The notes beneath the pieces were generated by a model. It made no database searches, was not told where the DNA came from, and saw only the letters and a list, made by a program, of their open reading frames with translations. A stretch of DNA of 64,000 nt from Arthrobacter sp. DNA4. GTDB lineage: Bacteria > Actinomycetota > Actinomycetes > Actinomycetales > Micrococcaceae. Shown piece after piece: positions 1 to 64,000 of the stretch. The translations under genes and the position numbers were made by a program. Position 1 is the stretch's first letter. The number at the start of each line of letters is the position of its first letter. The stretch covers positions 1,364,001-1,428,000 of the forward strand of contig NZ_CP101466.1 in assembly GCF_024362385.1 (NCBI RefSeq), in the 5' to 3' direction.

Positions 1-283
1 GCACCACCCGCAGGCCGGTGGCCAGTTTGCCGAGCGACCGGCCCCGGGTCAGTGTTTCCACCCCCACCGGCACCATCACCAGGCAAAAAACGACGGCGGC
101 CAGGCCAAGGGCGCGCGCTGCTGCATCGTCCAGGTCAGCGCCGGCGATGGACAGGCCAATCATGATTAACACGAGCAGGACCACATGGACGACGACGTCG
201 ATGACCAGGCCCAGGGCCCGGGCAGCGAAGCTCGCGGGCCGCAGCTCGAGTACTACTGCCTCGCCGGTGATTATCTGGCTCAC
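1..283 (-). CDS. RDD family membrane protein (N-terminal part, runs off the window)
   Basis: Read on the minus strand from a GTG at 283 (M-S-Q-I-I-T-G-E), the frame stays open to the window edge, so only about 94 N-terminal residues are visible. It shows the features of RDD proteins: an Arg-Ala-Leu start of the first helix followed by the Asp of the family (ARALGLVIDVVV), a second hydrophobic helix, and the loop TRGRSLGKLATGLRVV that is highly typical of RDD. Function is not established for this family; it is an inner-membrane protein of unknown role. It is divergent from a SpoIIM-like gene, a pairing known from mycobacteria (Rv3694c/Rv3695), where MoxR and DUF58 genes lie alongside; those partners are not adjacent here on the visible side. 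Confidence 0.8.
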   Translation of the reverse strand, partial: MSQIITGEAVVLELRPASFAARALGLVIDVVVHVVLLVLIMIGLSIAGADLDDAAARALGLAAVVFCLVMVPVGVETLTRGRSLGKLATGLRVV

Positions 284-316
284 ACTGCGTCCCCGCCCTT
301 CGCAGCTGCTGGTATG

Positions 317-340
317 GACCGTCCGATGGTGCGGACGGTC
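317..340. promoter_or_regulatory. perfect inverted repeat in a divergent promoter region
   Basis: GACCGTCCG, six bases, then CGGACGGTC: a 9-bp perfect inverted repeat lying in the 88-bp gap between the divergent RDD and SpoIIM genes. Its position makes an operator or shared regulatory element plausible; a hairpin in one of the leaders is the alternative. A TCTAAT hexamer just downstream (345-350) could be a -10 element for the rightward gene. No regulator can be named. Confidence 0.4.
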
Positions 341-371
341 AAAGTCTAATGCCGGGCGCTAGGCTGTAGCC

Positions 372-1364
372 GTGGACATGGATGCCTTCGCCGCCGTTAA
401 CGCCGACAAATGGGCGCGGCTGCAGGAGCTCGCGGGAAAAGGCAGGCTCACCGGCGTCGAGTCTGACGAGTTGCTGGCGCTGTACCAGTCGACGTCCGGC
501 CACTTGTCGCTGGTCCGTTCCGTGGCCCCGGAAAGCGGGCTGTCGGCATCCCTCTCCGCCACGCTTGCCCAGGCCAGGACGCGTTTTACCGGTGCACGGT
601 CCAACGCCATGGCGGACCTTGCGAGGTTCTTCGTGGTGGCACTGCCGGCTGCGCTGTACCGACTGACCTGGCTGACGTTGGCGTGTGGAGCAGCCTTCGT
701 CCTCATCGCCGCGGCGTACGCGGCATGGATCGGGACGTCACCGGAGGCACTCAGGGCCGTAGCCTCTGAGACCGCCGCCGCCCAGTACGTGGAGCAGGAC
801 TTTATCAACTACTACTCGGAGAACCCTGCAGCGTCCTTCGCCGGAGCCGTATGGACCAATAACGCGTGGATCAGTGCCCAGGCCGTGGCCCTGGGGATCA
901 CCGGGGTCTGGGTGCCGATGATCCTGTTCGGCAATGCCCAGGGAGTGGGCATTGCCGCCGGAATCTTCGCGTCCGCCGGCAAATCGGACGTTTTCTTCAG
1001 CTACATCCTGCCGCACGGACTGATGGAGCTGACCGCCGTCTTTGTTGCCTCGGCCGCGGGACTGCGGATCTTCTGGGCCATGGTCTCGCCCGGGCCGCGG
1101 ACCAGGGGACGGGCGGTCGCGGAAGAAGGCCGGTCGCTGGTTACGGTGGCCGTGGGGCTGGTCTTCGTACTGTTCGTCTCGGGGTTGGTGGAAGGCTTTG
1201 TCACGCCCAGTCCGCTGCCTGCCTGGGCCAGGATCGGCATCGGTGCGGCAGTCCTCGCCGCGTACTGGATCTACGTCCTGGTGTGGGGCAGGCGCGCATT
1301 CCTCGCCGGGGAACGCGGCGACCTCCGCCGGGAAGACGCGGGCTACACGGAAATCGCTGCCTGA
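372..1364 (+). CDS. stage II sporulation protein M (SpoIIM)-like membrane protein
   Basis: 330 residues starting at GTG 372 (V/M-D-M-D-A-F). A soluble N-terminal part of about 85 residues is followed by several hydrophobic segments (about 92-116, 162-200, 208-232, 255-275, 287-308). The PHGLMEL motif near residue 211 corresponds to the PHG-x-x-E motif of SpoIIM. Non-sporulating actinobacteria carry this family next to RDD, MoxR and DUF58 genes; its function there is not known and it should not be read as evidence of sporulation. It is divergent from the RDD gene and is followed by a small hairpin and a DUF1461 gene in the same direction. Confidence 0.85.
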   Translation: MDMDAFAAVNADKWARLQELAGKGRLTGVESDELLALYQSTSGHLSLVRSVAPESGLSASLSATLAQARTRFTGARSNAMADLARFFVVALPAALYRLTWLTLACGAAFVLIAAAYAAWIGTSPEALRAVASETAAAQYVEQDFINYYSENPAASFAGAVWTNNAWISAQAVALGITGVWVPMILFGNAQGVGIAAGIFASAGKSDVFFSYILPHGLMELTAVFVASAAGLRIFWAMVSPGPRTRGRAVAEEGRSLVTVAVGLVFVLFVSGLVEGFVTPSPLPAWARIGIGAAVLAAYWIYVLVWGRRAFLAGERGDLRREDAGYTEIAA

Positions 1365-1439
1365 ATCGTTGTAATCCTGCCGGGGTGGTTCCTCGCCCAG
1401 CGGAAGTCCCGGACGGTAGGCTCGAAAGCAGAATCGATC

Positions 1440-1463
1440 GCACCGGCGGCATGGGGCCGGTGC
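1440..1463 (+). terminator. small hairpin between the SpoIIM-like and DUF1461 genes
   Basis: An 8-bp stem (GCACCGGC / GCCGGTGC) with an 8-base loop in the 124-bp gap between the two genes, with no T-run after it. It may be a weak terminator or attenuator for the upstream gene; the evidence is only the inverted repeat. Confidence 0.3.
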
Positions 1464-1488
1464 GGAACCCAACGGAAGTGACGCTGCT

Positions 1489-2700
1489 GTGAATGACGAA
1501 ACACCGGTCCGCGCCAAAAGCGCTGCGCCGCAGCCGGAACCTTTGCTGGATACGTCCGGGGACTCCGATGAGCCCGCGTTCTCCTGGCTGACGCCCACTG
1601 GTGGCGGCAAGACCGGCGGCGACAAGTCCGGCGGGGGAGAACCCCGCGGCGACAAGTCCGGCGGGGGAGAACCCGGCGGCGACAGGCCTGACCGGCAGGA
1701 GTCCGTGGCGGAGGGTAAGGCCGCCCAACCCGAAAGCCGTGCACACCGAAAGGCTGCGGAAGCCGCCGTCGAATCCTCCGCCACGGGAAATCCCGCTGCG
1801 GCCCGTCCGCTGCGGCCGGGCGCCGGCCTGCCGACCGCCGCCACGTCCACGGATGGGCATGCCGGCAGCAGTGCTTCGCCGGTTTTCAACGAGCCCCTTC
1901 CCACCTCCGCCCTGCACGTCCGTCCCCCTGAGGAGGAAGTGGAGCGCCGCAACGCCCAGCGCGAAAGCGCCGCGAATGCCAAGCCTGTGGCGCCCCGCGT
2001 CATGCAGGTCCTGCTGGCCATCATCTACCCGTTCATCCTCCTGATCCTTGCCGTCCGCGCAGTGACCACCCCGCTCTTCCTCTGGGTGGAGTACAACCGT
2101 CCCGGTTTCCCGGGCGACGGCTATGGCTTCAGCACCGACGACAGGATGACCTACGGCTCCTACGCGGTGGACTACCTCCTCAACTGGGCCGGCCCGAGGT
2201 ATCTGGGCGATCTGGTGCAGCGCGGCGGCGAAAAACTCTTCAAGGACGGCGAAGTCAGCCACATGGCCGACGTCAAGACGGTCATCATGTCCACCTTCGG
2301 CGCCGGTGCGCTGCTGCTCCTCCTGGCGCTGATCGCAATCCTGTACCTGCGCAGGCGCAGCACCGGCGGAGTCCGGCGCGGCCTCTTCGCCGGCTCCATC
2401 ATCACGCTGGTCCTCATCCTGGGCCTGGGCGCACTGGCGGCGCTGGGCTGGCAGCAGTTCTTCACCGAGTTCCACCGGATCTTCTTCGCTGACGGGTCCT
2501 GGACGTTCAGCCTGGACGACACCCTGATCAGGCTGTTCCCCAGCCAGTTCTGGATCGACGCCGGCATCGGCATCGGCGCCCTGGTGCTCCTGGCATCCAT
2601 CGTGACGCTGGTGCTCACGTGGCCCACCCGACGCCGCCGAGGTGTTGCACCGCAGGAAAAGCGCGGGGACGCGGAACAGGAAAAGGTGGATCAGCCGTAG
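1489..2700 (+). CDS. DUF1461 (TIGR01906-type) integral membrane protein with a repeat-rich N-terminus
   Basis: 403 residues from GTG 1489. The first about 160 residues are a hydrophilic, Pro/Gly/Ala-rich, probably disordered segment that contains a direct repeat DKSGGGEP (residues about 44-61). The C-terminal half has four hydrophobic segments and the DUF1461 signatures HMADVK, FFTEFHRIFF and LFPSQFW. Family function is unknown. The gene meets the acyl-CoA synthetase gene tail to tail, overlapping it by 10 bases (2691-2700). No regulatory signal was recognised beyond the hairpin upstream. Confidence 0.75.
   Translation: MNDETPVRAKSAAPQPEPLLDTSGDSDEPAFSWLTPTGGGKTGGDKSGGGEPRGDKSGGGEPGGDRPDRQESVAEGKAAQPESRAHRKAAEAAVESSATGNPAAARPLRPGAGLPTAATSTDGHAGSSASPVFNEPLPTSALHVRPPEEEVERRNAQRESAANAKPVAPRVMQVLLAIIYPFILLILAVRAVTTPLFLWVEYNRPGFPGDGYGFSTDDRMTYGSYAVDYLLNWAGPRYLGDLVQRGGEKLFKDGEVSHMADVKTVIMSTFGAGALLLLLALIAILYLRRRSTGGVRRGLFAGSIITLVLILGLGALAALGWQQFFTEFHRIFFADGSWTFSLDDTLIRLFPSQFWIDAGIGIGALVLLASIVTLVLTWPTRRRRGVAPQEKRGDAEQEKVDQP
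1620..1678 (+). repeat. in-gene 30-bp direct repeat (DKSGGGEP)
   Basis: Two near-identical 30-bp copies (GACAAGTCCGGCGGGGGAGA, then AACCCCGCGGC or AACCCGGCGGC) in the DUF1461 gene encode tandem DKSGGGEP(R/G)G units in its low-complexity N-terminal region. A third degenerate unit precedes them (gly-rich TGGGKTGG). Such repeats vary in copy number by slippage. Confidence 0.7.
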
Positions 2701-4520
2701 ATTTTGGCGATCTCCGCCTGGAACTCCTTGACGACGGCGGCCCGCTTCAGCTTCAGTGACGGCGTCAGGTGCCCGGACTCTACGCTGAATTCGGCGTCCA
2801 GGAGCCTGAACGTCCGCACCGACTCGGCTTTGGACACCATCTGGTTGGCAAGGTCCACTGCCTCCTGAAGGGCGGCCAGGACCTGGGGGTCACCGGCAGC
2901 TTCACTGAGGGGGAGCGGAGGCAGGCCACGCTCGGACCGCCAGTCAGCAACGCCTTCCGGGTCCAGCGTCAGCAGGGCCGAGACGAAGGGCTTGCCGTCG
3001 CCCACCACCACCGCGTGGCCCACCAGCTGGTGGGCGCGGATCTTTTCCTCCAACGGCCCCGGCGCCACGTTCTTGCCGCCTGCAGTGACCAGCAGGTCCT
3101 TCTTCCGGCCGGTGACGGTGAGGAAGCCGTCCTTGTCCAGGACACCAAGGTCACCGGTGCGGAAGAAGCCGTCCACGAACGCCTCGGCGTTCGCCGCCGG
3201 GTTGCCGTGGTAGCCCCTGAAGACGCCGATTCCCTTGACCAGGATTTCGCCGTCTTCAGCCACGCGAATGGTGGTGCCTGGAATGGGGATCCCCACGGTT
3301 CCCACCTTGGTGCGGGACGGCGTGTTGGCGGTGCAGGGCGCCGTGGTCTCGGTCAGCCCGTAACCCTCCAGGACGGGAATGCCCACGCCACGGAAAAAGT
3401 GTGCATCCTCGGACGCCAGCGCACTGGCGCCGGAAACGGTGTATCCCACCTCTCCGCCCAGCGCCTGGCGCAGCCGCGGATAGACCAGCCGGTCGTACAC
3501 TGCATGCCGGGCCCGGACCAGCAGCCCAGGACCCGGACCCTCGCCGCGGCTCTGCCGGTCAAGTTCCCGGGAGTGCGCGATCGCGGCTGCTGCCGCGGCA
3601 TCGAACAGCCTCCCCTTGCCTGCCACGGCGGCCTTGTGCGCTGCCGTTGCCCGGACCTTTTCGAAGATACGGGGCACCACCAGCAGGAAAGTGGGCCGGA
3701 ACGTGCCGAGGTCTTCCAGCAGCTGCGCCGCACCGGGGGTGTGTCCCAGGGTTGCCCCTGCGGCCAGGCAGACCACCTGGACGGCCCGGGCCAGCACGTG
3801 GGCCAGCGGCAGGAACATCAAGGTGCGGGCCTGGTCCTTTTGCAGGATTTCGGGCAGGAACGCAACGATGTTCCGGGCCACCAGGGCGAAGTTCCCGTGC
3901 GTGATCTCGCACCCCTTGGGCTTTCCCGTGGTGCCCGAGGTGTACACCAGCGAAGCGAGGTCGGCCAGCCCCGCGCGGCTTCGCTGCCGCTCCAGCTCGG
4001 CATCGCTGACTCCGGTGCCTGCAGCGGCGAGGCTGGCAAGGTCCGGGGCCTCGCCGTCGTAATCCATCCGCACCACGTTGACCAGGCGGTCGCTGAGCTC
4101 GGCGGAACCTGCCACCACGCCGCTGACGAGCTGGACCGTGGCGCGGTCGCCGGCGAAGACGCGGCGGACTCCTGCGTCCTGGATGATCCACTGCACCTGG
4201 CTTGCGGAGGACGTCTCGTAGATGGGTACCGTGACGCCGCCGGCGAACCAGATGGCAAAGTCCACCAGCGTCCACTCATAGGAGGTGCGGGACATGACGG
4301 CCACGGTGTCGCCGGGCTCCAGGCCACCGGCGATGAGGCCTTTGGCCAGGGCGCTGACGTCCTGCAGGAACTTCTGCGCGGTGACATCCACCCAGCCGTT
4401 GGGGCCCTTCCGCCGGTACAGGGCGTGGGCCGGGTTGGCGGCGTGCTGCTCCAGCAGCAGGTCCGTCACGTTGCTGCCGGCGTCAAGCTCAACCAGCAGT
4501 TCGGTACTCGCTTCTCTCAC
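2691..4520 (-). CDS. long-chain fatty-acid--CoA ligase (AMP-forming)
   Basis: 609 residues from GTG 4520. Activates fatty acids to acyl-CoA through an acyl-adenylate. The AMP-binding P-loop VYTSGTTGKPKG (about residues 188-199), the GYGLTET motif (about 386-392), the FFRTGD motif and the GRKKDLLVTAGGKNV hinge are all present, so the enzyme looks intact. It belongs to the FadD15-like long-chain group common in actinobacteria (about 600 residues). The gene is monocistronic or follows the mannosyltransferase gene (67-bp gap) on the same strand. No strong Shine-Dalgarno sequence is seen before the GTG, so the start is moderately certain. Confidence 0.9.
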   Translation of the reverse strand: MREASTELLVELDAGSNVTDLLLEQHAANPAHALYRRKGPNGWVDVTAQKFLQDVSALAKGLIAGGLEPGDTVAVMSRTSYEWTLVDFAIWFAGGVTVPIYETSSASQVQWIIQDAGVRRVFAGDRATVQLVSGVVAGSAELSDRLVNVVRMDYDGEAPDLASLAAAGTGVSDAELERQRSRAGLADLASLVYTSGTTGKPKGCEITHGNFALVARNIVAFLPEILQKDQARTLMFLPLAHVLARAVQVVCLAAGATLGHTPGAAQLLEDLGTFRPTFLLVVPRIFEKVRATAAHKAAVAGKGRLFDAAAAAAIAHSRELDRQSRGEGPGPGLLVRARHAVYDRLVYPRLRQALGGEVGYTVSGASALASEDAHFFRGVGIPVLEGYGLTETTAPCTANTPSRTKVGTVGIPIPGTTIRVAEDGEILVKGIGVFRGYHGNPAANAEAFVDGFFRTGDLGVLDKDGFLTVTGRKKDLLVTAGGKNVAPGPLEEKIRAHQLVGHAVVVGDGKPFVSALLTLDPEGVADWRSERGLPPLPLSEAAGDPQVLAALQEAVDLANQMVSKAESVRTFRLLDAEFSVESGHLTPSLKLKRAAVVKEFQAEIAKIYG

Positions 4521-4587
4521 AGCAGGTCTCCGTTTCCGCTGCCACGCCGCGGCAGCGGCTCCATCAGGTCTCTGTTGCCATCCTGCC

Positions 4588-6315
4588 CTAGATCCAGGAT
4601 GGCATCCACATCCGGACTTTCCAGTCGACGTACGGGATCACTTCGGCGGTCCAGATCGGGTAGAAGAATGCCGAGAGCAGCAATACCGCAGCAAGGAACA
4701 GGACCACCAGGTACAGGCCGGAGCGACGGCGCCACGGCGGATCCGAGGACCTTCCCAGCACCAGCCCCAGGCAGTACACCAGGGCCAGGACAAGGAACGG
4801 TTCAAAGGAGACCGCGTAGAAGTAGAACATGGTCCGCTCCGGATACATGAACCACGGCACGTAGCCCGCAGCGACGCCGGCCAGCACGGCCCCGGCGCGC
4901 CAGTCCCGGCGTCCCGCCCACCAGAACAGCAGGACCACCAGCGCGATGGCCGCCGGCCACCAGATCAGCGGGTTCCCGACCGACAGGATGGCGGAGGTGC
5001 ACTTGTCCACGTCACAGCCCGGGGTGCCCTGGGGCGGGGATTCATAGAAGAACGACGTGGGCCGCCCCATGACCAGCCAGCTCCAGGCGCTCGCCTGGTA
5101 AGGGTGCTCCGAACTCAGGCCCTGATGGAAGTTGTACGCTTCCAGGTGGTAGTGGACAAGGGACCTCACGGAGTCCGGGAGCCATCCCCATTCTGCCGAA
5201 GGATTGCTTTCCGCCCAATGGCGGAAGTAGGCGTTGTCCGACAGGAACCAGCCTGTCCAGGTCGCCGAGTAGACGATCCCTGCCACCGGGACCATGCCGA
5301 GGAACGCCGGGATGCCGTCCCGGATGGCTCCGCCGCTGATCCAGCCCCGGATGCCCGCCACCCGCCGGGCGTTGAGGTCCCAGAGCACGGTGAGGAGGCC
5401 AAAGCCGGCCAGGAAGAACAGGCCCGACCACTTGGTTCCCACCGCCAGGCCCATGCAGACCCCGGCGGCAACCCGCCACCAGCGCACCCCCAGCCATGGG
5501 CCCGTCAGCAGGGCCCGGGCCGGGGGCTGTCCGCCGTTCGCGGCAGCGGCGCGTGCCAGCCGGGCGGCCAGGCGGCGCCGCCCATCGTCGCGGTCCATCA
5601 GCAGGGCACCGAAGGCGGCGAGGATCCAGAACGTGAGGAAGATGTCCAGCAGCGACGTCCGGGACATCACCAGGTGGTGGCCGTCGACGGCGAGGAGCAG
5701 CCCCGCGGCGCCCGCCAGGGGAAGCGAGCGGAACAGTTTCAGGGCGATCAGGGAGACCAGCAGCACGGTGAGGGTGCCTGTGAGTGCTGCCGCGAAGCGC
5801 CAGCCAAAGGGGTTCTCCGGCCCGAACAGCCACATGCCGGCCGCAATCATCCATTTGCCCACCGGCGGATGGACCACATATTCGGGAGTGTTCAGCAGGA
5901 CATCGGGGTTCCCGGCGTTGAAGGAATCATTGGCTTTGTCCGGCCAGCTGCGTTCGTAGCCGCTGATGAGGTAGGAGTAGGCGTCCTTGACGTAGTACGT
6001 CTCGTCGAACACCAGCTTGTGCGGCACTTCGAGGCGGATGAACCGGAGGAGGCCGCCGGCCACGGCCGTGAGCACCGGGACCAGGATGTACCAGAGCCGG
6101 AGCGACGGCGGGTAGTCGCGCCAGGATGGTCCGGTACCGATCAGCCTGGTCTTCAGCGCCTCGGCCGTGAACGCTTCATTCGGCCGTCTGATCCAGGGGC
6201 GGCCTGCTTTCCCGCCGTTTTCCCCTGCAGTGGCGCCGGTGCCGGCAGGGGATGCCGCCGGGCTGGGTTTCCCGGCCCCGGCGGGCCGCGTCGAGGTCTG
6301 CGTCACGAGCCCCAT
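4588..6315 (-). CDS. pmt: polyprenyl-phosphate-mannose--protein mannosyltransferase (GT39, Pmt family)
   Basis: 575 residues from ATG 6315; a longer open frame upstream would run into the divergent rsmI promoter and is unlikely to be translated. Multi-pass membrane enzyme that O-mannosylates exported proteins, using polyprenyl-phosphate mannose. It has the family's extracytoplasmic acidic motif, FDETYY, after the first membrane helix, then LNTPEYVVHPPVGKW, and about ten hydrophobic segments. The N-terminal 50 residues are Ala/Pro-rich and cytoplasmic. The head-to-head arrangement with rsmI is conserved with Mycobacterium tuberculosis Rv1002c/Rv1003, which supports the assignment. Confidence 0.92.
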   Translation of the reverse strand: MGLVTQTSTRPAGAGKPSPAASPAGTGATAGENGGKAGRPWIRRPNEAFTAEALKTRLIGTGPSWRDYPPSLRLWYILVPVLTAVAGGLLRFIRLEVPHKLVFDETYYVKDAYSYLISGYERSWPDKANDSFNAGNPDVLLNTPEYVVHPPVGKWMIAAGMWLFGPENPFGWRFAAALTGTLTVLLVSLIALKLFRSLPLAGAAGLLLAVDGHHLVMSRTSLLDIFLTFWILAAFGALLMDRDDGRRRLAARLARAAAANGGQPPARALLTGPWLGVRWWRVAAGVCMGLAVGTKWSGLFFLAGFGLLTVLWDLNARRVAGIRGWISGGAIRDGIPAFLGMVPVAGIVYSATWTGWFLSDNAYFRHWAESNPSAEWGWLPDSVRSLVHYHLEAYNFHQGLSSEHPYQASAWSWLVMGRPTSFFYESPPQGTPGCDVDKCTSAILSVGNPLIWWPAAIALVVLLFWWAGRRDWRAGAVLAGVAAGYVPWFMYPERTMFYFYAVSFEPFLVLALVYCLGLVLGRSSDPPWRRRSGLYLVVLFLAAVLLLSAFFYPIWTAEVIPYVDWKVRMWMPSWI

Positions 6316-6360
6316 GCTACCTTTTGCGGCTGGAAGACCCGGCCGCAGTAGGCTTGGTGG

Positions 6361-7236
6361 GTGGACCCGAACCCCAGCCCCCTTCCCGAGCCCGCCACTT
6401 CGACGGCGGGACGGATCGTCCTTGCCGCCACTCCCATCGGGAACACCGGCGATGCCTCCGCCCGGCTGGTGGAACTGCTGGGCACCGCGGACATCGTGGC
6501 GGCAGAGGACACCCGGCGGCTCCACCGCCTGGTCCAAAGCCTGGGTGTTGCCGTTGCGGGCCGCGTTATCAGCTACCACGAGCACAATGAGGCCACCCGG
6601 ACGGCTGAGCTCCTGGACCAGGTCCGTGCAGGCAGCACGCTTCTGATGGTCACCGACGCCGGGATGCCTGCGGTGTCAGACCCCGGTTTCCGGCTGGTGG
6701 AGGGGGCCATCGCCGCGGGACTTCCGGTTACCGCTGTCCCCGGGCCGTCCGCGGTCCTCACGGCACTGGCACTGTCCGGCCTGCCCACCGACCGGTTCTG
6801 CTTTGAAGGATTCCTGCCCCGCAAGGCCGGTGAGAGGGCCTCGCGCCTCGCGGACCTTGCGGGGGAGCGGCGCACCATGGTGTTCTTCGAGGCACCGCAC
6901 CGGCTTGAAGCCATGCTGCGGGCCCTGCGGGAGAGGTTCGGCCCGGACCGGCCCATCGCAGTGTGCCGCGAACTGACCAAGACGTATGAGGAAGTCATCC
7001 GCGGCACCGTGGGCGAGCTCCTCCAGTGGGCTGAGGACAACGAGGTTCGCGGCGAGATTGCCGTAGTGCTTGGCGGCGCGCCCGAACAGGCGGCCGGGAC
7101 GCCGGAGGACCACGTTGCGGCCGTCAATGAACTGGTGGCCCAGGGCATCCGGCTGAAGGAGGCCGTGGCCGCCGTCGCCGAAGATGTCCGGGTCAGCAAG
7201 CGGGAGCTTTATTCAGCGGTCCTCGCCGCCCGCTAA
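6361..7236 (+). CDS. rsmI: 16S rRNA (cytidine(1402)-2'-O)-methyltransferase
   Basis: 291 residues from GTG 6361. Tetrapyrrole-methylase fold enzyme that methylates the ribose of C1402 in 16S rRNA using SAM. Visible family motifs: VLAATPIGNTGDAS near the N-terminus, AAEDTRRLHRL, SYHEHNE, VTDAGMPAVSDPGF, PGPSAVLTALALSGLP and FFEAPHRL. The start lies 45 bp from the divergent pmt start, so both genes share a promoter region. Length and motifs fit a complete, functional protein. Confidence 0.95.
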   Translation: MDPNPSPLPEPATSTAGRIVLAATPIGNTGDASARLVELLGTADIVAAEDTRRLHRLVQSLGVAVAGRVISYHEHNEATRTAELLDQVRAGSTLLMVTDAGMPAVSDPGFRLVEGAIAAGLPVTAVPGPSAVLTALALSGLPTDRFCFEGFLPRKAGERASRLADLAGERRTMVFFEAPHRLEAMLRALRERFGPDRPIAVCRELTKTYEEVIRGTVGELLQWAEDNEVRGEIAVVLGGAPEQAAGTPEDHVAAVNELVAQGIRLKEAVAAVAEDVRVSKRELYSAVLAAR

Positions 7237-7284
7237 GGCCCGTTAAGGCCCCGGCCGGTCCACTCCCGGGCCAGTGCTGCTGCT

Positions 7285-7300
7285 CTGTGCAGCTGCACAG
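7285..7300. promoter_or_regulatory. 16-bp perfect palindrome upstream of the aldehyde dehydrogenase gene
   Basis: CTGTGCAGCTGCACAG is perfectly self-complementary and lies in the 204-bp gap between rsmI and the succinate-semialdehyde dehydrogenase gene. A possible promoter, TTGGCC with 17 bases to TAATCA (7344-7372), follows it. It could be an operator or an rsmI terminator stem; only the symmetry and position support this. Confidence 0.3.
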
Positions 7301-7440
7301 CACGGCGGCGATTCCGCAGTGCGCAACGGCGTAGACCATGGGGTTGGCCCGCAGTAGTCTGGCTGTTAATCAGCCCCATGATCCCGGTCACTCCGGCCGC
7401 GGCGACGGGCTGCCACAACCCTACCGACGAGGGAGTCATC

Positions 7441-8940
7441 GTGACTGTCACTGCACAGCCGGCCGTTACCGCCGAGCGCGAAACCCGGCTTTTGGCCTCC
7501 GTTCCCACTGGGCTGCTCATCAACGGTGAGTGGCGCGACGCCGCGTCCGGCAAGACGTTCGACGTCGAGGATCCCGCCACCGGGAAGGTGCTGCTGAGCA
7601 TTGCCGACGCCGGTCCCGAAGATGGTGCGGCGGCCCTGGACGCTGCCGCGGCGGCCCAGGAGTCCTGGGCGAAGGTACCGCCCCGCGAACGCGGGGAAAT
7701 CCTCCGCCGGGCCTTCGACCTGGTGACGGAACGGGCCGAAGACTTCGCCCTCCTGATGACCCTGGAAATGGGCAAGCCGCTGGCCGAAGCCCGCGGCGAA
7801 GTGACGTACGGGGCCGAGTTCCTGCGCTGGTTCTCGGAGGAAGCAGTACGTGCCTTTGGGCGTTACTCGGTGTCGCCGGACGGCAAGTCCCGCCTGCTGG
7901 TGGCCAAGAAGCCGGTAGGCCCCTGCCTGCTGATCACCCCGTGGAACTTCCCGCTGGCCATGGCCACCCGCAAGATCGCGCCCGCCGTCGCTGCCGGCTG
8001 CACCATGGTGCTGAAGTCCGCAAACCTCACGCCGCTGACGTCCCAGCTGTTCGCCGCCGTCATGCAGGAGGCCGGCCTGCCCGCCGGTGTCCTCAACGTC
8101 ATCCCCACCTCCACGGCTGGGGCCACCACGGGACCGCTGATCAAGGATTCCCGCCTCCGCAAGCTGTCCTTCACCGGCTCCACCGAGGTTGGCCGCCGCC
8201 TGTTGGCCGATGCCTCCGAAAACGTTCTGCGCACCTCCATGGAGCTGGGCGGCAATGCCCCGTTCCTGGTCTTCGAGGACGCCGACCTGGATGCTGCCGT
8301 CACCGGCGCCATGGCCGCAAAGCTCCGCAACATGGGCGAGGCCTGCACCGCTGCCAACCGGTTCATCGTCCATGAGTCGGTGGCGGCCGAATTCGCCGAG
8401 AAGTTCGCCGCGAAGATGAAGGAAATGACTACCGCCCGGGGCACCGAACCCGAATCCAAGGTGGGCCCGCTGATCGACGGCAAGAGCCGGGACAAGGTGC
8501 ACGAGCTGGTCTCCGACGCCCTCGCCTCCGGTGCCAAGGCAGTCCTGGGCGGCGCTCCCGTGGAGGGCCCGGGCTACTTCTACCAGCCCACCATCCTCTC
8601 CGGCGTTTCCGAGGGGACCCGGATCCTGTCCGAGGAAATCTTCGGCCCGGTGGCCCCGATCATCACCTTCAGCAGCGAGGACGAGGCCGTCCGGCTGGCC
8701 AACAACACCGAATACGGGCTGGTGGCGTACGTCTTCACCAAGGACATCAACCGCGGTATCCGGATGGGCGAGCGGCTGGAAACCGGCATGCTCGGCCTGA
8801 ACGCCGGGGTCATCTCCAACGCTGCAGCACCTTTCGGTGGCGTGAAGCAGTCGGGCCTGGGCCGCGAAGGCGGCCTGGAAGGCATCGAGGAGTACCTCTA
8901 CACGCAGTACATCGGCATCGCCGACCCCTACGCCGGCTAG
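7441..8940 (+). CDS. gabD: NAD(P)-dependent succinate-semialdehyde dehydrogenase
   Basis: 499 residues. GTG 7441 is chosen because GAGGGA lies 7 bases upstream and residues after it (ETRLLASVPTGLLINGEW) match the family N-terminus; the frame is open further upstream but without homology. Oxidises succinate semialdehyde to succinate, the last step of GABA breakdown. It has the ALDH Rossmann region (ITPWNFPLAMATRKIAPA), LSFTGSTEVG, the general-base Glu in MELGGNAPF and the nucleophile Cys in MGEACTAANR. No aminotransferase or GABA permease lies beside it. A strong hairpin terminator follows. Confidence 0.9.
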   Translation: MTVTAQPAVTAERETRLLASVPTGLLINGEWRDAASGKTFDVEDPATGKVLLSIADAGPEDGAAALDAAAAAQESWAKVPPRERGEILRRAFDLVTERAEDFALLMTLEMGKPLAEARGEVTYGAEFLRWFSEEAVRAFGRYSVSPDGKSRLLVAKKPVGPCLLITPWNFPLAMATRKIAPAVAAGCTMVLKSANLTPLTSQLFAAVMQEAGLPAGVLNVIPTSTAGATTGPLIKDSRLRKLSFTGSTEVGRRLLADASENVLRTSMELGGNAPFLVFEDADLDAAVTGAMAAKLRNMGEACTAANRFIVHESVAAEFAEKFAAKMKEMTTARGTEPESKVGPLIDGKSRDKVHELVSDALASGAKAVLGGAPVEGPGYFYQPTILSGVSEGTRILSEEIFGPVAPIITFSSEDEAVRLANNTEYGLVAYVFTKDINRGIRMGERLETGMLGLNAGVISNAAAPFGGVKQSGLGREGGLEGIEEYLYTQYIGIADPYAG

Positions 8941-8964
8941 GCCCGGCAGTCCGCAAAACCACAC

Positions 8965-8993
8965 GTGCCGGCCGGGACTTTCCCGGCCGGCAC
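8965..8993. terminator. intrinsic-type terminator between convergent genes
   Basis: A 13-bp perfect stem (GTGCCGGCCGGGA / TCCCGGCCGGCAC) with a 3-base loop sits between the gabD stop and the transglutaminase stop, so it can serve both directions. There is no long T-run, as is common in high-GC actinobacteria. Confidence 0.75.
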
Positions 8994-9001
8994 CTGTGTG
9001 T

Positions 9002-11479
9002 TCAGCCCCCGCCTGCCTTGCTGCCGCCGTCGTCCGGCGCTGCCCTGAAGCGTGTCCGGGCGTGCGGCACCCGGCGGATGGCACGGCCGGCTGCGCTGAA
9101 CGGCATCCTGAGCAGGCGGCCCAGTCGCAGGGTGACCGACGGCGGGAGCCACGAAGCAGCCCAACGCCTTGGCAGCGGGGCATTGGCGCGGAGTGACGCC
9201 TCCACGGCGGAAACCCCGGCTGCAAGGTCCTGGACTGCTGAGTCGGCGGAACTACCGGCGCCCGGACGTCCATACCTGTGGTGCTCAAAGGCTGAGGTGA
9301 GGGAGGCCACGGCTTCGTGGGCGTCCTGGTCCATACCGCCGGGCTCGCCCAGCAGTGTGCTGCGGAACCGGGCCGCGTAGGCCCGCGGTGTCTCGCTGTT
9401 TCCGGCGGGCAGCCCGTAGTCCGTGCCGAGGTCCCGGAGCTCGCTCCACGCCAGCGGGACGGCCAGGTCCGGGCGCTTCGGGTGCAGCCGCCGGGACCGG
9501 GCGGCGGCGCGGACCAGGTGCGGGGCGGCGGCCAGCAGTACCAGGCCCACCGCTCCGGCCGTTCCAAGGAGCCAGGGCATCAGGGGCACGCCATCGCCGG
9601 AGCCGCTTCCGCCTGCGCCCGGGAGGGCCTGTGCCGTTGCGCTGGGGGAAGGTGCGGGTACCGGGACGGTGTCGGGAATGAGTCCGTCGTTGTTGCCCAG
9701 CGATTCCGCCACTGATGGTGCTGAGGTCTCTGTGGCGTAGTCAGGGACCACCCCCCGCGAAGGGGTCGGTTCGAAGGGCACCCAGCCCAGGCCCTGGAAA
9801 TACAGTTCCGGCCAGGCGTGGGCGTCGCGGGCATCGGCCTCGTACTCCGGGAGGGGTCCCTGGCCGGTCACCGTTATGGTGGCCCCAGTCAGCCTGCCGG
9901 GGGCGTAACCCACAGCGATCCTGCTCGGAATGCCTTCCAGCCTGGCCATCATTGCCATCGCTGAGGCGTAGTGGATGCAGTAGCCGCTCTTCTGCTGCAG
10001 GAAGTCTGCCAGGACGGCGAGCCCGTTGCCGTCGTAGCCGCCCTGCACCGGTGACTGCAGCGAGTAGGTGAACTCGGACGAGCGCAGGTACTTCTGGATG
10101 GCCATGGCTTTTTGGTACGGCGTCCCGGCGGCTCCGGCCACAGTCTGTGCAGTGGTTTTGACGATGTCCGGCACATTGCCCGGAATCCTGGTGAAGACGT
10201 CGGGGATGCCGCGTGCCGGAGCCGAGGACTGGGCCAGCAGGGCTGCGGAGAGCTTGGGCACGGCAGAGGTCACCAGGTATTCCTGCCGCCGGGTGGTGGT
10301 GTCCGTGCCCTTGATGCTCAGCGTGGCCGGATCCCAGGTCCACTGGCCGCCCAGGCCCCGGACGGTTTCAGGGGCATAGGGGACCGGCAGGTAGGGGCTG
10401 GTGAAGGAACCGGCGTCGACGGCGGTTACCAGGCGCACCTGTTCGTCGGTGAGGACTTGATAGCCGGGGTCGATCCGGCCGTCAAGAGGGACCCGGGATG
10501 CGTTGCGGTCGTCGGGGCCCCAGGAATCGCCGTCGAAATTGTCCACGGTCACCGAGCGCAGGTAGAGGGGCGTGGGTGAATTGGTGGCATACGTGATCCT
10601 GCCGCTTCCGTCAGGGGTGCGCAGGCTGTTGCCCAGGGTGATCATCGGGTTGAGGCCGGTGGAGGCGCCCCACGGATTCAGTCTGGACCCCTGGGGGAAG
10701 GTGCCGCGGTCGAAGCCTGGAATGGCCAGTGGCAGCACCAGGGTGGCGGCCAGGGCCACGGCCCCGGTCAGCGCGGCGCGGCGCATCAGTCCGGGACTGC
10801 GTGCCGATCCGCCCTGCAGCCTGCCGTCCGGGGCAAACCACTGGCTGAAGGCAAGGATCAGCAGGTATCCCGCCGTGGTGGCAAGGAAACTCCCGACGCC
10901 CACGCTTTGGGGTTTGATCATGGCCGGGACCACCAGCAGGGCCAGCAGGCCGGTGCCGGAAGCTGCCGGCATCCCCAGGGGCACCGCCAGGGCATCGACC
11001 AGAATGACCGCCAGGCCGAGCACGGCACAGACCACCATGACAATTCCGGCGTTGGGCGCCACAGGCGCTGTCTCTGCGAGCACGGTTTCGCTGGCGCGCT
11101 GGATCAGCCGGTCCAGCTCAGGCAGTGTGGCACCGGTGGGGACCACCCAAAGGAAGCTGGAGCTGCGGAAGAAAGTCATGGTCAGGACGCCGCCCAGCAC
11201 CACGAACCCTCCGGCGGTGACCAGCAGCGGCTGGGCGCGGATGGAACGGAGCACGGCAAGCGTGAAGGCCACCGCCAGCACGGTGGTCATGGCGGGCCAG
11301 TACCAGTTCCAACCGCGAAGGACACCGTTCAGGGACAGGGCCGCCCCGCAGACCGCCAAAGAGATTGCCGCCGCCATGGCCCAGGGATAGGCGCCCGTAC
11401 CCGTGCGCCCCGCAGGAATCCGCCGATTGTCCCGGGCCTGGTGTCCGTAGCCGGTCGTCCGGGCCGGTGCGATCGTCAT
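9002..11479 (-). CDS. transglutaminase-like membrane protein (DUF3488/TgpA type)
   Basis: 825 residues from ATG 11479, which overlaps the stop of the DUF58 gene (ATGA), so the two are translationally coupled. The N-terminal about 200 residues hold several membrane helices (DUF3488), followed by an extracytoplasmic transglutaminase-like core with the Cys in SGYCIHYASAMAMM and the His in DAHAWPELYF, then one more membrane helix near residue 630 and a cytoplasmic C-terminal DUF4129-like tail. Probably a cysteine peptidase or amidase acting outside the membrane; substrate unknown. The MoxR - DUF58 - transglutaminase operon is widely conserved in actinobacteria, and the MoxR ATPase is thought to act as a chaperone for its partners. 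Confidence 0.88.
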   Translation of the reverse strand: MTIAPARTTGYGHQARDNRRIPAGRTGTGAYPWAMAAAISLAVCGAALSLNGVLRGWNWYWPAMTTVLAVAFTLAVLRSIRAQPLLVTAGGFVVLGGVLTMTFFRSSSFLWVVPTGATLPELDRLIQRASETVLAETAPVAPNAGIVMVVCAVLGLAVILVDALAVPLGMPAASGTGLLALLVVPAMIKPQSVGVGSFLATTAGYLLILAFSQWFAPDGRLQGGSARSPGLMRRAALTGAVALAATLVLPLAIPGFDRGTFPQGSRLNPWGASTGLNPMITLGNSLRTPDGSGRITYATNSPTPLYLRSVTVDNFDGDSWGPDDRNASRVPLDGRIDPGYQVLTDEQVRLVTAVDAGSFTSPYLPVPYAPETVRGLGGQWTWDPATLSIKGTDTTTRRQEYLVTSAVPKLSAALLAQSSAPARGIPDVFTRIPGNVPDIVKTTAQTVAGAAGTPYQKAMAIQKYLRSSEFTYSLQSPVQGGYDGNGLAVLADFLQQKSGYCIHYASAMAMMARLEGIPSRIAVGYAPGRLTGATITVTGQGPLPEYEADARDAHAWPELYFQGLGWVPFEPTPSRGVVPDYATETSAPSVAESLGNNDGLIPDTVPVPAPSPSATAQALPGAGGSGSGDGVPLMPWLLGTAGAVGLVLLAAAPHLVRAAARSRRLHPKRPDLAVPLAWSELRDLGTDYGLPAGNSETPRAYAARFRSTLLGEPGGMDQDAHEAVASLTSAFEHHRYGRPGAGSSADSAVQDLAAGVSAVEASLRANAPLPRRWAASWLPPSVTLRLGRLLRMPFSAAGRAIRRVPHARTRFRAAPDDGGSKAGGG

Positions 11480-12939
11480 TTCGCCACCCCCGCTCCCCGG
11501 CGGACCTCCGATGCGGGCGCCACGGGCAGGGCGGGGTCCTGGGCGAACTGGCCCCAGGCAGCAGCAAGCCGGGTCTTCGGCGCCGCGGCTACGGCCCGCC
11601 AGCCGCCCTGCCGCAGCACGTCGAGGACATCCTGGAACTCCGCGGGCCGTTCCACCGCAAGGAGTGCGAACGCATCGGTCCCGTACGCTGCAGCCGGTGC
11701 CAGGGCTGCTGCTTCCTCCTTGGTAATCCGGCCCAACACTGCGATCAGTGGCCCCCGCATGCGGTGCGCGGACAGCTTGTCCATCAAGCGGTCATCAAAT
11801 GCCGGCGGCCCCTGGTCGCTGCCCGCATGCGTCCGCGCCCCGGCAGCAGCCCGCCGCTCTGTGTTCCTGCCGGGCAGGTCCGGGTGCGCTCCGTCCCGCC
11901 GCGGGTGGAGCGTGCCGGAGAGATGGATGGCAGCCAGGCTCTCGGCGATCGACTGCAGGCCGGATGCGCCGCTGTACTCTTCCGCCGCAGGCTCCGGAGA
12001 GGAGGGCGAGTGCAGGAATGCCGGGTCGCCCCCGGAATCCAGCAGCCGAAGGCTGTAATTGCGCTCAGCCAGGTGGGCACTGACGGACATGGCGGCAACA
12101 ACGGACCACTCGAAGGTGTCGCTGGTGGCGGGCGCATGCCCATCGTGGCCGGGAAGCCCCGGCATGGATGTGCCAAGGCCGCCGGCAAACGCGCCGGAAC
12201 GGTGGTCAAGGATGAGGGTCGCTTCCGGCGTGGTGACCGATTCCTCCTGCCGGACCATCAGGGCCCCGTGCCTGGCCGTGGCCGCCCAATGGACCCTCCG
12301 CATGGGGTCCCCGTGGCGGTACTCGCGGGTCATGACATCGTCGTCGCTGGGGTTCGCGCGCACGCGGGTGGCGGTGACGCCGTCGTTGCCCCGCGCTCCG
12401 CCCAGCCCGGTGGCAGGCAGTGCGACGGCGGCCGGCGTCACGGTGAGGACGTCGCCGTCGTCAATGGGCCGCCGGTGCAGCGAGAGGCCGAAGGGGTCCG
12501 TGAACTCTGCCGTTACCGGCCCAATCCTGAACTGCCCGCGATACCTGGAGGTGAGGTGGTATTCGTAACGGCTCGTGCCGCCGGTGGCGGAACGGGACGG
12601 GAACCGGAACGCAGGTGCCTGGCCAAACTGTGCCGGCAGCCGCTCCTCCATGACCACCCGCCCGCTGCCGGGGCCGGTCCTGGCCACCGCAAGATTCACA
12701 ATGGCCGGTGCCGACGTTTCCACCGGGGAAGGGTTGAATTCCCGGTAGACCCGGAAGCGGGGTTTCACCAGGCGGACGCCGCGAGGAGACGAGCGGGAGC
12801 ACCAGCAGCAGCAGTGCCAGCGTTAAAAGGTCACGGCGCCCCATGACCTGGGCTGCCGCCAACGTGAAGGCGCGGCCGCCAGCATGCCCCATCCGCGCCT
12901 GGTGAACAGGTGCTTCGGGAGCGTATGCAGGAAGGCCAT
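11476..12939 (-). pseudogene. DUF58 domain protein interrupted by two compensating apparent frameshifts
   Basis: The natural start is ATG 12939, with AGGGG just upstream and 9 bases after the moxR stop. The frame reads M-A-F-L-H-T-L-P-K-H-L and then hits TAA. The expected N-terminal membrane segment (GRRDLLTLALLLLVLPLVS) lies in another frame (about 12790-12870), and from about 12780 the first frame resumes with LVKPRFRVYREF and runs intact to the stop at 11476. One base missing near 12860-12876 and one extra near 12780-12795 would explain this. The remaining 430 residues include the DUF58 core (REYRHGDPMRRVHWAATARHG). Either a decayed gene, a sequence error, or a shortened protein begun at GTG 12768, which would lack its membrane anchor. 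Confidence 0.75.
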
Positions 12940-12948
12940 GGTTTGCCC

Positions 12949-14049
12949 CTACCGGTTCCTGCCGCCGGCGGCCGCCGCGGCCCGGTTGGGCTGCCCCGGG
13001 GCCGCCTGGGGCACGGGCAGCCGGGACAGGATGCCGCGCAGGACGCTGTGCGGGGTCTCGCCTGCGCCGGCAGCCTTCCGGTCAAGGATGATCCGGTGCG
13101 CCAGGACGGCTTCGGCCACATCACCGACGTCGTCCGGAAGCACAAAATCGCGGCCGTCCAAGGCAGCGGTGGCCTTGGCGGCGCGCAGCAGCTGGAGCAT
13201 GGACCGGGGGCTCGCGCCCAGCCGCAGCAGCGGGCTTTCCCTCGTGGCCCGCCCTATCGAGACCGTGTATTCCTTCACTGGATCCGAGACGTAGACCTGC
13301 TGGACGGAGGCGATCATGGCGGCGACATCGGAAACGGTGACCACGGGGGAGACGGTGGCCAGCGGCGAGACCGCCTGGTGCGTCTCAAGCATCTCGATCT
13401 CTGCGTCTTTGTCCGGGTAGCCCATGGAAATCCGGGCCATGAAGCGGTCCCGCTGCGCCTCCGGCAGCGGATATGTCCCTTCCATTTCGATGGGGTTCTG
13501 GGTGGCTACCACCATGAACGGCTCATCGAGTTTGTAGGACGTGCCGTCCACCGTGACCTGGTGCTCCTCCATGCATTCCAGGAGGGCCGACTGGGTCTTG
13601 GCGGACGCGCGGTTGATTTCGTCACCGATGACGATGTTGGCGAACACTGCGCCGGGCCGGAATTCGAAGAGCCTGGAAGCCTGGTTGTAGATGGACACCC
13701 CGGTCACGTCGGAGGGGAGGAGATCGGGGGTGAACTGGATGCGGTTGACGGTGCAGTCAATGGTCCGCGCCAGGGTTTTTGCCAGCAGGGTCTTTCCGAC
13801 GCCGGGCACGTCCTCCACCAGCAGGTGGCCCTGGGCGAGGAGGACGGTGAGCGCCAGCTTGGCGGCATCGGACTTGCCGTCGATGACGGTATTGACAGTG
13901 GTCAGGATGCGTTGTGCTGCTGCGTGGAAGGCACCGGAATCCATGGCTGCCTGCCGGTGGCCGTTCAGGTGGCTGACGGAATCGGCGACGCCGGCCAGGT
14001 TGAGGTTCGGTGCGCCTGCGTTGTTGGCAGTGCGTCGGTGGGGTTCCAT
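12949..14049 (-). CDS. MoxR family AAA+ ATPase
   Basis: 366 residues from ATG 14049, preceded by GAAAGG at suitable spacing. AAA-type ATPase with Walker A in VEDVPGVGKTLLAKTL (about residues 78-93), Walker B GDEINRASAKTQSALLE and sensor ATQNPIEMEGTYPLPEAQ, all typical of the MoxR (AAA_3) group. It heads the leftward operon with the DUF58 and transglutaminase genes and probably remodels or activates those membrane partners. Divergent from tatD with a 162-bp gap. The catalytic motifs are intact. Confidence 0.93.
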   Translation of the reverse strand: MEPHRRTANNAGAPNLNLAGVADSVSHLNGHRQAAMDSGAFHAAAQRILTTVNTVIDGKSDAAKLALTVLLAQGHLLVEDVPGVGKTLLAKTLARTIDCTVNRIQFTPDLLPSDVTGVSIYNQASRLFEFRPGAVFANIVIGDEINRASAKTQSALLECMEEHQVTVDGTSYKLDEPFMVVATQNPIEMEGTYPLPEAQRDRFMARISMGYPDKDAEIEMLETHQAVSPLATVSPVVTVSDVAAMIASVQQVYVSDPVKEYTVSIGRATRESPLLRLGASPRSMLQLLRAAKATAALDGRDFVLPDDVGDVAEAVLAHRIILDRKAAGAGETPHSVLRGILSRLPVPQAAPGQPNRAAAAAGGRNR

Positions 14050-14211
14050 CGGCAACCTTTCAGCCCGGCTTTCACCTGGACGTGACAGCAAGCCTGCCTT
14101 CGCCCCTCGGTGGGCGTGCGCGTGTCTTCGTTCCAGACTACTAACACAACTGCCGTGCCCGACAGAGAGTTCCGGCAAATATGGGGAGCCTTCGGCCGTT
14201 AGGCTGGTTGG

Positions 14212-15117
14212 ATGTGCAATTCGTCGATTCCCGCCGCCTACCGCGTGCGCGCCGCAGACGCGGAACCGGAGGCCGACGCCGGGCGCCGGAAGGATTTCCC
14301 GCCTGCGCCGGAGCCCCTGCCGGTACCGGTCATGGACAACCACACCCACCTGGACTTCCCGGAAGGAAAGGGACCAGTGGGGATCAAGGCTGCACTGGAT
14401 GCGGCAGAGGCCGTGGGTGTGCAGGGTGCCGTGCAGGTGGGCTGCGACCTGGAGTCCTCGCGGTTCACGGTGGAGGCGGTGGACCAGGACGAACGGCTCC
14501 TGGGAGCCGTGGCACTGCATCCCAACGATGCTCCGCACTACGCCTCCCGGGGCGGACTGGAAGCGGCGCTTGCCGAGATCGAACAGCTGGCCGCGCATCC
14601 CCGCATCCGGGCCATCGGCGAAACCGGGCTGGACTTCTACCGCACGGAAGGTGAGGGGCTGCGGCACCAGGAGTACTCCTTCAGGCGCCACATCGACATC
14701 GCCAAGCGCCTCGGCCTCACCCTGCAGATCCATGACCGGGACGCGCACAGCGACGTGGTCCGTGTGCTCCGGGAGGAAGGTGCACCGGAAAGGGTGGTGT
14801 TCCACTGCTTCTCCGGTGACGAGGACCTGGCACGGACGTGTAACGAACAGGGCTGGTGGATGTCTTTTGCCGGCACCCTGACCTTCAGGAATGCCGCCAA
14901 CCTCCGTGCCGCGCTCGCGGTCGCGGACCGGGAGCTCATCATGGTGGAAACGGATGCTCCCTTCCTGACGCCGCACCCGCATAGGGGGCGTCCGAACGCG
15001 AGCTATATGGTCCCTTACACCGTGCGCGCCATGGCAGAATTGACAGGCTCCGACCTCGCCGCCCTGTGCACCTACATCAGCGAAAATACGGTGCGGGCAT
15101 ACGGATCCTGGGCCTGA
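14212..15117 (+). CDS. tatD: TatD family metal-dependent hydrolase (DNase)
   Basis: 301 residues from ATG 14212. Two-metal TIM-barrel nuclease of the TatD group. Metal ligands are visible: DNHTHLD near residue 40, GETGLDFYR, QIHDRDAHSD, VFHCFSGDE and ETDAPFLTPHPHRG. A 40-residue Ala/Pro/Glu-rich extension precedes the barrel. Gene order tatD-rpf-ksgA-ispE is the same as in mycobacteria (Rv1008-Rv1011); there metS precedes tatD, but here the MoxR operon does. The next gene, rpf, is separated by a regulatory region. Confidence 0.92.
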   Translation: MCNSSIPAAYRVRAADAEPEADAGRRKDFPPAPEPLPVPVMDNHTHLDFPEGKGPVGIKAALDAAEAVGVQGAVQVGCDLESSRFTVEAVDQDERLLGAVALHPNDAPHYASRGGLEAALAEIEQLAAHPRIRAIGETGLDFYRTEGEGLRHQEYSFRRHIDIAKRLGLTLQIHDRDAHSDVVRVLREEGAPERVVFHCFSGDEDLARTCNEQGWWMSFAGTLTFRNAANLRAALAVADRELIMVETDAPFLTPHPHRGRPNASYMVPYTVRAMAELTGSDLAALCTYISENTVRAYGSWA

Positions 15118-15141
15118 TTCCACTCTTCTGTGGCACTCTCA

Positions 15142-15162
15142 TTTGCATACCTGGTATGCAAA
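15142..15162. promoter_or_regulatory. 21-bp perfect palindrome upstream of rpf
   Basis: TTTGCATACC, one central T, then GGTATGCAAA: a perfect 10-bp dyad, AT-rich against a GC-rich background, 25 bp after the tatD stop. It ends just before the candidate rpf promoter (TTGGCT, 18 bases, TACAGT; 15167-15196), a normal place for an operator. The GGTATGC half-site looks like those bound by GntR-type repressors, but the regulator cannot be identified from sequence. A terminator for tatD is less likely because no T-run follows. Confidence 0.5.
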
Positions 15163-15166
15163 AATG

Positions 15167-15396
15167 TTGGCTGCTTTATAACGCTACGGTTACAGTGGAA
15201 AACTATTAGCCGGGGTCGGGGAAGGCCAACGGGTAATTTCACTCCATGTGCAGCCGGGCCGGCCTGTCCAATATCCGGCCTGCCGCTGCGCGGAGTGTGG
15301 CGGCGCACTGGTGCCCGGACTCTCCTTTTCGAGGTTGCTCCGGGCATTTTATTGCGCATTCCCCGTGCCCGGATGGACCGAGAGTTACGGGCAATC
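15167..15396 (+). promoter_or_regulatory. rpf promoter and long leader, possible c-di-AMP (ydaO) riboswitch
   Basis: A candidate promoter (TTGGCT-18-TACAGT) is followed by about 200 untranslated bases rich in paired segments. The stretch at about 15206-15246 (GCCGGGGTCGGGGAAGG, then CAACGGGTAATTTC) partly resembles the conserved GGGGAACC...GGGUGAAUC core of the ydaO class, which is known upstream of rpf genes in actinobacteria. The 3' conserved part (GUCAGCUAACC) was not found, so this is a weak call. A covariance-model search would decide it. Confidence 0.35.
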
Positions 15397-16572
15397 GTGA
15401 TCAAGTTCTTCACATCGGACGGCAAGTTCAGCTTTATAAAGGTTGGCGCCCAGCTGCTGGTGCTTTGCGGCCTGGTCGCAGGCCTCGTAGCCTTCGTGGG
15501 CAATAACAAAACAATTACGCTCAACGTGGACGGCAAAGCGTCGTCTGTGCAGTCCTTTGGTGGAACAGTGGCACAGGTGGTCAAGAGCGCCAACTTGGAC
15601 CTGAAGCCCAGCGACCGCGTTTCCCCCGCCCTTGACGCCACCGTCCAGAACGGCACCGTCATCAACATCAACCAGGCCAAAGAAGTCAAGGTCAGCCTTG
15701 ACGGTGCCGAGAAAACGGTCAACACCACGGCGCAGGACGTCGAGGACCTGGTGACTGAACTCGGCGTGGCCAGTGCCTCGACCGTTTCGGCGCCCAAGGA
15801 TGCCACCCTTTCGCTCGCCGGTTCCTACGTCTCCATCTCCACGCCCAAGACCGTCAGCATCGTCGCCGACGGCAAGGTGAACACCGCCACCACCACCGCC
15901 CCCACGGTCGGCAAGGTCCTTGAAGACTCCGGCGTGACCCTCGGCGCCAATGACCGCACCTCCCAGCCGGTCAACGCCAACGTGGTGAACAACATGGTCA
16001 TCAAGGTTTCCCGGGTTGACACCGGACAGACCGCCGTCACCAGCGAGGACGTTCCCTTCGAAACCGTCACCGCCGAAAGCGCGGACATGCTCAAGGGTGA
16101 GAAGGAAGTGACACAGGCCGGGGCCGCCGGAAAGATCGAGCGCACCTTCAAGCTGGTGCTCGTTGACGGCCGGGAGGCTTCCCGCACCCTGGTTTCGGAG
16201 AACGTAGCGGTCCAGCCCGTCACCGAGAAGGTCACCGTGGGCACCAAGGCCAAGCCTGCACCCCAGGCCGCCGCGGCCCCCGCTGCCCCCGCAGGCGCCA
16301 ACACCGGCGCAGCAGCACCGGCCATGATGAATGAAGCCATGTGGGACAAGATCGCCCAGTGTGAGTCCACCGGAAACTGGAGCATCAACAGCGGCAACGG
16401 CTACTACGGCGGCCTCCAGTTCGACATCCAGACCTGGATTGGCGCCGGCGGCGGCGCTTACGCGCCCAACGCCAGCCTGGCCACCAAGGCGCAGCAGATC
16501 GACATCGCCAACCGCGTCTACGCACAGCGTGGCCTGTCACCGTGGGGCTGCGGCTGGGCCGCCAGCCGCTGA
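15397..16572 (+). CDS. rpfB: resuscitation-promoting factor (G5 and transglycosylase-like domains, RpfB type)
   Basis: About 391 residues from GTG 15397 (M-I-K-F-F-T-S-D-G-K); ATG 15373, eight codons upstream, is an alternative. A membrane/signal helix (about residues 16-34) is followed by three ubiquitin-like DUF348 repeats beginning KTITLNVDGK, a G5 domain, a Pro/Ala linker and a C-terminal lysozyme-like Rpf domain with the catalytic Glu in AQCESTGNW and the characteristic YYGGLQFDIQTW and SPWGCGW motifs. Secreted or membrane-anchored peptidoglycan hydrolase that promotes growth resumption from dormancy. The domain order is that of RpfB. Followed by a strong hairpin. Confidence 0.93.
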   Translation: MIKFFTSDGKFSFIKVGAQLLVLCGLVAGLVAFVGNNKTITLNVDGKASSVQSFGGTVAQVVKSANLDLKPSDRVSPALDATVQNGTVININQAKEVKVSLDGAEKTVNTTAQDVEDLVTELGVASASTVSAPKDATLSLAGSYVSISTPKTVSIVADGKVNTATTTAPTVGKVLEDSGVTLGANDRTSQPVNANVVNNMVIKVSRVDTGQTAVTSEDVPFETVTAESADMLKGEKEVTQAGAAGKIERTFKLVLVDGREASRTLVSENVAVQPVTEKVTVGTKAKPAPQAAAAPAAPAGANTGAAAPAMMNEAMWDKIAQCESTGNWSINSGNGYYGGLQFDIQTWIGAGGGAYAPNASLATKAQQIDIANRVYAQRGLSPWGCGWAASR

Positions 16573-16599
16573 TCAGCCAGCATCAACGCGCAGGAAACA

Positions 16600-16638
16600 G
16601 CTGTGGCCGGCCCCGGGTACTCCGGGGCCGGCCACAGC
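16600..16638 (+). terminator. strong hairpin terminator after rpf
   Basis: A stem of 17-18 bp (GCTGTGGCCGGCCCCGG / CCGGGGCCGGCCACAGC) closes over a short loop 27 bases after the rpf stop and before ksgA. No T-run follows, but the stability is very high, as for many actinobacterial terminators. Confidence 0.75.
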
Positions 16639-16684
16639 CGTTAACCGGGGAGGGCCAAAGTGCCGCGCGGGATAGGATACCTAG

Positions 16685-17557
16685 GTGACTGAACCGATCC
16701 CCGCCGTTCCTGCACCGTTGTTCGGTGCCTCCGACATACGCCGGATGGCAGAGGAAATTGGGGTCAGGCCCACCAAGACCCTGGGCCAAAACTTTGTCAT
16801 TGACGGCAATACCATCCGCCGGATTGTGGCCGCAGCAGGCGTGGGGCCGGATGAAACAGTGCTCGAGGTCGGTCCGGGGCTGGGCTCCCTGACGCTGGGG
16901 CTGCTCGACGCGGCAGCGGCGGTCGTCGCCGTCGAAATCGACCCCGTCCTTGCCGCAAAGCTCCCCGAAACCGTGAAGGAATGGCGCCCGGCCGCCGCCA
17001 ACGCGTTCCACCTGGTGCACGCCGATGCCATGAAGGTCACCGAACTGCCGGTGCAACCCACGGCGCTCGTAGCCAACCTGCCCTACAACGTGGCAGTTCC
17101 CGTGGTGCTGCACCTCCTGCAGCATTTCCCCAGCCTGCAGCACGGCCTGGTGATGGTGCAGGACGAGGTGGCAGACCGTTTGGCAGCCGGACCCGGGTCC
17201 AAGACCTACGGTGTTCCGTCCGTCAAGGCCGCCTGGTACAGCCAGATGCGCAAGGCCGGCGTGATCGGCATGAACGTCTTTTGGCCGGCCCCCAAAATCC
17301 ATTCCGGGCTTGTGGCCTTCACCCGGCGCGAACCCCCCGCCACCACCGCCACCCGCGAACAAGTGTTTGCCGTAGTGGACGCCGCGTTTGCGCAGCGGCG
17401 CAAGACGCTCCGGGCTGCCCTGGCAGGCTGGGCCGGGGGAGCACCGGAAGCTGAGCGCTGCCTGCTGGCAGCCGGCGTCGACCCCACCGCACGCGGCGAG
17501 GTCATCGACATCGCCGCATTCGCCAGGATCGCCGAAGCCAGGGAAAACCGCCCGTGA
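16685..17557 (+). CDS. rsmA: 16S rRNA (adenine(1518)-N6/adenine(1519)-N6)-dimethyltransferase
   Basis: 290 residues from GTG 16685; an AGGA lies upstream. Dimethylates two adjacent adenines in the 3' hairpin of 16S rRNA (KsgA). Motifs seen: [11 protein letters not shown]-binding [12 protein letters not shown], acidic EIDPVLA, and catalytic NLPYNVAVP. Its stop overlaps the ispE start (GTGA), so translation is coupled, as in mycobacteria and streptomycetes. Confidence 0.95.
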
Positions 17558-18531
17558 ACGCGGGACTTGAGAGGGCGGGCGGGGGGCGTTTCGCGGCCAG
17601 GACGGTGCGCGTCAAGGCACCCGGCAAAGTTAACGTGTCCCTGGCCGTTGGGCCGCTGCGGCCTGACGGCTACCACTCGGTGGCCAGCGTCTACCTCGCG
17701 GTGTCCCTCTATGAGGAAGTGGCAGCCACCAGCACCGCCGCCCCGGGAATCACCATCAGCCTCAGCCCCGAAAGCACCCTGGACCTCGACGCCGTCGACA
17801 TCCCCCTGGACAGCAGCAACCTGGCCTACAAGGCGGCCGCCATCATGGCCGACGTCTCCGAACACGCCACCGGCGTGCACCTGGAGATCACCAAGCGGGT
17901 CCCGGTGGTAAGCGGCATGGGCGGCGGATCCGCCGACGCCGCTGCCACGCTCCTGGCCTGCGACGCCCTCTGGAACAGCGGGCTGTCCCGCGAGGAACTG
18001 GCACACCTTGCAGCGGAACTGGGTGCCGACGTCCCCTTCTCGCTCCTGGGTGGAACCGCCGTCGGGCTTGGCCTGGGCGACGAACTCTCTCCGGCCCTGG
18101 CCAAGGCGCAGACCCACTGGGTCCTGGTGGTGGCCGACTACGGCCTCTCCACTCCCGAGGTGTACCGGACCCTGGACCGGCTGCGCGACGCCGAGGGAAT
18201 CGACGCGGGGGAACCCACCGGTGTTGACCCGAAGATCCTGGCGGCGCTGCGGGGCGGCGACGCGGAATCCCTGAGCCGTGTGCTGGTCAACGACCTGCAA
18301 AGGGCGTCCATTGAACTCTCGCCTGCGCTGCGCGATACGCTGGGAATCGGCGAGTCCCACGGCGCCATGGCAGGCATGGTCTCCGGATCCGGCCCCACCG
18401 TGGCTTTGCTGGCCGAGGATTCCGTGGCAGCTGCTGCCCTCGCAGAGGACCTGCAGCGCTACGGCCTGACAGCACTCGCGGTCCACGGCCCGGTCCCGGG
18501 CGCGCGCATCATCTCCGACACCCTCCTTTAA
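17554..18531 (+). CDS. ispE: 4-diphosphocytidyl-2-C-methyl-D-erythritol kinase
   Basis: 325 residues from GTG 17554, overlapping the rsmA stop by four bases. GHMP kinase of the non-mevalonate isoprenoid pathway, phosphorylating CDP-methylerythritol. Seen: [20 protein letters not shown] (substrate region), [18 protein letters not shown] (ATP-binding glycine loop) and GSGPTVALL near the C-terminus. Followed 33 bp later by an ABC-F gene in the same direction. Confidence 0.94.
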
Positions 18532-18564
18532 TACTTCCAGTCCGGCAGCAGAAAGCAGTTCCCT

Positions 18565-20397
18565 TTGGCACACCTTCTTGGCGGCGAAAACCTCACGGTT
18601 TCCTACGCAACCCGCACCGTCCTGGACGGCATCACCCTGGGACTGGAGGAGGGGGACCGGATCGGCATGGTGGGCCGCAACGGTGACGGCAAGTCCACGC
18701 TGATGCGCCTGCTGGCCCTGCGCTCCACCCCGGACTCCGGCCGTGTCACCAAGCGTGGCGACGTCAACGTGGGGTACCTGGACCAGAGCGACGTGCTCGA
18801 CGGCGACCTGACGGTGGGTGCCGCGATCGTGGGTGACCAGGCGGACTACGAATGGGCCCGCAACCCCCGCATCCGGGAGATCATGGGCGGCCTGGTGTCC
18901 GACGTCGACTGGCACGCCAATGTCCACGCCCTCTCCGGCGGCCAGAAGCGGCGGGTGGCCCTGGCGAAGCTGCTCATCGAGGACCACGACGTCATCATGC
19001 TGGACGAACCCACCAACCACCTCGACGTCGAGGGCGTTGCCTGGCTGGCCCGGCACCTGAAGACGCGCTGGCGGCCAAACCAGGGCGCCTTCCTGGTGGT
19101 GACCCACGACCGCTGGTTCCTCGACGAAGTCTGCACCAAGACCTGGGAGGTCCATGACGGGATCGTGGACCCCTTCGAAGGCGGTTACGCCGCCTACGTC
19201 CTGGCCCGTGCGGAACGGGACCGGATGGCATCAGTGGTGGAGGGTAAGCGCCAGCAACTGGTCAAGAAAGAACTCGCCTGGCTGCGCCGGGGTGCCCCTG
19301 CCCGGACCGCCAAGCCGAAGTTCCGGATCGAGGCAGCCAACGCGCTCATCGCCGACGTACCGGCTCCGCGTGACTCCATGGCGCTGAGTAAGATGGCCAC
19401 CGCCCGCCAGGGCAAGGACGTCCTTGACCTTGAGAATGTGTCCCTGAACTTCCAAGGCGGCGACGACGGCAGGAAGCTCTTCGACAACATCACCCTGCGC
19501 CTGGCCCCGGGGGAGCGCCTGGGCCTGGTGGGCGTCAACGGCGCCGGCAAGACCACCCTCCTCAAGCTGCTCAACGGCGAGATCACACCCGACGCCGGCC
19601 GGCTGAAGCGGGGAAAGACCGTGGTCACCGCGGTACTCACCCAGGAAGTCAAGGAGCTCGACGACGTCGCTGACCTGCGCGTGATCGAGGTCATTGAGCG
19701 GGAAAAGCGTTCCTTCAACGTGGGCGGCAAGGAATTCACGGTAAGCCAGCTGGTGGAGCAGCTCGGGTTCACCAACCAGAAGCAGTGGACGCCGGTGAAG
19801 GACCTCTCCGGCGGTGAGCGGCGCCGCCTGCAGCTCCTCCGGCTGCTGGTGGGCGAACCCAACGTGTTGATGCTCGACGAGCCCACCAACGACCTCGACA
19901 CCGATACCCTTGCCGCCGTCGAGGACGTCCTGGACGGCTGGCCGGGCACCCTGGTGGTGGTCAGCCACGACCGCTACCTGCTCGAACGGGTGACCGACCA
20001 CCAGATGGCACTGCTCGGCGACGGCAAGCTGCGTGGCCTGCCCGGGGGCGTGGACCAGTACCTTGAGCTGCGCGAGTCAGCCTTGGTAAGCTCAACCGTG
20101 ACCGGCGGCGGAAACCCGGTGACCAGCGCCGGGCAGGCGCAGGCTGCCGGGGGGACCGGCGCAGGCCCCTCCGAGGCCGAGAAGCGCGAGGCCCGCAAAA
20201 CCCTCAACAGGATCGAGCGGCAGCTCAAGAAGCTGGATCAAGAGGAGAAGAAGCTTCACGACGACATGGTGAAGACCACCGAGGCCGGCAACTTTGACAA
20301 GCTCGCCGACCAAAACAAGCAGCTCAAGGAGCTCACGGACGAAAAGGACGCTCTGGAAATGGAGTGGCTGGAGTCCTCAGAACTCCTCGGCGACTGA
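18565..20397 (+). CDS. ABC-F family ATPase (Uup-like)
   Basis: 610 residues from TTG 18565 (M-A-H-L-L-G-G-E-N-L). Two nucleotide-binding domains without membrane helices: Walker A GRNGDGKST and GVNGAGKTT, signatures LSGGQKRR and LSGGERRR, and Walker B VIMLDEPTNHLD and VLMLDEPTNDLD. After the second domain come a Gly/Ala linker and a coiled-coil tail (ARKTLNRIERQLKKLDQEEK), as in Uup. ABC-F proteins act on the ribosome; this one is probably a housekeeping translation factor, not a transporter. Resistance function cannot be inferred. Confidence 0.9.
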   Translation: MAHLLGGENLTVSYATRTVLDGITLGLEEGDRIGMVGRNGDGKSTLMRLLALRSTPDSGRVTKRGDVNVGYLDQSDVLDGDLTVGAAIVGDQADYEWARNPRIREIMGGLVSDVDWHANVHALSGGQKRRVALAKLLIEDHDVIMLDEPTNHLDVEGVAWLARHLKTRWRPNQGAFLVVTHDRWFLDEVCTKTWEVHDGIVDPFEGGYAAYVLARAERDRMASVVEGKRQQLVKKELAWLRRGAPARTAKPKFRIEAANALIADVPAPRDSMALSKMATARQGKDVLDLENVSLNFQGGDDGRKLFDNITLRLAPGERLGLVGVNGAGKTTLLKLLNGEITPDAGRLKRGKTVVTAVLTQEVKELDDVADLRVIEVIEREKRSFNVGGKEFTVSQLVEQLGFTNQKQWTPVKDLSGGERRRLQLLRLLVGEPNVLMLDEPTNDLDTDTLAAVEDVLDGWPGTLVVVSHDRYLLERVTDHQMALLGDGKLRGLPGGVDQYLELRESALVSSTVTGGGNPVTSAGQAQAAGGTGAGPSEAEKREARKTLNRIERQLKKLDQEEKKLHDDMVKTTEAGNFDKLADQNKQLKELTDEKDALEMEWLESSELLGD

Positions 20398-20425
20398 ACT
20401 CACCCTAGGTGCCGGAGCCAGCCCT

Positions 20426-20449
20426 TCGCCGCGGATGGAACCACGGCGA
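20426..20449. terminator. imperfect hairpin between convergent genes
   Basis: TCGCCGCGG and CCACGGCGA form a 9-bp stem with one mismatch and a 6-base loop in the 55-bp gap between the ABC-F stop and the tetR stop. Position supports a shared terminator. Confidence 0.45.
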
Positions 20450-20452
20450 GGC

Positions 20453-21079
20453 TTACGGCTCGGACTGCAGCTCCGGGTCCTTCTTGAGGCCGGTCAGGCC
20501 GTTCCAGGCGAGGTTGACCAGGTGCGCGGCAACGGTTTGCTTGTCGGGCTGGCGGCTGTCCTGCCACCATTGCCCCGTCATCGCCACCATGCCCACGAGC
20601 ATCTGGGCGTACATGGCGCCGTCTTCGCCGCTGAGGCCGCGGCGGGAGAATTCGTCGGAGAGGATGTGTTCGACGCGGGCGGTGACGTGGGACAGCAGGG
20701 TGGAGAAGGCGCCCTCGGGCTGTGAGGGCGGCGCGTCGCGCATCAGGATGCGGAAGCCCTCTGTGCGTTCCTCGATGTAGGTAAGCAGGGCCAGGGCGGC
20801 GCGTTCCACGAGGACGCGGGGCTTGGCTTCCTCGGTGAGGGCGGCGTTGACCGCGTCCAGCAGGATGTGGAATTCGCAGTCCACCACTTCCGTGTACAGG
20901 CCTTCCTTGGAACCGAAGTGTTCATAGATGACCGGTTTGGACACTCCCGCGCAGGCTGCAATCTCCTCGATGGTGGTCCCGTCCAGCCCGCGGACGGCGA
21001 AAAGGCCGCGGCCGACGTCGATCAGCTGGCTCCGGCGCTGCAGGCCAGTCATCCGCATCCGCGGAAGGTTGTTGCTCAC
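20453..21079 (-). CDS. TetR/AcrR family transcriptional regulator
   Basis: 208 residues from GTG 21079; GTG codons at 21097 and 21100 are alternatives, and the ribosome-binding site does not settle it. The N-terminal helix-turn-helix reads TTIEEIAACAGVSKPVIYEHFGSKEGLY, followed by a helical ligand-binding domain. Its position just upstream of glmU and divergent from the tRNA gene matches the TetR gene Rv1019 of M. tuberculosis, which lies between glmU and mfd. Ligand and targets are unknown; autoregulation through the divergent region is plausible. Confidence 0.9.
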   Translation of the reverse strand: MSNNLPRMRMTGLQRRSQLIDVGRGLFAVRGLDGTTIEEIAACAGVSKPVIYEHFGSKEGLYTEVVDCEFHILLDAVNAALTEEAKPRVLVERAALALLTYIEERTEGFRILMRDAPPSQPEGAFSTLLSHVTARVEHILSDEFSRRGLSGEDGAMYAQMLVGMVAMTGQWWQDSRQPDKQTVAAHLVNLAWNGLTGLKKDPELQSEP

Positions 21080-21213
21080 CTTCCCATCATGCCCCACCAC
21101 CGGCGGCGCTATTCAGCGGGGCGGGCGGGAGCGGAACGCCCCGTGTCGCGCGGGGCCCTGAACCCGTGGCAAAATAGGGACTTGTGCCCCGGGCCTTGAG
21201 TCCTCCGGCACGG

Positions 21214-21285
21214 TCCGCTCTGGTGTAACGGCAGCACCCCGGCCTTTGGAGCCGTGGAGTATAGGTTCGAATCCTATGGGCGGAA
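21214..21285 (+). tRNA. tRNA-Gln (anticodon TTG)
   Basis: A full cloverleaf can be drawn: acceptor TCCGCTC / GGGCGGA (one T-G pair), D arm with GGTGTAACGGC, anticodon loop CTTTGGA giving anticodon TTG, and the T arm TATAGGTTCGAATCCTATG. The first anticodon-stem pair is unpaired, as in other actinobacterial tRNA-Gln genes I recall. CCA is not encoded. It lies about 100 bp upstream of glmU, a common place for this tRNA in actinobacteria. Confidence 0.95.
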
Positions 21286-21388
21286 CTGCTGCGCGGGGCG
21301 CGATCATGAGGATGGCACCCGGTGCCCGGCGGCCTGGGCCGCCGGACGCCGCCAAGCGCCAGCACAACCAAGCAAGGAGAGCCCGTAC

Positions 21389-22867
21389 GTGATCCCCGAG
21401 AATGCCGGCCCGGCCGCTGTAATCGTTCTGGCAGCAGGCGCCGGTACCCGGATGAAGTCGCGTACCCCCAAGATCCTGCATGAAATCGGCGGCCTCTCCA
21501 TGGTGGGCCACGCCCTCCGGGCGGCCCGCAGCATAGCCCCCCAAAGGCTTGCAATTGTGGTGCGCCACGAACGCGACCTGGTGGCCGGCCACGTATCGGC
21601 CCTCGACCCGGACGCCGTCATTGTGGACCAGGACGACGTGCCCGGCACCGGCCGCGCCGTGGAAGCCGCCCTGCATGCCCTGCACGCGGATGAGGACCTG
21701 GCTGGAACCGTGGTGGTCACCTACGGTGACGTGCCCCTGCTGTCCGGCGACCTGCTGAAGGAACTCGTTGCCACCCACGAACGCGAAGGCAACGCCGTGA
21801 CGGTCCTCACGGCGGTCCTGGATGATGCCGCCGGCTATGGCCGTATCCTGCGCGGCGAGGACGGTTCCGTCACCGGCATCCGCGAACACAAGGACGCCTC
21901 CGAGGCCGAAAAACTGATCCGGGAAGTGAACTCCGGGATCTACGCCTTCGACGCCGCCGTGCTCCGCGAGGCGCTGGCCAAGGTGACCACCGACAACGCC
22001 CAGGGCGAGAAATACCTCACTGACGTGCTGGGACTCGCACGCGAGGCAGGTGGCCGCGTTGCCGCCGTCGTCACTGCTGACCGCTGGCAGGTGGAAGGCG
22101 CCAACGACCGCGTCCAGCTCGCAGCACTCGGCGCCGAGCTGAACCGCCGCACGGTGGAGGCCTGGATGCGTGCCGGCGTCACTGTCGTGGACCCCTCCAC
22201 CACCTGGATCGATTCCTCCGTCACGCTGGACGAGGACGTCCGGCTCCTGCCGAACACCCAGCTGCACGGCACCACCACGGTGGCCAGGGACGCCGTCGTT
22301 GGCCCCGACACTACCCTGACCGACGTCGAAGTCGGCGAGGGCGCCACGGTGGTCCGCACCCATGGCTCCGGCTCGGTGATCGGCCCGCGCGCCGCCGTCG
22401 GCCCCTTCACCTACCTTCGCCCCGGTACCGTCCTGGGCGAAAAGGGAAAGATCGGCGCCTTTTACGAAACCAAGAACGTCACCATCGGCCGTGGCTCCAA
22501 GCTGTCCCACCTGGGGTATGCCGGGGACGCCGAAATCGGCGAGGACACCAACATCGGCTGTGGCAACATCACGGCGAATTACGACGGCGAGAAGAAGCAC
22601 CGCACGGTGATCGGCTCGGGCGTCCGGACAGGCTCCAACACGGTCTTTGTTGCCCCGGTCACCGTGGGGGACGGCGCCTACAGCGGTGCCGGCGCGGTGA
22701 TCCGCAAAGACGTACCGGCCGGTGCCCTGGCGTTGAGCATCGCTGCACAGCGCAACACCGAAGGCTGGGTTCCGGCGCACCGCCCCGGAACCCGCTCCGC
22801 CGAACTGGCCCAGGCGGCCACCAATGACTCCTCAAGTACCCCGGCATCTACAGAAGAGGGCAAGTAA
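21389..22867 (+). CDS. glmU: bifunctional UDP-N-acetylglucosamine pyrophosphorylase / glucosamine-1-phosphate N-acetyltransferase
   Basis: 492 residues from GTG 21389, with AAGGAGA eight bases upstream; earlier in-frame starts would lie inside the tRNA. Makes UDP-GlcNAc for the cell wall. The N-terminal uridylyltransferase shows LAAGAGTRMKSRTPKILHEI; the C-terminal left-handed beta-helix acetyltransferase has hexapeptide repeats and the motif YETKNVTIGRGSK with NITANYDGEKKH. The C-terminal tail is Ala/Ser-rich. prs follows after 2 bases, so the two form an operon. Confidence 0.96.
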   Translation: MIPENAGPAAVIVLAAGAGTRMKSRTPKILHEIGGLSMVGHALRAARSIAPQRLAIVVRHERDLVAGHVSALDPDAVIVDQDDVPGTGRAVEAALHALHADEDLAGTVVVTYGDVPLLSGDLLKELVATHEREGNAVTVLTAVLDDAAGYGRILRGEDGSVTGIREHKDASEAEKLIREVNSGIYAFDAAVLREALAKVTTDNAQGEKYLTDVLGLAREAGGRVAAVVTADRWQVEGANDRVQLAALGAELNRRTVEAWMRAGVTVVDPSTTWIDSSVTLDEDVRLLPNTQLHGTTTVARDAVVGPDTTLTDVEVGEGATVVRTHGSGSVIGPRAAVGPFTYLRPGTVLGEKGKIGAFYETKNVTIGRGSKLSHLGYAGDAEIGEDTNIGCGNITANYDGEKKHRTVIGSGVRTGSNTVFVAPVTVGDGAYSGAGAVIRKDVPAGALALSIAAQRNTEGWVPAHRPGTRSAELAQAATNDSSSTPASTEEGK

Positions 22868-22869
22868 CA

Positions 22870-23850
22870 ATGAGCGAAATTACGGCGCACGGCGAGAAGA
22901 AGCTGGTGCTTGCCTCCGGGCGGGCCCATCCGGAGCTGGCCCGGGAAATCGCCAAGGAGCTCGGCACCGAACTCCTCCCGCTGGATGCCTACGACTTCGC
23001 GAACGGCGAGATCTACGTCCGTGCCGGTGAAAGTGTCCGCGGCACTGACGCCTTCGTGATCCAGGCGCACCCCGCACCGCTGAACAACCACCTCATGGAA
23101 CAGCTGATCATGATCGATTCGCTGAAGCGGGCTTCCGCCAAGCGGATCACCGTGGTGTCGCCGTTCTACCCGTATGCCCGCCAGGACAAGAAGGGCCGCG
23201 GCCGCGAGCCCATCTCCGCCCGGCTGGTGGCGGATCTCTACAAGACCGCCGGCGCAGACCGCATCATGAGCGTAGACCTGCACACCTCCCAGATCCAGGG
23301 CTTCTTCGACGGCCCGGTTGACCACCTGATGGCCATTCCGCTGCTGGCCGACTACATCCGGACCCGGGTGGGCTCGGACAACATCACCGTCGTATCGCCG
23401 GACACCGGCCGCGTCCGCGTCGCCGAACAGTGGGCCGAACGCCTGGGCGGCGCACCCCTTGCCTTCGTCCACAAGAGCCGCGACCTCACTGTCCCCAACC
23501 AGGCGGTCTCCAAGACCGTGGTGGGCCAGATCGAGGGGCGCACCTGCGTCCTGATCGACGACATGATCGACACCGGCGGAACCATCTCCGGAGCCGTCAC
23601 CGTCCTGAAGAACGCCGACGCCAAGGATGTCATCATCGCGGCCACCCACGCCGTCTTCTCCGACCCCGCCGCCCGCCGCCTCTCGGAGTCCGGCGCGCGC
23701 GAAGTGGTGGTCACCAACACGCTCCCGCTGGGTTCGTCACAGCGCTTCCCGCAGTTGACGGTCCTTTCGATCGCACCACTGATCGCCAGGGCCATCCGCG
23801 AGGTGTTCGACGACGGTTCGGTCACCAGCCTCTTCGACGGCAAGGCCTAA
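22870..23850 (+). CDS. prs: ribose-phosphate pyrophosphokinase
   Basis: 326 residues from ATG 22870. Makes PRPP from ribose 5-phosphate and ATP for nucleotide, His and Trp synthesis. Visible: the ATP-binding region PYARQDKKGRGREPISARLV, the divalent-metal site DLHTSQIQGFFD, and the PRPP loop VLIDDMIDTGGTI. Two bases separate it from glmU; a strong terminator follows. Confidence 0.96.
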   Translation: MSEITAHGEKKLVLASGRAHPELAREIAKELGTELLPLDAYDFANGEIYVRAGESVRGTDAFVIQAHPAPLNNHLMEQLIMIDSLKRASAKRITVVSPFYPYARQDKKGRGREPISARLVADLYKTAGADRIMSVDLHTSQIQGFFDGPVDHLMAIPLLADYIRTRVGSDNITVVSPDTGRVRVAEQWAERLGGAPLAFVHKSRDLTVPNQAVSKTVVGQIEGRTCVLIDDMIDTGGTISGAVTVLKNADAKDVIIAATHAVFSDPAARRLSESGAREVVVTNTLPLGSSQRFPQLTVLSIAPLIARAIREVFDDGSVTSLFDGKA

Positions 23851-23868
23851 GACAGTACTAAAACGAAA

Positions 23869-23892
23869 CCCCGCCGGCAGGAGCCGGCGGGG
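23869..23892 (+). terminator. terminator of the glmU-prs operon
   Basis: A 10-bp perfect stem (CCCCGCCGGC / GCCGGCGGGG) with loop AGGA, 18 bases after the prs stop. An A-rich run precedes it and no T-run follows. Confidence 0.75.
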
Positions 23893-24126
23893 TCTGGGCC
23901 CACGCCCTCAGGGGGCAGGTGGGGATTTAAGGAAATGGTCCCCGCACTGGTAGGCTTTTAGGCGATACCTTGGCGAGGGAGGGCATAGCCTCCGTTATCG
24001 ACTGGGTCTGCGTCCCTCCTGCGAGGGACTGCCTTCTTGAAGGGCCGCCTTCCGGCCGCCCGGCGTTGAAGGTCACACCAGACCTCCGCCCTTGCTGAAC
24101 CCCGTTTAGTCTTCAAGGAGATTTAC
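23893..24126 (+). promoter_or_regulatory. structured leader of rplY
   Basis: The 234 bases between the prs terminator and rplY contain no gene I can support. They hold at least two clean hairpins (GTCCCT-CCTGCG-AGGGAC at 24012-24029; GGCCG-CCTTC-CGGCC at 24043-24057) and end in a strong AAGGAG 7 bases before the rplY ATG. This could be an autoregulatory ribosomal-protein leader, but no known family is recognised. Confidence 0.35.
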
Positions 24127-24750
24127 ATGTCTGAGCAGAAGCTCGCAGCAGAACTGCGCACCGAATTCGGCAAGGGCTACGCCCGCCGCGCCCGGATGGC
24201 CAACCTGATCCCCGCCGTCATCTACGGCCACGGCGCAGACCCCATCCACGTGACCCTGCCGGCAAAGGCCACCACCCTGGCGGTCCGCACCCCCAACGCA
24301 CTGCTGTCCCTGGACATCAACGGCGAAGGCCACCTGGCCCTGGTCAAGGACGTCCAGCGCGATCCCGTAAAGCAGATCATCGAGCACATCGACCTCCTGA
24401 CCGTCCGCCAGGGCGAAAAGGTCACGGTTGACGTTCCGGTCCACGTTGAAGGCGAAACCGCCCCCGGCACCGTCCACAACCTGGAACTGACGGTCGTCTC
24501 CCTCGAGGCCGAGGCAACCCACCTGCCCACCGCCATCGAGGTCAGCATCGAAGGCCGCGCCGCCGGCGAGCACATCCACGCTTCCGACCTGGTCCTGCCC
24601 CAGGGCACCGTCCTCCTGACCGACGCCGAGGCACTCGTGGTGAACATCTCCGAGGCCGTCGAAATCGCCGAGGAAGGCGAAGAAACCGAAGCTGCCGCTG
24701 AAGGCGCAGCAGAGGAAGCTCCCGCAGTTGAAGAAGAAGCAGCCGAGTAA
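24127..24750 (+). CDS. rplY: 50S ribosomal protein L25 (CTC/TL5 form)
   Basis: 207 residues from ATG 24127 with AAGGAG upstream. Binds 5S rRNA. The N-terminal L25 domain (ELRTEFGKGYARRARMA, YGHGADPIHVTLPAK) is followed by the C-terminal TL5 domain and a strongly acidic Ala/Glu tail of about 40 residues, typical of actinobacterial L25. pth lies 120 bp downstream with a hairpin in between. The same neighbourhood exists in mycobacteria (rplY-pth). Confidence 0.96.
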   Translation: MSEQKLAAELRTEFGKGYARRARMANLIPAVIYGHGADPIHVTLPAKATTLAVRTPNALLSLDINGEGHLALVKDVQRDPVKQIIEHIDLLTVRQGEKVTVDVPVHVEGETAPGTVHNLELTVVSLEAEATHLPTAIEVSIEGRAAGEHIHASDLVLPQGTVLLTDAEALVVNISEAVEIAEEGEETEAAAEGAAEEAPAVEEEAAE

Positions 24751-24770
24751 CCACTCCGCCGTTTCCCGCC

Positions 24771-24798
24771 GTGGCCGGACCTCCAGGGGTCCGGCCAC
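24771..24798 (+). terminator. hairpin between rplY and pth
   Basis: A 10-bp perfect stem (GTGGCCGGAC / GTCCGGCCAC) with an 8-base loop, 20 bases after the rplY stop; it may terminate or attenuate transcription into pth. Confidence 0.65.
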
Positions 24799-24870
24799 TG
24801 CCATGTCCGCAGGCCGGCGTCCTTCCGGGCGCTGCCATCCTGTCCACACCGTCCCCCTAGGATTGATCCC

Positions 24871-25476
24871 ATGACAGACACCTGGCTGATCGTCGGCCTC
24901 GGCAACCCCGGCGCGCAGTACCAAGGCAACAGGCACAACGTGGGCCAGATGGTGCTCGATGAAATCGCGGACCGCATCGGGGCCGGCTTCAAGACCCATA
25001 AGGCCCGGGCCCAGGTCCTTGAAGGCCGGCTGGGCATTGGTGGGCCCCGGGTGGTCCTGGCGAAGCCGATGAGCTACATGAACGTTTCCGGTGGCCCGGT
25101 CTCCGCCCTTGCCAACTTCTATGGCATTGCCCCAGACCATGTGGTCGCGGTGCATGACGAGATCGATATCCCGTTCAACACGGTCAAACTCAAGCTCGGG
25201 GGCGGGGAAGGCGGCCACAACGGGTTGCGGGACATCTCCAAGGCGCTCGGCACCAAGGACTACTTGCGGGTCCGTGTCGGGGTGGGCCGTCCGCCCGGCA
25301 GGATGGACACCGCCGACTACGTACTGCGCGACTTTGGCACCGCGGAGCTCAAGGAACTGCCCTTCCTGCTGGACGACGCAGCCGATGCCGTAGAGTCCCT
25401 GCTCCGTGAGGGGCTCACCGCCGCCCAGCAGAAATTCCACCCTGCCAATGCGGCCTCACAACAGACAGAAACGTAA
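24871..25476 (+). CDS. pth: peptidyl-tRNA hydrolase
   Basis: 201 residues from ATG 24871. Releases tRNA from prematurely dropped peptidyl-tRNA. Conserved elements are all present: [20 protein letters not shown] with the catalytic His, [22 protein letters not shown] with the Asp, and [13 protein letters not shown]. Full family length. The downstream LuxR gene begins 109 bp later with its own ribosome-binding site. Confidence 0.96.
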
Positions 25477-25585
25477 AAGTTCCCTCCGGCCCTGTTTCCG
25501 TGTCTGTGCCACAGGGTACTCTTCTTCCTATGCGGGGGAGCAATGGGGCTACATCCCGCTATTGCAGGATGTAGGGGAAAAGTTC

Positions 25586-28321
25586 ATGTCGATCGAGCCA
25601 CTCAGCTGGGGACGTGGGTCAACGCCGCAAGGTGACGGGCTGCCCACGCCGACTTCCGGGGCCCCGGAGGGCCAGCAATGGTCCATGCCTGCACGAAGCG
25701 CCAATCTCGACGCTGTCCGCACCGCCCTGACCAGCGAAAACTCTCTGGGTGTTGTGATCACCGGCGGCAGGGGAGTGGGTAAGTCCTCCTTGGCCCGCGC
25801 AGCAGTGGCGGACCTCGGTCCTGACGTTTGGTCTTTGCAGCTCCGGAGCGGCCCTTCAGGCTCCACCACTCCGTACGGCTGCCTGTCGTTCCTGCTGGCC
25901 CGGCTGCCGCAGGCCTACATGGGGTCGCCCACCGCCATCCTGCGCGGCATCACCTCGCTTATCCGCAGCGACGCCGCCGGGCGGCCCTGCGTCATTACGC
26001 TGGACACTTCCACCAGCATCGACGACATGAGCGCCGGCGTGCTGCTCAACGTCCTGCTGACCGGTACGGCGAAAATTGTTGCCGTTGCCCCCAACTCCAG
26101 TGACTTTCCGGCGGATTTCCACTGGCTGCTCACAGACCGGAAGCTGACCGAAGTACGGCTCAGCAACCTCAACGAGCTGCAAACCAGGCAGGTCCTGCTG
26201 TCTCTGCTGGGCCACCGCGTCGCTTCCTCCCTGGTCAGCACCTACCACCAGATGGTGGGTGGAAATCCCTTGCTCCTCAAAGCCCTGGTCACCGAACAGC
26301 AGCTCTCCGGAAACCTTGTCCTGTCTGACTCCGTCTGGACGCTGCGGGACAAGGTGGTCCTCGACGGCGCTGCCAGCCTCGATGACATCGTCCGTTCCCG
26401 GTGGTCGCGGGAAACACCGGAAACCCGGGAAGTCATCGAGATGCTCTCCTGTGCCCGGCGGGTGGAGCTCTCCAGCCTTACCGCCATTTACGGCGCGGAC
26501 GTGGTCGCGGACATGGAAGACGGCGGACTGCTGGAGATCGATGACTCCGAGCACCGCTGGGTGTCGCTGCGGGAGAAATACATCGGGGACGTCGTCAGGA
26601 CCTGGCTGAGCATTTCCCGCCGGCGGGAGCTTCGCAACGTGTTGCTGGGCGGCCGGGAGCCGGATCCGGCAGCCATGACGGTGGAAGAACTGATGTCCTT
26701 TGCCGCCTGGACCCACGAGTGCGAGGCCGAGCTGGCGCCGGCGCTCGCGTTGGCGGCGGCCCAGGCTGCCGTCCAGCTCTTCGATCCCCGTTTTGCTTTG
26801 ACCTATGCGGAGATGGTGCAGAGGACCGACGCCGGATGGGCGTCCGCGCAGCGGCAAAAGGCCGCGGCGTATCTGCAGTTGGACCTGCCGGTCCAGGCCC
26901 TCTCCGCACTGGAGGATATCTCCCAGCCAGAACTTGAGGCCCTGGACTTTGAGGAATATGCCCAGGTGGTTGCCGCCAAAGCGCGGGTCATGCGCTCCCT
27001 TCCGGAGCAGGCGGCCAAGATCCCGGAACTGCTGGCCTCCGCCCGGGAACGGCTGGGCCGGACGGCCCAGGGGTTGTCCTGGCCTGAACCGGCCGCGGTG
27101 GCAGTGAACCGCATCTCCCTGAGCGAATTCGAATACCGGGCCCATACCGGTGAGCACGCTGCCATGATCCCCGCGCTCGAACGCGCGGCCGATCCTGCCG
27201 TCAACCCTGACACGGAGTTCCGGCTCCAGTCCGCGATCACCTTGATGAGCGCTCTCGCGCTGACCGGTCGCGAGATGGACGCCCTGGGCCTCATGCGCCA
27301 GCTCGGCGGCCAGCTCACCGACGCCTCGCACATCGTCGGCCTCCGTGAGCGTTACACCAGGGAGGCTTACTTCGTCCTGCTGGTGGCGGGCCAGTGGCGG
27401 CGCTGCATCGATCTCCTCACCCCCTTCAGCACAGGCCAGCCCCACCGGCTGCCGTACCGCAGCGCCGCCACCGAACTCGCGGCCGGGGTGGCCTTTGCTT
27501 TTTCCGGCCGCGGCGAGGCCGCCCTGGAGCCCTTGATCTCCGCTGCAGCCCAGCTGGAGCTGCAACCGGTCCAGGCGGCGCTGCGGACCGCGTACGCGGC
27601 CACGGCCCTGGCTTATGCGCAGACCGGCAATGCGGCGTTCGCCCGCAAGTACCTCACCAAACTGCAACGCACTTCCGGCAAGGCAGGATTCGCCACGGAA
27701 AGCATCATCGAATTCTGTGCGCTGGTCGCCGGGCGCTGGCTGGGGGACTCGGAAGCGGTGGCCGTCCTCAAGCAGGGGGCCCGCCGTAACCTGGAGGCGG
27801 GCAGGCACACTATCGCCGGCATCTACCTGCTGGCAGCAACCGTGAACGGCAGCGACACCGACTTCCGTCTTCTGGAGGACATCGCCGGTCACCGGCAGGG
27901 CCCGCTGGCGGAAGTGTCACGGCTGATCGCCGTCGGAAGCAGGACAAAGGACGCCAAGGCCCTGCTCGCCGGCGGCGAACTCGCCGCCACGCTCGAACTC
28001 GATGCCGTGGAAGCGCGGTGCATGGCACTTGCGGTGGATTTCGCCCGCCAGGAGGGGGACGCCCTCTCTGCGCGAACGGCGCAGGCACGGTTGGACATCC
28101 TGGCCGCCACAGTGTCCAACCTGCCCATCGTGCCCAGCAGTGGGAGCCCGCTGCTGACCAGCCGGGAACGGCAAATTGCCCGAATGGTAAGCCGCGGCGC
28201 GTCAAACCGCGACATCGCCATGGAAATGGGTGTGTCAGTCCGCACCGTTGAAGGCCACCTGTACCAGGTCTTCACTAAGCTGGGCGTGACTTCAAGGGGT
28301 GATCTGACTGGACTCGTCTAA
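25586..28321 (+). CDS. large LuxR-family regulator with N-terminal P-loop ATPase domain
   Basis: 911 residues from ATG 25586, chosen because AGGGGA lies about 8 bases upstream; earlier in-frame starts fall inside pth. A STAND-type ATPase region carries Walker A GGRGVGKSS near residue 60 and an acidic ITLDTS Walker B-like segment; a long helical, Ala-rich central part resembles TPR repeats. The C-terminal LuxR HTH is LLTSRERQIARMVSRGASNRDIAMEMGVSVRTVEGHLYQ in pieces of the GerE fold. Resembles LAL/MalT-type regulators. Effector unknown. The next gene encodes the same architecture and is immediately adjacent, probably co-transcribed. Confidence 0.87.
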   Translation: MSIEPLSWGRGSTPQGDGLPTPTSGAPEGQQWSMPARSANLDAVRTALTSENSLGVVITGGRGVGKSSLARAAVADLGPDVWSLQLRSGPSGSTTPYGCLSFLLARLPQAYMGSPTAILRGITSLIRSDAAGRPCVITLDTSTSIDDMSAGVLLNVLLTGTAKIVAVAPNSSDFPADFHWLLTDRKLTEVRLSNLNELQTRQVLLSLLGHRVASSLVSTYHQMVGGNPLLLKALVTEQQLSGNLVLSDSVWTLRDKVVLDGAASLDDIVRSRWSRETPETREVIEMLSCARRVELSSLTAIYGADVVADMEDGGLLEIDDSEHRWVSLREKYIGDVVRTWLSISRRRELRNVLLGGREPDPAAMTVEELMSFAAWTHECEAELAPALALAAAQAAVQLFDPRFALTYAEMVQRTDAGWASAQRQKAAAYLQLDLPVQALSALEDISQPELEALDFEEYAQVVAAKARVMRSLPEQAAKIPELLASARERLGRTAQGLSWPEPAAVAVNRISLSEFEYRAHTGEHAAMIPALERAADPAVNPDTEFRLQSAITLMSALALTGREMDALGLMRQLGGQLTDASHIVGLRERYTREAYFVLLVAGQWRRCIDLLTPFSTGQPHRLPYRSAATELAAGVAFAFSGRGEAALEPLISAAAQLELQPVQAALRTAYAATALAYAQTGNAAFARKYLTKLQRTSGKAGFATESIIEFCALVAGRWLGDSEAVAVLKQGARRNLEAGRHTIAGIYLLAATVNGSDTDFRLLEDIAGHRQGPLAEVSRLIAVGSRTKDAKALLAGGELAATLELDAVEARCMALAVDFARQEGDALSARTAQARLDILAATVSNLPIVPSSGSPLLTSRERQIARMVSRGASNRDIAMEMGVSVRTVEGHLYQVFTKLGVTSRGDLTGLV

Positions 28322-28373
28322 TGGCCACAAGCCGCCGGCTGCGCACCGGCTCCTGACCGGCCGCCGGGAGCCG

Positions 28374-30962
28374 GTGGACCGGATCTGCAACATGGTGCGG
28401 AACGGCACCCACCAGGCCGTCTTCATCATGGCCGGCGCGGGCATTGGAAAGTCGGCAGTGACTGACGCCGTGACGGAGCGCCTCGCCGGGAGCATGAGCA
28501 TCCTGCGCATCCACGCCAGCTCGGCCTTGGCAGGGGTGCCGTTCGGGGTCCTCACTCCCTATACGGGGGAGCTCACGGCGGAGGAGTCCGTGTCACCCGT
28601 GGCGGTGCTCCGTTCCATGTGGTCATACTTCGAGAAGCTGAAGGGCGGCAACGGAGCTCCCGTCCTGCTTGCCGTGGACGATGCCCACCACCTGGATGAC
28701 GCATCGGCAGGCGTGCTGGCCGAGGTGATCTCGGCCGGCTGGGCCACCGTGGTGGCGGCCGCCCGTCCCCGGCCCGGCCTGCCGCAGCCGCTGGACCAGC
28801 TCTGGTACGACGGTCTTGCCGAGCGCGTGGACCTCCGTCCCCTCAACCGCGAACAGATAGAAGAGGTCCTGGCCCACGCCCTTGACGGCACAGTCCCCGG
28901 AGCGACTGTGGACGCCATTTGGAACGCGTCGGGAGGCAATCCCCGGATACTTGATGCCCTGCTCCATGACTCTGCTGAATCCGGTGTCCTCGCCAAACGC
29001 AATGGAATCTGGATGCTGCTGGGCTCCCTGCCCGCGGACGGGCCACGCCTCGCAGCGGTGGTGGCCAAGGACCACCTCCGGCGCGGACCCGAGGAACAGG
29101 AAGCCCTGAAGCTCATCGCCCTGGCAGGGCCGGTGGGCCGGAAAGTCATCGAAGACATCAGCGGGGCTGCGGTGGTCCGTTCACTGCTGGACCAGCAAAT
29201 GATCGTTGAAACGCCCGGCATCCCGGCCGAGCTTGCCATCTGGAACGGGCTCTTTGCCGGCGCCATCAGGAGTACCGTTTCCGTCTCCCGGAGCCTCCAG
29301 CTGCTGGAGAAGGTCAAGGCCCACCAGGACCCCACCCTGCTGCAGGGGGAGGGCCGGCTGCGGTCCGTGGAATGGGCCCTGGAGTGCGGACTCCGGGTCA
29401 GTGACGACGAGCTGCTGGCGGCAGCCAAAGAGGCCCTGCTGAGATTCCGCAACCACAGTGCGCGTACCATCGCGGCCCGCATCCACCATCCTCCGCTGGT
29501 TCCACTGGCCCAGGCCATCCAGGCGCGGGCGCTGTACAACGAAGGCTCCTATTCGGAGGCCGCGGCCCTCCTGGACGCCTGCTGGCTCCCGCTGGCGGAG
29601 GACACTGAGGGTCCGGCGGTCCTGCTGCTCCGGGTTTCGGCACACCAGGCCCTCGGCCACCCCCTTGGCGTGGTGGCGGAGGACGTCGAAAAGCACGCAG
29701 CACCTTCCGGCGGCGAAAAGAGCTGGCAGGAAGAACTCCTGCACCTGCTGCAGCTGGCTGCCGAGGTCAACATCCAGGCGCTGAACGACCACGTGGATGT
29801 GATGCGGAAGCGCCGCGCGGGCACCGGCGGCGAACCGCTCCGTGCCATGGCCGAGGGGCTGCTGGCCCATGCCCTGGCTTCGGCTGGACGCCCCGTCCAA
29901 GGCCTGGAGGCTGCCCTGCTGGCAGCCTCGGAGCTTCCCCCGCTGGAGGGCAGCCTTTTTTTCTTCCCGGAGTTCGTGCTGGGACGGCTGGTCTCCGACT
30001 ACCTGGCCATGGGTGAATGGGAGTCAGCTGAGCGGGAACTCAACCACTACGCCGCCGGAAATGCGCCCGGGGCCGCCACCTTCAACGGAAGCCTTGAGCT
30101 GCTCCAGGGCTACTCATTGCTGCGGCAGGGGAGGATGGAGCGCGCCTACCAGGTGCTGCTGCCCGCCGTCGAGGCGCTGCGGCTCAACGACCCGCTGCAG
30201 CTGTACCGGTTCGGCACCGCACTGGGCTTCTACGCCGCTGCCAGGCTGGGGGACTCGGAACAGGCTAAGCGCCTGGAACAGGATCACAAAGATGCCGGCG
30301 CCGGCTGGCCCGCGCATGATCTCCTTGCCGAAGCCTACGTGTCCGCGGCTGCTGAATACCTTGTCCGGGACGGCAAGGGCCTGGCCGCTTTGCAGACGCT
30401 GATGACCACCACGGAGGCGTCCGCCCGGACCGGAAACCTCCTTGAAGTCTTCGCGATGTGCTGGGACCTCGGTGACCCCTCGGTTGTCCCCATGGTGCAG
30501 ACGGCCGCCCCCGGGGTGGAAGGCCGCTGGGCGGAAGCTCTGCTGACGCTGGCCGCCGCCTGGGAAAACGCCGACGGCGATACCCTCATGGCAACGGCTG
30601 CCTCGCTGGAGGAGGCAGGCTTTGTCAACCTGGCCCGGGAAGCGTATGCCCGTGCCAGCACGGTGCTGGAACAGGCCGGCGAACGCCGCCGGTCCCGGCA
30701 GGCTGTAGCCCAGCGTGAGAAGTGCGACCACGAACTCGGGGAACGGTTCCGGGAAGGCCGCTTCATTGCAGCTGCGCCGGTCGTCCGCCTCACCAGGCGG
30801 GAACAGGACATCGTGGAGCTGGCAGTGCAGGGGCTGACGGACCGGGAGATTGCGCAGCGGCTGATGGTCTCCGTACGGACGGTGGAGGGCCACCTGTACC
30901 GTACCTACGTCAAGCTCGGGGTCCGAAGCCGCGATGAGCTGGAGTCCGCCCTCCCCAAGTAG
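28374..30962 (+). CDS. second large LuxR-family ATPase regulator; annotated start probably too late
   Basis: 862 residues from GTG 28374. Walker A AGAGIGKSA begins only about 20 residues in, Walker B is VLLAVDDAHHLDD, and the C-terminal GerE domain is LTRREQDIVELAVQGLTDRE with VRTVEGHLYRTY. The frame is open upstream to a TGA at 28305-28307 and the residues before GTG (HRLLTGRREPVDRI) fit the usual region ahead of the P-loop, so the real protein probably starts earlier: at CTG 28308 (AAGGGG upstream), or at ATG 28321 (overlapping the previous TAA) if one base is missing after it. Paralogous in layout to the preceding gene; both may form one signalling unit. Confidence 0.85.
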   Translation: MDRICNMVRNGTHQAVFIMAGAGIGKSAVTDAVTERLAGSMSILRIHASSALAGVPFGVLTPYTGELTAEESVSPVAVLRSMWSYFEKLKGGNGAPVLLAVDDAHHLDDASAGVLAEVISAGWATVVAAARPRPGLPQPLDQLWYDGLAERVDLRPLNREQIEEVLAHALDGTVPGATVDAIWNASGGNPRILDALLHDSAESGVLAKRNGIWMLLGSLPADGPRLAAVVAKDHLRRGPEEQEALKLIALAGPVGRKVIEDISGAAVVRSLLDQQMIVETPGIPAELAIWNGLFAGAIRSTVSVSRSLQLLEKVKAHQDPTLLQGEGRLRSVEWALECGLRVSDDELLAAAKEALLRFRNHSARTIAARIHHPPLVPLAQAIQARALYNEGSYSEAAALLDACWLPLAEDTEGPAVLLLRVSAHQALGHPLGVVAEDVEKHAAPSGGEKSWQEELLHLLQLAAEVNIQALNDHVDVMRKRRAGTGGEPLRAMAEGLLAHALASAGRPVQGLEAALLAASELPPLEGSLFFFPEFVLGRLVSDYLAMGEWESAERELNHYAAGNAPGAATFNGSLELLQGYSLLRQGRMERAYQVLLPAVEALRLNDPLQLYRFGTALGFYAAARLGDSEQAKRLEQDHKDAGAGWPAHDLLAEAYVSAAAEYLVRDGKGLAALQTLMTTTEASARTGNLLEVFAMCWDLGDPSVVPMVQTAAPGVEGRWAEALLTLAAAWENADGDTLMATAASLEEAGFVNLAREAYARASTVLEQAGERRRSRQAVAQREKCDHELGERFREGRFIAAAPVVRLTRREQDIVELAVQGLTDREIAQRLMVSVRTVEGHLYRTYVKLGVRSRDELESALPK

Positions 30963-31041
30963 GTCCCCGGCCGGGCCGCGCCCCCGCTGTTTTCCGCACA
31001 TTTGTCCGTTCCCAGGCCTGCGGGCCCTCGTGCAGGTAGCC

Positions 31042-31113
31042 GGTGCCCACGGGACGCCGGTACCCGGTGCCCACGGGACGCCGGTACCCGCTGCCCGCGG
31101 GACGCCGGCCGCG
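31042..31113. repeat. 24-bp tandem repeat, three units
   Basis: GGTGCCCACGGGACGCCGGT followed by ACCC occurs twice without change (31042-31065, 31066-31089), then once in degenerate form (31090-31113, GCTGCCCGCGGGACGCCGGC...). The units are directly adjacent with no spacers, so this is a minisatellite and not a CRISPR array. It lies 80 bp after the LuxR stop. Confidence 0.85.
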
Positions 31114-31167
31114 TAGGAGCACCGCGCCCCGGTAGTTCTCCCCCGGGGATTCGAGTACTTCCTACTC

Positions 31168-31296
31168 GTGTACGGGAGGCCGCCACGGGCTTTACTTAAG
31201 GAGGCAAAGCAAAGCGGCCGGCTGGAAGCCGCGGAGCAGGCCGAACAGGACATTGAGGCCCTCTCAACTTCCGGTCCCCTCGGGGCCCGGGCATAG
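31168..31296 (+). CDS. possible small protein of 42 residues
   Basis: A GTG-started frame encodes MYGRPPRALLKEAKQSG then RLEAAEQAEQDIEALSTSG and PLGARA. The composition, rich in Glu, Ala and Gln with an amphipathic helix, looks coding, and the frame remains open upstream through FEYFLL to a TAG near 31112. No Shine-Dalgarno sequence precedes the GTG, and an AAGGAGG lies inside the frame (31198-31204) without a usable start after it. No homolog is recognised. It could be a real small gene, a remnant, or chance. Confidence 0.3.
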   Translation: MYGRPPRALLKEAKQSGRLEAAEQAEQDIEALSTSGPLGARA

Positions 31297-31299
31297 ACG

Positions 31300-31358
31300 G
31301 GGCCGGCGACGTCAGAGTCTTCTGAGACCGAGACTCTCCCCCCAGCCGTCGCCGGCCC
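31300..31358 (+). terminator. long two-tier hairpin upstream of sufS
   Basis: An outer 12-bp stem (GGGCCGGCGACG / CGTCGCCGGCCC) encloses an inner 7-bp stem (AGAGTCT / AGACTCT). It starts 3 bases after the stop of the possible small ORF and may be its terminator or that of the LuxR operon. Confidence 0.6.
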
Positions 31359-31473
31359 TCTGCTCCCTCGGCTGAAGCCCGGGGCAGCGGTGGCGGCTGC
31401 CCCTCCCGGGCGGCCGCCGCAGCCGTGTGTGGGACAATTGGGTGTCAGACATTGGCAGCCCAAGGAGTTCGTT

Positions 31474-32799
31474 TTGGCCGTAGTATCAACGCCAGCCACA
31501 CTGGAACATGCCGTCCCTGTCATGGACAACGCCGAGGTGCTGCGCATCCGCAATGACTTCCCGGTCCTCAACCAGCTGGTCAACGGGCAACCGCTGGTCT
31601 ACCTCGACTCCGGGGCCACGTCGCAAAATCCCTTGAGCGTCATCGAGGCGGAGCAGGAGTTCTACGAGCAGCGCAACGCTGCCGTGCACCGCGGGGCCCA
31701 CCATCTTGCCGTGGAGGCCACGGAAGTCTTCGAAGATGCCAGGCAGACCATTGCCGACTTCATCGGTGCGGACTATGCCGAAACCATCTGGACGTCCAAC
31801 GCCACAGAAGGACTGAACCTCCTGTCCTATGCGCTGTCCAATGCCGGGCTGTGGGCTGCCCAGGGGCGTGGCGACCAAGCCCTCAGGGGACTGGCCCTGA
31901 AGCCCGGCGACGAAATCGTGGTGACGGAAATGGAGCACCACGCCAACCTGATTCCGTGGCAGGAGCTGGCATTCCGTACGGGGGCCACACTCCGCTACAT
32001 CCCCATCGGGGATGACGGCAGCCTCCGCATGGAGCAGGCGGAAAGCATCATCGGCCCGCGCACCAAAGTCCTGGCCTTCACCCACGCCTCCAACGTCCTG
32101 GGAATCATCAACCCCGTGCAGGAGCTGACGGCCCTTGGACATGCCGCGGGCGCCCTGGTCGTCCTGGATGCCTGCCAATCCGCGCCGCACCTGCCCTTGG
32201 ATGTCAAGGAGCTGGACGTGGATTTCGCGGTCTTCTCCGGCCACAAGATGCTTGCCCCCACCGGGATCGGAGTGCTGTACGGGCGCCAGGAGTTCCTGGA
32301 TATCCTGCCGCCGTTCCTGACGGGCGGATCGATGATCACCACTGTCACCATGGAACGGGCCGAATACCTTCCGGCGCCCCAGCGTTTCGAAGCCGGGACG
32401 CAGCGCATCTCCCAGGCGGTGGCCCTGGCCGCCGCCGCCAACTACCTGACCGAGACGGGGCTGGACCGCATCCACCGGTGGGAGGCAGAGCTGGGCCAGC
32501 GCATGGTGGCGGGACTGGAGGGCATTCCCGGCATCAGGGTCCTGGGTCCGGCCGCCGGCCGGGAACGGATCGGCCTTGCCGCGTTCGACGTCGAAGGTGT
32601 CCACGCCCACGACGTCGGGCAGTTCCTGGACTCACGGGGAATTGCCGTCCGCGTGGGGCACCACTGCGCCCAGCCGCTGCACCGAAGGCTGGGCCTGACC
32701 GCCACCACCCGGGCCAGCGCCTACCTCTACAACACCACTGACGACGTGGACCGCTTCCTCGAAGCCGTCGCGGGCGTCCGGGCCTACTTCCGCGCCTAG
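31474..32799 (+). CDS. sufS: cysteine desulfurase (SufS type)
   Basis: 441 residues from TTG 31474, with AAGGAG six bases upstream; earlier in-frame ATG lacks homology. PLP enzyme that takes sulfur from cysteine for Fe-S cluster assembly. Visible: LDSGATSQNP near the N-terminus, HRGAHHLAVEAT, the PLP lysine in FSGHKMLAPTGIGVLYG, and the active-site Cys in VGHHCAQPLHRRLG. sufU follows 22 bp downstream, the usual pairing. The other suf genes are not in this window. Confidence 0.94.
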   Translation: MAVVSTPATLEHAVPVMDNAEVLRIRNDFPVLNQLVNGQPLVYLDSGATSQNPLSVIEAEQEFYEQRNAAVHRGAHHLAVEATEVFEDARQTIADFIGADYAETIWTSNATEGLNLLSYALSNAGLWAAQGRGDQALRGLALKPGDEIVVTEMEHHANLIPWQELAFRTGATLRYIPIGDDGSLRMEQAESIIGPRTKVLAFTHASNVLGIINPVQELTALGHAAGALVVLDACQSAPHLPLDVKELDVDFAVFSGHKMLAPTGIGVLYGRQEFLDILPPFLTGGSMITTVTMERAEYLPAPQRFEAGTQRISQAVALAAAANYLTETGLDRIHRWEAELGQRMVAGLEGIPGIRVLGPAAGRERIGLAAFDVEGVHAHDVGQFLDSRGIAVRVGHHCAQPLHRRLGLTATTRASAYLYNTTDDVDRFLEAVAGVRAYFRA

Positions 32800-32821
32800 C
32801 GGAGAAGACGAAAGGTACACC

Positions 32822-33271
32822 ATGAGCCTTGACCAGCTGTACCAGCAGATCATCCTGGATCATTCCAAGGCCCGCCACGGCAGCGGGCTCGCCGCCACGG
32901 AAGCGCCTGAAGGCACGTCCACGGGGCAGTCGCACCAGCTCAACCCGGTGTGCGGAGACGAAGTGACCCTCCGGCTTGCCGTCCAGGAGGGAAAGGTGGC
33001 CCAGATTGCCTGGGACGGGGCCGGGTGCTCCATCTCCATGGCCTCCGCGTCGGTCCTCACCGATCTCGCCGAAGGCATGACGGTGGCCGAACTGCATGAA
33101 GTCATCGACAGCTTCCGGGAGGTGCTGCGCTCCCGGGGCAAGGTCCACGCCGATCCTGAACTGCTGGGGGATGCCGCTGCGTTCGAGGGAGTTGCCCGCT
33201 ACGCCGCCCGGGTCAAGTGCGCCATGATTTCCTGGGTGGCGGCCGAGGACGCGCTCAACCAGGCAGCCTGA
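32822..33271 (+). CDS. sufU: Fe-S cluster assembly sulfur-transfer/scaffold protein SufU
   Basis: 149 residues from ATG 32822. SufU/NifU-N family, zinc-dependent partner that accepts persulfide from SufS. The three conserved Cys are in NPVCGDEV, GAGCSISMAS and VKCAMISW, and the SufU-type insertion of about 20 residues is present between the second and third. Directly follows sufS and ends with a strong terminator. Confidence 0.94.
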   Translation: MSLDQLYQQIILDHSKARHGSGLAATEAPEGTSTGQSHQLNPVCGDEVTLRLAVQEGKVAQIAWDGAGCSISMASASVLTDLAEGMTVAELHEVIDSFREVLRSRGKVHADPELLGDAAAFEGVARYAARVKCAMISWVAAEDALNQAA

Positions 33272-33281
33272 GCCGGACAGC

Positions 33282-33327
33282 AAACAGCCCGGGCCTTCCT
33301 CCAGCAGGAGGAAGGCCCGGGCTGTTT
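33282..33327. terminator. strong terminator of sufSU, also convergent to the next gene
   Basis: A 21-bp perfect stem (AAACAGCCCGGGCCTTCCTC, extended by one base on each side) with a 4-base loop directly after sufU, ending in a short T-run on both strands. It separates sufU from the leftward small membrane gene. Confidence 0.9.
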
Positions 33328-33359
33328 CGTGCGGAAAACGCCTGGCTTGGCCGGGAAGC

Positions 33360-33581
33360 TCAGCCGAGCAGGCCGAGGACGCCGATCACGGCGGTGGCCA
33401 GTCCGAGCACCATGGAGATGCTCACCAGCACTACATGCACGGTCAGGAACCTGGTTGCCTCGCCGGCGGCATCACGGGCCCGCGGATCCTTCATCACCCG
33501 GCGCAGGAACTGCGGCCAGACCACCAGGGACCAGACGCCGGCGATGATCAGGACCAGCGCGGCGAAGACGGGAAGCTGCAT
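33360..33581 (-). CDS. SCO4848 family small membrane protein
   Basis: 73 residues from ATG 33581, with two hydrophobic segments (about 5-24 and 47-70). The pattern GVWSLVVWPQFLRRVMKDPRA and a later TVHVVLVSISMVLGL matches the SCO4848 family of actinobacterial membrane proteins of unknown function. Three bases separate it from the upstream DUF2505 gene, so the two are probably co-transcribed. Confidence 0.8.
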   Translation of the reverse strand: MQLPVFAALVLIIAGVWSLVVWPQFLRRVMKDPRARDAAGEATRFLTVHVVLVSISMVLGLATAVIGVLGLLG

Positions 33582-33584
33582 GGG

Positions 33585-34082
33585 CTAGTGGCTTTCCAGC
33601 CAGGCCTGCGCCTGGGCAGCCTGCAGGTTCAGTGCCTTGGCCACCATGGGCTCAGCGGCGTCGGCGATCTTTCCGCCCAGGAACGGGACGGAGGACTTCA
33701 CGGCGCCTTCCAGCTCAACGCGCGTTCCGCCGCCGTCAGCCACCAGCCGCTGCACGGCCGTGACATCCACCGGGGCGCCGGCGATCTTCAGCGAGATGTT
33801 GCTCTGGCGGGAGCCGTCTGCCGAGGGTGCTTCCCAGTTCTCCACCTGGGTCACCTTGAGGTTCTCACCCACGAATTTCCGGGCGATTTCCGGCAGCCGC
33901 GTGGTGGGGAGGGTGCGTACGGACGTGGTGTTGAAGGCCCCTGCAGTGTCGCCGTCCACGCTGAAGGATTCCAGGGTGCCGCCCACCAGCTGGCTGACGT
34001 GGCGCTGGAAATCTTCGTTCACCAGCACAGCGGCAACGCTGTCAACGGAGTGCGGAAGGGTGGTGGTTGCGCTCAGCGCCAT
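33585..34082 (-). CDS. DUF2505 domain protein
   Basis: 165 residues from ATG 34082 with AGGAGG upstream. DUF2505 belongs to the SRPBCC/START-like fold; the start MALSATTTLPHSVDSVAAVL and the Val/Gly-rich strand pattern (FLGGKIADAAEPMV) fit. Function unknown, likely cytoplasmic. It lies next to an NmrA/DUF2867 gene that also carries a START-like C-terminal half; whether they work together is unknown. Confidence 0.85.
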   Translation of the reverse strand: MALSATTTLPHSVDSVAAVLVNEDFQRHVSQLVGGTLESFSVDGDTAGAFNTTSVRTLPTTRLPEIARKFVGENLKVTQVENWEAPSADGSRQSNISLKIAGAPVDVTAVQRLVADGGGTRVELEGAVKSSVPFLGGKIADAAEPMVAKALNLQAAQAQAWLESH

Positions 34083-34126
34083 GGGTCCTCCTGGGACGTC
34101 GGGAAAGGATTTACGCCTCCAACATC

Positions 34127-35632
34127 CTACGGGGTCAGCTGGGCGCGGTCCGCATCGGCCAGTTTCTGCGCGGCCGTGGTGATGTTCCGTGCCATGGCGG
34201 GGAAGATCAGGCTGTGGAAGGGAAGGACGGCGAGCCAGTAGAGCCGTCCGCTCAGGCCCTTGGGAAAGAAAATGGCGCGCTGCCGGTAGCGGCTGCCACC
34301 GCCGTCGGGCTCCACGGACAGCTCCAGCCATGCCCGCCCCGGCGCACGCATCTCCGCCCGCAGCCGCAGCAGGCTGCCGTGTTCGATCTTCTCCACCCGC
34401 CACCAGTCCACAACTTCCCCCGTCACCAGCGTGTGCGGGTGCCGGCGGCCGCGGAGCAGGCCTGCGCCGCCGGTGAGTTTGTCCAGCCAGCCACGGACCT
34501 GCCAGGCCAGGGGCAGCGAGTACCAGCCGTTGCGTCCGCCGATGCCTTCAATAATGGTCCAGACATGGGCGGGATCCACGTCGCCGTGGAACGTCCGCTC
34601 GTCGATGTACACCTTGTGCCCGGCCCAGTCGGGGTCGCTGGGCAGCGGGTCGGAGTCGGCGCCCGCATTGGCCCACGTGGTTTCCACCTGGCCGTCCCGC
34701 TCCTTGCCCAGTGCCAGGGCCACCGCTGTCCGGTAAGGGGTGAGGCCGCCGTCGGGCTGGGGAATGTACTGGTCGACGTCGTGCTCGTTGGACACCGCGT
34801 CATGCTGCAGGGACTGGACCAGGGGTACGGCCATGGAGAGCGGTATGGGGGTGGTGAGGGCCACCCACATGCCGGCGAGCTTGGGTGCCGGCACCGGCAG
34901 CGCCAGCACCACGCGGTAGGGCAGTCCCGCCTCCGCGGCATACTCCTTCATCATCCCCGCGTAGGTCAGCACCTGCCGGCAGCCGATGTCGAAGGTCCGG
35001 TTGATGGCGCCCTCCAGGGACGCGGCGGACACCAGGTAGTACAGGACATCGCGCACAGCGATGGCCTCGATCCTGTTGCGCACCCAGCTTGGCGCCGGCA
35101 TCAGCGGCAGCGTCTCGGAGAGGTGGCGGATCATTTCGAAGGACGCGGAGCCGGAACCGATCACCACGCCCGCCTGGAAGACGACGGCGTCCACCGGGCT
35201 GTCCAGGAACACCTTGCCCACCGCCTCCCTGGACCGCATGTGGGTGGACAGCTCGACGTCTTGGGGATGCAGACCGCCCAGGTACACGATCCGCTGCACT
35301 CCCGCGGCGGCGGCAGCGTCCGCGGCGGTCCTGGCCATGGCCTTTTCCTTCGCTTCGAACCCGGCGCCTGCCGCCATGGAATGGACCAGGTAGTAGAAGA
35401 CGTCGACGCCGGACAGGGCGTCGCGGAGGGCGTCGCCGTCATCGAGGCTGCTTTGCACGACGTCCACTTTGTCCCGCCACGGGACACCGGCGATCTTCTC
35501 GGGAGAGCGGACCAGCACTTTCACGGTGTGGCCTGCCTCGATCAGCCTGGGCACCAGCCGGCCGCCGATGTAGCCGGTGGCACCGGTAACGAGGACGGTC
35601 TTCGGTGTTGGCTGGGCACTCATTGCAGTCAT
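34127..35632 (-). CDS. NmrA/NAD(P)-binding protein fused to DUF2867
   Basis: 501 residues from ATG 35632, with AGGAG upstream; ATG 35623 is an alternative. The N-terminal extended short-chain dehydrogenase fold has the NAD(P) motif VTGATGYIGGRLVPRL, then YYLVHSMAAG and YLGGLHPQ. From about residue 310 the DUF2867 domain begins (YIDERTFHGDVDPAHVW), a START-like fold. The fusion is widespread in actinobacteria; its substrate is unknown. Divergent from mfd with a 235-bp gap. Confidence 0.88.
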   Translation of the reverse strand: MTAMSAQPTPKTVLVTGATGYIGGRLVPRLIEAGHTVKVLVRSPEKIAGVPWRDKVDVVQSSLDDGDALRDALSGVDVFYYLVHSMAAGAGFEAKEKAMARTAADAAAAAGVQRIVYLGGLHPQDVELSTHMRSREAVGKVFLDSPVDAVVFQAGVVIGSGSASFEMIRHLSETLPLMPAPSWVRNRIEAIAVRDVLYYLVSAASLEGAINRTFDIGCRQVLTYAGMMKEYAAEAGLPYRVVLALPVPAPKLAGMWVALTTPIPLSMAVPLVQSLQHDAVSNEHDVDQYIPQPDGGLTPYRTAVALALGKERDGQVETTWANAGADSDPLPSDPDWAGHKVYIDERTFHGDVDPAHVWTIIEGIGGRNGWYSLPLAWQVRGWLDKLTGGAGLLRGRRHPHTLVTGEVVDWWRVEKIEHGSLLRLRAEMRAPGRAWLELSVEPDGGGSRYRQRAIFFPKGLSGRLYWLAVLPFHSLIFPAMARNITTAAQKLADADRAQLTP

Positions 35633-35867
35633 GCTGGCTCCTGTTCGTCCCAAGCAATTCGCAGCGGCGGCCCATGAGGACGGCTGCCCCGGCGAAAAGG
35701 CTGCGGAAATGGATCGGCTTTGCCAGCCTAGATCCATTCCCCGGAGATAGGTGCCGTGCTGCCATGTCGTTCCTGCGCGGTAGGCTGGGAGTACCCGGGA
35801 TTCGCAGAGAATTTCGGGTTTTCGCGTTGCCTGCTTGTTTTCGATGAACACCACAGGAGCTTCTGCC

Positions 35868-38800
35868 ATGAGTCTTCCCGGCCAGTCCGCCGCCGGCACA
35901 TCCAGCACGGGCAAGTCCGCCGCGCTCCCGACGCTGGACGGACTCCGCCGCGCCCTTGAACCGGACCAGACATTCGCCCGGGTCGGTGCCGAGGCCGCCC
36001 GTGGCTTTGCCGTCCGCGGCCAGGATTACCAGATCAGTGCCCCCGCGGGCCTGCGCCCCGTGCTGCTGGCGGAGATGGCGGACGGCCTCGCCGCGGCCGC
36101 AGCAGAACAGTCCGCGGAGCCGGGCGTCGTGCTTGCCGTCACCGCCACCGGCCGTGAGGCGGAGGACCTGTCCGCAGCCCTGCGCGCCTACCTGCCCGCC
36201 CATTCGGTTGCAGAGTTCCCCAGCTGGGAGACCCTCCCGCACGAGCGGCTTTCGCCCCGTTCGGACACCGTGGGCCGCCGGCTGTCCGTGCTGCGCCGGC
36301 TGGCACATCCGGAAAGTTCGACGACGGCCCGGCTGCGCGTCGTCGTCGCGCCCGTCCGCGCCGTGGTCCAGCCCGTGGTGGTAAGCCTTGGCGACCTGGT
36401 GCCCGTCACCCTCAAGGTTGGCCAGGACGTTCCGTTCAGCAGCGTGGTGAAGAGCCTCGCCGACGCCGCCTACGCCAGGGTGGACATGGTGACGCACCGC
36501 GGCGAGTTCGCTGTCCGCGGCGGCATCATCGACGTCTTCCCGCCCACGGAGGACCATCCCATCCGCGTTGAGTTTTTCGGGGACGAGGTGGACCAGATGC
36601 GCTGGTTCGCGGTGGCCGACCAGCGCTCGCTGTCCGCCCCGGGCATCCACCACCCCACCGAACTTCACGCCCCGCCATGCCGGGAAATCCTGATCACCCC
36701 CTCCGTGATGTCCCGCGCGGCCACGCTGAAATCCCAGCTTCCGGCCGCCGCCGACATGCTGGAGAAGATCGCCGGCGGCATCGCGGTTGAAGGCATGGAG
36801 TCGCTGGCGCCTGTCCTGGTGGATGCGATGGTTCCGTTCGTGGACCAGCTGCCGGCCGATTCCATCGCCGTGGTGATCGAACCGGAGAAGGTGCGCACCC
36901 GCGCCCACGACCTCGCTGCCACCAACGAGGAGTTCCTTGAGGCGGCGTGGTCCACCGCGTCCGACGGCGGCTCGGCACCTTTGGACCTCAGCTCACAGGC
37001 GTCGGCCGCGCTGCATTCGGCGAGCTTCCGGTCGCTGGCCGAAACCCGCGGCTCAGCGCTGGCGCACGGCGTGTCCTGGTGGTCCATCACCTCGCTGGCC
37101 CAGGATGCGGAGCTGCTGCCGGAGATCGACGTGCTGAACCTGCACGCCCGGGAACCCCGTGGCTACCAGGGCGACGTTGCCGAGATGATGGACTTCATCG
37201 GCTCGCACGTCCGCGACCAGTGGCGGATCGTGGTGGCCACCGAGGGCCCGGGGCCTGCGCAGCGCCTGGCGGAACTCTTCCACGAGAACGACATCCCCTG
37301 CGCCCGGGTGGACAGCCTGGACCACGAGCCCCAGGCGGGCATCATCGAGGTAACCACTGCCGCCGTCGGCCGTGGGTTTGTCCTGGACGGGCTCAAGATC
37401 GGCCTGCTCACCGAGGCCGACCTGCTGGGCCGAACCTCTGCCGGGTCCACCAAGGACATGCGGCGGATGCCCTCCAAGCGGCGCAACGCCGTCGACCCCC
37501 TGCAGCTGGTGGCGGGGGACCATGTGGTCCACGAACAGCACGGCATCGGCCGGTTCGTGGAACTTATCCAGCGCAAGGTGGCCGGCGGCGGCGACGGTGT
37601 GCGGGAATACCTGGTGCTGGAATACGCACCCGCCAAGCGCGGCGCCCCCGGCGACCGCCTGTTTGTCCCCACAGACCAGCTGGACCAGGTGACCCGGTAT
37701 GTCGGTGGCGATGCTCCGGTGCTGAGCAAGATGGGCGGCGCGGACTGGGCCAGCACCAAGTCCAAGGCCCGCAAGGCAGTCAAGGAGATCGCCGGTGAAC
37801 TGATCCGGCTGTACTCGGCCCGCATGGCCTCCCGCGGCCACGCCTTCGGCCCCGACACCCCCTGGCAGCGCGAGCTCGAGGAAGCCTTCCCCTACGTGGA
37901 GACGCCGGACCAGTTGACCACCATCAACGAGGTCAAGGCGGACATGGAGCGGGAAATCCCCATGGACCGGCTGGTGTCCGGCGACGTGGGCTACGGCAAG
38001 ACCGAAATTGCGGTGCGCGCTGCGTTCAAGGCCGTGCAGGACGGCAAGCAGGTGGCGGTGCTGGTGCCCACCACCCTGCTGGCCCAGCAGCACTACGAGA
38101 CCTTCACCGAGCGGTTCTCCGGTTTTCCCCTGCGCGTCAAGCCGCTGTCCCGGTTCCAGTCCGCCAAGGAGTCCAAGGAAACCGCCGAGGGCGTCAAGAG
38201 CGGCGCCGTGGACGTGGTGATCGGCACCCACCGGCTGCTGTCCAAGGACTTCGAGTTCAAGGACCTCGGCCTGGTGATCGTGGATGAGGAACAGCGGTTC
38301 GGCGTTGAGCACAAGGAAGCGCTGAAGAAGATGCGCACCAACGTGGACGTCCTGGCCATGAGTGCCACCCCGATTCCCCGCACCCTGGAGATGTCCCTCA
38401 CCGGCATCCGGGAAACCTCCACACTGGCAACCCCGCCGGAGGAGCGGCACCCGGTGCTGACCTACGTTGGCCCGTACACGGACAAGCAGACCTCCGCCGC
38501 CATCCGCCGCGAGCTGATGCGCGAAGGGCAGGTGTTCCTGGTCCACAACCGGGTGTCCACCATCGAACGGACCGCGGCGAAGATCCGCGAACTGGTCCCG
38601 GAAGCCCGGGTTGAGGTGGCGCACGGCAAGATGTCCGAAAGCCGCCTGGAACAGATCATCGTGGACTTCTGGGAACGGCGCTTCGATGTCCTGGTGTGCA
38701 CCACCATCATCGAGACCGGCCTGGACATCTCCAACGCCAACACGCTGATCGTGGACGGGGCGGACAAGTACGGTCTGTCGCAGCTGCACCAGCTCCGCGG

Positions 38801-39554
38801 CCGTGTGGGCCGTGGCCGCGAACGTGCCTACGCGTACTTCCTGTACCCCTCCGAGAAACCCCTGGGTGAGGTGGCGCTGGAACGGCTCAAAGCCGTTGCC
38901 GCCCACAACGAGCTCGGTGCCGGGATGCAGCTGGCCATGAAGGACCTGGAGATCCGCGGTGCCGGCAACCTGCTGGGCGGGGAACAGTCCGGCCACATCC
39001 AGGGGGTGGGTTTCGACCTGTACATCCGCCTGGTGGGCGAGGCCGTGGCGGACTTCCGTGGCGAAGCAGAAGAGAAGGCCGCGGAGATGAAGATCGAGCT
39101 GCCGGTCAACGCGCACCTGCCGCACGACTACGTTCCCGGCGAAAGGCTTCGCCTGGAGGCCTACAGGAAGCTCGCCGCAGCCCTCACCAACGAGGCCATC
39201 GACGAGGTCCAGGCCGAGCTGGTGGACCGCTACGGCGAGCTGCCGCTGCCTGCCCGGAACCTGGTGGAAGTGGCACGGTTCCGTGTCGCCGCCCGCGAGG
39301 CCGGCCTCTCCGACGTGGCGCTGCAGGGCAACTTCATCAAGTTCTCCCCGGCCTCGCTCCCGGAGTCCAAGACCATGCGGCTGAACCGGATGTACCCGGG
39401 ATCGCAGTCCAAGCCGGCCATGGACGCCATCCTCATTCCCAAGCCCAAGACGGCACGGATCGGCGGCCGGGACCTCCAGGACGCCGAGATCCTGGAATGG
39501 GCCAACGGCGTCATCCGGAATATCTTCTCCGACGCCCCGCTGGCGGTGAGTTAG
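35868..39554 (+). CDS. mfd: transcription-repair coupling factor
   Basis: 1228 residues from ATG 35868, with AGGAG nine bases upstream; in-frame ATG 35844 upstream is less likely. Releases RNA polymerase stalled at DNA damage and recruits UvrA. Domains in order: UvrB-homology part, RNA-polymerase interaction domain with HEQHGIGRFVEL (about 555-566), RecG-like translocase with Walker A GDVGYGKTE, motif II VIVDEEQRFGV and SATPIPRTLEM, and the C-terminal autoinhibitory domain. All motifs intact. Followed by a small membrane hydrolase gene 6 bases later. Confidence 0.96.
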   Translation: MSLPGQSAAGTSSTGKSAALPTLDGLRRALEPDQTFARVGAEAARGFAVRGQDYQISAPAGLRPVLLAEMADGLAAAAAEQSAEPGVVLAVTATGREAEDLSAALRAYLPAHSVAEFPSWETLPHERLSPRSDTVGRRLSVLRRLAHPESSTTARLRVVVAPVRAVVQPVVVSLGDLVPVTLKVGQDVPFSSVVKSLADAAYARVDMVTHRGEFAVRGGIIDVFPPTEDHPIRVEFFGDEVDQMRWFAVADQRSLSAPGIHHPTELHAPPCREILITPSVMSRAATLKSQLPAAADMLEKIAGGIAVEGMESLAPVLVDAMVPFVDQLPADSIAVVIEPEKVRTRAHDLAATNEEFLEAAWSTASDGGSAPLDLSSQASAALHSASFRSLAETRGSALAHGVSWWSITSLAQDAELLPEIDVLNLHAREPRGYQGDVAEMMDFIGSHVRDQWRIVVATEGPGPAQRLAELFHENDIPCARVDSLDHEPQAGIIEVTTAAVGRGFVLDGLKIGLLTEADLLGRTSAGSTKDMRRMPSKRRNAVDPLQLVAGDHVVHEQHGIGRFVELIQRKVAGGGDGVREYLVLEYAPAKRGAPGDRLFVPTDQLDQVTRYVGGDAPVLSKMGGADWASTKSKARKAVKEIAGELIRLYSARMASRGHAFGPDTPWQRELEEAFPYVETPDQLTTINEVKADMEREIPMDRLVSGDVGYGKTEIAVRAAFKAVQDGKQVAVLVPTTLLAQQHYETFTERFSGFPLRVKPLSRFQSAKESKETAEGVKSGAVDVVIGTHRLLSKDFEFKDLGLVIVDEEQRFGVEHKEALKKMRTNVDVLAMSATPIPRTLEMSLTGIRETSTLATPPEERHPVLTYVGPYTDKQTSAAIRRELMREGQVFLVHNRVSTIERTAAKIRELVPEARVEVAHGKMSESRLEQIIVDFWERRFDVLVCTTIIETGLDISNANTLIVDGADKYGLSQLHQLRGRVGRGRERAYAYFLYPSEKPLGEVALERLKAVAAHNELGAGMQLAMKDLEIRGAGNLLGGEQSGHIQGVGFDLYIRLVGEAVADFRGEAEEKAAEMKIELPVNAHLPHDYVPGERLRLEAYRKLAAALTNEAIDEVQAELVDRYGELPLPARNLVEVARFRVAAREAGLSDVALQGNFIKFSPASLPESKTMRLNRMYPGSQSKPAMDAILIPKPKTARIGGRDLQDAEILEWANGVIRNIFSDAPLAVS

Positions 39555-39560
39555 CACTTG

Positions 39561-40373
39561 ATGGGAGGACACCACGCCGCGTCGGGAGCCGCGGCGTGGG
39601 TAGCTGTTGCGTCCACCGGCCCGTACACCCTGGGCTGGTACCCGCTGGATCCCACCGGCATCCTGATCGGCGGCATGGCCACCGCGGGCACCGCACTGGT
39701 GTGCGACTGGGACCACCGGTCCAGCACGGTGGCCCATTCGCTGCCGCCGCTGTCCAACGTGATTGCGCGCGGCATTGAGAATGCCAGCGGCGGGCACCGG
39801 CAGGGCACGCACTCCATCCTCGGGGCGGCGTTCTTCGTCTTCCTGGTAAGCCTGGCATCGCAGATCCACATGGACACAGACTGGGGGCGCCTGTCCGTCG
39901 GCGCCGGGCTGTTGTGCATGTTCCTGATCAACATCGCGGCGAAGGCACTGAAACTCTTTCCCAAGAGCGGCTTCATCTCCAACTGGATCTTCGCGCTGGT
40001 CATGGTAAGCCTGGTCACGGCCTACGCGCCGGAACAGTGGACCTGGCTGCCCACGTCGATGCTGATCGGGGTGGTGGTGCACATCGTCGGAGACCTCATC
40101 ACCACCGGGGGAGTGCCGCTGCTGTGGCCGCTCGTGGTCCGGCCGCCGAAAATGCTCCGCCGGCTGCCCTTGCTGCGGAACATCTGGCGTGCCAACGGCG
40201 CCCTGTCCGTGCCGCTGCTGGGCCGCGCGGGTTCCAAGCGGGAATGGCTGGTGCTGATCCCGGTGAGCGCCTACGCCATGGTGGGGATGACCATGGTAAG
40301 CTGGGCCATTGCCCAGCACCACTGGGGCCGCGTGGCGGCAGCCGCAGGCGCCTGGATCAGGCTCTGGTTCTAG
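39561..40373 (+). CDS. YdjM-like membrane-bound metal-dependent hydrolase (DUF457)
   Basis: 270 residues from ATG 39561 (a TTG directly before it is an alternative). The family's metal-binding pattern is visible: HHAASG at the N-terminus, VCDWDHRSSTVAHSLPP, THSILGAAFFV and HIVGDLITTGGVPLLWPL, spread between about five membrane helices. It lies 6 bp after mfd and ends in a terminator, so it is probably co-transcribed with mfd. The E. coli relative YdjM is under SOS control; the link with repair here is only suggestive. Confidence 0.87.
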   Translation: MGGHHAASGAAAWVAVASTGPYTLGWYPLDPTGILIGGMATAGTALVCDWDHRSSTVAHSLPPLSNVIARGIENASGGHRQGTHSILGAAFFVFLVSLASQIHMDTDWGRLSVGAGLLCMFLINIAAKALKLFPKSGFISNWIFALVMVSLVTAYAPEQWTWLPTSMLIGVVVHIVGDLITTGGVPLLWPLVVRPPKMLRRLPLLRNIWRANGALSVPLLGRAGSKREWLVLIPVSAYAMVGMTMVSWAIAQHHWGRVAAAAGAWIRLWF

Positions 40374-40398
40374 CCGGCGGCACCATTATCACCAGACG

Positions 40399-40435
40399 AA
40401 GAAGGGACCCCGGACAATGTCCGGGGTCCCTTCTT
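40399..40435. terminator. bidirectional terminator
   Basis: A 16-bp stem (AAGAAGGGACCCCGGA / TCCGGGGTCCCTTCTT) with a 5-base loop between the convergent hydrolase gene and the small leftward membrane gene; both flanks are A/T-rich enough to act in either direction. Confidence 0.88.
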
Positions 40436-40453
40436 GTGCTGCTGATCAGGTCT

Positions 40454-40717
40454 TTAGTGCTCGCCGGCCGAGTCCGAACGGCCAAAGATGGTCTGCGGAA
40501 GCCAGAATGCCAGGGCGAAGAGGCCCAGGCAGACGGCCATGGGCCACGGGTTGCCCAGGGTGAGGAAGGACAGTGAGTAGATGGCGCCCAGGAACAGGGC
40601 GAAGCAGATCACGAACAGGACCACGCTGGTGGCGAGGTTGTTTTCGTTCTGCGGGGTCCGGACCGATTCCTGGCTGGACGCCGAGTCCCTGCTGGACGCG
40701 TTGATCTGGCTGGACAT
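40454..40717 (-). CDS. small membrane protein of unknown function
   Basis: 87 residues from ATG 40717, chosen for its GAGGAGG ribosome-binding site. A Ser/Gln/Asn-rich N-terminal 25 residues is followed by two hydrophobic helices (about 29-52 and 57-75). No domain recognised. It sits between the convergent terminator and deoC on the same strand; whether it is expressed with deoC is unclear because 52 bp separate them. Confidence 0.8.
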   Translation of the reverse strand: MSSQINASSRDSASSQESVRTPQNENNLATSVVLFVICFALFLGAIYSLSFLTLGNPWPMAVCLGLFALAFWLPQTIFGRSDSAGEH

Positions 40718-40769
40718 GTGTTCCTCCTCGGCCCCGCGGGGCTTGATCTGTGGCGGCTTCCGGCCAGGG

Positions 40770-41489
40770 TCAGTAAGCGGCTGAACCCTGTTCACCCTTG
40801 ACGATGGCAATTCCGGAGCTGGCACCAATTCGTGTTGCACCTGCTGCAATCATAGCCTGCGCATCGGCAAGGGACCGTACGCCCCCGGAGGCCTTGACCC
40901 CCACCTCCGGGCCCACGGTCCTGCGCATCAGGGCCACGTCCTCGACGGTGGCGCCCCCGCCGTTGAACCCCGTGGAGGTCTTCACGAAGTCGGCTCCGGC
41001 CTCCACGGCAGCCTGGCACGCCAGCACCTTCTGCTCATCCGTCAGCAGGGCTGTTTCGATGATCACTTTCAGGATGGCACCGCCGGCGTGCACGGTCTCA
41101 GCCACGGCGGCGATGTCCTCCGTCAGGGCGCCCTTGTCACCGGCCCTGGCGGCAGCAATGTTGATCACCATGTCCACCTCTTCGGCGCCGTCCAGGACTG
41201 CGCCGCGGGCTTCGAACGATTTCACGTCCGTGGGAGTGGCCCCCAGGGGGAAGCCCACCACGGAGCAGGTGAGGACGCCCGAGCCCCTGAGGGCGGTGGT
41301 GACGGTCTTGACCCAGATGGGATTGACGCAGACCGACTTGAACCGGTACTCGGCCGCCTCGGCGCAGACCTTCAGTACGTCAGCTTCCGAGGCCTCAGGC
41401 TTGAGCAGCGTGTGGTCAATGTAGGAGGCGATGTCCGCGCGGCCGTCCGGGTGGGCGGTGCCTGCGTGAACGGTGGCTTCGTTGCTCAT
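40770..41489 (-). CDS. deoC: deoxyribose-phosphate aldolase
   Basis: 239 residues from ATG 41489. Cleaves 2-deoxyribose 5-phosphate to glyceraldehyde 3-phosphate and acetaldehyde. Motifs: DHTLLKPEA near the N-terminus, [10 protein letters not shown] with the first conserved Lys, DFVKTSTGF, and the Schiff-base Lys in [10 protein letters not shown]. Family length. Nucleoside salvage genes (phosphohexomutase and purine nucleoside phosphorylase) lie 8 kb away. Confidence 0.94.
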
Positions 41490-41636
41490 GATGGTCCTCT
41501 CGGAGTGCCTTGTGGGCCCGGCGTTGACTCGGTTTCGGGAACCATCTTGTCACAGCGGGCCGCACCGCAGCATGCCCCACCCGGAGCGCCGGGAGCGCCA
41601 GGAGAGCCCGGCGCCCCCGCAGCGGGGCACGGCCGC

Positions 41637-42506
41637 TCAGGCCGCCTGCAGGGCCGGCGCTTCCGCTGCCGCCGTCAGCAGCTGGGTGGCGCAGGCGCCT
41701 GCCGCCGAAGCCGCTGCCACCAGCAGTCCCAGCCGCACGCCGTCGAACGCTGCCGCGTCCCCGATCGCCCAGATCCCCGGAACAGACGTGCGGTAGTCCC
41801 GGCTGATCACGATGCCACCCCCGGCTGCGGTCTGCAGGCCTGCGCTGGCGGCCAGCCCGTCGCGGGAGACCCGTTCCTCGGCCAGGACAACAAGGTCACC
41901 GGTCATGCTGCTGCCATCCTCGAAGACCACGGCGGACGCGGGCGCCCGGGAGGCGGATGCACCGGACACGACAGCAGGGATGACGGCGGCAGGGCGGGCG
42001 GTGGTGCGGATGGGCCGGACACCCTTGGCCCGCAGAACCGCTTCGGCCTGTCCCGCCGCGGCTCCGGTGCCCACCAGGATCCCCACCGGGCGCCGCCCCA
42101 GCTCCCGTGCCACCTTCTGTACGGAGTTCGCGATGCGCGGTGCGTCGTCGATGGTGGCATAGCTCAGGCATTGCGCGGCCCCGTCCACCGGGTTCGCCAC
42201 GGGGGCGGAGCCGGTGGCGATGACCAGTTGGTCGTAGGCGAACTCCATGCCGTCAGCCGTGGCCACGGTGCGGTTGACCGCGTCGATGTGGCTGGCAGGC
42301 TGGCCAAAGCGTACGGAAACCTGGGGCAGCAGGGCCAGCTCCAGCAGCTCGGCGGGAGTGTCATCGCGGTTGCTCAGCACGGTGATGGTGCCGCTGAACC
42401 GGGCGCGGTCCAGCTGCGCCACCAGGGCCTGCGCAGCGGGGCCGGCACCGGCAATGACAATGCGGGTTGCGGTGGAGGTGGACGGTGAGGGTGCCGGAGC
42501 GGACAT
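41637..42506 (-). CDS. compact FAD/NAD(P)-dependent oxidoreductase near nirB
   Basis: 289 residues from ATG 42506. Rossmann motif IVIAGAGPAAQALV at the N-terminus, a second nucleotide motif VGILVGTGAAAGQAEAV and the C-terminal FAD motif PGIWAIGDAAAFDG. It resembles the flavin half of NirB/NasB reductases but is about 100 residues shorter than most members and lacks the usual PYNR region after the first strand and any Fe-S domain. It follows the HemD-wHTH gene on the same strand after a terminator, and a GlnR-like array lies in its promoter region. It may feed electrons to nitrite reduction, or be a degenerate relative. Confidence 0.75.
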   Translation of the reverse strand: MSAPAPSPSTSTATRIVIAGAGPAAQALVAQLDRARFSGTITVLSNRDDTPAELLELALLPQVSVRFGQPASHIDAVNRTVATADGMEFAYDQLVIATGSAPVANPVDGAAQCLSYATIDDAPRIANSVQKVARELGRRPVGILVGTGAAAGQAEAVLRAKGVRPIRTTARPAAVIPAVVSGASASRAPASAVVFEDGSSMTGDLVVLAEERVSRDGLAASAGLQTAAGGGIVISRDYRTSVPGIWAIGDAAAFDGVRLGLLVAAASAAGACATQLLTAAAEAPALQAA

Positions 42507-42577
42507 GTGCTGGCCCTTTCGCTGGCGGCCGGTAAGCGGCCGGAACTTCGTGATGGAACACAGCGTAGGCGGGCGTC

Positions 42578-42604
42578 TTTTCCGGGGTGTTTCCCTTCAG
42601 TTGC
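42578..42604 (-). promoter_or_regulatory. candidate GlnR-type operator upstream of the FAD oxidoreductase
   Basis: On the minus strand the order is GCAAC-6-GAAAC-6-GAAAA, pentamers spaced exactly 11 bp apart. GlnR boxes alternate GTNAC and GAAAC with 6-base spacers, so this is one pair matching 9 of 10 positions and a third partial unit. It is 72-98 bases upstream of the start. Confidence 0.4.
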
Positions 42605-42700
42605 TGTTTAGCGGACCCGTGTTCGCCAGTATTTACCCGCCGGTAACAGAACCCGTGACGCACCTCTCATTCGTCCGTCCGCCGACACAAAAGCCGCCGC

Positions 42701-42721
42701 GCCGGGCGCTGGGCGCCCGGC
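42701..42721 (-). terminator. terminator of the nirB-cobA-hemD operon
   Basis: A 9-bp stem (GCCGGGCGC / GCGCCCGGC) with a 3-base loop, 10 bases past the stop of the HemD-wHTH gene. On the minus strand it is followed by a GC stretch and then CTTTTGTG, a usable T-run. Confidence 0.75.
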
Positions 42722-42730
42722 CGCAGCCAC

Positions 42731-43879
42731 CTAGACGCGGATCCGGTACCCGCGCTTGACCACGGTTTCGATCAGCTTGCCGTCCGGCAGCGAGGACCGC
42801 AGGCGGCTCACGGTCATGTCCAGCGCGTGGACGGAGCCGCGCAGTTCCAGCAGGTCGGACAGCGATTCGCGGGACAGGACCGCGCCGCCGGCGCCCAGCA
42901 GGGCGCGCAGGAGCAGCAGGGGAGCCGGTGCCAGTTCCACCTGCCGGCCGTCGATGCGCAGGCTGCGGCCACGTAGCTCGATGCTCCCGGAGCGGGTCTC
43001 CAGCCGCCGGACGTGGTTCAGTGCCAGGTGCTCGCATACCAGCCGGATGAGTGCGCCCATGCGGAACCGCTCGGGGATGAGCGGCGTGATCCCGGCGTCC
43101 AGGAGGGGCTGCGCCGTGACAGGACCCACCACGGCCGTGGTGACGTTCAGTTTCAGGCTCTCCACCAGCTGCTTGTAGAGCCCCATCTCATGGGCCGTGC
43201 TCCACATGGCGTCCACGGCGGGGGCGCTGGTGAAGGTCAGGACGTCCAGGTTGCCTGTGCAGGCGGCGTCGATCAGCCGCGGAAGCCTGTCCTCGCCGTC
43301 GGGCTTGACCCAGCGGTAGGGCGTGACTGTCAGGACCGTGGCACCGGACATCCGCAGGCGCTCGATCTGGCGGACGTCGGTGTAGCCGTGCAGCTGCATG
43401 GCGACAGTCTTGCCCCGGACGCCCTCGGTGAGCAGCATGTCCACCAGGGTGGAGGTGGTTTCGTCGCTGCTGATGCCGACGTCGGCAAGGCCGGCCGCGC
43501 GCACCGCACCGCGGGCTTTCGGTCCCCGGACGAACATGCGGCAGCTGCCCAGCGTCTCCAGCAGCTCGTCGCCGATCCCGAAGGAATCCGCTGCCTCGCA
43601 CCAGCGGCGCATGCCATAGGCGGTGGTGGCAATGCAGAGGTCGGGTTTGGCCGCGATGATGGCCCGGGTGTCCTCGATGAGGCGCATGTCCTCCTGGACG
43701 GGGGCGATCTTCAGTGCGGGGGCGTGCAGCACTTCAGCGCCGCGCCGTTCCAGGGCCTCGATCAGGTCGCGGGACCGCCGGTCCGAGGTGACGCCGATGC
43801 GGAATCCCTCCAGCGGCGACTCCGCGGCGTCGGTGGATTCTTCAGCCTGCGGTGATTCGGCCGGTGCAAGTGCAGTCAT
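42731..43879 (-). CDS. nnaR: uroporphyrinogen-III synthase / OmpR-type winged-helix fusion (NnaR-like regulator)
   Basis: 382 residues from ATG 43879, with AAAGGA upstream; ATG 43897, which overlaps the cobA stop, is an alternative. The N-terminal about 250 residues follow the HemD fold (RIGVTSDRRSRDLIEALE, TTAYGMRRW, LTFTSAPAVDAMW, VVGPVTAQPL). The last about 95 residues are an OmpR/PhoB-type DNA-binding domain ending KLIETVVKRGYRIRV. In Streptomyces this fusion is NnaR, a co-activator of nitrate assimilation genes together with GlnR. Its position downstream of nirB and cobA fits that role. It may also supply uroporphyrinogen III for siroheme. Confidence 0.85.
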   Translation of the reverse strand: MTALAPAESPQAEESTDAAESPLEGFRIGVTSDRRSRDLIEALERRGAEVLHAPALKIAPVQEDMRLIEDTRAIIAAKPDLCIATTAYGMRRWCEAADSFGIGDELLETLGSCRMFVRGPKARGAVRAAGLADVGISSDETTSTLVDMLLTEGVRGKTVAMQLHGYTDVRQIERLRMSGATVLTVTPYRWVKPDGEDRLPRLIDAACTGNLDVLTFTSAPAVDAMWSTAHEMGLYKQLVESLKLNVTTAVVGPVTAQPLLDAGITPLIPERFRMGALIRLVCEHLALNHVRRLETRSGSIELRGRSLRIDGRQVELAPAPLLLLRALLGAGGAVLSRESLSDLLELRGSVHALDMTVSRLRSSLPDGKLIETVVKRGYRIRV

Positions 43880-43893
43880 GGGGGTCAATCCTT

Positions 43894-44925
43894 TCATGAT
43901 CCCAGCAGCGAGGCCGCCAGCCTGTCCAGGTCGGCGGCGGCACCGGCGTGCTGCTGGTTGGCTTCAGCCACCCGCACCACCTCACCGATGACCAGCACGG
44001 CCGGGTTGCTGCAGCCGGCCGCGGCAGAGGTGATGGTACCCAGATCGGCGATGGTGGTGCGCTGGCCCGGCCGGTATCCGCGTTCCACCACTGCCATGGG
44101 CATGTCCGGGCGCATCCCGGCGCGGCGAAGGCCGGCGGCGAGCTGGTGGAGGGTGCCGATGCCCATGAGCACCACGATGGTGCCGCCCAGGCCGGCCAAG
44201 TGGTGGTGCTCCTTTTCGGTGAGCGGTGCATGCCCGGAGACGACGGTGAACATGTGGCTGACTTCCCGGTGGGTGACCGGGATGCCTGCAGCGGCGGGCA
44301 CCGAGATGGCGCTGGTCACGCCGGACACCACCTGGACCTGGACGCCGGCGGCCACGCAGGCGGCTACTTCCTCGCCTCCGCGGCCGAACACGTAGGGGTC
44401 CCCGCCCTTGAGGCGGACCACATTGTTCCCGGCCAGTGCGCTTTCCACCATCAGCTTTTCGATATCCGACTGGCTGACCTTGTGGTGCCCCGGCTTCTTT
44501 CCCACATCCACCAGTTCCGCGGACGTCAGCAGCGGCAGTTCCTGGTACGGAGCGAGGCGGTCATAAAACACCACGTCCGCATCGCGCAGCGCCTTGACGG
44601 CGGCCACGGTGAGCAGGTCGCTGGTGCCCGGGCCGCCCCCTACCAGGGTGACGTGCCCGGCGGCACCGGCGGCAGGTTCGGCAGCGACGGGGATGCCTGC
44701 GTCCCGGCAGCGGTCCAGGAGGCCGGCCCAGCCGGGCTGCCCGTCCTCGACGGCGGCAACCAGGAACAGTCCTTTGGGCAGCGGGGCGCCCTGGGCGTTG
44801 TACGGGCTGGTGAGGCGGTGGACGACGGCGCCCGCGGCTTTGTACCGCCGCACCGCCTGCCGCGCGGCAGCAGGGGTGCCGGTCACCAGGACGTCCCGGC
44901 CGGTGAGGTCGATACTGAGCTGCAT
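43894..44925 (-). CDS. cobA: uroporphyrinogen-III C-methyltransferase with a degenerate N-terminal siroheme-synthase domain
   Basis: 343 residues from ATG 44925. The methyltransferase core (from about residue 90) makes precorrin-2 for siroheme: HVTLVGGGPGTSDLLTVAA, DVVFYDRL, VRLKGGDPYVFGRGGEE and VVSGVTSAISVPAAAGIPVTH are canonical. The first about 85 residues (LTGRDVLVTGTPAAARQAVRRY) look like the CysG Rossmann domain but lack a clear glycine-rich NAD motif. Two bases after nirB, and its stop overlaps an ATG of the next gene, so it is the middle gene of a nirB-cobA-nnaR operon. Dehydrogenase and ferrochelatase activities must come from elsewhere. Confidence 0.92.
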   Translation of the reverse strand: MQLSIDLTGRDVLVTGTPAAARQAVRRYKAAGAVVHRLTSPYNAQGAPLPKGLFLVAAVEDGQPGWAGLLDRCRDAGIPVAAEPAAGAAGHVTLVGGGPGTSDLLTVAAVKALRDADVVFYDRLAPYQELPLLTSAELVDVGKKPGHHKVSQSDIEKLMVESALAGNNVVRLKGGDPYVFGRGGEEVAACVAAGVQVQVVSGVTSAISVPAAAGIPVTHREVSHMFTVVSGHAPLTEKEHHHLAGLGGTIVVLMGIGTLHQLAAGLRRAGMRPDMPMAVVERGYRPGQRTTIADLGTITSAAAGCSNPAVLVIGEVVRVAEANQQHAGAAADLDRLAASLLGS

Positions 44926-44927
44926 GG

Positions 44928-47567
44928 TTATGCCTCGTTTCCAGGGGTGGTCGTGGTGGTGCGGACCGGGATGGAGGCCCCGATCAGGACTTTCCCCTTC
45001 TCCTCCGCAGTGGCGGGCCGCATCTGGCCGCGCTCGTCCGGAACGAAGGTGATGGAGTCGTCTTTTTGGTCGGGTGCGTTGACGAACGAGCGGAACCGGC
45101 GCAGGCGCTCGGGGTCCTTCAGGGTGTCAGCCCACTCGTCGACGTAGGTGTCCACGTGCTTGGCCATGGCAGCCTCGAGGTCTGCGGCGATGCCCAGCGT
45201 GTCCTTGACCACCACGTCCTCCACGTGTTTGATGCCGCCGTCGAGCTCTTCCTGCCACCGGGCCGTGCGCTGCAGGCGGTCCGCCGTGCGGATGTAGTAC
45301 ATGAAGTAGCGGTCGATGTACTTGATCAGGGTCTCGTCGTCCAGGTCCTTGGCCAGCAGCTGTGCGTGCGCCGGCGTGGCTCCGCCGTTGCCGCCCACAT
45401 AGAGGTTCCAGCCGTCGGCGGTGGCGATCACGCCCACGTCCTTGCCGCGGGCCTCGGCGCATTCGCGGGCGCAGCCGGAGACGCCCATCTTGAGCTTGTG
45501 CGGGCTCCGCAGGCCGCGGTAGCGCAGCTCCAGCTGGATGGCCATGGCTACGGAGTCCTGGACACCGAACCGGCACCAGGTGGAACCGACGCAGGACTTC
45601 ACCGTCCGCAGGCTCTTGCCGTAGGCCTGGCCGGACTCGAAGCCGGCGTCCACCAGTTCCTTCCAGATCTCCGGGAGCTGTTCCAGCCGGGCGCCGAACA
45701 TGTCGATCCGCTGGCCGCCGGTGATCTTGGTGTACAGGCCGTACTTTTCGGCGACGGCGGCGATCACTCCGAGCTTCTTCGGGGTGATTTCGCCACCGGC
45801 GATGCGGGGGACCACCGAGTAGGTGCCGTCCTTCTGCATGTTGGCCAGGGCGCGGTCGTTGGTGTCCTGCAGGGTTCCGCGGCCTGCGTCCAGCACGTAG
45901 GCGCTGTTCTGGCTGGCCAGGATGTTGGCGATGGTGGGCTTGCAGATGTCGCAGCCGTCGCCGGTGCCGTACTTGGCCATGATCTCCTCGAAGGAGGTCA
46001 GTCCCAGGACACGGATGGCGTCGAAGAGTTCCTGCCTGGACAGTTCAATGTGCTCGCACAGGGCCTTGGAGACCTCGACGCCGGACTTGGTCAGCTCAGT
46101 TTCCAGCAGCTTCTTCAGCATCGGCACGCAGGAGCCGCACTGGGTGCCGGCCCGGGTGCAGCCCTTCAGCTCGCCCAGCTCCTGGACGGGGGCGTTGCCC
46201 TCGCAGGCGCCGCAGCCGTTGATGGTGTCCCGGATGGTTCCCGCGGTGACGTTGTTGCAGGAGCACAAGGTGGCGTCGTCGGGCAGTTCGGTTTCGGGAG
46301 CATCGCCGCCGCCGGCCGCGCTGAGGAATGCGCCGGGCTCCGCGGGAAGTTCGCGGCCCAGGAGCGGGCGCAGGCTCATGTACGGAGAGGCGTCGCCCAC
46401 GAAGATGCCGCCGAGGAGGGTCTTCGCGTCGTCGGTGGTCACGATCTTCTGGTACACGCCGCGGGCGGGGTCGGCGTAGACGATTTCCAGGGCGTGTTCG
46501 GTCCGGGCGAAGGCGTCACCGAAACTGGCTACATCCACCCCGGACAGCTTGAGCTTGGTGGCGGTGTCGAAGCCCGGGAAGGTGGCGTCGCCGCCGTGAA
46601 GCCGGTCGGCCACGATCTCGGCCATGGTGTTGGCGGGGGCCACCAGGCCCAGGCACATGCCGCCGAAGTTGGCCACTTCGCCGATGGCCCAGATGCCCGG
46701 TACTTCAGTGGCGCAGTAATCGTTGATGACCACCCCGCCGCGGGGGCCCAGGCTGAAGAGCTGGTCTTCGCCCTCGGCTGCGCGGAAGAGTTCGTCGCGG
46801 GGTTTGACGCCGACGGCGACAATCACCAGGTCTGCCGGGATGACGCGTTCGTCAGCCATGAGCACTCCGGTGACCTGGCCGTCGTCGTCCGCCAAAATCT
46901 CGGACGGGAACACCCCGCCGTGGACCTCGAAGCCCTTGGCTTCGATGAGCCGGCCCAGGGCCTGGCCCGCGCCCTCGTCCAGCTGGGTGTTCATCAGCCA
47001 GGGAGCCCCGTTGATGACGACGGGGGTGGCACCGAGCTGCTCGGTGCCGGCGGCCGACTCAAGGCCCAGGAGTCCGCCGCCGATGGTCACCGCGTTGATT
47101 TTGCGGCCGAGCTTCGCGGTGAGTTCGACAATGGCTTTGTTGATGGCCCACACGTCCTCGAGCGTCCGGTACACGTGGGCGTGCTCAGCACCGGGGATGG
47201 GCAGGCGTACAGCGTCCGACCCCGTGGCCACCACCAGCTGGTCGTACTCGTAGCTGTGGCCGGCGGCGGTTTCCACGCTCTTTGTTTCCGGATTGATCTT
47301 CACCACGCGCTCGCCGGTCTTCAGGACCAGCGATCCGTGGTCCCACATGGAGGCGGTGCCCAGGGTGAGGTCCACGCCGGCATCGGTGAGGGCCTTGGAA
47401 AGTGCGACCCGGTCGTAGGGGAGGTGGGCTTCCTCGGTGAGGACCGTGACATGCCAGCCGTCGAGGCCGCGGGCATGCATGGCGTCCGCAAAACGGTGGG
47501 CCGCTGGGCCGCCGCCGGCGACGACGATGCGGCGCGGAGTCTCTGTGCTTGAAGTCTGTTCGGTCAC
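44928..47567 (-). CDS. nirB: assimilatory nitrite reductase (NAD(P)H), large subunit
   Basis: 879 residues from GTG 47567, preceded by AAAGG. Reduces nitrite to ammonium. Domains in order: FAD/NAD(P) binding (VVAGGGPAAHRF, ITIGGGLLGLE-like VTIGGGLLGLESA, GIWAIGEVANF); a BFD-like [2Fe-2S] domain near 420-480 with CSCNN, then GCTRAGTQCGSC; a second BFD-like segment (ICKPTIANIL); and the siroheme/[4Fe-4S] sulfite-nitrite reductase part with cysteines in SCVGSTWCRFG and GCARECAEA. All needed ligands are present. cobA follows at 2 bp. Unusually, nirD is not downstream but divergent. Confidence 0.95.
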   Translation of the reverse strand: MTEQTSSTETPRRIVVAGGGPAAHRFADAMHARGLDGWHVTVLTEEAHLPYDRVALSKALTDAGVDLTLGTASMWDHGSLVLKTGERVVKINPETKSVETAAGHSYEYDQLVVATGSDAVRLPIPGAEHAHVYRTLEDVWAINKAIVELTAKLGRKINAVTIGGGLLGLESAAGTEQLGATPVVINGAPWLMNTQLDEGAGQALGRLIEAKGFEVHGGVFPSEILADDDGQVTGVLMADERVIPADLVIVAVGVKPRDELFRAAEGEDQLFSLGPRGGVVINDYCATEVPGIWAIGEVANFGGMCLGLVAPANTMAEIVADRLHGGDATFPGFDTATKLKLSGVDVASFGDAFARTEHALEIVYADPARGVYQKIVTTDDAKTLLGGIFVGDASPYMSLRPLLGRELPAEPGAFLSAAGGGDAPETELPDDATLCSCNNVTAGTIRDTINGCGACEGNAPVQELGELKGCTRAGTQCGSCVPMLKKLLETELTKSGVEVSKALCEHIELSRQELFDAIRVLGLTSFEEIMAKYGTGDGCDICKPTIANILASQNSAYVLDAGRGTLQDTNDRALANMQKDGTYSVVPRIAGGEITPKKLGVIAAVAEKYGLYTKITGGQRIDMFGARLEQLPEIWKELVDAGFESGQAYGKSLRTVKSCVGSTWCRFGVQDSVAMAIQLELRYRGLRSPHKLKMGVSGCARECAEARGKDVGVIATADGWNLYVGGNGGATPAHAQLLAKDLDDETLIKYIDRYFMYYIRTADRLQRTARWQEELDGGIKHVEDVVVKDTLGIAADLEAAMAKHVDTYVDEWADTLKDPERLRRFRSFVNAPDQKDDSITFVPDERGQMRPATAEEKGKVLIGASIPVRTTTTTPGNEA

Positions 47568-47644
47568 TGTGGGCCTTTCGCATGGGCCGCAGACGGTGCT
47601 CTGCAGCTTGTGCATCCAGCCTAGGAAGGGGCAGTTTCGCCTCA

Positions 47645-47693
47645 GTTTCCCAATTGTTTCGTCAACTTAACTTCTGCATCACGAACGCATTTC
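47645..47693. promoter_or_regulatory. candidate GlnR-type operator between nirB and nirD (five phased pentamers)
   Basis: On the plus strand GTTTC, GTTTC, TTAAC, ATCAC and ATTTC each start exactly 11 bp after the previous one (47645, 47656, 47667, 47678, 47689). Read on the minus strand they match the a (GTNAC) and b (GAAAC) boxes of GlnR sites in most positions, including GTTAA-6-GAAAC. The array lies 78 bp from the nirB start and 134 bp from nirD, suited to control both genes. Confidence 0.6.
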
Positions 47694-47826
47694 CGCCCGC
47701 GTTAGGTCTCTTTTACGCGCCGGACACATTCACCGCACCCCTTTGAAACACCCGGACCCTAGCGTGGGACACGGCCGCAAAAGCTGCCAATGCAAGGGAC
47801 AACAGGCACAGGGAAAGGAGCCGGAC

Positions 47827-48207
47827 ATGACGGCAACACTTGAACTTGGGGCGCTCGCCGCCGAATCAGACACCGCCGGGTTCGGGACCGGCTGGCACCG
47901 TGTCTGCATGGTGGATGACCTCGAACCGGCATGGGGCGAGGCCGCCCTGGTGGCAGGCCGCCAGGTGGCACTGTTCCGCACCGGCCCCAGCGAAGTCTTC
48001 GCCGTGGCGCACGAGGACCCTGCCACCGGAGCCCACGTCGTGGCCCGCGGCATCCTCGGTTCCAAGGGCACCCGCCCCACGATCGCCTCGCCGCTGCACA
48101 AGGAGGTCTACGATCTGGAGACCGGTGAATGCTTCACCACTCCGGGCCTGCGGCTGGCAGCGTTCCGCACCCGTGTCAGGGACGGCTTCGTCGAGGTGGA
48201 GCTCTAG
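47827..48207 (+). CDS. nirD: nitrite reductase (NAD(P)H), small subunit
   Basis: 126 residues from ATG 47827, with AAAGGAG upstream. Rieske-like beta fold without the Fe-S ligands, as in assimilatory NirD (WHRVCMVDDLEPAWGEAALV, ASPLHKEVYDLETGECF, GLRLAAFRTRVRDGFVEV). Needed with NirB for nitrite reduction. It points away from nirB, so the two subunits are made from divergent transcripts that share a control region. A terminator follows. Confidence 0.94.
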   Translation: MTATLELGALAAESDTAGFGTGWHRVCMVDDLEPAWGEAALVAGRQVALFRTGPSEVFAVAHEDPATGAHVVARGILGSKGTRPTIASPLHKEVYDLETGECFTTPGLRLAAFRTRVRDGFVEVEL

Positions 48208-48219
48208 GATTTTCCGCAG

Positions 48220-48252
48220 GGAAAGGGCGCGCCGAAGCGGCGTGCCCTTTCC
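48220..48252. terminator. terminator between nirD and the convergent phosphohexomutase gene
   Basis: A 14-bp stem with one G-T pair (GGAAAGGGCGCGCC / GGCGTGCCCTTTCC), 12 bases after the nirD stop and just ahead of the stop of the leftward gene. Confidence 0.8.
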
Positions 48253-48256
48253 GTGG

Positions 48257-50011
48257 TTAAAGACCCAGCGCCTCGCTCACGTCGTGGAGGACTTCGTCCA
48301 GCGAGGCGCGCGCAGCCTGGCGTGCCGCCGGCAGTTCCGCGGCGGAGCCCACCTGGTGGATGACTTCCAGGTAGCACTTGAGTTTGGGCTCGGTGCCGCT
48401 GGGCCGGATGATCACGCGGGTCAGGTTCCGGGTGATGTAAAGCAGGCCTTCCGTCGGCGGCAGCTGCGCGCTGCCTTCGGCCAGGTCCGTGAATACCTCC
48501 ACCGCTGACTGCCCGAACGACTCCGGCGGCGAAACCCGGAGGCGGTTCATCATGGCGTCCAGCAGTCCCAGGTCCGCAACCCTGATGCTCAGCTGGTCGC
48601 TGGCATGCAGGCCGTGCTGGAGGTAGAGCTCGTCCAGCGTGTCGAAGACCGTCTTGCCTGCGGCTTTGGCAGTGGCCGCGAGTTCGGCGATCAGGACCGC
48701 GGCGGAAATGCCGTCCTTGTCCTTCACCTGATCCGGGGCGACGCAGTATCCCAGCGCCTCCTCGTACCCGTAGACCAGCCCCGGGACCCGGGAAATCCAC
48801 TTGAATCCGGTCAGCGTTTCCTCATGGTCGAGTCCGGCGGCCGCCGCGATGCGCGCCAGCAGACGGGAGGACACAATCGAATTGGCGAACACACGCCGGC
48901 CGTCACCCTCCGCGACGGAGTCGCCGTCCGCGAGCCGGGCCACCATGTGGGCGCCCAGCAGGGACCCCACTTCGTCCCCGCGGAGCATGCGCCACGCGCC
49001 GGTGTCGGGGTCCTTGGCCGCCACGGCAGCCCTGTCGGCGTCGGGGTCGTTGGCGATGACCAGGTCGGCGTCCAGCCGTGCCGCTGCTTCCAGGGCAAGG
49101 TCCAGTGCGCCGGGTTCCTCAGGGTTGGGGAAACTGACGGTGGGGAAATCGGGGTCTGGATCGGCCTGCTCGGCCACCACGGTGACATCCGTGAAACCTG
49201 CCGCCTTGAGTACTTCCAGCGCCGTCCCGCCGCCGACGCCGTGCAGCGGGGTCAGGACAATCCGGAGATCGCGGGCCGGAAAGCGCTCCGGCATGGCCAG
49301 TGCCGCCGTCGCCCGCTGGTAATCGGCGGCGATGGAGCCGTCCAGGACGGTCCATCCGTCCCCTGCCAGCGCTATGGACTCCAGCGGCCCCACGGCGCTG
49401 ATGCGCGCGGCGATTTCGGCATCGTACGGCGCCACGATCTGGGCGCCGTCGCCCTCTGCCGTTACCGCGTGCCGCCCCAGGTACACCTTGTACCCGTTGT
49501 CCTGCGGCGGGTTGTGGCTGGCGGTGACCATGACGCCGCCGTCGCACTCCAGGGCGCGGACAGCGTAGGCCAGCAGGGGAGTGGGGAGGGCTTCCGGCAG
49601 CAGGAAGGTCTCGATGCCGGCCGCGGTGAAGATCGCCGCCGTTTCTGCCGCGAAAATATCCGAGTTGTACCGGGCGTCGTAGCCGACGACGGCACGCGGC
49701 CTGGTGCCGGCCGCCGCCTTGGCCACGGCCTCCACCAGGAACGCCGCGAGTCCTGCTGCAGCCCGGCGGACCACCACCCGGTTCATCCGGTTTGGGCCGG
49801 GGCCCAGCGCGGCCCGCAGTCCCGCGGTGCCGAACTGCAGTGTGCCGCGGAAGCTGTCTTCCAGTTCCTGCCGGGCCGCGGGATCGCCATCCTCCACAAG
49901 GCGGACCAGCCCAAGGAGCGAGGCCTCCGTTGCGGAATCCGGGTCTTGGGCAGCCCATTCGCGGGCTTCGGCGAGCAGGCGAAGTTCGGCATCGGAAGAC
50001 GTCATGGGCAT
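48257..50011 (-). CDS. phosphoglucomutase/phosphomannomutase (alpha-D-phosphohexomutase)
   Basis: 584 residues from ATG 50011. Interconverts hexose 1- and 6-phosphates. The phosphoserine loop VTASHNPPQDNGYKVY, the metal loop NDPDADRAAV, the sugar loop region and the phosphate-binding RPSGTEPKLKCYLE are all present; length fits the PgcA/PmmB class (about 550-580). In mycobacteria the ortholog (pmmB, Rv3308) also lies beside a purine nucleoside phosphorylase gene, as here (51-bp gap), which links it to phosphopentose/nucleoside salvage as well; it may act on ribose 1-phosphate. Confidence 0.92.
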   Translation of the reverse strand: MPMTSSDAELRLLAEAREWAAQDPDSATEASLLGLVRLVEDGDPAARQELEDSFRGTLQFGTAGLRAALGPGPNRMNRVVVRRAAAGLAAFLVEAVAKAAAGTRPRAVVGYDARYNSDIFAAETAAIFTAAGIETFLLPEALPTPLLAYAVRALECDGGVMVTASHNPPQDNGYKVYLGRHAVTAEGDGAQIVAPYDAEIAARISAVGPLESIALAGDGWTVLDGSIAADYQRATAALAMPERFPARDLRIVLTPLHGVGGGTALEVLKAAGFTDVTVVAEQADPDPDFPTVSFPNPEEPGALDLALEAAARLDADLVIANDPDADRAAVAAKDPDTGAWRMLRGDEVGSLLGAHMVARLADGDSVAEGDGRRVFANSIVSSRLLARIAAAAGLDHEETLTGFKWISRVPGLVYGYEEALGYCVAPDQVKDKDGISAAVLIAELAATAKAAGKTVFDTLDELYLQHGLHASDQLSIRVADLGLLDAMMNRLRVSPPESFGQSAVEVFTDLAEGSAQLPPTEGLLYITRNLTRVIIRPSGTEPKLKCYLEVIHQVGSAAELPAARQAARASLDEVLHDVSEALGL

Positions 50012-50062
50012 AACGCTATCGTCATTGCCCGCCCACGTGGCGCACCCCGGGCGCCTGGCCCG

Positions 50063-50881
50063 CTAGAGCCGGGCGATGATGTCAGCCAGCAGCCTGGAAA
50101 TGCGCGGGCCCGCTGCCTGGCCGGACTCGATCACTTCCTGGTGGCTGAGCGGCTGGGGGCTGATGCCTGCTGCAAGGTTGGTGACCAGCGAAATACCGAA
50201 CACCTCCATGCCGGCATGACGGCCTGCGATGGCCTCGAGCGCCGTCGACATGCCGATCAGGTCCGCACCGATCCGCTTGGCATACTGCACCTCTGCCGGC
50301 GTCTCATAGTGCGGGCCGGGGAACTGTGCGTACACGCCCTCGTCCAGGGTGGGGTCCACTTCCCGGCCCAGCCCGCGGATCCGCGGCGAATACAGGTCCG
50401 TCAGGTCCACGAACGTCGCGCCTTCCAGCGGGGAAGCGGCGGTGAGGTTGATGTGGTCCCGGATCAGTACCGGGGTGCCGGGGGCCCAGTCCTCATTGAG
50501 GCCGCCGCAGCCGTTGGTGAGGACAAGGGTGCTGCATCCGGCAGCCGCAGCGGTCCGGATGCCGTGCACCACGGCGCGGACGCCCTTGCCCTCGTAGTAG
50601 TGGGTCCGGGCGCCCAGGACCAGGGCGCGCTTGCCGGACGTGGTCAGCACGGAGCGGATGGTGCCAACGTGGCCCTCCACGGCGGGGGCGTGGAAGCCGG
50701 GAACCTCCTCGGCGGACAGGGTGGCGGTGGTCTCGCCGATCAGGTCTGCGGCCTCGCCCCACCCGGAGCCGAGAACCAGGGCGGTGTCATGGCGGTCCAC
50801 TCCAGTTTCTTCCGCAATGTAGTCCGCGGCGGCGCGGGCGGCGGCGAACGGGTCCGTGTTCAGGAAGTCTGTTGTACTCAC
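50063..50881 (-). CDS. punA: purine-nucleoside phosphorylase (trimeric type)
   Basis: 272 residues from GTG 50881. Cleaves inosine and guanosine with phosphate. Motifs: VLGSGWGEAADL at the phosphate site, GARTHYYEGKG, NGCGGLNEDWAPG and the purine-binding GPHYETPAEVQYAKRIGADLIGMSTALEAIAG. Upstream of and probably co-transcribed with the phosphohexomutase gene, consistent with nucleoside salvage. The divergent LpdA-like gene starts 98 bp away, matching the Rv3303c-Rv3308 region of mycobacteria. Confidence 0.93.
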   Translation of the reverse strand: MSTTDFLNTDPFAAARAAADYIAEETGVDRHDTALVLGSGWGEAADLIGETTATLSAEEVPGFHAPAVEGHVGTIRSVLTTSGKRALVLGARTHYYEGKGVRAVVHGIRTAAAAGCSTLVLTNGCGGLNEDWAPGTPVLIRDHINLTAASPLEGATFVDLTDLYSPRIRGLGREVDPTLDEGVYAQFPGPHYETPAEVQYAKRIGADLIGMSTALEAIAGRHAGMEVFGISLVTNLAAGISPQPLSHQEVIESGQAAGPRISRLLADIIARL

Positions 50882-50979
50882 CAGTACAAGTTATCCTGCC
50901 GCCCATGTTGCCCCGGTCACGGCAGGCCCGGAAAGCACCCTGGTTTCTTGGTGGTCGGGCCGTAAATGGGAGAGAATGG

Positions 50980-52401
50980 ATGACTGTGACTACGCATCCA
51001 GATTTCAGTTCCCCGCGGATCGCAATCCTGGGAGGTGGTCCCGGCGGATACGAAGCTGCCATGGTGGCCGCCTCACTGGGGGCGACCGTCACCGTCATCG
51101 AACGTGCCGGGCTCGGTGGATCCGCGGTGCTGACCGACGTAGTCCCCTCCAAGACCCTCATTGCCACGGCCGACCTCATGACCCGCGTCGCAGAGGCCGG
51201 CGAGCTGGGAGTGAAGTTCGACGTCGACGGCGGCGACTTCGTCCCGGTCATGCGCGCCGACCTCAAGCACATCAACGACCGCCTCCTTAACCTGGCCCGC
51301 AACCAGTCCCGGGACATCCGAGACGGCCTGGAGAAACAGGGCGTGCGCATCATCGAAGGCTCCGGCCGTCTCCTGGACAGCCACCGGATCGAGGTCCTGA
51401 CCGTCGACGGCACCGAAACCGTCGAAGCCGACACCATCCTGCTGGCGGTGGGCGCGCACCCCCGCGAGCTGGAAACGGCCCGCCCGGACGGCGAACGGAT
51501 CCTGAACTGGACGCAGATCTACAACCTCGACGAGCTGCCCGAGGAGCTCATTGTGGTGGGGTCCGGCGTCACCGGCGCCGAATTCGCGTCCGCCTACAAC
51601 GGCCTGGGTTCCAAGGTCACCCTGGTCTCCAGCCGTGACCGCGTGCTGCCGGGGTCAGACGTTGACGCCGCAGTGGTCCTGGAGGAAGTCTTTGAACGCC
51701 GCGGTGTGCGGGTCTTGTCCCGCTCCCGTGCCCAGACCGTGGAACGCACGGACGACGGCGTGGTGGTCACCCTCTCCGACGGCACCAAGGTGACGGGCAG
51801 CCACTGCCTCCTGTGCCTTGGCTCCATCCCCAACACGGCGGGGATTGGCCTTGAGGAGGCAGGCGTGGCCGTGAGCGAAAGCGGCCACATCAAGGTCGAC
51901 GGCGTCTCCCGGACCACGGCTCCTAACATTTACGCCGCCGGTGACTGCACCGGCGTCCTGCCGCTGGCCTCGGTGGCCGCCATGCAGGGCCGGATCGCGG
52001 TGGCGCACTTCATGGGCGACGGCGTCACCCCGCTCAAGCTCCACCAGGTGGCCTCCAACATCTTCACCTCACCGGAAATCGCGAATGTGGGTGTCTCAGA
52101 GGCCGAGATCGAGTCCGGCAAGTACCAGGCCGACGTCATCAAGCTCTCCCTGAAAAGCAACGCCCGCGCCAAGATGCGCAACGCCAAGGATGGGTTCGTG
52201 AAGATCTTCGCCCGGAAGGGCTCCGGCACGGTGATCGGCGGCGTGGTGGTCGGGCCCAACGCCTCCGAGCTGATCTTCCCCATTTCCATCGCGGTCAAGC
52301 AGAAGCTGCACGTGGACGACGTCGCCAGCACCTTCACCGTGTACCCGTCGCTCACCGGATCCATCTCCGAGGCAGCCCGCCGCCTGCACGTCCACATGTA
52401 A
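50980..52401 (+). CDS. lpdA: NAD(P)H-quinone dehydrogenase (LpdA-like flavoprotein without redox Cys pair)
   Basis: 473 residues from ATG 50980, with GGGAGA about 7 bases upstream. Pyridine nucleotide-disulphide oxidoreductase fold: FAD motif AILGGGPGGYEAAMVAASLG, NAD motif VVGSGVTGAEFASAYNGLG, FAD motif NIYAAGDCTGVLPLAS and a dimerisation domain. The CxxxxC redox pair of dihydrolipoamide dehydrogenases is replaced (GLGGSAVLTDVVPSK), as in M. tuberculosis LpdA (Rv3303c), which reduces quinones. So it is not a lipoamide dehydrogenase. Confidence 0.92.
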   Translation: MTVTTHPDFSSPRIAILGGGPGGYEAAMVAASLGATVTVIERAGLGGSAVLTDVVPSKTLIATADLMTRVAEAGELGVKFDVDGGDFVPVMRADLKHINDRLLNLARNQSRDIRDGLEKQGVRIIEGSGRLLDSHRIEVLTVDGTETVEADTILLAVGAHPRELETARPDGERILNWTQIYNLDELPEELIVVGSGVTGAEFASAYNGLGSKVTLVSSRDRVLPGSDVDAAVVLEEVFERRGVRVLSRSRAQTVERTDDGVVVTLSDGTKVTGSHCLLCLGSIPNTAGIGLEEAGVAVSESGHIKVDGVSRTTAPNIYAAGDCTGVLPLASVAAMQGRIAVAHFMGDGVTPLKLHQVASNIFTSPEIANVGVSEAEIESGKYQADVIKLSLKSNARAKMRNAKDGFVKIFARKGSGTVIGGVVVGPNASELIFPISIAVKQKLHVDDVASTFTVYPSLTGSISEAARRLHVHM

Positions 52402-52450
52402 GGGCCGAAGGGCCCGCATTCGGTGGGCGTTCCGTTGCTACACTCTGCCC

Positions 52451-53209
52451 ATGATTGGGCTTCCCCTTGCGGGAAACGCGCTGGTGCATGCCGGCATGGT
52501 GGGGCTGGGCATCGGTGCAGCCCTCTTGTTCTACGCCTATGAGAAGCGCCGCCGTGGCCTCACCGACCCCCGCTTGTGGCCCATCGCCGGTTTCGCCGTG
52601 GCGTTTGGGGGCATCGGCTCCCGCGTGCTCACCTGGGACGTGTCCCGGCAGGTGTCCCTGGCGGACTGGTGGGGCAACGGTGACCGGAGCATCCTCGCCG
52701 GCTTGGTGGGGGCGTGGTTCGGCGTCCACCTTGGCAAACGGCTGACAGGTTACAGGGAGTCCACGGGAGACCTGCTGGCGCCTGCGGTGGCCCTGGCCTT
52801 GGTTATCGGCCGGGTGGGCTGCCTCCTCACCGAGCTCCCGGGCACCCCCACCGGCGGATCCTGGGGCATCATCCTCACCCCTGCCCAGGCTGCGCTGGCC
52901 GGTGCCCCGGCGGGAGTGGCCCTCCATCCGTCCTTCGCCTACGAGATCGCCTTCCACCTGGCCGCCTTCGCCCTGATATGGCGTTACCGGGACGCCATGC
53001 CCCATCCCGGTGACCTCTTCATCTGTTTCGTCAGCGCCTACGCCGTCTTCAGGTTCTTCGTCGAGTTCGTCCGGGGAAACGAGGTCCTCTGGCTTGGTTT
53101 GAGCCGCCCCCAACTGTTCCTGCTGGCGGTCCTGCCTTTACTGGCCTGGCGCGTCCGGCGGGTGTTCAGGAAGCCCGTCCGCCCTGCACTGGAAGGGACC
53201 GTGGCATGA
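52451..53209 (+). CDS. prolipoprotein diacylglyceryl transferase-like membrane protein
   Basis: 252 residues from ATG 52451, with about seven hydrophobic segments. It keeps parts of the Lgt family pattern: VIGRVGCLLTELPG where Lgt has GRxGNFxNGELxG, HPSFAYE where Lgt has HPTQLYE, and RFFVEFVRGNE. It lacks the catalytic His of Lgt (SILAGLVG where Lgt has SFHGGLIG) and the conserved Asn of the signature. It is therefore unlikely to be the housekeeping Lgt, which should lie elsewhere, and may bind or transfer another lipid. First gene of a cluster with two small membrane proteins and a Tes-like radical SAM enzyme; its stop overlaps the next ATG. Confidence 0.8.
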   Translation: MIGLPLAGNALVHAGMVGLGIGAALLFYAYEKRRRGLTDPRLWPIAGFAVAFGGIGSRVLTWDVSRQVSLADWWGNGDRSILAGLVGAWFGVHLGKRLTGYRESTGDLLAPAVALALVIGRVGCLLTELPGTPTGGSWGIILTPAQAALAGAPAGVALHPSFAYEIAFHLAAFALIWRYRDAMPHPGDLFICFVSAYAVFRFFVEFVRGNEVLWLGLSRPQLFLLAVLPLLAWRVRRVFRKPVRPALEGTVA

Positions 53210-53562
53210 GCGGAGAAACCCCCGATGGGCCACTGCAGCCTCCTCCACGGCGGCAAGAGAACGCCCAGGACAACGAACCACGGGGCGGGTCCCTGGGGCT
53301 GGGGGCCGTGTTTGGCGCCGTGGCGCTGTACGCGGTCTACGTCCTGGGAACCATAGCCCAGGGGCCCTATGCCTGGTCCGCAAGCTTCCTGGCCGTGCCG
53401 GCGCCCTTCATTCCCATCGTCCTGTACCTGGCCGTGGCGATCGTGCTGGCCGCACGGCGCCGGACGTCGTTCTGGGGCGCAGGGCTGCTGATCGGCCTGG
53501 GCGCTTTTGTCTTGCTCGGCGGCGGTCTCTGCATCAGCTTCCTTGTCCAGGTCCGGGCTTGA
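53206..53562 (+). CDS. small membrane protein A of the radical SAM cluster
   Basis: 118 residues from ATG 53206, overlapping the Lgt-like stop (ATGA). A Pro/Gln-rich, hydrophilic 30-residue N-terminus is followed by three hydrophobic segments (about 36-53, 58-82, 90-115), with GAGLLIGLGAFVLLGGGLC near the end. No known domain. It is paralogous to the next gene (same layout, same C-terminal motif), a tandem duplication. Function unknown; location suggests a membrane subunit of the cluster. Confidence 0.8.
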   Translation: MSGETPDGPLQPPPRRQENAQDNEPRGGSLGLGAVFGAVALYAVYVLGTIAQGPYAWSASFLAVPAPFIPIVLYLAVAIVLAARRRTSFWGAGLLIGLGAFVLLGGGLCISFLVQVRA

Positions 53563-53563
53563 T

Positions 53564-53917
53564 ATGGACGATGACCAGGAGGCTCCGCCCCCTCCGAAGG
53601 AGCCCGACCGCCCGGGGCAGCAGGGGGAACCGCGGCGCGGCTACTTGGGCCCGGGCCTCACATTTGGCGCTTTGGCGTTGTACATCCTCTACCTTTGGGC
53701 GACAATCGGCGTCGGTGCGCCGAATTCCTGGGCGACCAGCATCCTGGCCGGACCCGCTGCCTTTGTCCCCATCGCCGTCTACCTGGGACTGGGCATTGCC
53801 CTTGCCGTGCGCCCCGATACCGCGCGGACCGGGGCGGGGATGCTGATTGGGCTGGGCATCTTCCTGTTGCTCGGCGGGGGACTGTGCGTGGGTGCCCTCG
53901 CACAGACCAGAGTCTGA
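53564..53917 (+). CDS. small membrane protein B, tandem paralog of A
   Basis: 117 residues from ATG 53564 (MDDDQEAPPPPKEPD), directly after the stop of gene A. It has the same acidic/Pro-rich start, three hydrophobic segments and the motif GAGMLIGLGIFLLLGGGLC. Identity with gene A is clear in the C-terminal half and low in the N-terminal tail. An AGAAGGAG after it serves the radical SAM gene. Function unknown. Confidence 0.8.
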   Translation: MDDDQEAPPPPKEPDRPGQQGEPRRGYLGPGLTFGALALYILYLWATIGVGAPNSWATSILAGPAAFVPIAVYLGLGIALAVRPDTARTGAGMLIGLGIFLLLGGGLCVGALAQTRV

Positions 53918-53933
53918 GAAGGAGCACTGATCA

Positions 53934-55520
53934 ATGAGGTCTCGAGAGTTGCCAGGGCCCGGCCAGCCGCTGCGGGGTGACCGGATCCACCGCTACGTCA
54001 CGGCGTTCTGCCCCCGTTGCCATGAAACCAACCCTCCACTCAGCGAGGTCCGGCGGCTGTCCGGGGCGCTGCTGATCCACGGCGGGCGGGTGTGGCTTGA
54101 ACGAGGTTGCCCGGACCACGGTTTGGTCCGCACGCTCTACGACGAGTCCCCGGAGATCCTTCGCTACCTGGAGAAATGGCAGGCGCCCACCAAGCAGCAC
54201 GTTCCTGACCGGGCAGGCAATTTCCGTCCCATCCCCGAGGCGTATGCCTACGGGCTTCCCGCCATGCAGACCCAGCACACCTGCATCCTGCTCCAGGACA
54301 TCATCGAGCACTGCAACCTGAAGTGCCCCACCTGTTTCACCGCCTCCGGACCGCAACTGCAGGGCGTGGCTCCGCTTGAGGAGGTGCTGGCCAATATTGA
54401 TACCCGCCTGGCACGCGAGAACAACCGCCTCGATGTGCTGATGTTGTCCGGCGGTGAACCAACGCTGTACCCGTACCTGGCGGAGCTGCTGGACGAACTC
54501 GTGGCCCGGCCGATCGTGCGGATCATGGTGAACAGCAACGGCATGCTGATGGCCACTGACGACGAACTGCTTGCCCTGTTGGCGCGGCACCGTGACCGCG
54601 TGGAGGTGTACCTCCAATACGATGGCTCTTCCAGGGAGGCATCAATCCACCACCGGGGCGGCGACCTGACCCGCTACAAGGATGCGGCCATCTCCCGCCT
54701 GTCCGCGGCCGGGATATTCACAACCCTGACCATGACGGCATCCCTGGGCGTCAACGACAGTGAGATCGGTGACGTGGTGATGCGCGCCCTGGAGACCCCG
54801 TACGTGGGCGGCGTGGCGCTGCAGCCCGTGTTTGGATCCGGGCGCGGGCACGGCATCGACCCCCTGGACCGGCTCACGCATACCGGCGTCCTGGACAGGC
54901 TCGAGTCACAAACCGGTGGTGTGGTCTCCTGGCACGACCTCACGGCACTGCCGTGCTCCCATCCGCACTGCGCATCGGTGGGCTACATGCTCAAGGACGA
55001 CGCCGGCACCTGGCGTTCACTGGCGGCGCTCGTAGGCCACGACCAATTGCTGTCGTGGCTCGAACTCAATCCTGACAGCATCGCCAACCGGATTGCTGAC
55101 AGCGCCATCCCGCTGGAACTGCGGAACCTGATGAAGACCTCTCTGCTGGACCTGCTGAGTGAGCAGTCGTCCCTGTCGCACCCACGGACCATGGATCTTT
55201 GGAAGAACATCTGCACGCAGTGCGATCTTGGCATCGGAACGCTGACCACTTTGGCGGCAGGCAAGCTTCCGGGCCAGCAGCAGCGCCTGCGCCGGTTCCT
55301 GGCCGAGCGGGTCACCCGGATCATGGTCAAGCCCTTCATGGACATGTCCACCATGATCGAGGAACGGCTCACCCAATGCTGCGTCCACGTCGGAACCAAG
55401 GGCGACGACGGGGAGCACCAGTGCGCGCCCTTCTGCGCTGTTCAGGCATGGCCTTCCCTTGCCCGGCAGCGGATGAGCACGGTGACCGGCGCACGGCTGC
55501 TTCCGGTGCGCCAGGTTTAG
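53934..55520 (+). CDS. radical SAM protein of the tetraether-synthase (Tes/MJ0619)-like family
   Basis: 528 residues from ATG 53934, with GAAGGAG upstream. The radical SAM cluster motif is CNLKCPTC (residues 127-134), with SGGEPT and QYDGSS following. An N-terminal metal-binding region has FCPRCHE (C26, C29) and RGCPDHG (C59), and further Cys groups lie in LPCSHPHC, NICTQC and, at the C-terminus, TQCCVHVGT and HQCAPFC. This layout matches archaeal Tes, which joins lipid chains by C-C bonds, and its bacterial homologs. Substrate here is unknown. The Lgt-like and membrane proteins next to it suggest a membrane lipid. No B12-binding domain is seen. Confidence 0.85.
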   Translation: MRSRELPGPGQPLRGDRIHRYVTAFCPRCHETNPPLSEVRRLSGALLIHGGRVWLERGCPDHGLVRTLYDESPEILRYLEKWQAPTKQHVPDRAGNFRPIPEAYAYGLPAMQTQHTCILLQDIIEHCNLKCPTCFTASGPQLQGVAPLEEVLANIDTRLARENNRLDVLMLSGGEPTLYPYLAELLDELVARPIVRIMVNSNGMLMATDDELLALLARHRDRVEVYLQYDGSSREASIHHRGGDLTRYKDAAISRLSAAGIFTTLTMTASLGVNDSEIGDVVMRALETPYVGGVALQPVFGSGRGHGIDPLDRLTHTGVLDRLESQTGGVVSWHDLTALPCSHPHCASVGYMLKDDAGTWRSLAALVGHDQLLSWLELNPDSIANRIADSAIPLELRNLMKTSLLDLLSEQSSLSHPRTMDLWKNICTQCDLGIGTLTTLAAGKLPGQQQRLRRFLAERVTRIMVKPFMDMSTMIEERLTQCCVHVGTKGDDGEHQCAPFCAVQAWPSLARQRMSTVTGARLLPVRQV

Positions 55521-55529
55521 GGAGGATTC

Positions 55530-55904
55530 ATGGACCCGGCCTCTGATGCCCGGCGCATTGCTGGAGGACCCAAGCCGTCCCAACTGGTGCGCCGACACGC
55601 CGCAGCGCACTCCACCCCGCAGGGTCCGGGCACCCCCGCACCCACCGGCCAGGCACCGTATGATCCGCTCCGGTTGTGCATTTTTGCCACAGTTGCGCTG
55701 CTGGGGTGGCTGGCGGGACCTGCCGCACTGGCGGTCTTCGCCGGCCTTGGGTTTGCGGGGTACTGGAAGGCAAGGCGGCGGGGCCTGGCACGGTCCAAAT
55801 GCTTCCTGCGCGACACGCGGCTCGTGCTCACTTATTTGGGTGCCCTCCTCACCGCGGGCGCTTACGGAGTCTACGTATTGGCGGGGCAAATATTCGGGCT
55901 GTGA
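55530..55904 (+). CDS. small membrane protein C of the radical SAM cluster
   Basis: 124 residues from ATG 55530, with GGGAGGA upstream and 9 bp after the radical SAM stop. A 45-residue Pro/Ala-rich N-terminus precedes two or three hydrophobic segments (about 48-75 and 96-122) and a basic loop (KARRRGLARSK). It is not obviously a paralog of A and B. No known domain; probably the last gene of the cluster, since a convergent aldehyde dehydrogenase gene follows. Confidence 0.75.
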   Translation: MDPASDARRIAGGPKPSQLVRRHAAAHSTPQGPGTPAPTGQAPYDPLRLCIFATVALLGWLAGPAALAVFAGLGFAGYWKARRRGLARSKCFLRDTRLVLTYLGALLTAGAYGVYVLAGQIFGL

Positions 55905-55945
55905 CAGGTAACCGGAGGGCTGCCCGCCCTAAGACGGGAACGGGC

Positions 55946-57399
55946 CTAGAACGGGTACGGGGCGATGTCCGGTCGCATGGTGAGCCACTGGATCTCGGTG
56001 AACGATTCCATGTTGGCGTGGTGGCCGCCGATCCGCGAGCCGTTGCCTGAGTTCTTCGTTCCGCCAAACGGGGAGTTCGCCTCATCGGAGACCGTCTGTT
56101 CGTTGATGTGGACCTTCCCGGAGTCCAGCCGGTCGGCGATGGTCATGGCCAGTCCGACGTCGCCCAGGATCCCGATGGACAGGCCGTACTCATTGTCGTT
56201 GGCCAGCGCCACAGCCTCATCCACGGTGGAGAACTTCATCACCGGGGCCACGGGGCCGAAGATTTCGTCCTTCCAGGCAGGACTGTCAGTGTCCAGGTCT
56301 ACCAGCACGGCGGGCTTGTAGAACCGGCCATCGTGGGTTCCCCCGGCGGCGAGCCGGGCGCCCGCCTGGACCGCGTCCTGGACGATCCCGTCCACCCGCT
56401 GCAGCTGGCGCTCATCAATGACCGGCCCCAGCGCCACGGTGCCGCTCTTCGGATCTCCCACGGGCAGGTGGGCCGCCTTCTCCGACAGGGCGGCAACGTA
56501 GTCGTCGTAGATGTCCTCATGCACGATGTGGCGTCCGGCAGCCATGCAGATCTGGCCCTGGTGCATGAACGAGCCGAACGCCGCCGCGGAGGCCGCCTTG
56601 GCCAGGTCGGCGCCGGGGAGCACGATGAGCGCATTGTTGCCGCCGAGTTCAAGGTGGGCACGCTTGAGCAGGCGGTACCGTTTCACCGATCTTCCGGTAC
56701 CGCCGTCGATCCCGTGAAAGCGATCACGCGGACCTCGGGGGCTTCGACGACGGCGGCTCCGATGTCGGCGCCGCCGGGCAGCAGGGAGAGCAGGCCCGGC
56801 GGAAGCCCGGCCTCCTCGAAGATGCGCATCACGGTCACGCCGCCGCAGACCGCGGTCCGCGGGTCCGGCTTGAGCAGCACGGCGTTACCCAATGCCAGGG
56901 CAGGGGCCACGGCGCGGATGGAGAGGATCAGCGGGAAGTTGAACGGCGCGATGACAGAGACAACACCCACCGGACGGCGCCGGGCAAAGGACCAGCGGTT
57001 TTCATTGGACGTCAGCACGTCACCGGCAGGGAGCGAGGGCAGCGCCGACGCGTCGTAGCATTCGTTGGCTGCGATATGCGTCTCCAGCCCTGCCTTGGGC
57101 GGAATGCCGCCTGATTCGCGCACAATCCAGTCCTGGACCTCGGCAGCGTGCTCCTCCCAGAGCTGTCCGGCGCGGCGCAGTACCGCTGCCCGGTCCTCGG
57201 GGTTGCGGGCAGCCCATTCCTTTTGCGCCTTCGCGGCGGCGGTTGCGGCTTCGCGGACGTCCGCCACGGAAGCCACGCCATAGCTCCCCAGCTGCCCACC
57301 GGTAGCCGGTTCCATGCTGGGGGCGGTCCCACCGCCGCCCGCCCGCCAGCCGTTGAGGTAGATTTTGCCTTCCCAGAGGGCGGAGTCGAGCAGGGACAT
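55946..57399 (-). pseudogene. aldehyde dehydrogenase (benzaldehyde/vanillin dehydrogenase-like) split by a frameshift
   Basis: The N-terminal frame (57399-56683) encodes MSLLDSALWEGKIYLNGW through the NAD-binding PFNFPLILSIRAVAPA and stops after FTGSTAVPEDR. The C-terminal frame (from 56686) continues with LLKRAHLELGGNNA, the catalytic Cys in HQGQICMAAGR and the rest of the protein to 55946. Together they make one ALDH of normal length (about 480 residues). The break lies at 56690-56705, where GGTACCG occurs twice; more than one base seems changed. The halves overlap by GTGA, so coupled translation is formally possible, but neither half is a whole enzyme. Either a recent pseudogene or a sequence error. 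Confidence 0.8.
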
Positions 57400-57500
57400 G
57401 GGGTAGTCCTTTCGTTGTTCCGAACGGCAGGCGTCCGGCCCGGAAGATGGGCGCGCGGGTCAGTCCCGTCCATCACATGCTGCGCGGACGCCGCCGTCAA

Positions 57501-57523
57501 GGCCCCTCACCGGATCAGGGGCC
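57501..57523 (-). terminator. weak hairpin after the nitrate reductase operon
   Basis: GGCCCCT and AGGGGCC form a 7-bp stem with a 9-base loop, 16 bases past the stop of the last gene of the operon on the minus strand. Confidence 0.4.
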
Positions 57524-57538
57524 AAAGCCCCGCAGCCG

Positions 57539-59098
57539 CTATGCCGCTGCCGCCTGGAAGTGCTGTTCGATCAGGCCCTTGATGTCCTCATGGCAGCCAC
57601 CGCACCCAGTGCCGGCGCGGGTGGCCCTGGAAACCTCGGCCACCGTGGAGCAGCCGTCAGAGGCCGCCGCCGTGATCGTCGCCCCGCTGACCCCCGCACA
57701 CCGGCAGACGGTGCCGGCGGGGTCGGCAGCCCCGGCCCCGGGCAGCTGGTCCGGTCCATCCAGTCGCAGCAGCAGTGACCGGTCCGCGGGCAGCTCAGCG
57801 CCCCGTTCAAAAAGCCCCACGAGTTCGGCCGCGGTCCGGGGCATGCCCACCGCCACCAGGCCTTCCAGCACACCGCCCCGGGTGGTCATCTTGACGTACC
57901 GGCCGTGCTCCGGATCGGCCCACTGCGACACCTGCAGGCGAGGCCTTCCGTTGACCGCACCGGCCGTGAGGGCTTCCTCGTCCCACGGCTCGGCAGCGTT
58001 GTCCCCGGCCACGGCCATGTTCATGCCCCGGGCCTTCAGGACCACGACGCCGGGCTGTTCCGGCGGCAGCGCAGGCAGCACTTCTGCGTCCGCTTCCGCC
58101 CCTTCGGCCAACAGGGTGAGGTAGCCGGCCAGCCATTCGGCCTGCCGCCAGCCCGGACCCACCAGCCCGGACGGTCCGGAGGCGTTCCGGCACGTGGCGC
58201 AGCCCGGATCCGGGCAACGGACTTCGGCGCAGTCGCCCATGGCAAAGATGTGCGGCTCGTGGTGCGCCCGCAGCCTGTGGTCCACCAGGATGCCGGCGCC
58301 GGTGGAGAGGCCGCAGCCTTCGGCCAGCTCGGTCCGGGGACGTACGCCGCAGGAGATGACCAGGAGGTCGCCGTCGATCGCCGATCCGTCATCCAGCAGC
58401 AAAGCCGAGAACCCGCCGTCGGGCGCGTTGTGCTCAACGCCGGTGGACCGGGCGTTGCCGGTCACCCGGACGCCACAGCGGCGCAGCCCTGCGGCCAGGA
58501 CCGCCCCGCCGCCGCGGTCGATGCTGCGGCCCAGCGGGTGCGGGCCGTTGTGGACCACGGTGACCGTGGCACCTTCCTCAGCGGCGGCCAATGCGGTTTC
58601 CAGGCCCAGGACGCCTCCGCCCAGGACCACCACGCGCTTGCCGCCGGCCACCGCCTGCCGCAACACCCGGGCGTCGCGGAGGTCCCGCAGTGCCGTGACG
58701 CCGGTGGGCAGCACGGGGGAGGACGGGTCAGGATTGATGCCGGTAAGGTTGGGGATCACCGGCCTGGATCCGGTGGCAAACACCAGCCGGTCGTAGTGCA
58801 CGGACGCGCCGTCCGAGAGAACCACCTGCTGCCGCGCCCGGTCCACGCGCCTGGCCCGGACGCCCAGCCGGACATCCACTCCCTCTGCAACCAGTTCGGC
58901 GCTGTCGGCGAGGGCAAGTGCGTCAGCGGTGGTCCGGCCGACGCCGAGATCGGCAACCAGGACGCGGTTGTAGGCAGCCTCGGCTTCCTCGCCCAGCACC
59001 GTGAGCCGGACGTGTCCGTTGCGCACGGCGGGCAGGAGCTCGTCCACCAGCCGGGCGGCCACTGGACCGAATCCCACAATGACAATCTGCTCGCTCAT
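57539..59098 (-). CDS. nasB: FAD-dependent reductase with BFD-like [2Fe-2S] domain (nitrate reductase electron-transfer subunit)
   Basis: 519 residues from ATG 59098, overlapping the upstream stop (ATGA). FAD motif IVIVGFGPVAARLVDEL, NAD motif VVVLGGGVLGLETALAA, FAD motif HIFAMGDCAEV, followed by a linker and a C-terminal BFD-like domain with CRC and GTGCGGC ligands. The arrangement is that of the NADH-linked electron donor of assimilatory nitrate reductase (NasB/NasC type) and resembles the N-terminal half of NirB. It is last in the narK - nitrate reductase - nasB operon and probably reduces the molybdoenzyme. Confidence 0.87.
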   Translation of the reverse strand: MSEQIVIVGFGPVAARLVDELLPAVRNGHVRLTVLGEEAEAAYNRVLVADLGVGRTTADALALADSAELVAEGVDVRLGVRARRVDRARQQVVLSDGASVHYDRLVFATGSRPVIPNLTGINPDPSSPVLPTGVTALRDLRDARVLRQAVAGGKRVVVLGGGVLGLETALAAAEEGATVTVVHNGPHPLGRSIDRGGGAVLAAGLRRCGVRVTGNARSTGVEHNAPDGGFSALLLDDGSAIDGDLLVISCGVRPRTELAEGCGLSTGAGILVDHRLRAHHEPHIFAMGDCAEVRCPDPGCATCRNASGPSGLVGPGWRQAEWLAGYLTLLAEGAEADAEVLPALPPEQPGVVVLKARGMNMAVAGDNAAEPWDEEALTAGAVNGRPRLQVSQWADPEHGRYVKMTTRGGVLEGLVAVGMPRTAAELVGLFERGAELPADRSLLLRLDGPDQLPGAGAADPAGTVCRCAGVSGATITAAASDGCSTVAEVSRATRAGTGCGGCHEDIKGLIEQHFQAAAA

Positions 59099-61314
59099 GA
59101 GGCCTCCGTCGTTTGAAGCATGCGGGCGGATTCGGGTGCGGCCACGGGCCGGACCCAAACGGTGTTGAACTTGAACTCGGGCATCCCGGATACCGGATCG
59201 GTCGCGGCTTCCGTCAGCCGGTTGGCGCTTTCGGCCCCGGGAAAGTGGAAGGGCAGGAACACCGTCTCCGGGCGGATCGCGGTGCTGTGCTCGGCCCGGC
59301 ACACCACCTCGCCGCGCCCGTTGGACACCGATACCAGCGTTCCGGCGGCGATGCCCATGGCTTCGGCTGCCGCCGGGTGGATCTGCACCCTGGCCTCGGG
59401 CTGGGCGGCGGCGAGCTCGGCGACCCGGCGGGTCTGGGCCCCGGACTGGTAGTGCTCCAGGAGGCGGCCGGTGATGAGGGTCATGGCTGTGCCGGCGGGG
59501 GCTGTTGCGTGCCCGGCGGCTTCAGCTGCGGGAGTACGGCGGCGGCGCGGTACCACCGGGACCATGGCCGCCTTGCCGTCGGGGTGGGCGAAGCCGTCCC
59601 GGAACAGCCGCGGCGTCCCGGTGCTGCCGGCCGGGTACGGCCAGTAGGCGGCCTCGCCGCGGTCCAGCATGGCGTAATCGATGCCGGAGTAATCGGCCAG
59701 GCCGCCCGCGGACGCCAGGCGGAGTTCCTCGAAGACGGTCTCCGGATCGTCGCTGTAGGTGGAAGGGGCATCCAGCCGCTCCGCCAGGCGGGCCATGATC
59801 CAGAGCTCGCTGCGGGCGCCGGCGGGAGGGGAGATGGCGCGTCGGCGGCGCAGGACGCGGCCTTCCAGGTTGGTCAGGGTGCCTTCCTCCTCGGCCCACT
59901 GGAGCACGGGAAGGATCAGGTCCGCTTCCGCGGCGGTCTCGGACAGGAAGAAGTCGCAGACCACCAGGAAGTCCAGGCTCCGCAGCCCCTCGATCACGGC
60001 GTTGGCGTCAGGTGCCGCCACCGCAATGTTGGAGGCATGCACGAAAAGGCACCGGACGCCGTCGGGCTTTCCCAGCGATTTCAGCAGCTGGACGGCGGGC
60101 AGGCCGGGGCCGGGGATCAGGTCCTCGGGGACGCCCCAGACCGCGGCGACGTGCGCGCGGGCGGCGGGGTCGGTGATCTTGCGGTAGCCGGGCAGCTGGT
60201 CGGCTTTCTGGCCGTGCTCGCGGCCGCCCTGGCCGTTGCCTTGGCCGGTGAGGGTGCCGTAGCCGCTGCGGGCGGAGCCGGGCAGGCCCAGCAGGAGGCT
60301 GAGGTTGATGGCCGCGGTGGCGGTGTCCGTGCCGTCCACGTGCTGTTCCACGCCGCGGCCGGTGAGGATGTAGCTGCCGCCCTTGCGGGCGCCGGCGGCG
60401 AGCAGGCGTGCGGTTTCACGGATCAGCTCCGCGGGGACGCCGGTCAGGGACTGGACGCGTTCGGGCCAGAAGGAGTTCACGCTGCGGACGACGGCGCTGT
60501 AGCCCGAGGTGCGTTCCCGGAGGTAGGCGGTGTCCACCAGGTCCTCGTGGATGACCACGTGCGAAAGGCCCAGCAGCAGGGTGAGGTCGGTGCCGGGAAG
60601 GGGCTGGAGGTGGAGGCCGGCGCCGTCGGCCGTGAAGGCCGCGGTGGCGGAGCGGCGGGGATCGACCACAACCAGTCCGCCGGCATCGCGGGCTCCCTGC
60701 AGGTGCTGGACGAACGGCGGCATGGTCTCGGCAACGTTGGAGCCGAGCATCAGGATGGTGCTGGCGGTGTCCAGGGCCTCGAGCGGGAAAGGCAGCCCGC
60801 GGTCCACGCCGAAGGCGCGCATTCCCGCTGCGGCCGCGGAGGACATGCAGAACCTGCCGTTGTAGTCGATCCGGGAGGTGCCCAGCGCCAGCCGGGCGAA
60901 CTTGCCCAGCTGGTAGGCCTTTTCATTGGTGAGCCCGCCGCCGCCGAAAACGCCGACGGCGTCCGCACCGTACCGGGCGCGGGCGTCTTTCACTGCCGCA
61001 GCGGCGAGGTCCAGGGCCTGGTCCCAGCCGATGGGCCGGTGGATGCCGTCAGCACCTTTGAGGAGAGGCTCGGTGATCCTGCCCGCGTGGTTCAGGAGCG
61101 TGGCCGAGGTCCAGCCCTTGCGGCACAGGCCGCCGCGGTTGGTGGGGAAGTCCCGGCTTACCACGTCCAGGACGGGGTATACCTTGGAGCCGGCAGGTGC
61201 AGGAGCGGGCCCTGGCCCCGGCTGCGAAGCCGGGGCCAGGTCCGCCGGGGACGTGAGCGTCATGGCGCACTGCAGGGCGCAGTAAGGGCAGTGCGTGTCG
61301 GCGCTTTTGGTCAT
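59095..61314 (-). CDS. nasA: assimilatory nitrate reductase, molybdopterin catalytic subunit
   Basis: 739 residues from ATG 61314. N-terminal [4Fe-4S] motif CPYCALQC with the fourth Cys in GGLCRKGW, then molybdopterin oxidoreductase domains (YNGRFCMSSAAAAGMRAFG, GSNVAETMPPF, GRGVEQHVDGT) and a C-terminal dinucleotide-binding domain (TGRLLEHYQSGAQTRR). No Tat signal is present, so it is cytoplasmic, as for assimilatory enzymes. One base separates it from narK; it overlaps nasB. The residue pattern FHFPGAESANRLT near the end fits the NasA/NarB group. Confidence 0.9.
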   Translation of the reverse strand: MTKSADTHCPYCALQCAMTLTSPADLAPASQPGPGPAPAPAGSKVYPVLDVVSRDFPTNRGGLCRKGWTSATLLNHAGRITEPLLKGADGIHRPIGWDQALDLAAAAVKDARARYGADAVGVFGGGGLTNEKAYQLGKFARLALGTSRIDYNGRFCMSSAAAAGMRAFGVDRGLPFPLEALDTASTILMLGSNVAETMPPFVQHLQGARDAGGLVVVDPRRSATAAFTADGAGLHLQPLPGTDLTLLLGLSHVVIHEDLVDTAYLRERTSGYSAVVRSVNSFWPERVQSLTGVPAELIRETARLLAAGARKGGSYILTGRGVEQHVDGTDTATAAINLSLLLGLPGSARSGYGTLTGQGNGQGGREHGQKADQLPGYRKITDPAARAHVAAVWGVPEDLIPGPGLPAVQLLKSLGKPDGVRCLFVHASNIAVAAPDANAVIEGLRSLDFLVVCDFFLSETAAEADLILPVLQWAEEEGTLTNLEGRVLRRRRAISPPAGARSELWIMARLAERLDAPSTYSDDPETVFEELRLASAGGLADYSGIDYAMLDRGEAAYWPYPAGSTGTPRLFRDGFAHPDGKAAMVPVVPRRRRTPAAEAAGHATAPAGTAMTLITGRLLEHYQSGAQTRRVAELAAAQPEARVQIHPAAAEAMGIAAGTLVSVSNGRGEVVCRAEHSTAIRPETVFLPFHFPGAESANRLTEAATDPVSGMPEFKFNTVWVRPVAAPESARMLQTTEAS

Positions 61315-61315
61315 G

Positions 61316-62737
61316 TTAGACGTGTCCCATCGCGTTCCGGCCGGCGTTGCGGATGTAGCAGGTCCAGCAGACCACCAGCATCAGGACGTAAGCACCGACG
61401 AATCCGTAGAAGGCCGGGGTGTAGGAGCCGCTGGCGGTGCTGGAGGCATTGAGCACCTGGGGAATGACGAAGCCGCCGTAAGCGCCGATCGCGGAGATCA
61501 GGCCGAGGGCCGAGGAGGCGAGCCGCTGGGTGGCCACCGGGTTTGCACCGTTGCGGGCGGCCCGGCTGGAGGTGGCGAAGATGACCGGAATCATCCGGTA
61601 CGTGGCCCCGTTGCCGAAGCCGCTGGCAGTGAACAGCATCAGGAAGAGAACCAGGAAGAGCAGGAAGTTCTTCAGCGGCAGGGTCCAGATCATGGTCAGG
61701 GTGATCACGGCCATCGCGGCGAAGGCCGACACGGTCATCCGGGCCCCGCCCATGCGGTCCGCCATGCGGCCGCCGTAGGGACGGGCCAGCGAACCCACCA
61801 GGGGGCCGAGGAAGGCCAGGGACAGGGCCACGGTTCCCACTCCAATGGAGGAGAACGCGGGGAAGTAGTCCTTGATCAGCTTGGGAAAAACGCCGGCGAA
61901 GCCGATGAAGGAGCCGAAGGTGCCGATGTACAGCAGCGCCATGATCCACAGGTGCGGTTCCTTCAGTGCAGCGACCGAACCGGCCACGTCACCCTTGGCG
62001 CTGGTGAGGTTGTTCATGTACTTGAAGGCACCGAACGCGGCCAGCAGGATGAAGGGGACCCACATCCAGCCGGTCATGGGAAGGTTGACGGTGCCCGCGG
62101 CAAGCAGGGTGATGACGATGGGAACGGCAAGCTGTGCGACGGCGGCGCCCAGGTTTCCGCCCGCGGCGTTCAGTCCCAGCGCCCAGCCTTTTTCCCTGGC
62201 CGGGTAGAAGAACGTGATGTTGGCCATTGAGCTGGCGAAGTTGCCGCCGCCGAACCCGGCGAGGGCGGCCACCAGGAGCATCACACCGAACGGTGTGTCC
62301 GGGTTGGAGACGCAGAGGGCCAGCCCGGTGGAGGGGATCAGGAGCAGCAGGGCGGAGACGATGGTCCAGTTGCGGCCGCCGAAGCGGGGGACCATGAAGG
62401 TGTAGGGGATGCGGAGGGTGGCGCCCACCAGGCTTGGCATGGAGATGAGCCAGAAGATTTCCGAAGTGGAGAAGGTGAAGCCTGCGGCGGGAAGCTGGAC
62501 CACCACGATGGACCACAGCTGCCAGACGACGAAGCCGAGGAACTCGGCGAAGATGGACCAGTTCAGGTTGCGGCGGGCGATGGCCCGGCCTGCGGCCTCC
62601 CACTGTTCCTTGTTCTCGGCATCCCAGTTGGCGATCCAGCGGCCGGGGCGGAATTCAAGGGCAGGGGCGTCGGTAGTGCGGGTAGGGCCGGGCTGTGCGC
62701 TGGCGGATACGGCATCAACGGTGCGGTCAACAGTCAC
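61316..62737 (-). CDS. narK: nitrate/nitrite transporter (MFS, NarK/NasA family)
   Basis: 473 residues from GTG 62737, with AAGGAGG upstream. Twelve membrane helices. The family motifs are visible: RIPYTFMVPRFGGRNW with the substrate Arg, GFGGGNFASSMANITFFYP (nitrate signature) and GFGNGATYRMIPVIF (second signature), plus RPYGGRMADRMGG. Brings nitrate into the cell. First gene of the operon with nasA and nasB; a GlnR-like array lies 50-87 bases upstream. Confidence 0.93.
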   Translation of the reverse strand: MTVDRTVDAVSASAQPGPTRTTDAPALEFRPGRWIANWDAENKEQWEAAGRAIARRNLNWSIFAEFLGFVVWQLWSIVVVQLPAAGFTFSTSEIFWLISMPSLVGATLRIPYTFMVPRFGGRNWTIVSALLLLIPSTGLALCVSNPDTPFGVMLLVAALAGFGGGNFASSMANITFFYPAREKGWALGLNAAGGNLGAAVAQLAVPIVITLLAAGTVNLPMTGWMWVPFILLAAFGAFKYMNNLTSAKGDVAGSVAALKEPHLWIMALLYIGTFGSFIGFAGVFPKLIKDYFPAFSSIGVGTVALSLAFLGPLVGSLARPYGGRMADRMGGARMTVSAFAAMAVITLTMIWTLPLKNFLLFLVLFLMLFTASGFGNGATYRMIPVIFATSSRAARNGANPVATQRLASSALGLISAIGAYGGFVIPQVLNASSTASGSYTPAFYGFVGAYVLMLVVCWTCYIRNAGRNAMGHV

Positions 62738-63015
62738 GGGTTACCTCCTTCAGGGGATGTTGTTCCTCCAAGGTAGGGACGGCGCGTTTCGCGGACAGTC
62801 GATGTTTGTTAACGCGCTGTGACTTTTGCCTATCCGGGTCCGCCATACGGCGTGAGGCGGCGTTGGCGGCCGGAATATGAGATGCACAACACGTGTCCGC
62901 ATCGTGGACGTTTCGTCCATTGACTGGACGCGGCGAAGTAAGATCGAACTCTAACTATTCGCGCCGGAAGGCAGCACTGCCCTGCGCCCGGCCGGTCTCA
63001 CGAAAGCGTTTACCC
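62738..63015. promoter_or_regulatory. divergent control region of narK and the MHS transporter
   Basis: 278 bases without a gene. It contains the GlnR-like array at 62787-62824, an inverted repeat TGGACG-TTT-CGTCCA at 62905-62919 with a third TGGACG at 62925-62930, and a TTGACT at 62920. The inverted repeat is a candidate operator for the rightward transporter gene; no regulator can be named. Confidence 0.4.
62787..62824 (-). promoter_or_regulatory. candidate GlnR-type operator upstream of narK
   Basis: On the minus strand GTCAC, TTAAC, CGACT and GAAAC begin exactly 11 bp apart. The first and last match the a and b boxes perfectly, the second matches 3 of 5, the third poorly. Lies 50-87 bases before the narK GTG. 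Confidence 0.5.
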
Positions 63016-64000
63016 ATGTCATCCACCGATACCACCAAGGTGCCTGGTTCGCACCAGCCGGTGAACTCCCGCGGCCGCGTCATCGTGGCCAGCCTGATCG
63101 GCACCACAGTGGAGTTCTACGACTTCTACGTCTATGCCACGGCCGCCGTGCTCGTGTTCCCGAAGCTCTTCTTCCCGGGAGCGAACGAAACCACCCAGCT
63201 GCTGAGCTCCTTCGCCGTCTTCGGCGTGGCCTTCATTGCCCGCCCCCTCGGCTCGATCGTCTTCGGGCACTTCGGCGACAAGTTCGGCCGCAAGGGAACC
63301 CTGGTGGCGTCGCTGCTGACCATGGGCATCGCAACCTTCCTCATCGGCTGCCTCCCCACGGCGCTGGTTCCGGGCTGGGAGTTCTGGGCGCCGGTCATGC
63401 TGGTGGTCATGCGCTTCGCCCAGGGCCTGGCCCTCGGCGGCGAATGGAGCGGCGCGGCCCTGCTGGCCACGGAGAACGCCCCCGCCAACAAGCGCGCCAT
63501 TTACGGCACCTTCCCGCAGCTCGGTGCCCCCATCGGCTTCATCATTGCCAACGTCATCTTCCTGGTGGCCAGCTACACCCTGACCCCGGAAGCCTTCCAG
63601 GCCTGGGGCTGGCGCGTCCCGTTCCTGCTCAGCGCCGTCATGGTGATCCTGGGCCTCTACGTCCGGCTCAAGCTGATCGAAACCCCGGCCTTCACCAAGG
63701 TGGTGGAATCCAACGAGGTAGCCAAGCTTCCGCTGGGCCGGGTCTTCAAGTCCAGCTGGCGCCAGCTGATCCTGGGCACCTTCATCATGCTGGCCACGTA
63801 CGTGCTGTTCTACCTGATGACCACGTTCACGCTGACCTACGGCACCAAGCCCACCCTGGAGGGCGCCAAGGCCGCAGCCGAAAAGGCCGGCAAGCCCATG
63901 TCCGAGGCCGCTGCCGCCGCGTTCGTTCCGGGCCTTGGCTACAGCCGCAACGATTTCCTCTGGATGCTGATTGCCGGCGTCGTCTTCTTCGGCATCTTCA
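63016..64000 (+). CDS. MFS transporter, metabolite:H+ symporter (MHS) family (runs off the window)
   Basis: The visible 328 residues start at ATG 63016 (MSSTDTTKVPGSHQ). Features of the MHS/ProP group: GTTVEFYDFYVYATAAVLVFP in the first helix, ARPLGSIVFGHFGDKFGRKGTL between helices 2 and 3, and RFAQGLALGGEWSGAALL in helix 4; about eight helices can be seen. Substrate is probably a carboxylate or osmolyte, which cannot be told from sequence. Divergent from narK; no functional link with nitrate is evident. Confidence 0.9.
   Translation, partial: MSSTDTTKVPGSHQPVNSRGRVIVASLIGTTVEFYDFYVYATAAVLVFPKLFFPGANETTQLLSSFAVFGVAFIARPLGSIVFGHFGDKFGRKGTLVASLLTMGIATFLIGCLPTALVPGWEFWAPVMLVVMRFAQGLALGGEWSGAALLATENAPANKRAIYGTFPQLGAPIGFIIANVIFLVASYTLTPEAFQAWGWRVPFLLSAVMVILGLYVRLKLIETPAFTKVVESNEVAKLPLGRVFKSSWRQLILGTFIMLATYVLFYLMTTFTLTYGTKPTLEGAKAAAEKAGKPMSEAAAAAFVPGLGYSRNDFLWMLIAGVVFFGIF

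Follow-up and report, generated by a model that had tools for sequence, protein, structure and literature searches.

The radical SAM enzyme Tes joins lipid tails and builds archaeal membrane-spanning lipids, and Lgt acts on the outer side of the membrane, as does the lipobox cysteine of ordinary pre-lipoproteins lie there. In E. coli Lgt, the arginines R143 and R239 bind or position phosphatidylglycerol. In the sections of PMC8941075 and PMC11868695 that deal with bacterial Tes homologues, these have been proposed, without proof, as makers of membrane-spanning lipids; the section in PMC11868695 credits the bacterial membrane-spanning lipid synthase Mss with fatty acid coupling and treats it as distinct from these homologues. 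Tes variants at Met439 and Tyr459 remain active, i.e., both residues are dispensable in assays, according to the part of PMC9433317 on these variants. For E. coli Lgt, the passages on individual residues in PMC13251419 give Y26, H103 and N146 as needed and G145, G154, Y235 and R246 as likewise essential, and state that other Lgt proteins can carry Cys in place of N146 and that H103 is not strictly conserved. The same passages report that an L. interrogans Lgt with N146C retains partial function and that MSMEG_5408, a second Lgt of M. smegmatis with both Y26H and N146C, is presumed to have low activity.

Within the window (i.e., the whole 64,000-nucleotide stretch of Arthrobacter sp. DNA4 analyzed here), all five rightward genes at 52451-55904 were verified, and their coordinates, with successive spacings of -4, +1, +16 and +9 bases, bear out the tight packing claimed in the preliminary description. 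The features are as follows:

52451..53209, + strand: Lgt-like membrane protein, 252 aa (Pfam LGT and residue comparison with E. coli Lgt)
53206..53562, + strand: small membrane protein 1, 118 aa; final helix terminates in GGGLC, followed by a 9-residue tail
53530-53532, + strand: Cys109 codon of small protein 1 (counted by hand)
53564..53917, + strand: small membrane protein 2, 117 aa, paralogue of small protein 1; GGGLC and a 9-residue tail
53885-53887, + strand: Cys108 codon of small protein 2 (counted by hand)
53934..55520, + strand: radical SAM protein of the Tes/TrsS superfamily, 528 aa (profile matches, residues and trees)
55530..55904, + strand: small membrane protein 3, 124 aa, with the motifs DPLRLC and CxLRDTRL

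The Pfam LGT match of the first gene product (83.6 bits, 1.8e-23; gathering score of 24.9 exceeded) agrees with its earlier assignment to the Lgt family, and small proteins 1 and 2, previously described as tandem paralogous membrane proteins, are indeed paralogues, with 53-55% identity across approx. 100 residues. For small proteins 1, 2 and 3, neither Pfam nor NCBIfam gave a match at E <= 0.1. As a separate canonical Lgt (212 bits) is encoded elsewhere in the same genome, the Lgt-like protein was ruled out as the housekeeping Lgt.

The distribution of the Lgt-like and radical SAM genes was assessed in three genome samples, which overlap (G000 occurs in two, as do G038, G325 and G361). Family-level matches to both proteins were found in the same 10 of 396 genomes in the Actinomycetota sample and in the same 13 of 149 genomes in the Micrococcaceae sample; in the Mycobacterium-group sample (n = 118) they were found in the same 31 genomes, a comparison that left out G402 and G477. 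Genome G402 carries an extra intact Lgt-like match 697 bases from a contig end in an assembly that is 70% complete, and G477 carries an extra Lgt-like fragment broken by a stop, with only a distant radical SAM protein present. Across the three samples the two genes are neighbors on one strand, 53-1082 bases apart. Moreover, among 40 loci retrieved through the radical SAM protein, an Lgt-like gene lay on the same strand within 3.2 kb in 38 and within 1.3 kb in 37. Chance adjacency is ruled out by the matching genome sets, and these genome comparisons show the two genes to be inherited together; calculated probabilities of the match, which take no account of kinship, were set aside. The module is not special to the Micrococcaceae, the family in which it had originally been framed, as many mycobacteria and soil actinobacteria have it; genus g9 was taken to be Mycobacterium from a match position common with an M. 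branderi plasmid. The pair was also found on two mycobacterial plasmids, where the copies are annotated as a prolipoprotein diacylglyceryl transferase family protein, a radical SAM protein and hypothetical proteins. A PEMT/ICMT-type methyltransferase, of a family that includes phospholipid methyltransferases, adjoins the module in some loci. A search for further conserved partners, with a home-made gene caller that failed on some AT-richer loci, recovered every other neighbor cluster from at most 4 of 29 loci. Two other readings of the module were rejected, i.e., phage cargo (no relative was confirmed in two scans of viral contigs or in phage records searched by radical SAM tblastn) and a defense system (PADLOC yielded only weak viperin matches of 34 and 23 bits, to the shared radical SAM core).

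The radical SAM protein matched Pfam Radical_SAM (7.4e-19) and the HMPTM zinc ribbon (2.3e-10), and its sole strong PDB match was the Tes structure 7TOL/7TOM (4e-27, or 5.8e-45 using a profile). With the NCBIfam Tes model NF045702 it scored 135.8 bits against a cut-off of 450 (145 and 162 bits for two other members), as compared to 744 bits for MjTes itself. The best NCBIfam score of the family was obtained with TrsS (NF045646; 178.2 bits here, 196 and 205 for two other members), again well below the cut-off of 490. In the trees, the family and Tes formed separate clades, each with 100/100 support. The rubredoxin-like site (Tes C9/C12/C33/H36; here C26/C29/C59/H62) and the radical SAM CX3CX2C motif (here C127/C131/C134) are kept in all 39 family rows, as are counterparts of Tes C338/C455/C470 (here C346/C482/C501), conserved C-terminal cysteines that we infer to be cluster ligands of the Tes C-terminal site. 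On the other hand, the positions of the N-terminal [Fe4S4] ligands of Tes (C73/C77/C80) hold cysteines in 0/39 rows and that of His83 holds His in only 7, and Lys and Val replace Met439 and Tyr459, two conserved residues of archaeal Tes, in all 39 rows. Scores, residues and trees rule out a plain Tes or TrsS identity, and by these measures the protein is a deep branch of the Tes/TrsS superfamily and not Tes. The initial designation as Tes-like thus holds for superfamily membership (7TOL match and trees), but not for Tes proper (136 vs 450 bits, a clade of its own, and the missing N-terminal cluster cysteines).

One explanation is that the module serves lipid synthesis only, with the radical SAM enzyme coupling the tails of two phospholipids, the Lgt-like protein processing the headgroup or glycerol of phosphatidylglycerol, and the small proteins acting as scaffolds, to give a new and perhaps membrane-spanning lipid. 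Tes as the nearest solved relative, the agreement with Tes in 39/39 rows of the C-terminal cysteines and of the SHxHC/CxxH histidines near them, and the published proposal for bacterial Tes homologues cited above all speak for this explanation. We nevertheless consider it unlikely, as the family is distant from Tes and a cysteine-ended membrane protein present at nearly every locus is left unexplained. A relative in Persicobacter (Bacteroidota) also counts against it. The Persicobacter operon holds the same trio (Lgt-like protein, radical SAM protein and a small protein of the G-x-C type described below), and both of its enzymes are sister to the actinobacterial family in trees, in which Persicobacter was flagged as a long branch. 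The C-terminal cluster cysteines of its radical SAM protein are, as judged by eye, replaced, and a Tes-type mechanism thus cannot hold for all members.

The Lgt-like protein fell far short of the NCBIfam Lgt equivalogs (best score 58.4 bits, cut-off 334). Positions R143 and R239 of E. coli Lgt are preserved in 26/26 family rows, as are G145, G154, Y235 and R246; E243 is preserved in the family as well. By contrast, Y26 is replaced by His and N146 by Cys in all 26 rows (here His13 and Cys124), and the H103 position, where His, Tyr, Trp or Phe would be expected, is Leu in 25 rows, including the protein studied here, and Val in one; the canonical Lgt of this genome has Trp there. The replacement of Y26, H103 and N146 with both arginines retained could mean that transferase activity has been lost and that the Lgt-like protein merely binds phosphatidylglycerol or presents it to the radical SAM enzyme, and the presumed low activity of MSMEG_5408 points the same way. 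This appears quite improbable, however, given that the retention of G145, G154, Y235 and R246 should go beyond the needs of binding alone, that the N146C Lgt of L. interrogans keeps partial function, and that a catalytic role is conceivable for Cys124 and His13, both of which are invariant.

We identified a third component among the small proteins. Proteins with G-x-C at the end of their last membrane helix, followed by a short tail, were found near 59 of 64 distinct loci, as compared to 3 of 81 control windows, under a rule (mean hydropathy of at least 1.5 over 17 residues, a tail of 3-25 residues, Arg/Lys before the helix, location within 700 bases and on the module strand) that was fixed only after examples had been inspected. 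Before the removal of five duplicates (L117-L121), 63 of 69 loci passed; on the opposite strand 3/69 did. Two loci (L016 and L033) failed narrowly, such a protein being present just outside the rule, and in L074, L075 and L079, all from one genus, a search near the module found no G-x-C protein. Arg/Lys precedes the last helix in these proteins, and 5-13 residues follow the Cys. Among 75 counted peptides, a few of which (one in L005, another in L018) are probably spurious, Gly occupies position -2 in 68; at position -1, Gly or Ala occurs in 10 and Ser in none, and the G-x-C end is not a lipobox. In L034, L035 and L037, mini-proteins of 37-39 residues with a single helix and the G-x-C end lie upstream of the Lgt-like gene; the L034 and L035 mini-genes differ by 9 synonymous and 13 nonsynonymous changes among 39 codons, which alone is no proof of genehood. 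A core of the two enzymes alone was revised once these mini-proteins surfaced in loci that apparently had no third component. Small protein 3 is frequent but not universal, and was dropped as an essential component, as its profile had no match in eight loci (L034, L035, L037, L071-L073, L111 and L112). The tandem small proteins 1 and 2 are thus members of a third component that is nearly universal and is defined by the G-x-C helix end.

With its small, variable and often duplicated Cys-bearing proteins next to a radical SAM gene, the module looks like a peptide-maturase cluster. The G-x-C proteins might accordingly be precursors that the radical SAM enzyme modifies (e.g., by a Cys cross-link), with the Lgt-like protein anchoring or exporting the product. 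We regard such peptide modification as rather unlikely, as the radical SAM protein groups in trees with Tes/TrsS and not with peptide maturases, the predicted side of the Cys is opposite to the cytosolic radical SAM enzyme, and Pfam/NCBIfam scans gave no leader-binding domain match.

As a tentative best explanation, which we hold possible and short of probable, we propose a mobile lipid-modification module built from two core enzymes together with a small membrane protein dedicated to it, in which the Lgt-like enzyme lipidates the G-x-C cysteine and the radical SAM enzyme alters lipid chains. For it speak the matching genome sets and close spacing of the two enzyme genes, the G-x-C proteins and mini-proteins, the Persicobacter trio, the retained R143 and R239, the superfamily metal sites and His residues shared with Tes, and the methyltransferase next to some loci. 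By the positive-inside rule this cysteine should lie on the outer side of the membrane, where Lgt works, and the Lgt-like enzyme would thus probably attach a diacylglyceryl group from phosphatidylglycerol to it. The radical SAM enzyme, at the inner face, would modify alkyl chains, either those of the donor lipid or those on the lipidated protein. In the boldest form of this step two chains would be coupled in the manner of Tes; such tail-to-tail coupling is possible but hypothetical. A full version, a hitherto undescribed bacterial pathway in which phospholipid tails are cross-linked, perhaps across the membrane, and the Lgt-like enzyme moves the cross-linked diacylglyceryl group to the G-x-C cysteine, seems improbable to us, and the joint outcome in that version, a tiny G-x-C protein whose lipid anchor is covalently coupled or spans the membrane, is given the same low credence. 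We count against the lipid-modification module the missing N-terminal cluster cysteines and the changed Met439 and Tyr459 of the family (though Tes tolerates variation at these two residues), the missing C-terminal cluster cysteines in Persicobacter, and the occurrence of N146C and of residues other than His at H103 in other Lgt proteins. It also counts against the module that G-x-C is not a lipobox, that its rule was fixed after examples had been inspected, and that L074, L075 and L079 apparently have no G-x-C protein. A lipid role, as put forward in the preliminary description, stays the best guess. Neither of its two refuting observations was made, as the two genes co-occur in other genomes and the radical SAM protein falls in the Tes/TrsS superfamily and not among peptide maturases. 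To be corrected are the relation to Tes, the Lgt-like protein's three changed positions, the restriction to Micrococcaceae and the place of the tandem small proteins; a cross-linked or membrane-spanning product is hypothetical.

The module is present in 31/118 sampled Mycobacterium-group genomes and in various other actinobacteria. If it modifies lipids, aerobic bacteria would possess a radical enzyme able to act on inert alkyl chains, which would bear on which bacteria make coupled lipids and would account for some second Lgt paralogues whose behavior is not that of Lgt. Thanks to the G-x-C proteins, a single tagged protein and a single mass spectrum would suffice to test the module.

Compared to known systems, the radical SAM family shares with Tes (GDGT-MAS; MJ0619, 7TOL) the superfamily, the domain order, the rubredoxin-like and radical SAM sites and the C-terminal Cys/His residues; it differs in its missing N-terminal cluster cysteines, in Met439 to Lys and Tyr459 to Val, in its separate clade and, in the genome samples examined, in an Lgt-like gene that always adjoins it. 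With the TrsS (seleno)protein it has the extra cysteines C117 and C341 in common, whereas the two related plasmid loci viewed with annotated neighbors both adjoin a methyltransferase and not an Lgt-like gene. Mss is likewise a bacterial enzyme, and PMC11868695 credits it with the coupling of fatty acids. E. coli Lgt (PDB 5AZB) shares the Pfam LGT domain, R143, G145, G154, Y235, R239, E243 and R246 with the Lgt-like protein, which differs in having His, Cys and Leu/Val at Y26, N146 and H103, respectively, and a radical SAM gene as partner. Y26H plus N146C, the pair given for MSMEG_5408 in the passages of PMC13251419 that describe it, is the signature of the Lgt-like family, and our guess, from these described residues only, is that MSMEG_5408 belongs to this family.

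The preliminary description had placed an Lgt-like gene, two tandem small membrane protein genes, a radical SAM gene and a third small membrane protein gene at window positions 52451-55904, and its coordinates and gene descriptions were borne out; the five genes lie on one strand, with successive intergenic spacings of -4, +1, +16 and +9 bases. The first gene matched the Pfam family LGT, and the fourth matched Radical_SAM as well as the HMPTM zinc ribbon. None of the three small membrane proteins matched a Pfam or NCBIfam family. The canonical Lgt of the same genome is encoded away from the cluster, and the nearest relatives of the radical SAM protein in the searched genome collection were from Arthrobacter and Pseudarthrobacter. 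A pyridine nucleotide-disulphide oxidoreductase gene (window 50872-52401, plus strand) ends 49 bases 5' of the Lgt-like gene and has the same orientation; among the gene-called loci, only L003 and L012 carried oxidoreductase-related genes on this side. An aldehyde dehydrogenase (PF00171; window 55946-57399, minus strand) is broken into two ORFs that overlap and are read in different frames, reflecting either a frameshift or a sequencing error:

55946-56686, minus strand, ORF covering profile positions 228-460
56683-57399, minus strand, ORF covering profile positions 1-217

Searching species genomes with the radical SAM protein as query yielded 40 loci, all with actinobacterial titles; a same-strand Lgt-like gene was located within 3.2 kb in 38 of these (within 1.3 kb in 37), and the other two were L009, whose contig begins too late, and L040, which holds a radical SAM gene fragment. 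Profile searches represented a stronger test of co-occurrence. Radical SAM profile matches at E <= 1e-30 were found in 23 of 396 Actinomycetota genomes; ten were family-level (two of these genes, in genomes G124 and G162, being in pieces) and the remainder scored at most 260 bits. Lgt-like matches of at least 262 bits occurred in the identical ten genomes, the next Lgt score being 140 bits. Among 118 genomes of one genus, which we infer to be Mycobacterium, 31 carried family-level radical SAM genes (one split, in G460), and Lgt-like matches of at least 307 bits were found in the same 31 and in a 32nd genome, a 70%-complete assembly in which the match lies 697 bases from the end of a contig. 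Another genome showed a broken Lgt-like fragment. In 149 Micrococcaceae, both sets comprised the same 13 genomes. Across the three samples, both genes of every pair were on one strand, 53-1082 bases apart, with the Lgt-like gene upstream in 10/10, 31/31 and 6/13 pairs, respectively. The pair is inherited as one unit. Patchy occurrence within genera, together with the presence of the module on M. avium and M. branderi plasmids, points to horizontal movement. At a second locus in Arthrobacter sp. UNC362MFTsu5.1 (L042 6857-8302), an Lgt-like gene and a small protein adjoin a truncated radical SAM gene.

The tandem small proteins of the window provided the clue to a wider pattern, in which Arg or Lys stands before the last membrane helix and this helix ends in G-x-C, followed by a tail of 5-13 residues (74 of 75 peptides), with Gly at -2 relative to the cysteine in 68 of 75. 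Under a fixed rule, a G-x-C protein was found near the two enzyme genes in 63 of 69 loci (59 of 64 distinct loci), as compared to 3 of 81 control windows of equal width elsewhere in the same loci. L016 and L033 have such a protein narrowly outside the rule, and it is apparently absent from L074, L075 and L079, where none was found in the locus. In L034, L035 and L037 the protein has merely 37-39 residues. Directly 5' of the module, a PEMT/ICMT-type membrane methyltransferase gene and an unassigned membrane protein gene are located in L034 (5906-7041), L035 (2779-3906) and L076 (7316-8610); for L037 the gene caller gave only the second of the two. Twelve other Lgt loci, searched whole and on both strands, yielded two hits under the rule, neither with Gly at -2.

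Excerpts of PMC13251419 report that E. coli Lgt requires Y26, H103, R143, N146, G154 and R239, that Y, W or F is also possible at position 103, and that distant Lgt proteins may have Cys at N146. All 26 family rows (E. coli numbering) retained R143, G145, G154, Y235, R239, E243 and R246 and carried His for Y26 and Cys for N146; H103 was replaced by Leu in 25 and by Val in one, and alignment of the E151 column was ambiguous. MSMEG_5408 is described there as Y26H and N146C with presumably low activity; this published residue signature suggests that it may belong to the Lgt-like family. Another actinobacterial Lgt group (L100-L109) scored 120-140 bits against the family profile; its four aligned members (L100, L101, L105 and L109) have Cys at 146, Tyr26 and Tyr at 103.

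Tes (tetraether lipid synthase, MJ0619) was the only strong solved relative of the radical SAM protein, with SkfB a weaker profile match (6.5e-7). NCBIfam scores were 178 bits for TrsS and 136 bits for Tes, both far under their respective cut-offs, and in trees the family formed a single clade (support 100/100) that was distinct from Tes as well as from other relatives. In an alignment comprising 39 rows from the family, 30 from Tes and 15 others, the rubredoxin-like site and the radical SAM cluster were invariant across the family, as were three C-terminal cysteines. The two histidines of SHxHC and the one of CxxH are common to the family and Tes (26-30 of 30 Tes rows), whereas most other relatives deviate at these positions. 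Unlike Tes, all 39 family rows lack the N-terminal cluster cysteines, and Tes Met439 and Tyr459 are replaced by Lys and Val; Tes variants at these two positions are still active according to PMC9433317, in which an older pterin-methylase role of MJ0619 was not corroborated. Bacterial Tes homologues are noted, as functionally unproven, in excerpts of PMC8941075 and PMC11868695.

Among 13 distant radical SAM genes, searched within 1.5 kb, a G-x-C protein was found once, on plasmid pPP1 of Persicobacter psychrovividus (L116), where three overlapping genes encode:

L116 5262-6008, Lgt-like protein
L116 5998-7392, radical SAM protein
L116, 59-residue G-x-C protein with C-terminus IGTGIC-GSLLS

Direct repeats of 187 bases (99% identical; L116 4755-4941 and 7926-8112) flank this operon; they may indicate where it was inserted or belong to a repeat that is frequent in the Persicobacter genome. 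The Lgt-like protein shows Y26H, H103M and N146C and has R143 and R239. With itself excluded, the best plasmid matches of the Persicobacter protein were the three module members present among the plasmids. In trees, both enzymes branched with the actinobacterial family, with support of 100/100 for the Lgt-like protein, in a tree that included 11 other Lgts, and of 96/95 for the radical SAM protein, each on a long branch. In the Persicobacter radical SAM protein, the ligands of the N-terminal cluster are retained and the C-terminal cysteines are absent (alignment judged by eye), whereas the actinobacterial family lacks the N-terminal ones; a different auxiliary cluster is therefore missing in each lineage, and these residues count against a uniform Tes mechanism across all members.

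In our best explanation, the Lgt-like enzyme would bind phosphatidylglycerol at the outer face of the membrane and lipidate the G-x-C cysteine, and the radical SAM enzyme would modify alkyl chains from the inner face. We regard this explanation as a whole as tentative; our confidence was slightly lowered because an N146C Lgt is reported as partly functional (excerpt of PMC13251419) and a mini-gene codon test was weak. As judged, rather than computed, phosphatidylglycerol is probably the substrate of the Lgt-like protein, the radical SAM target is somewhat more apt to be a lipid than not, the G-x-C cysteine has a little under an even chance of being the acceptor, and coupling of two chains is unlikely. 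Titles and abstract starts of open-licence PMC papers on the Lgt-like/radical SAM pairing, or on Tes or membrane-spanning lipids and actinobacteria, yielded no description of the module. Overall, both enzymes belong to known families, within which they are divergent, and the three-part system appears new to the literature.
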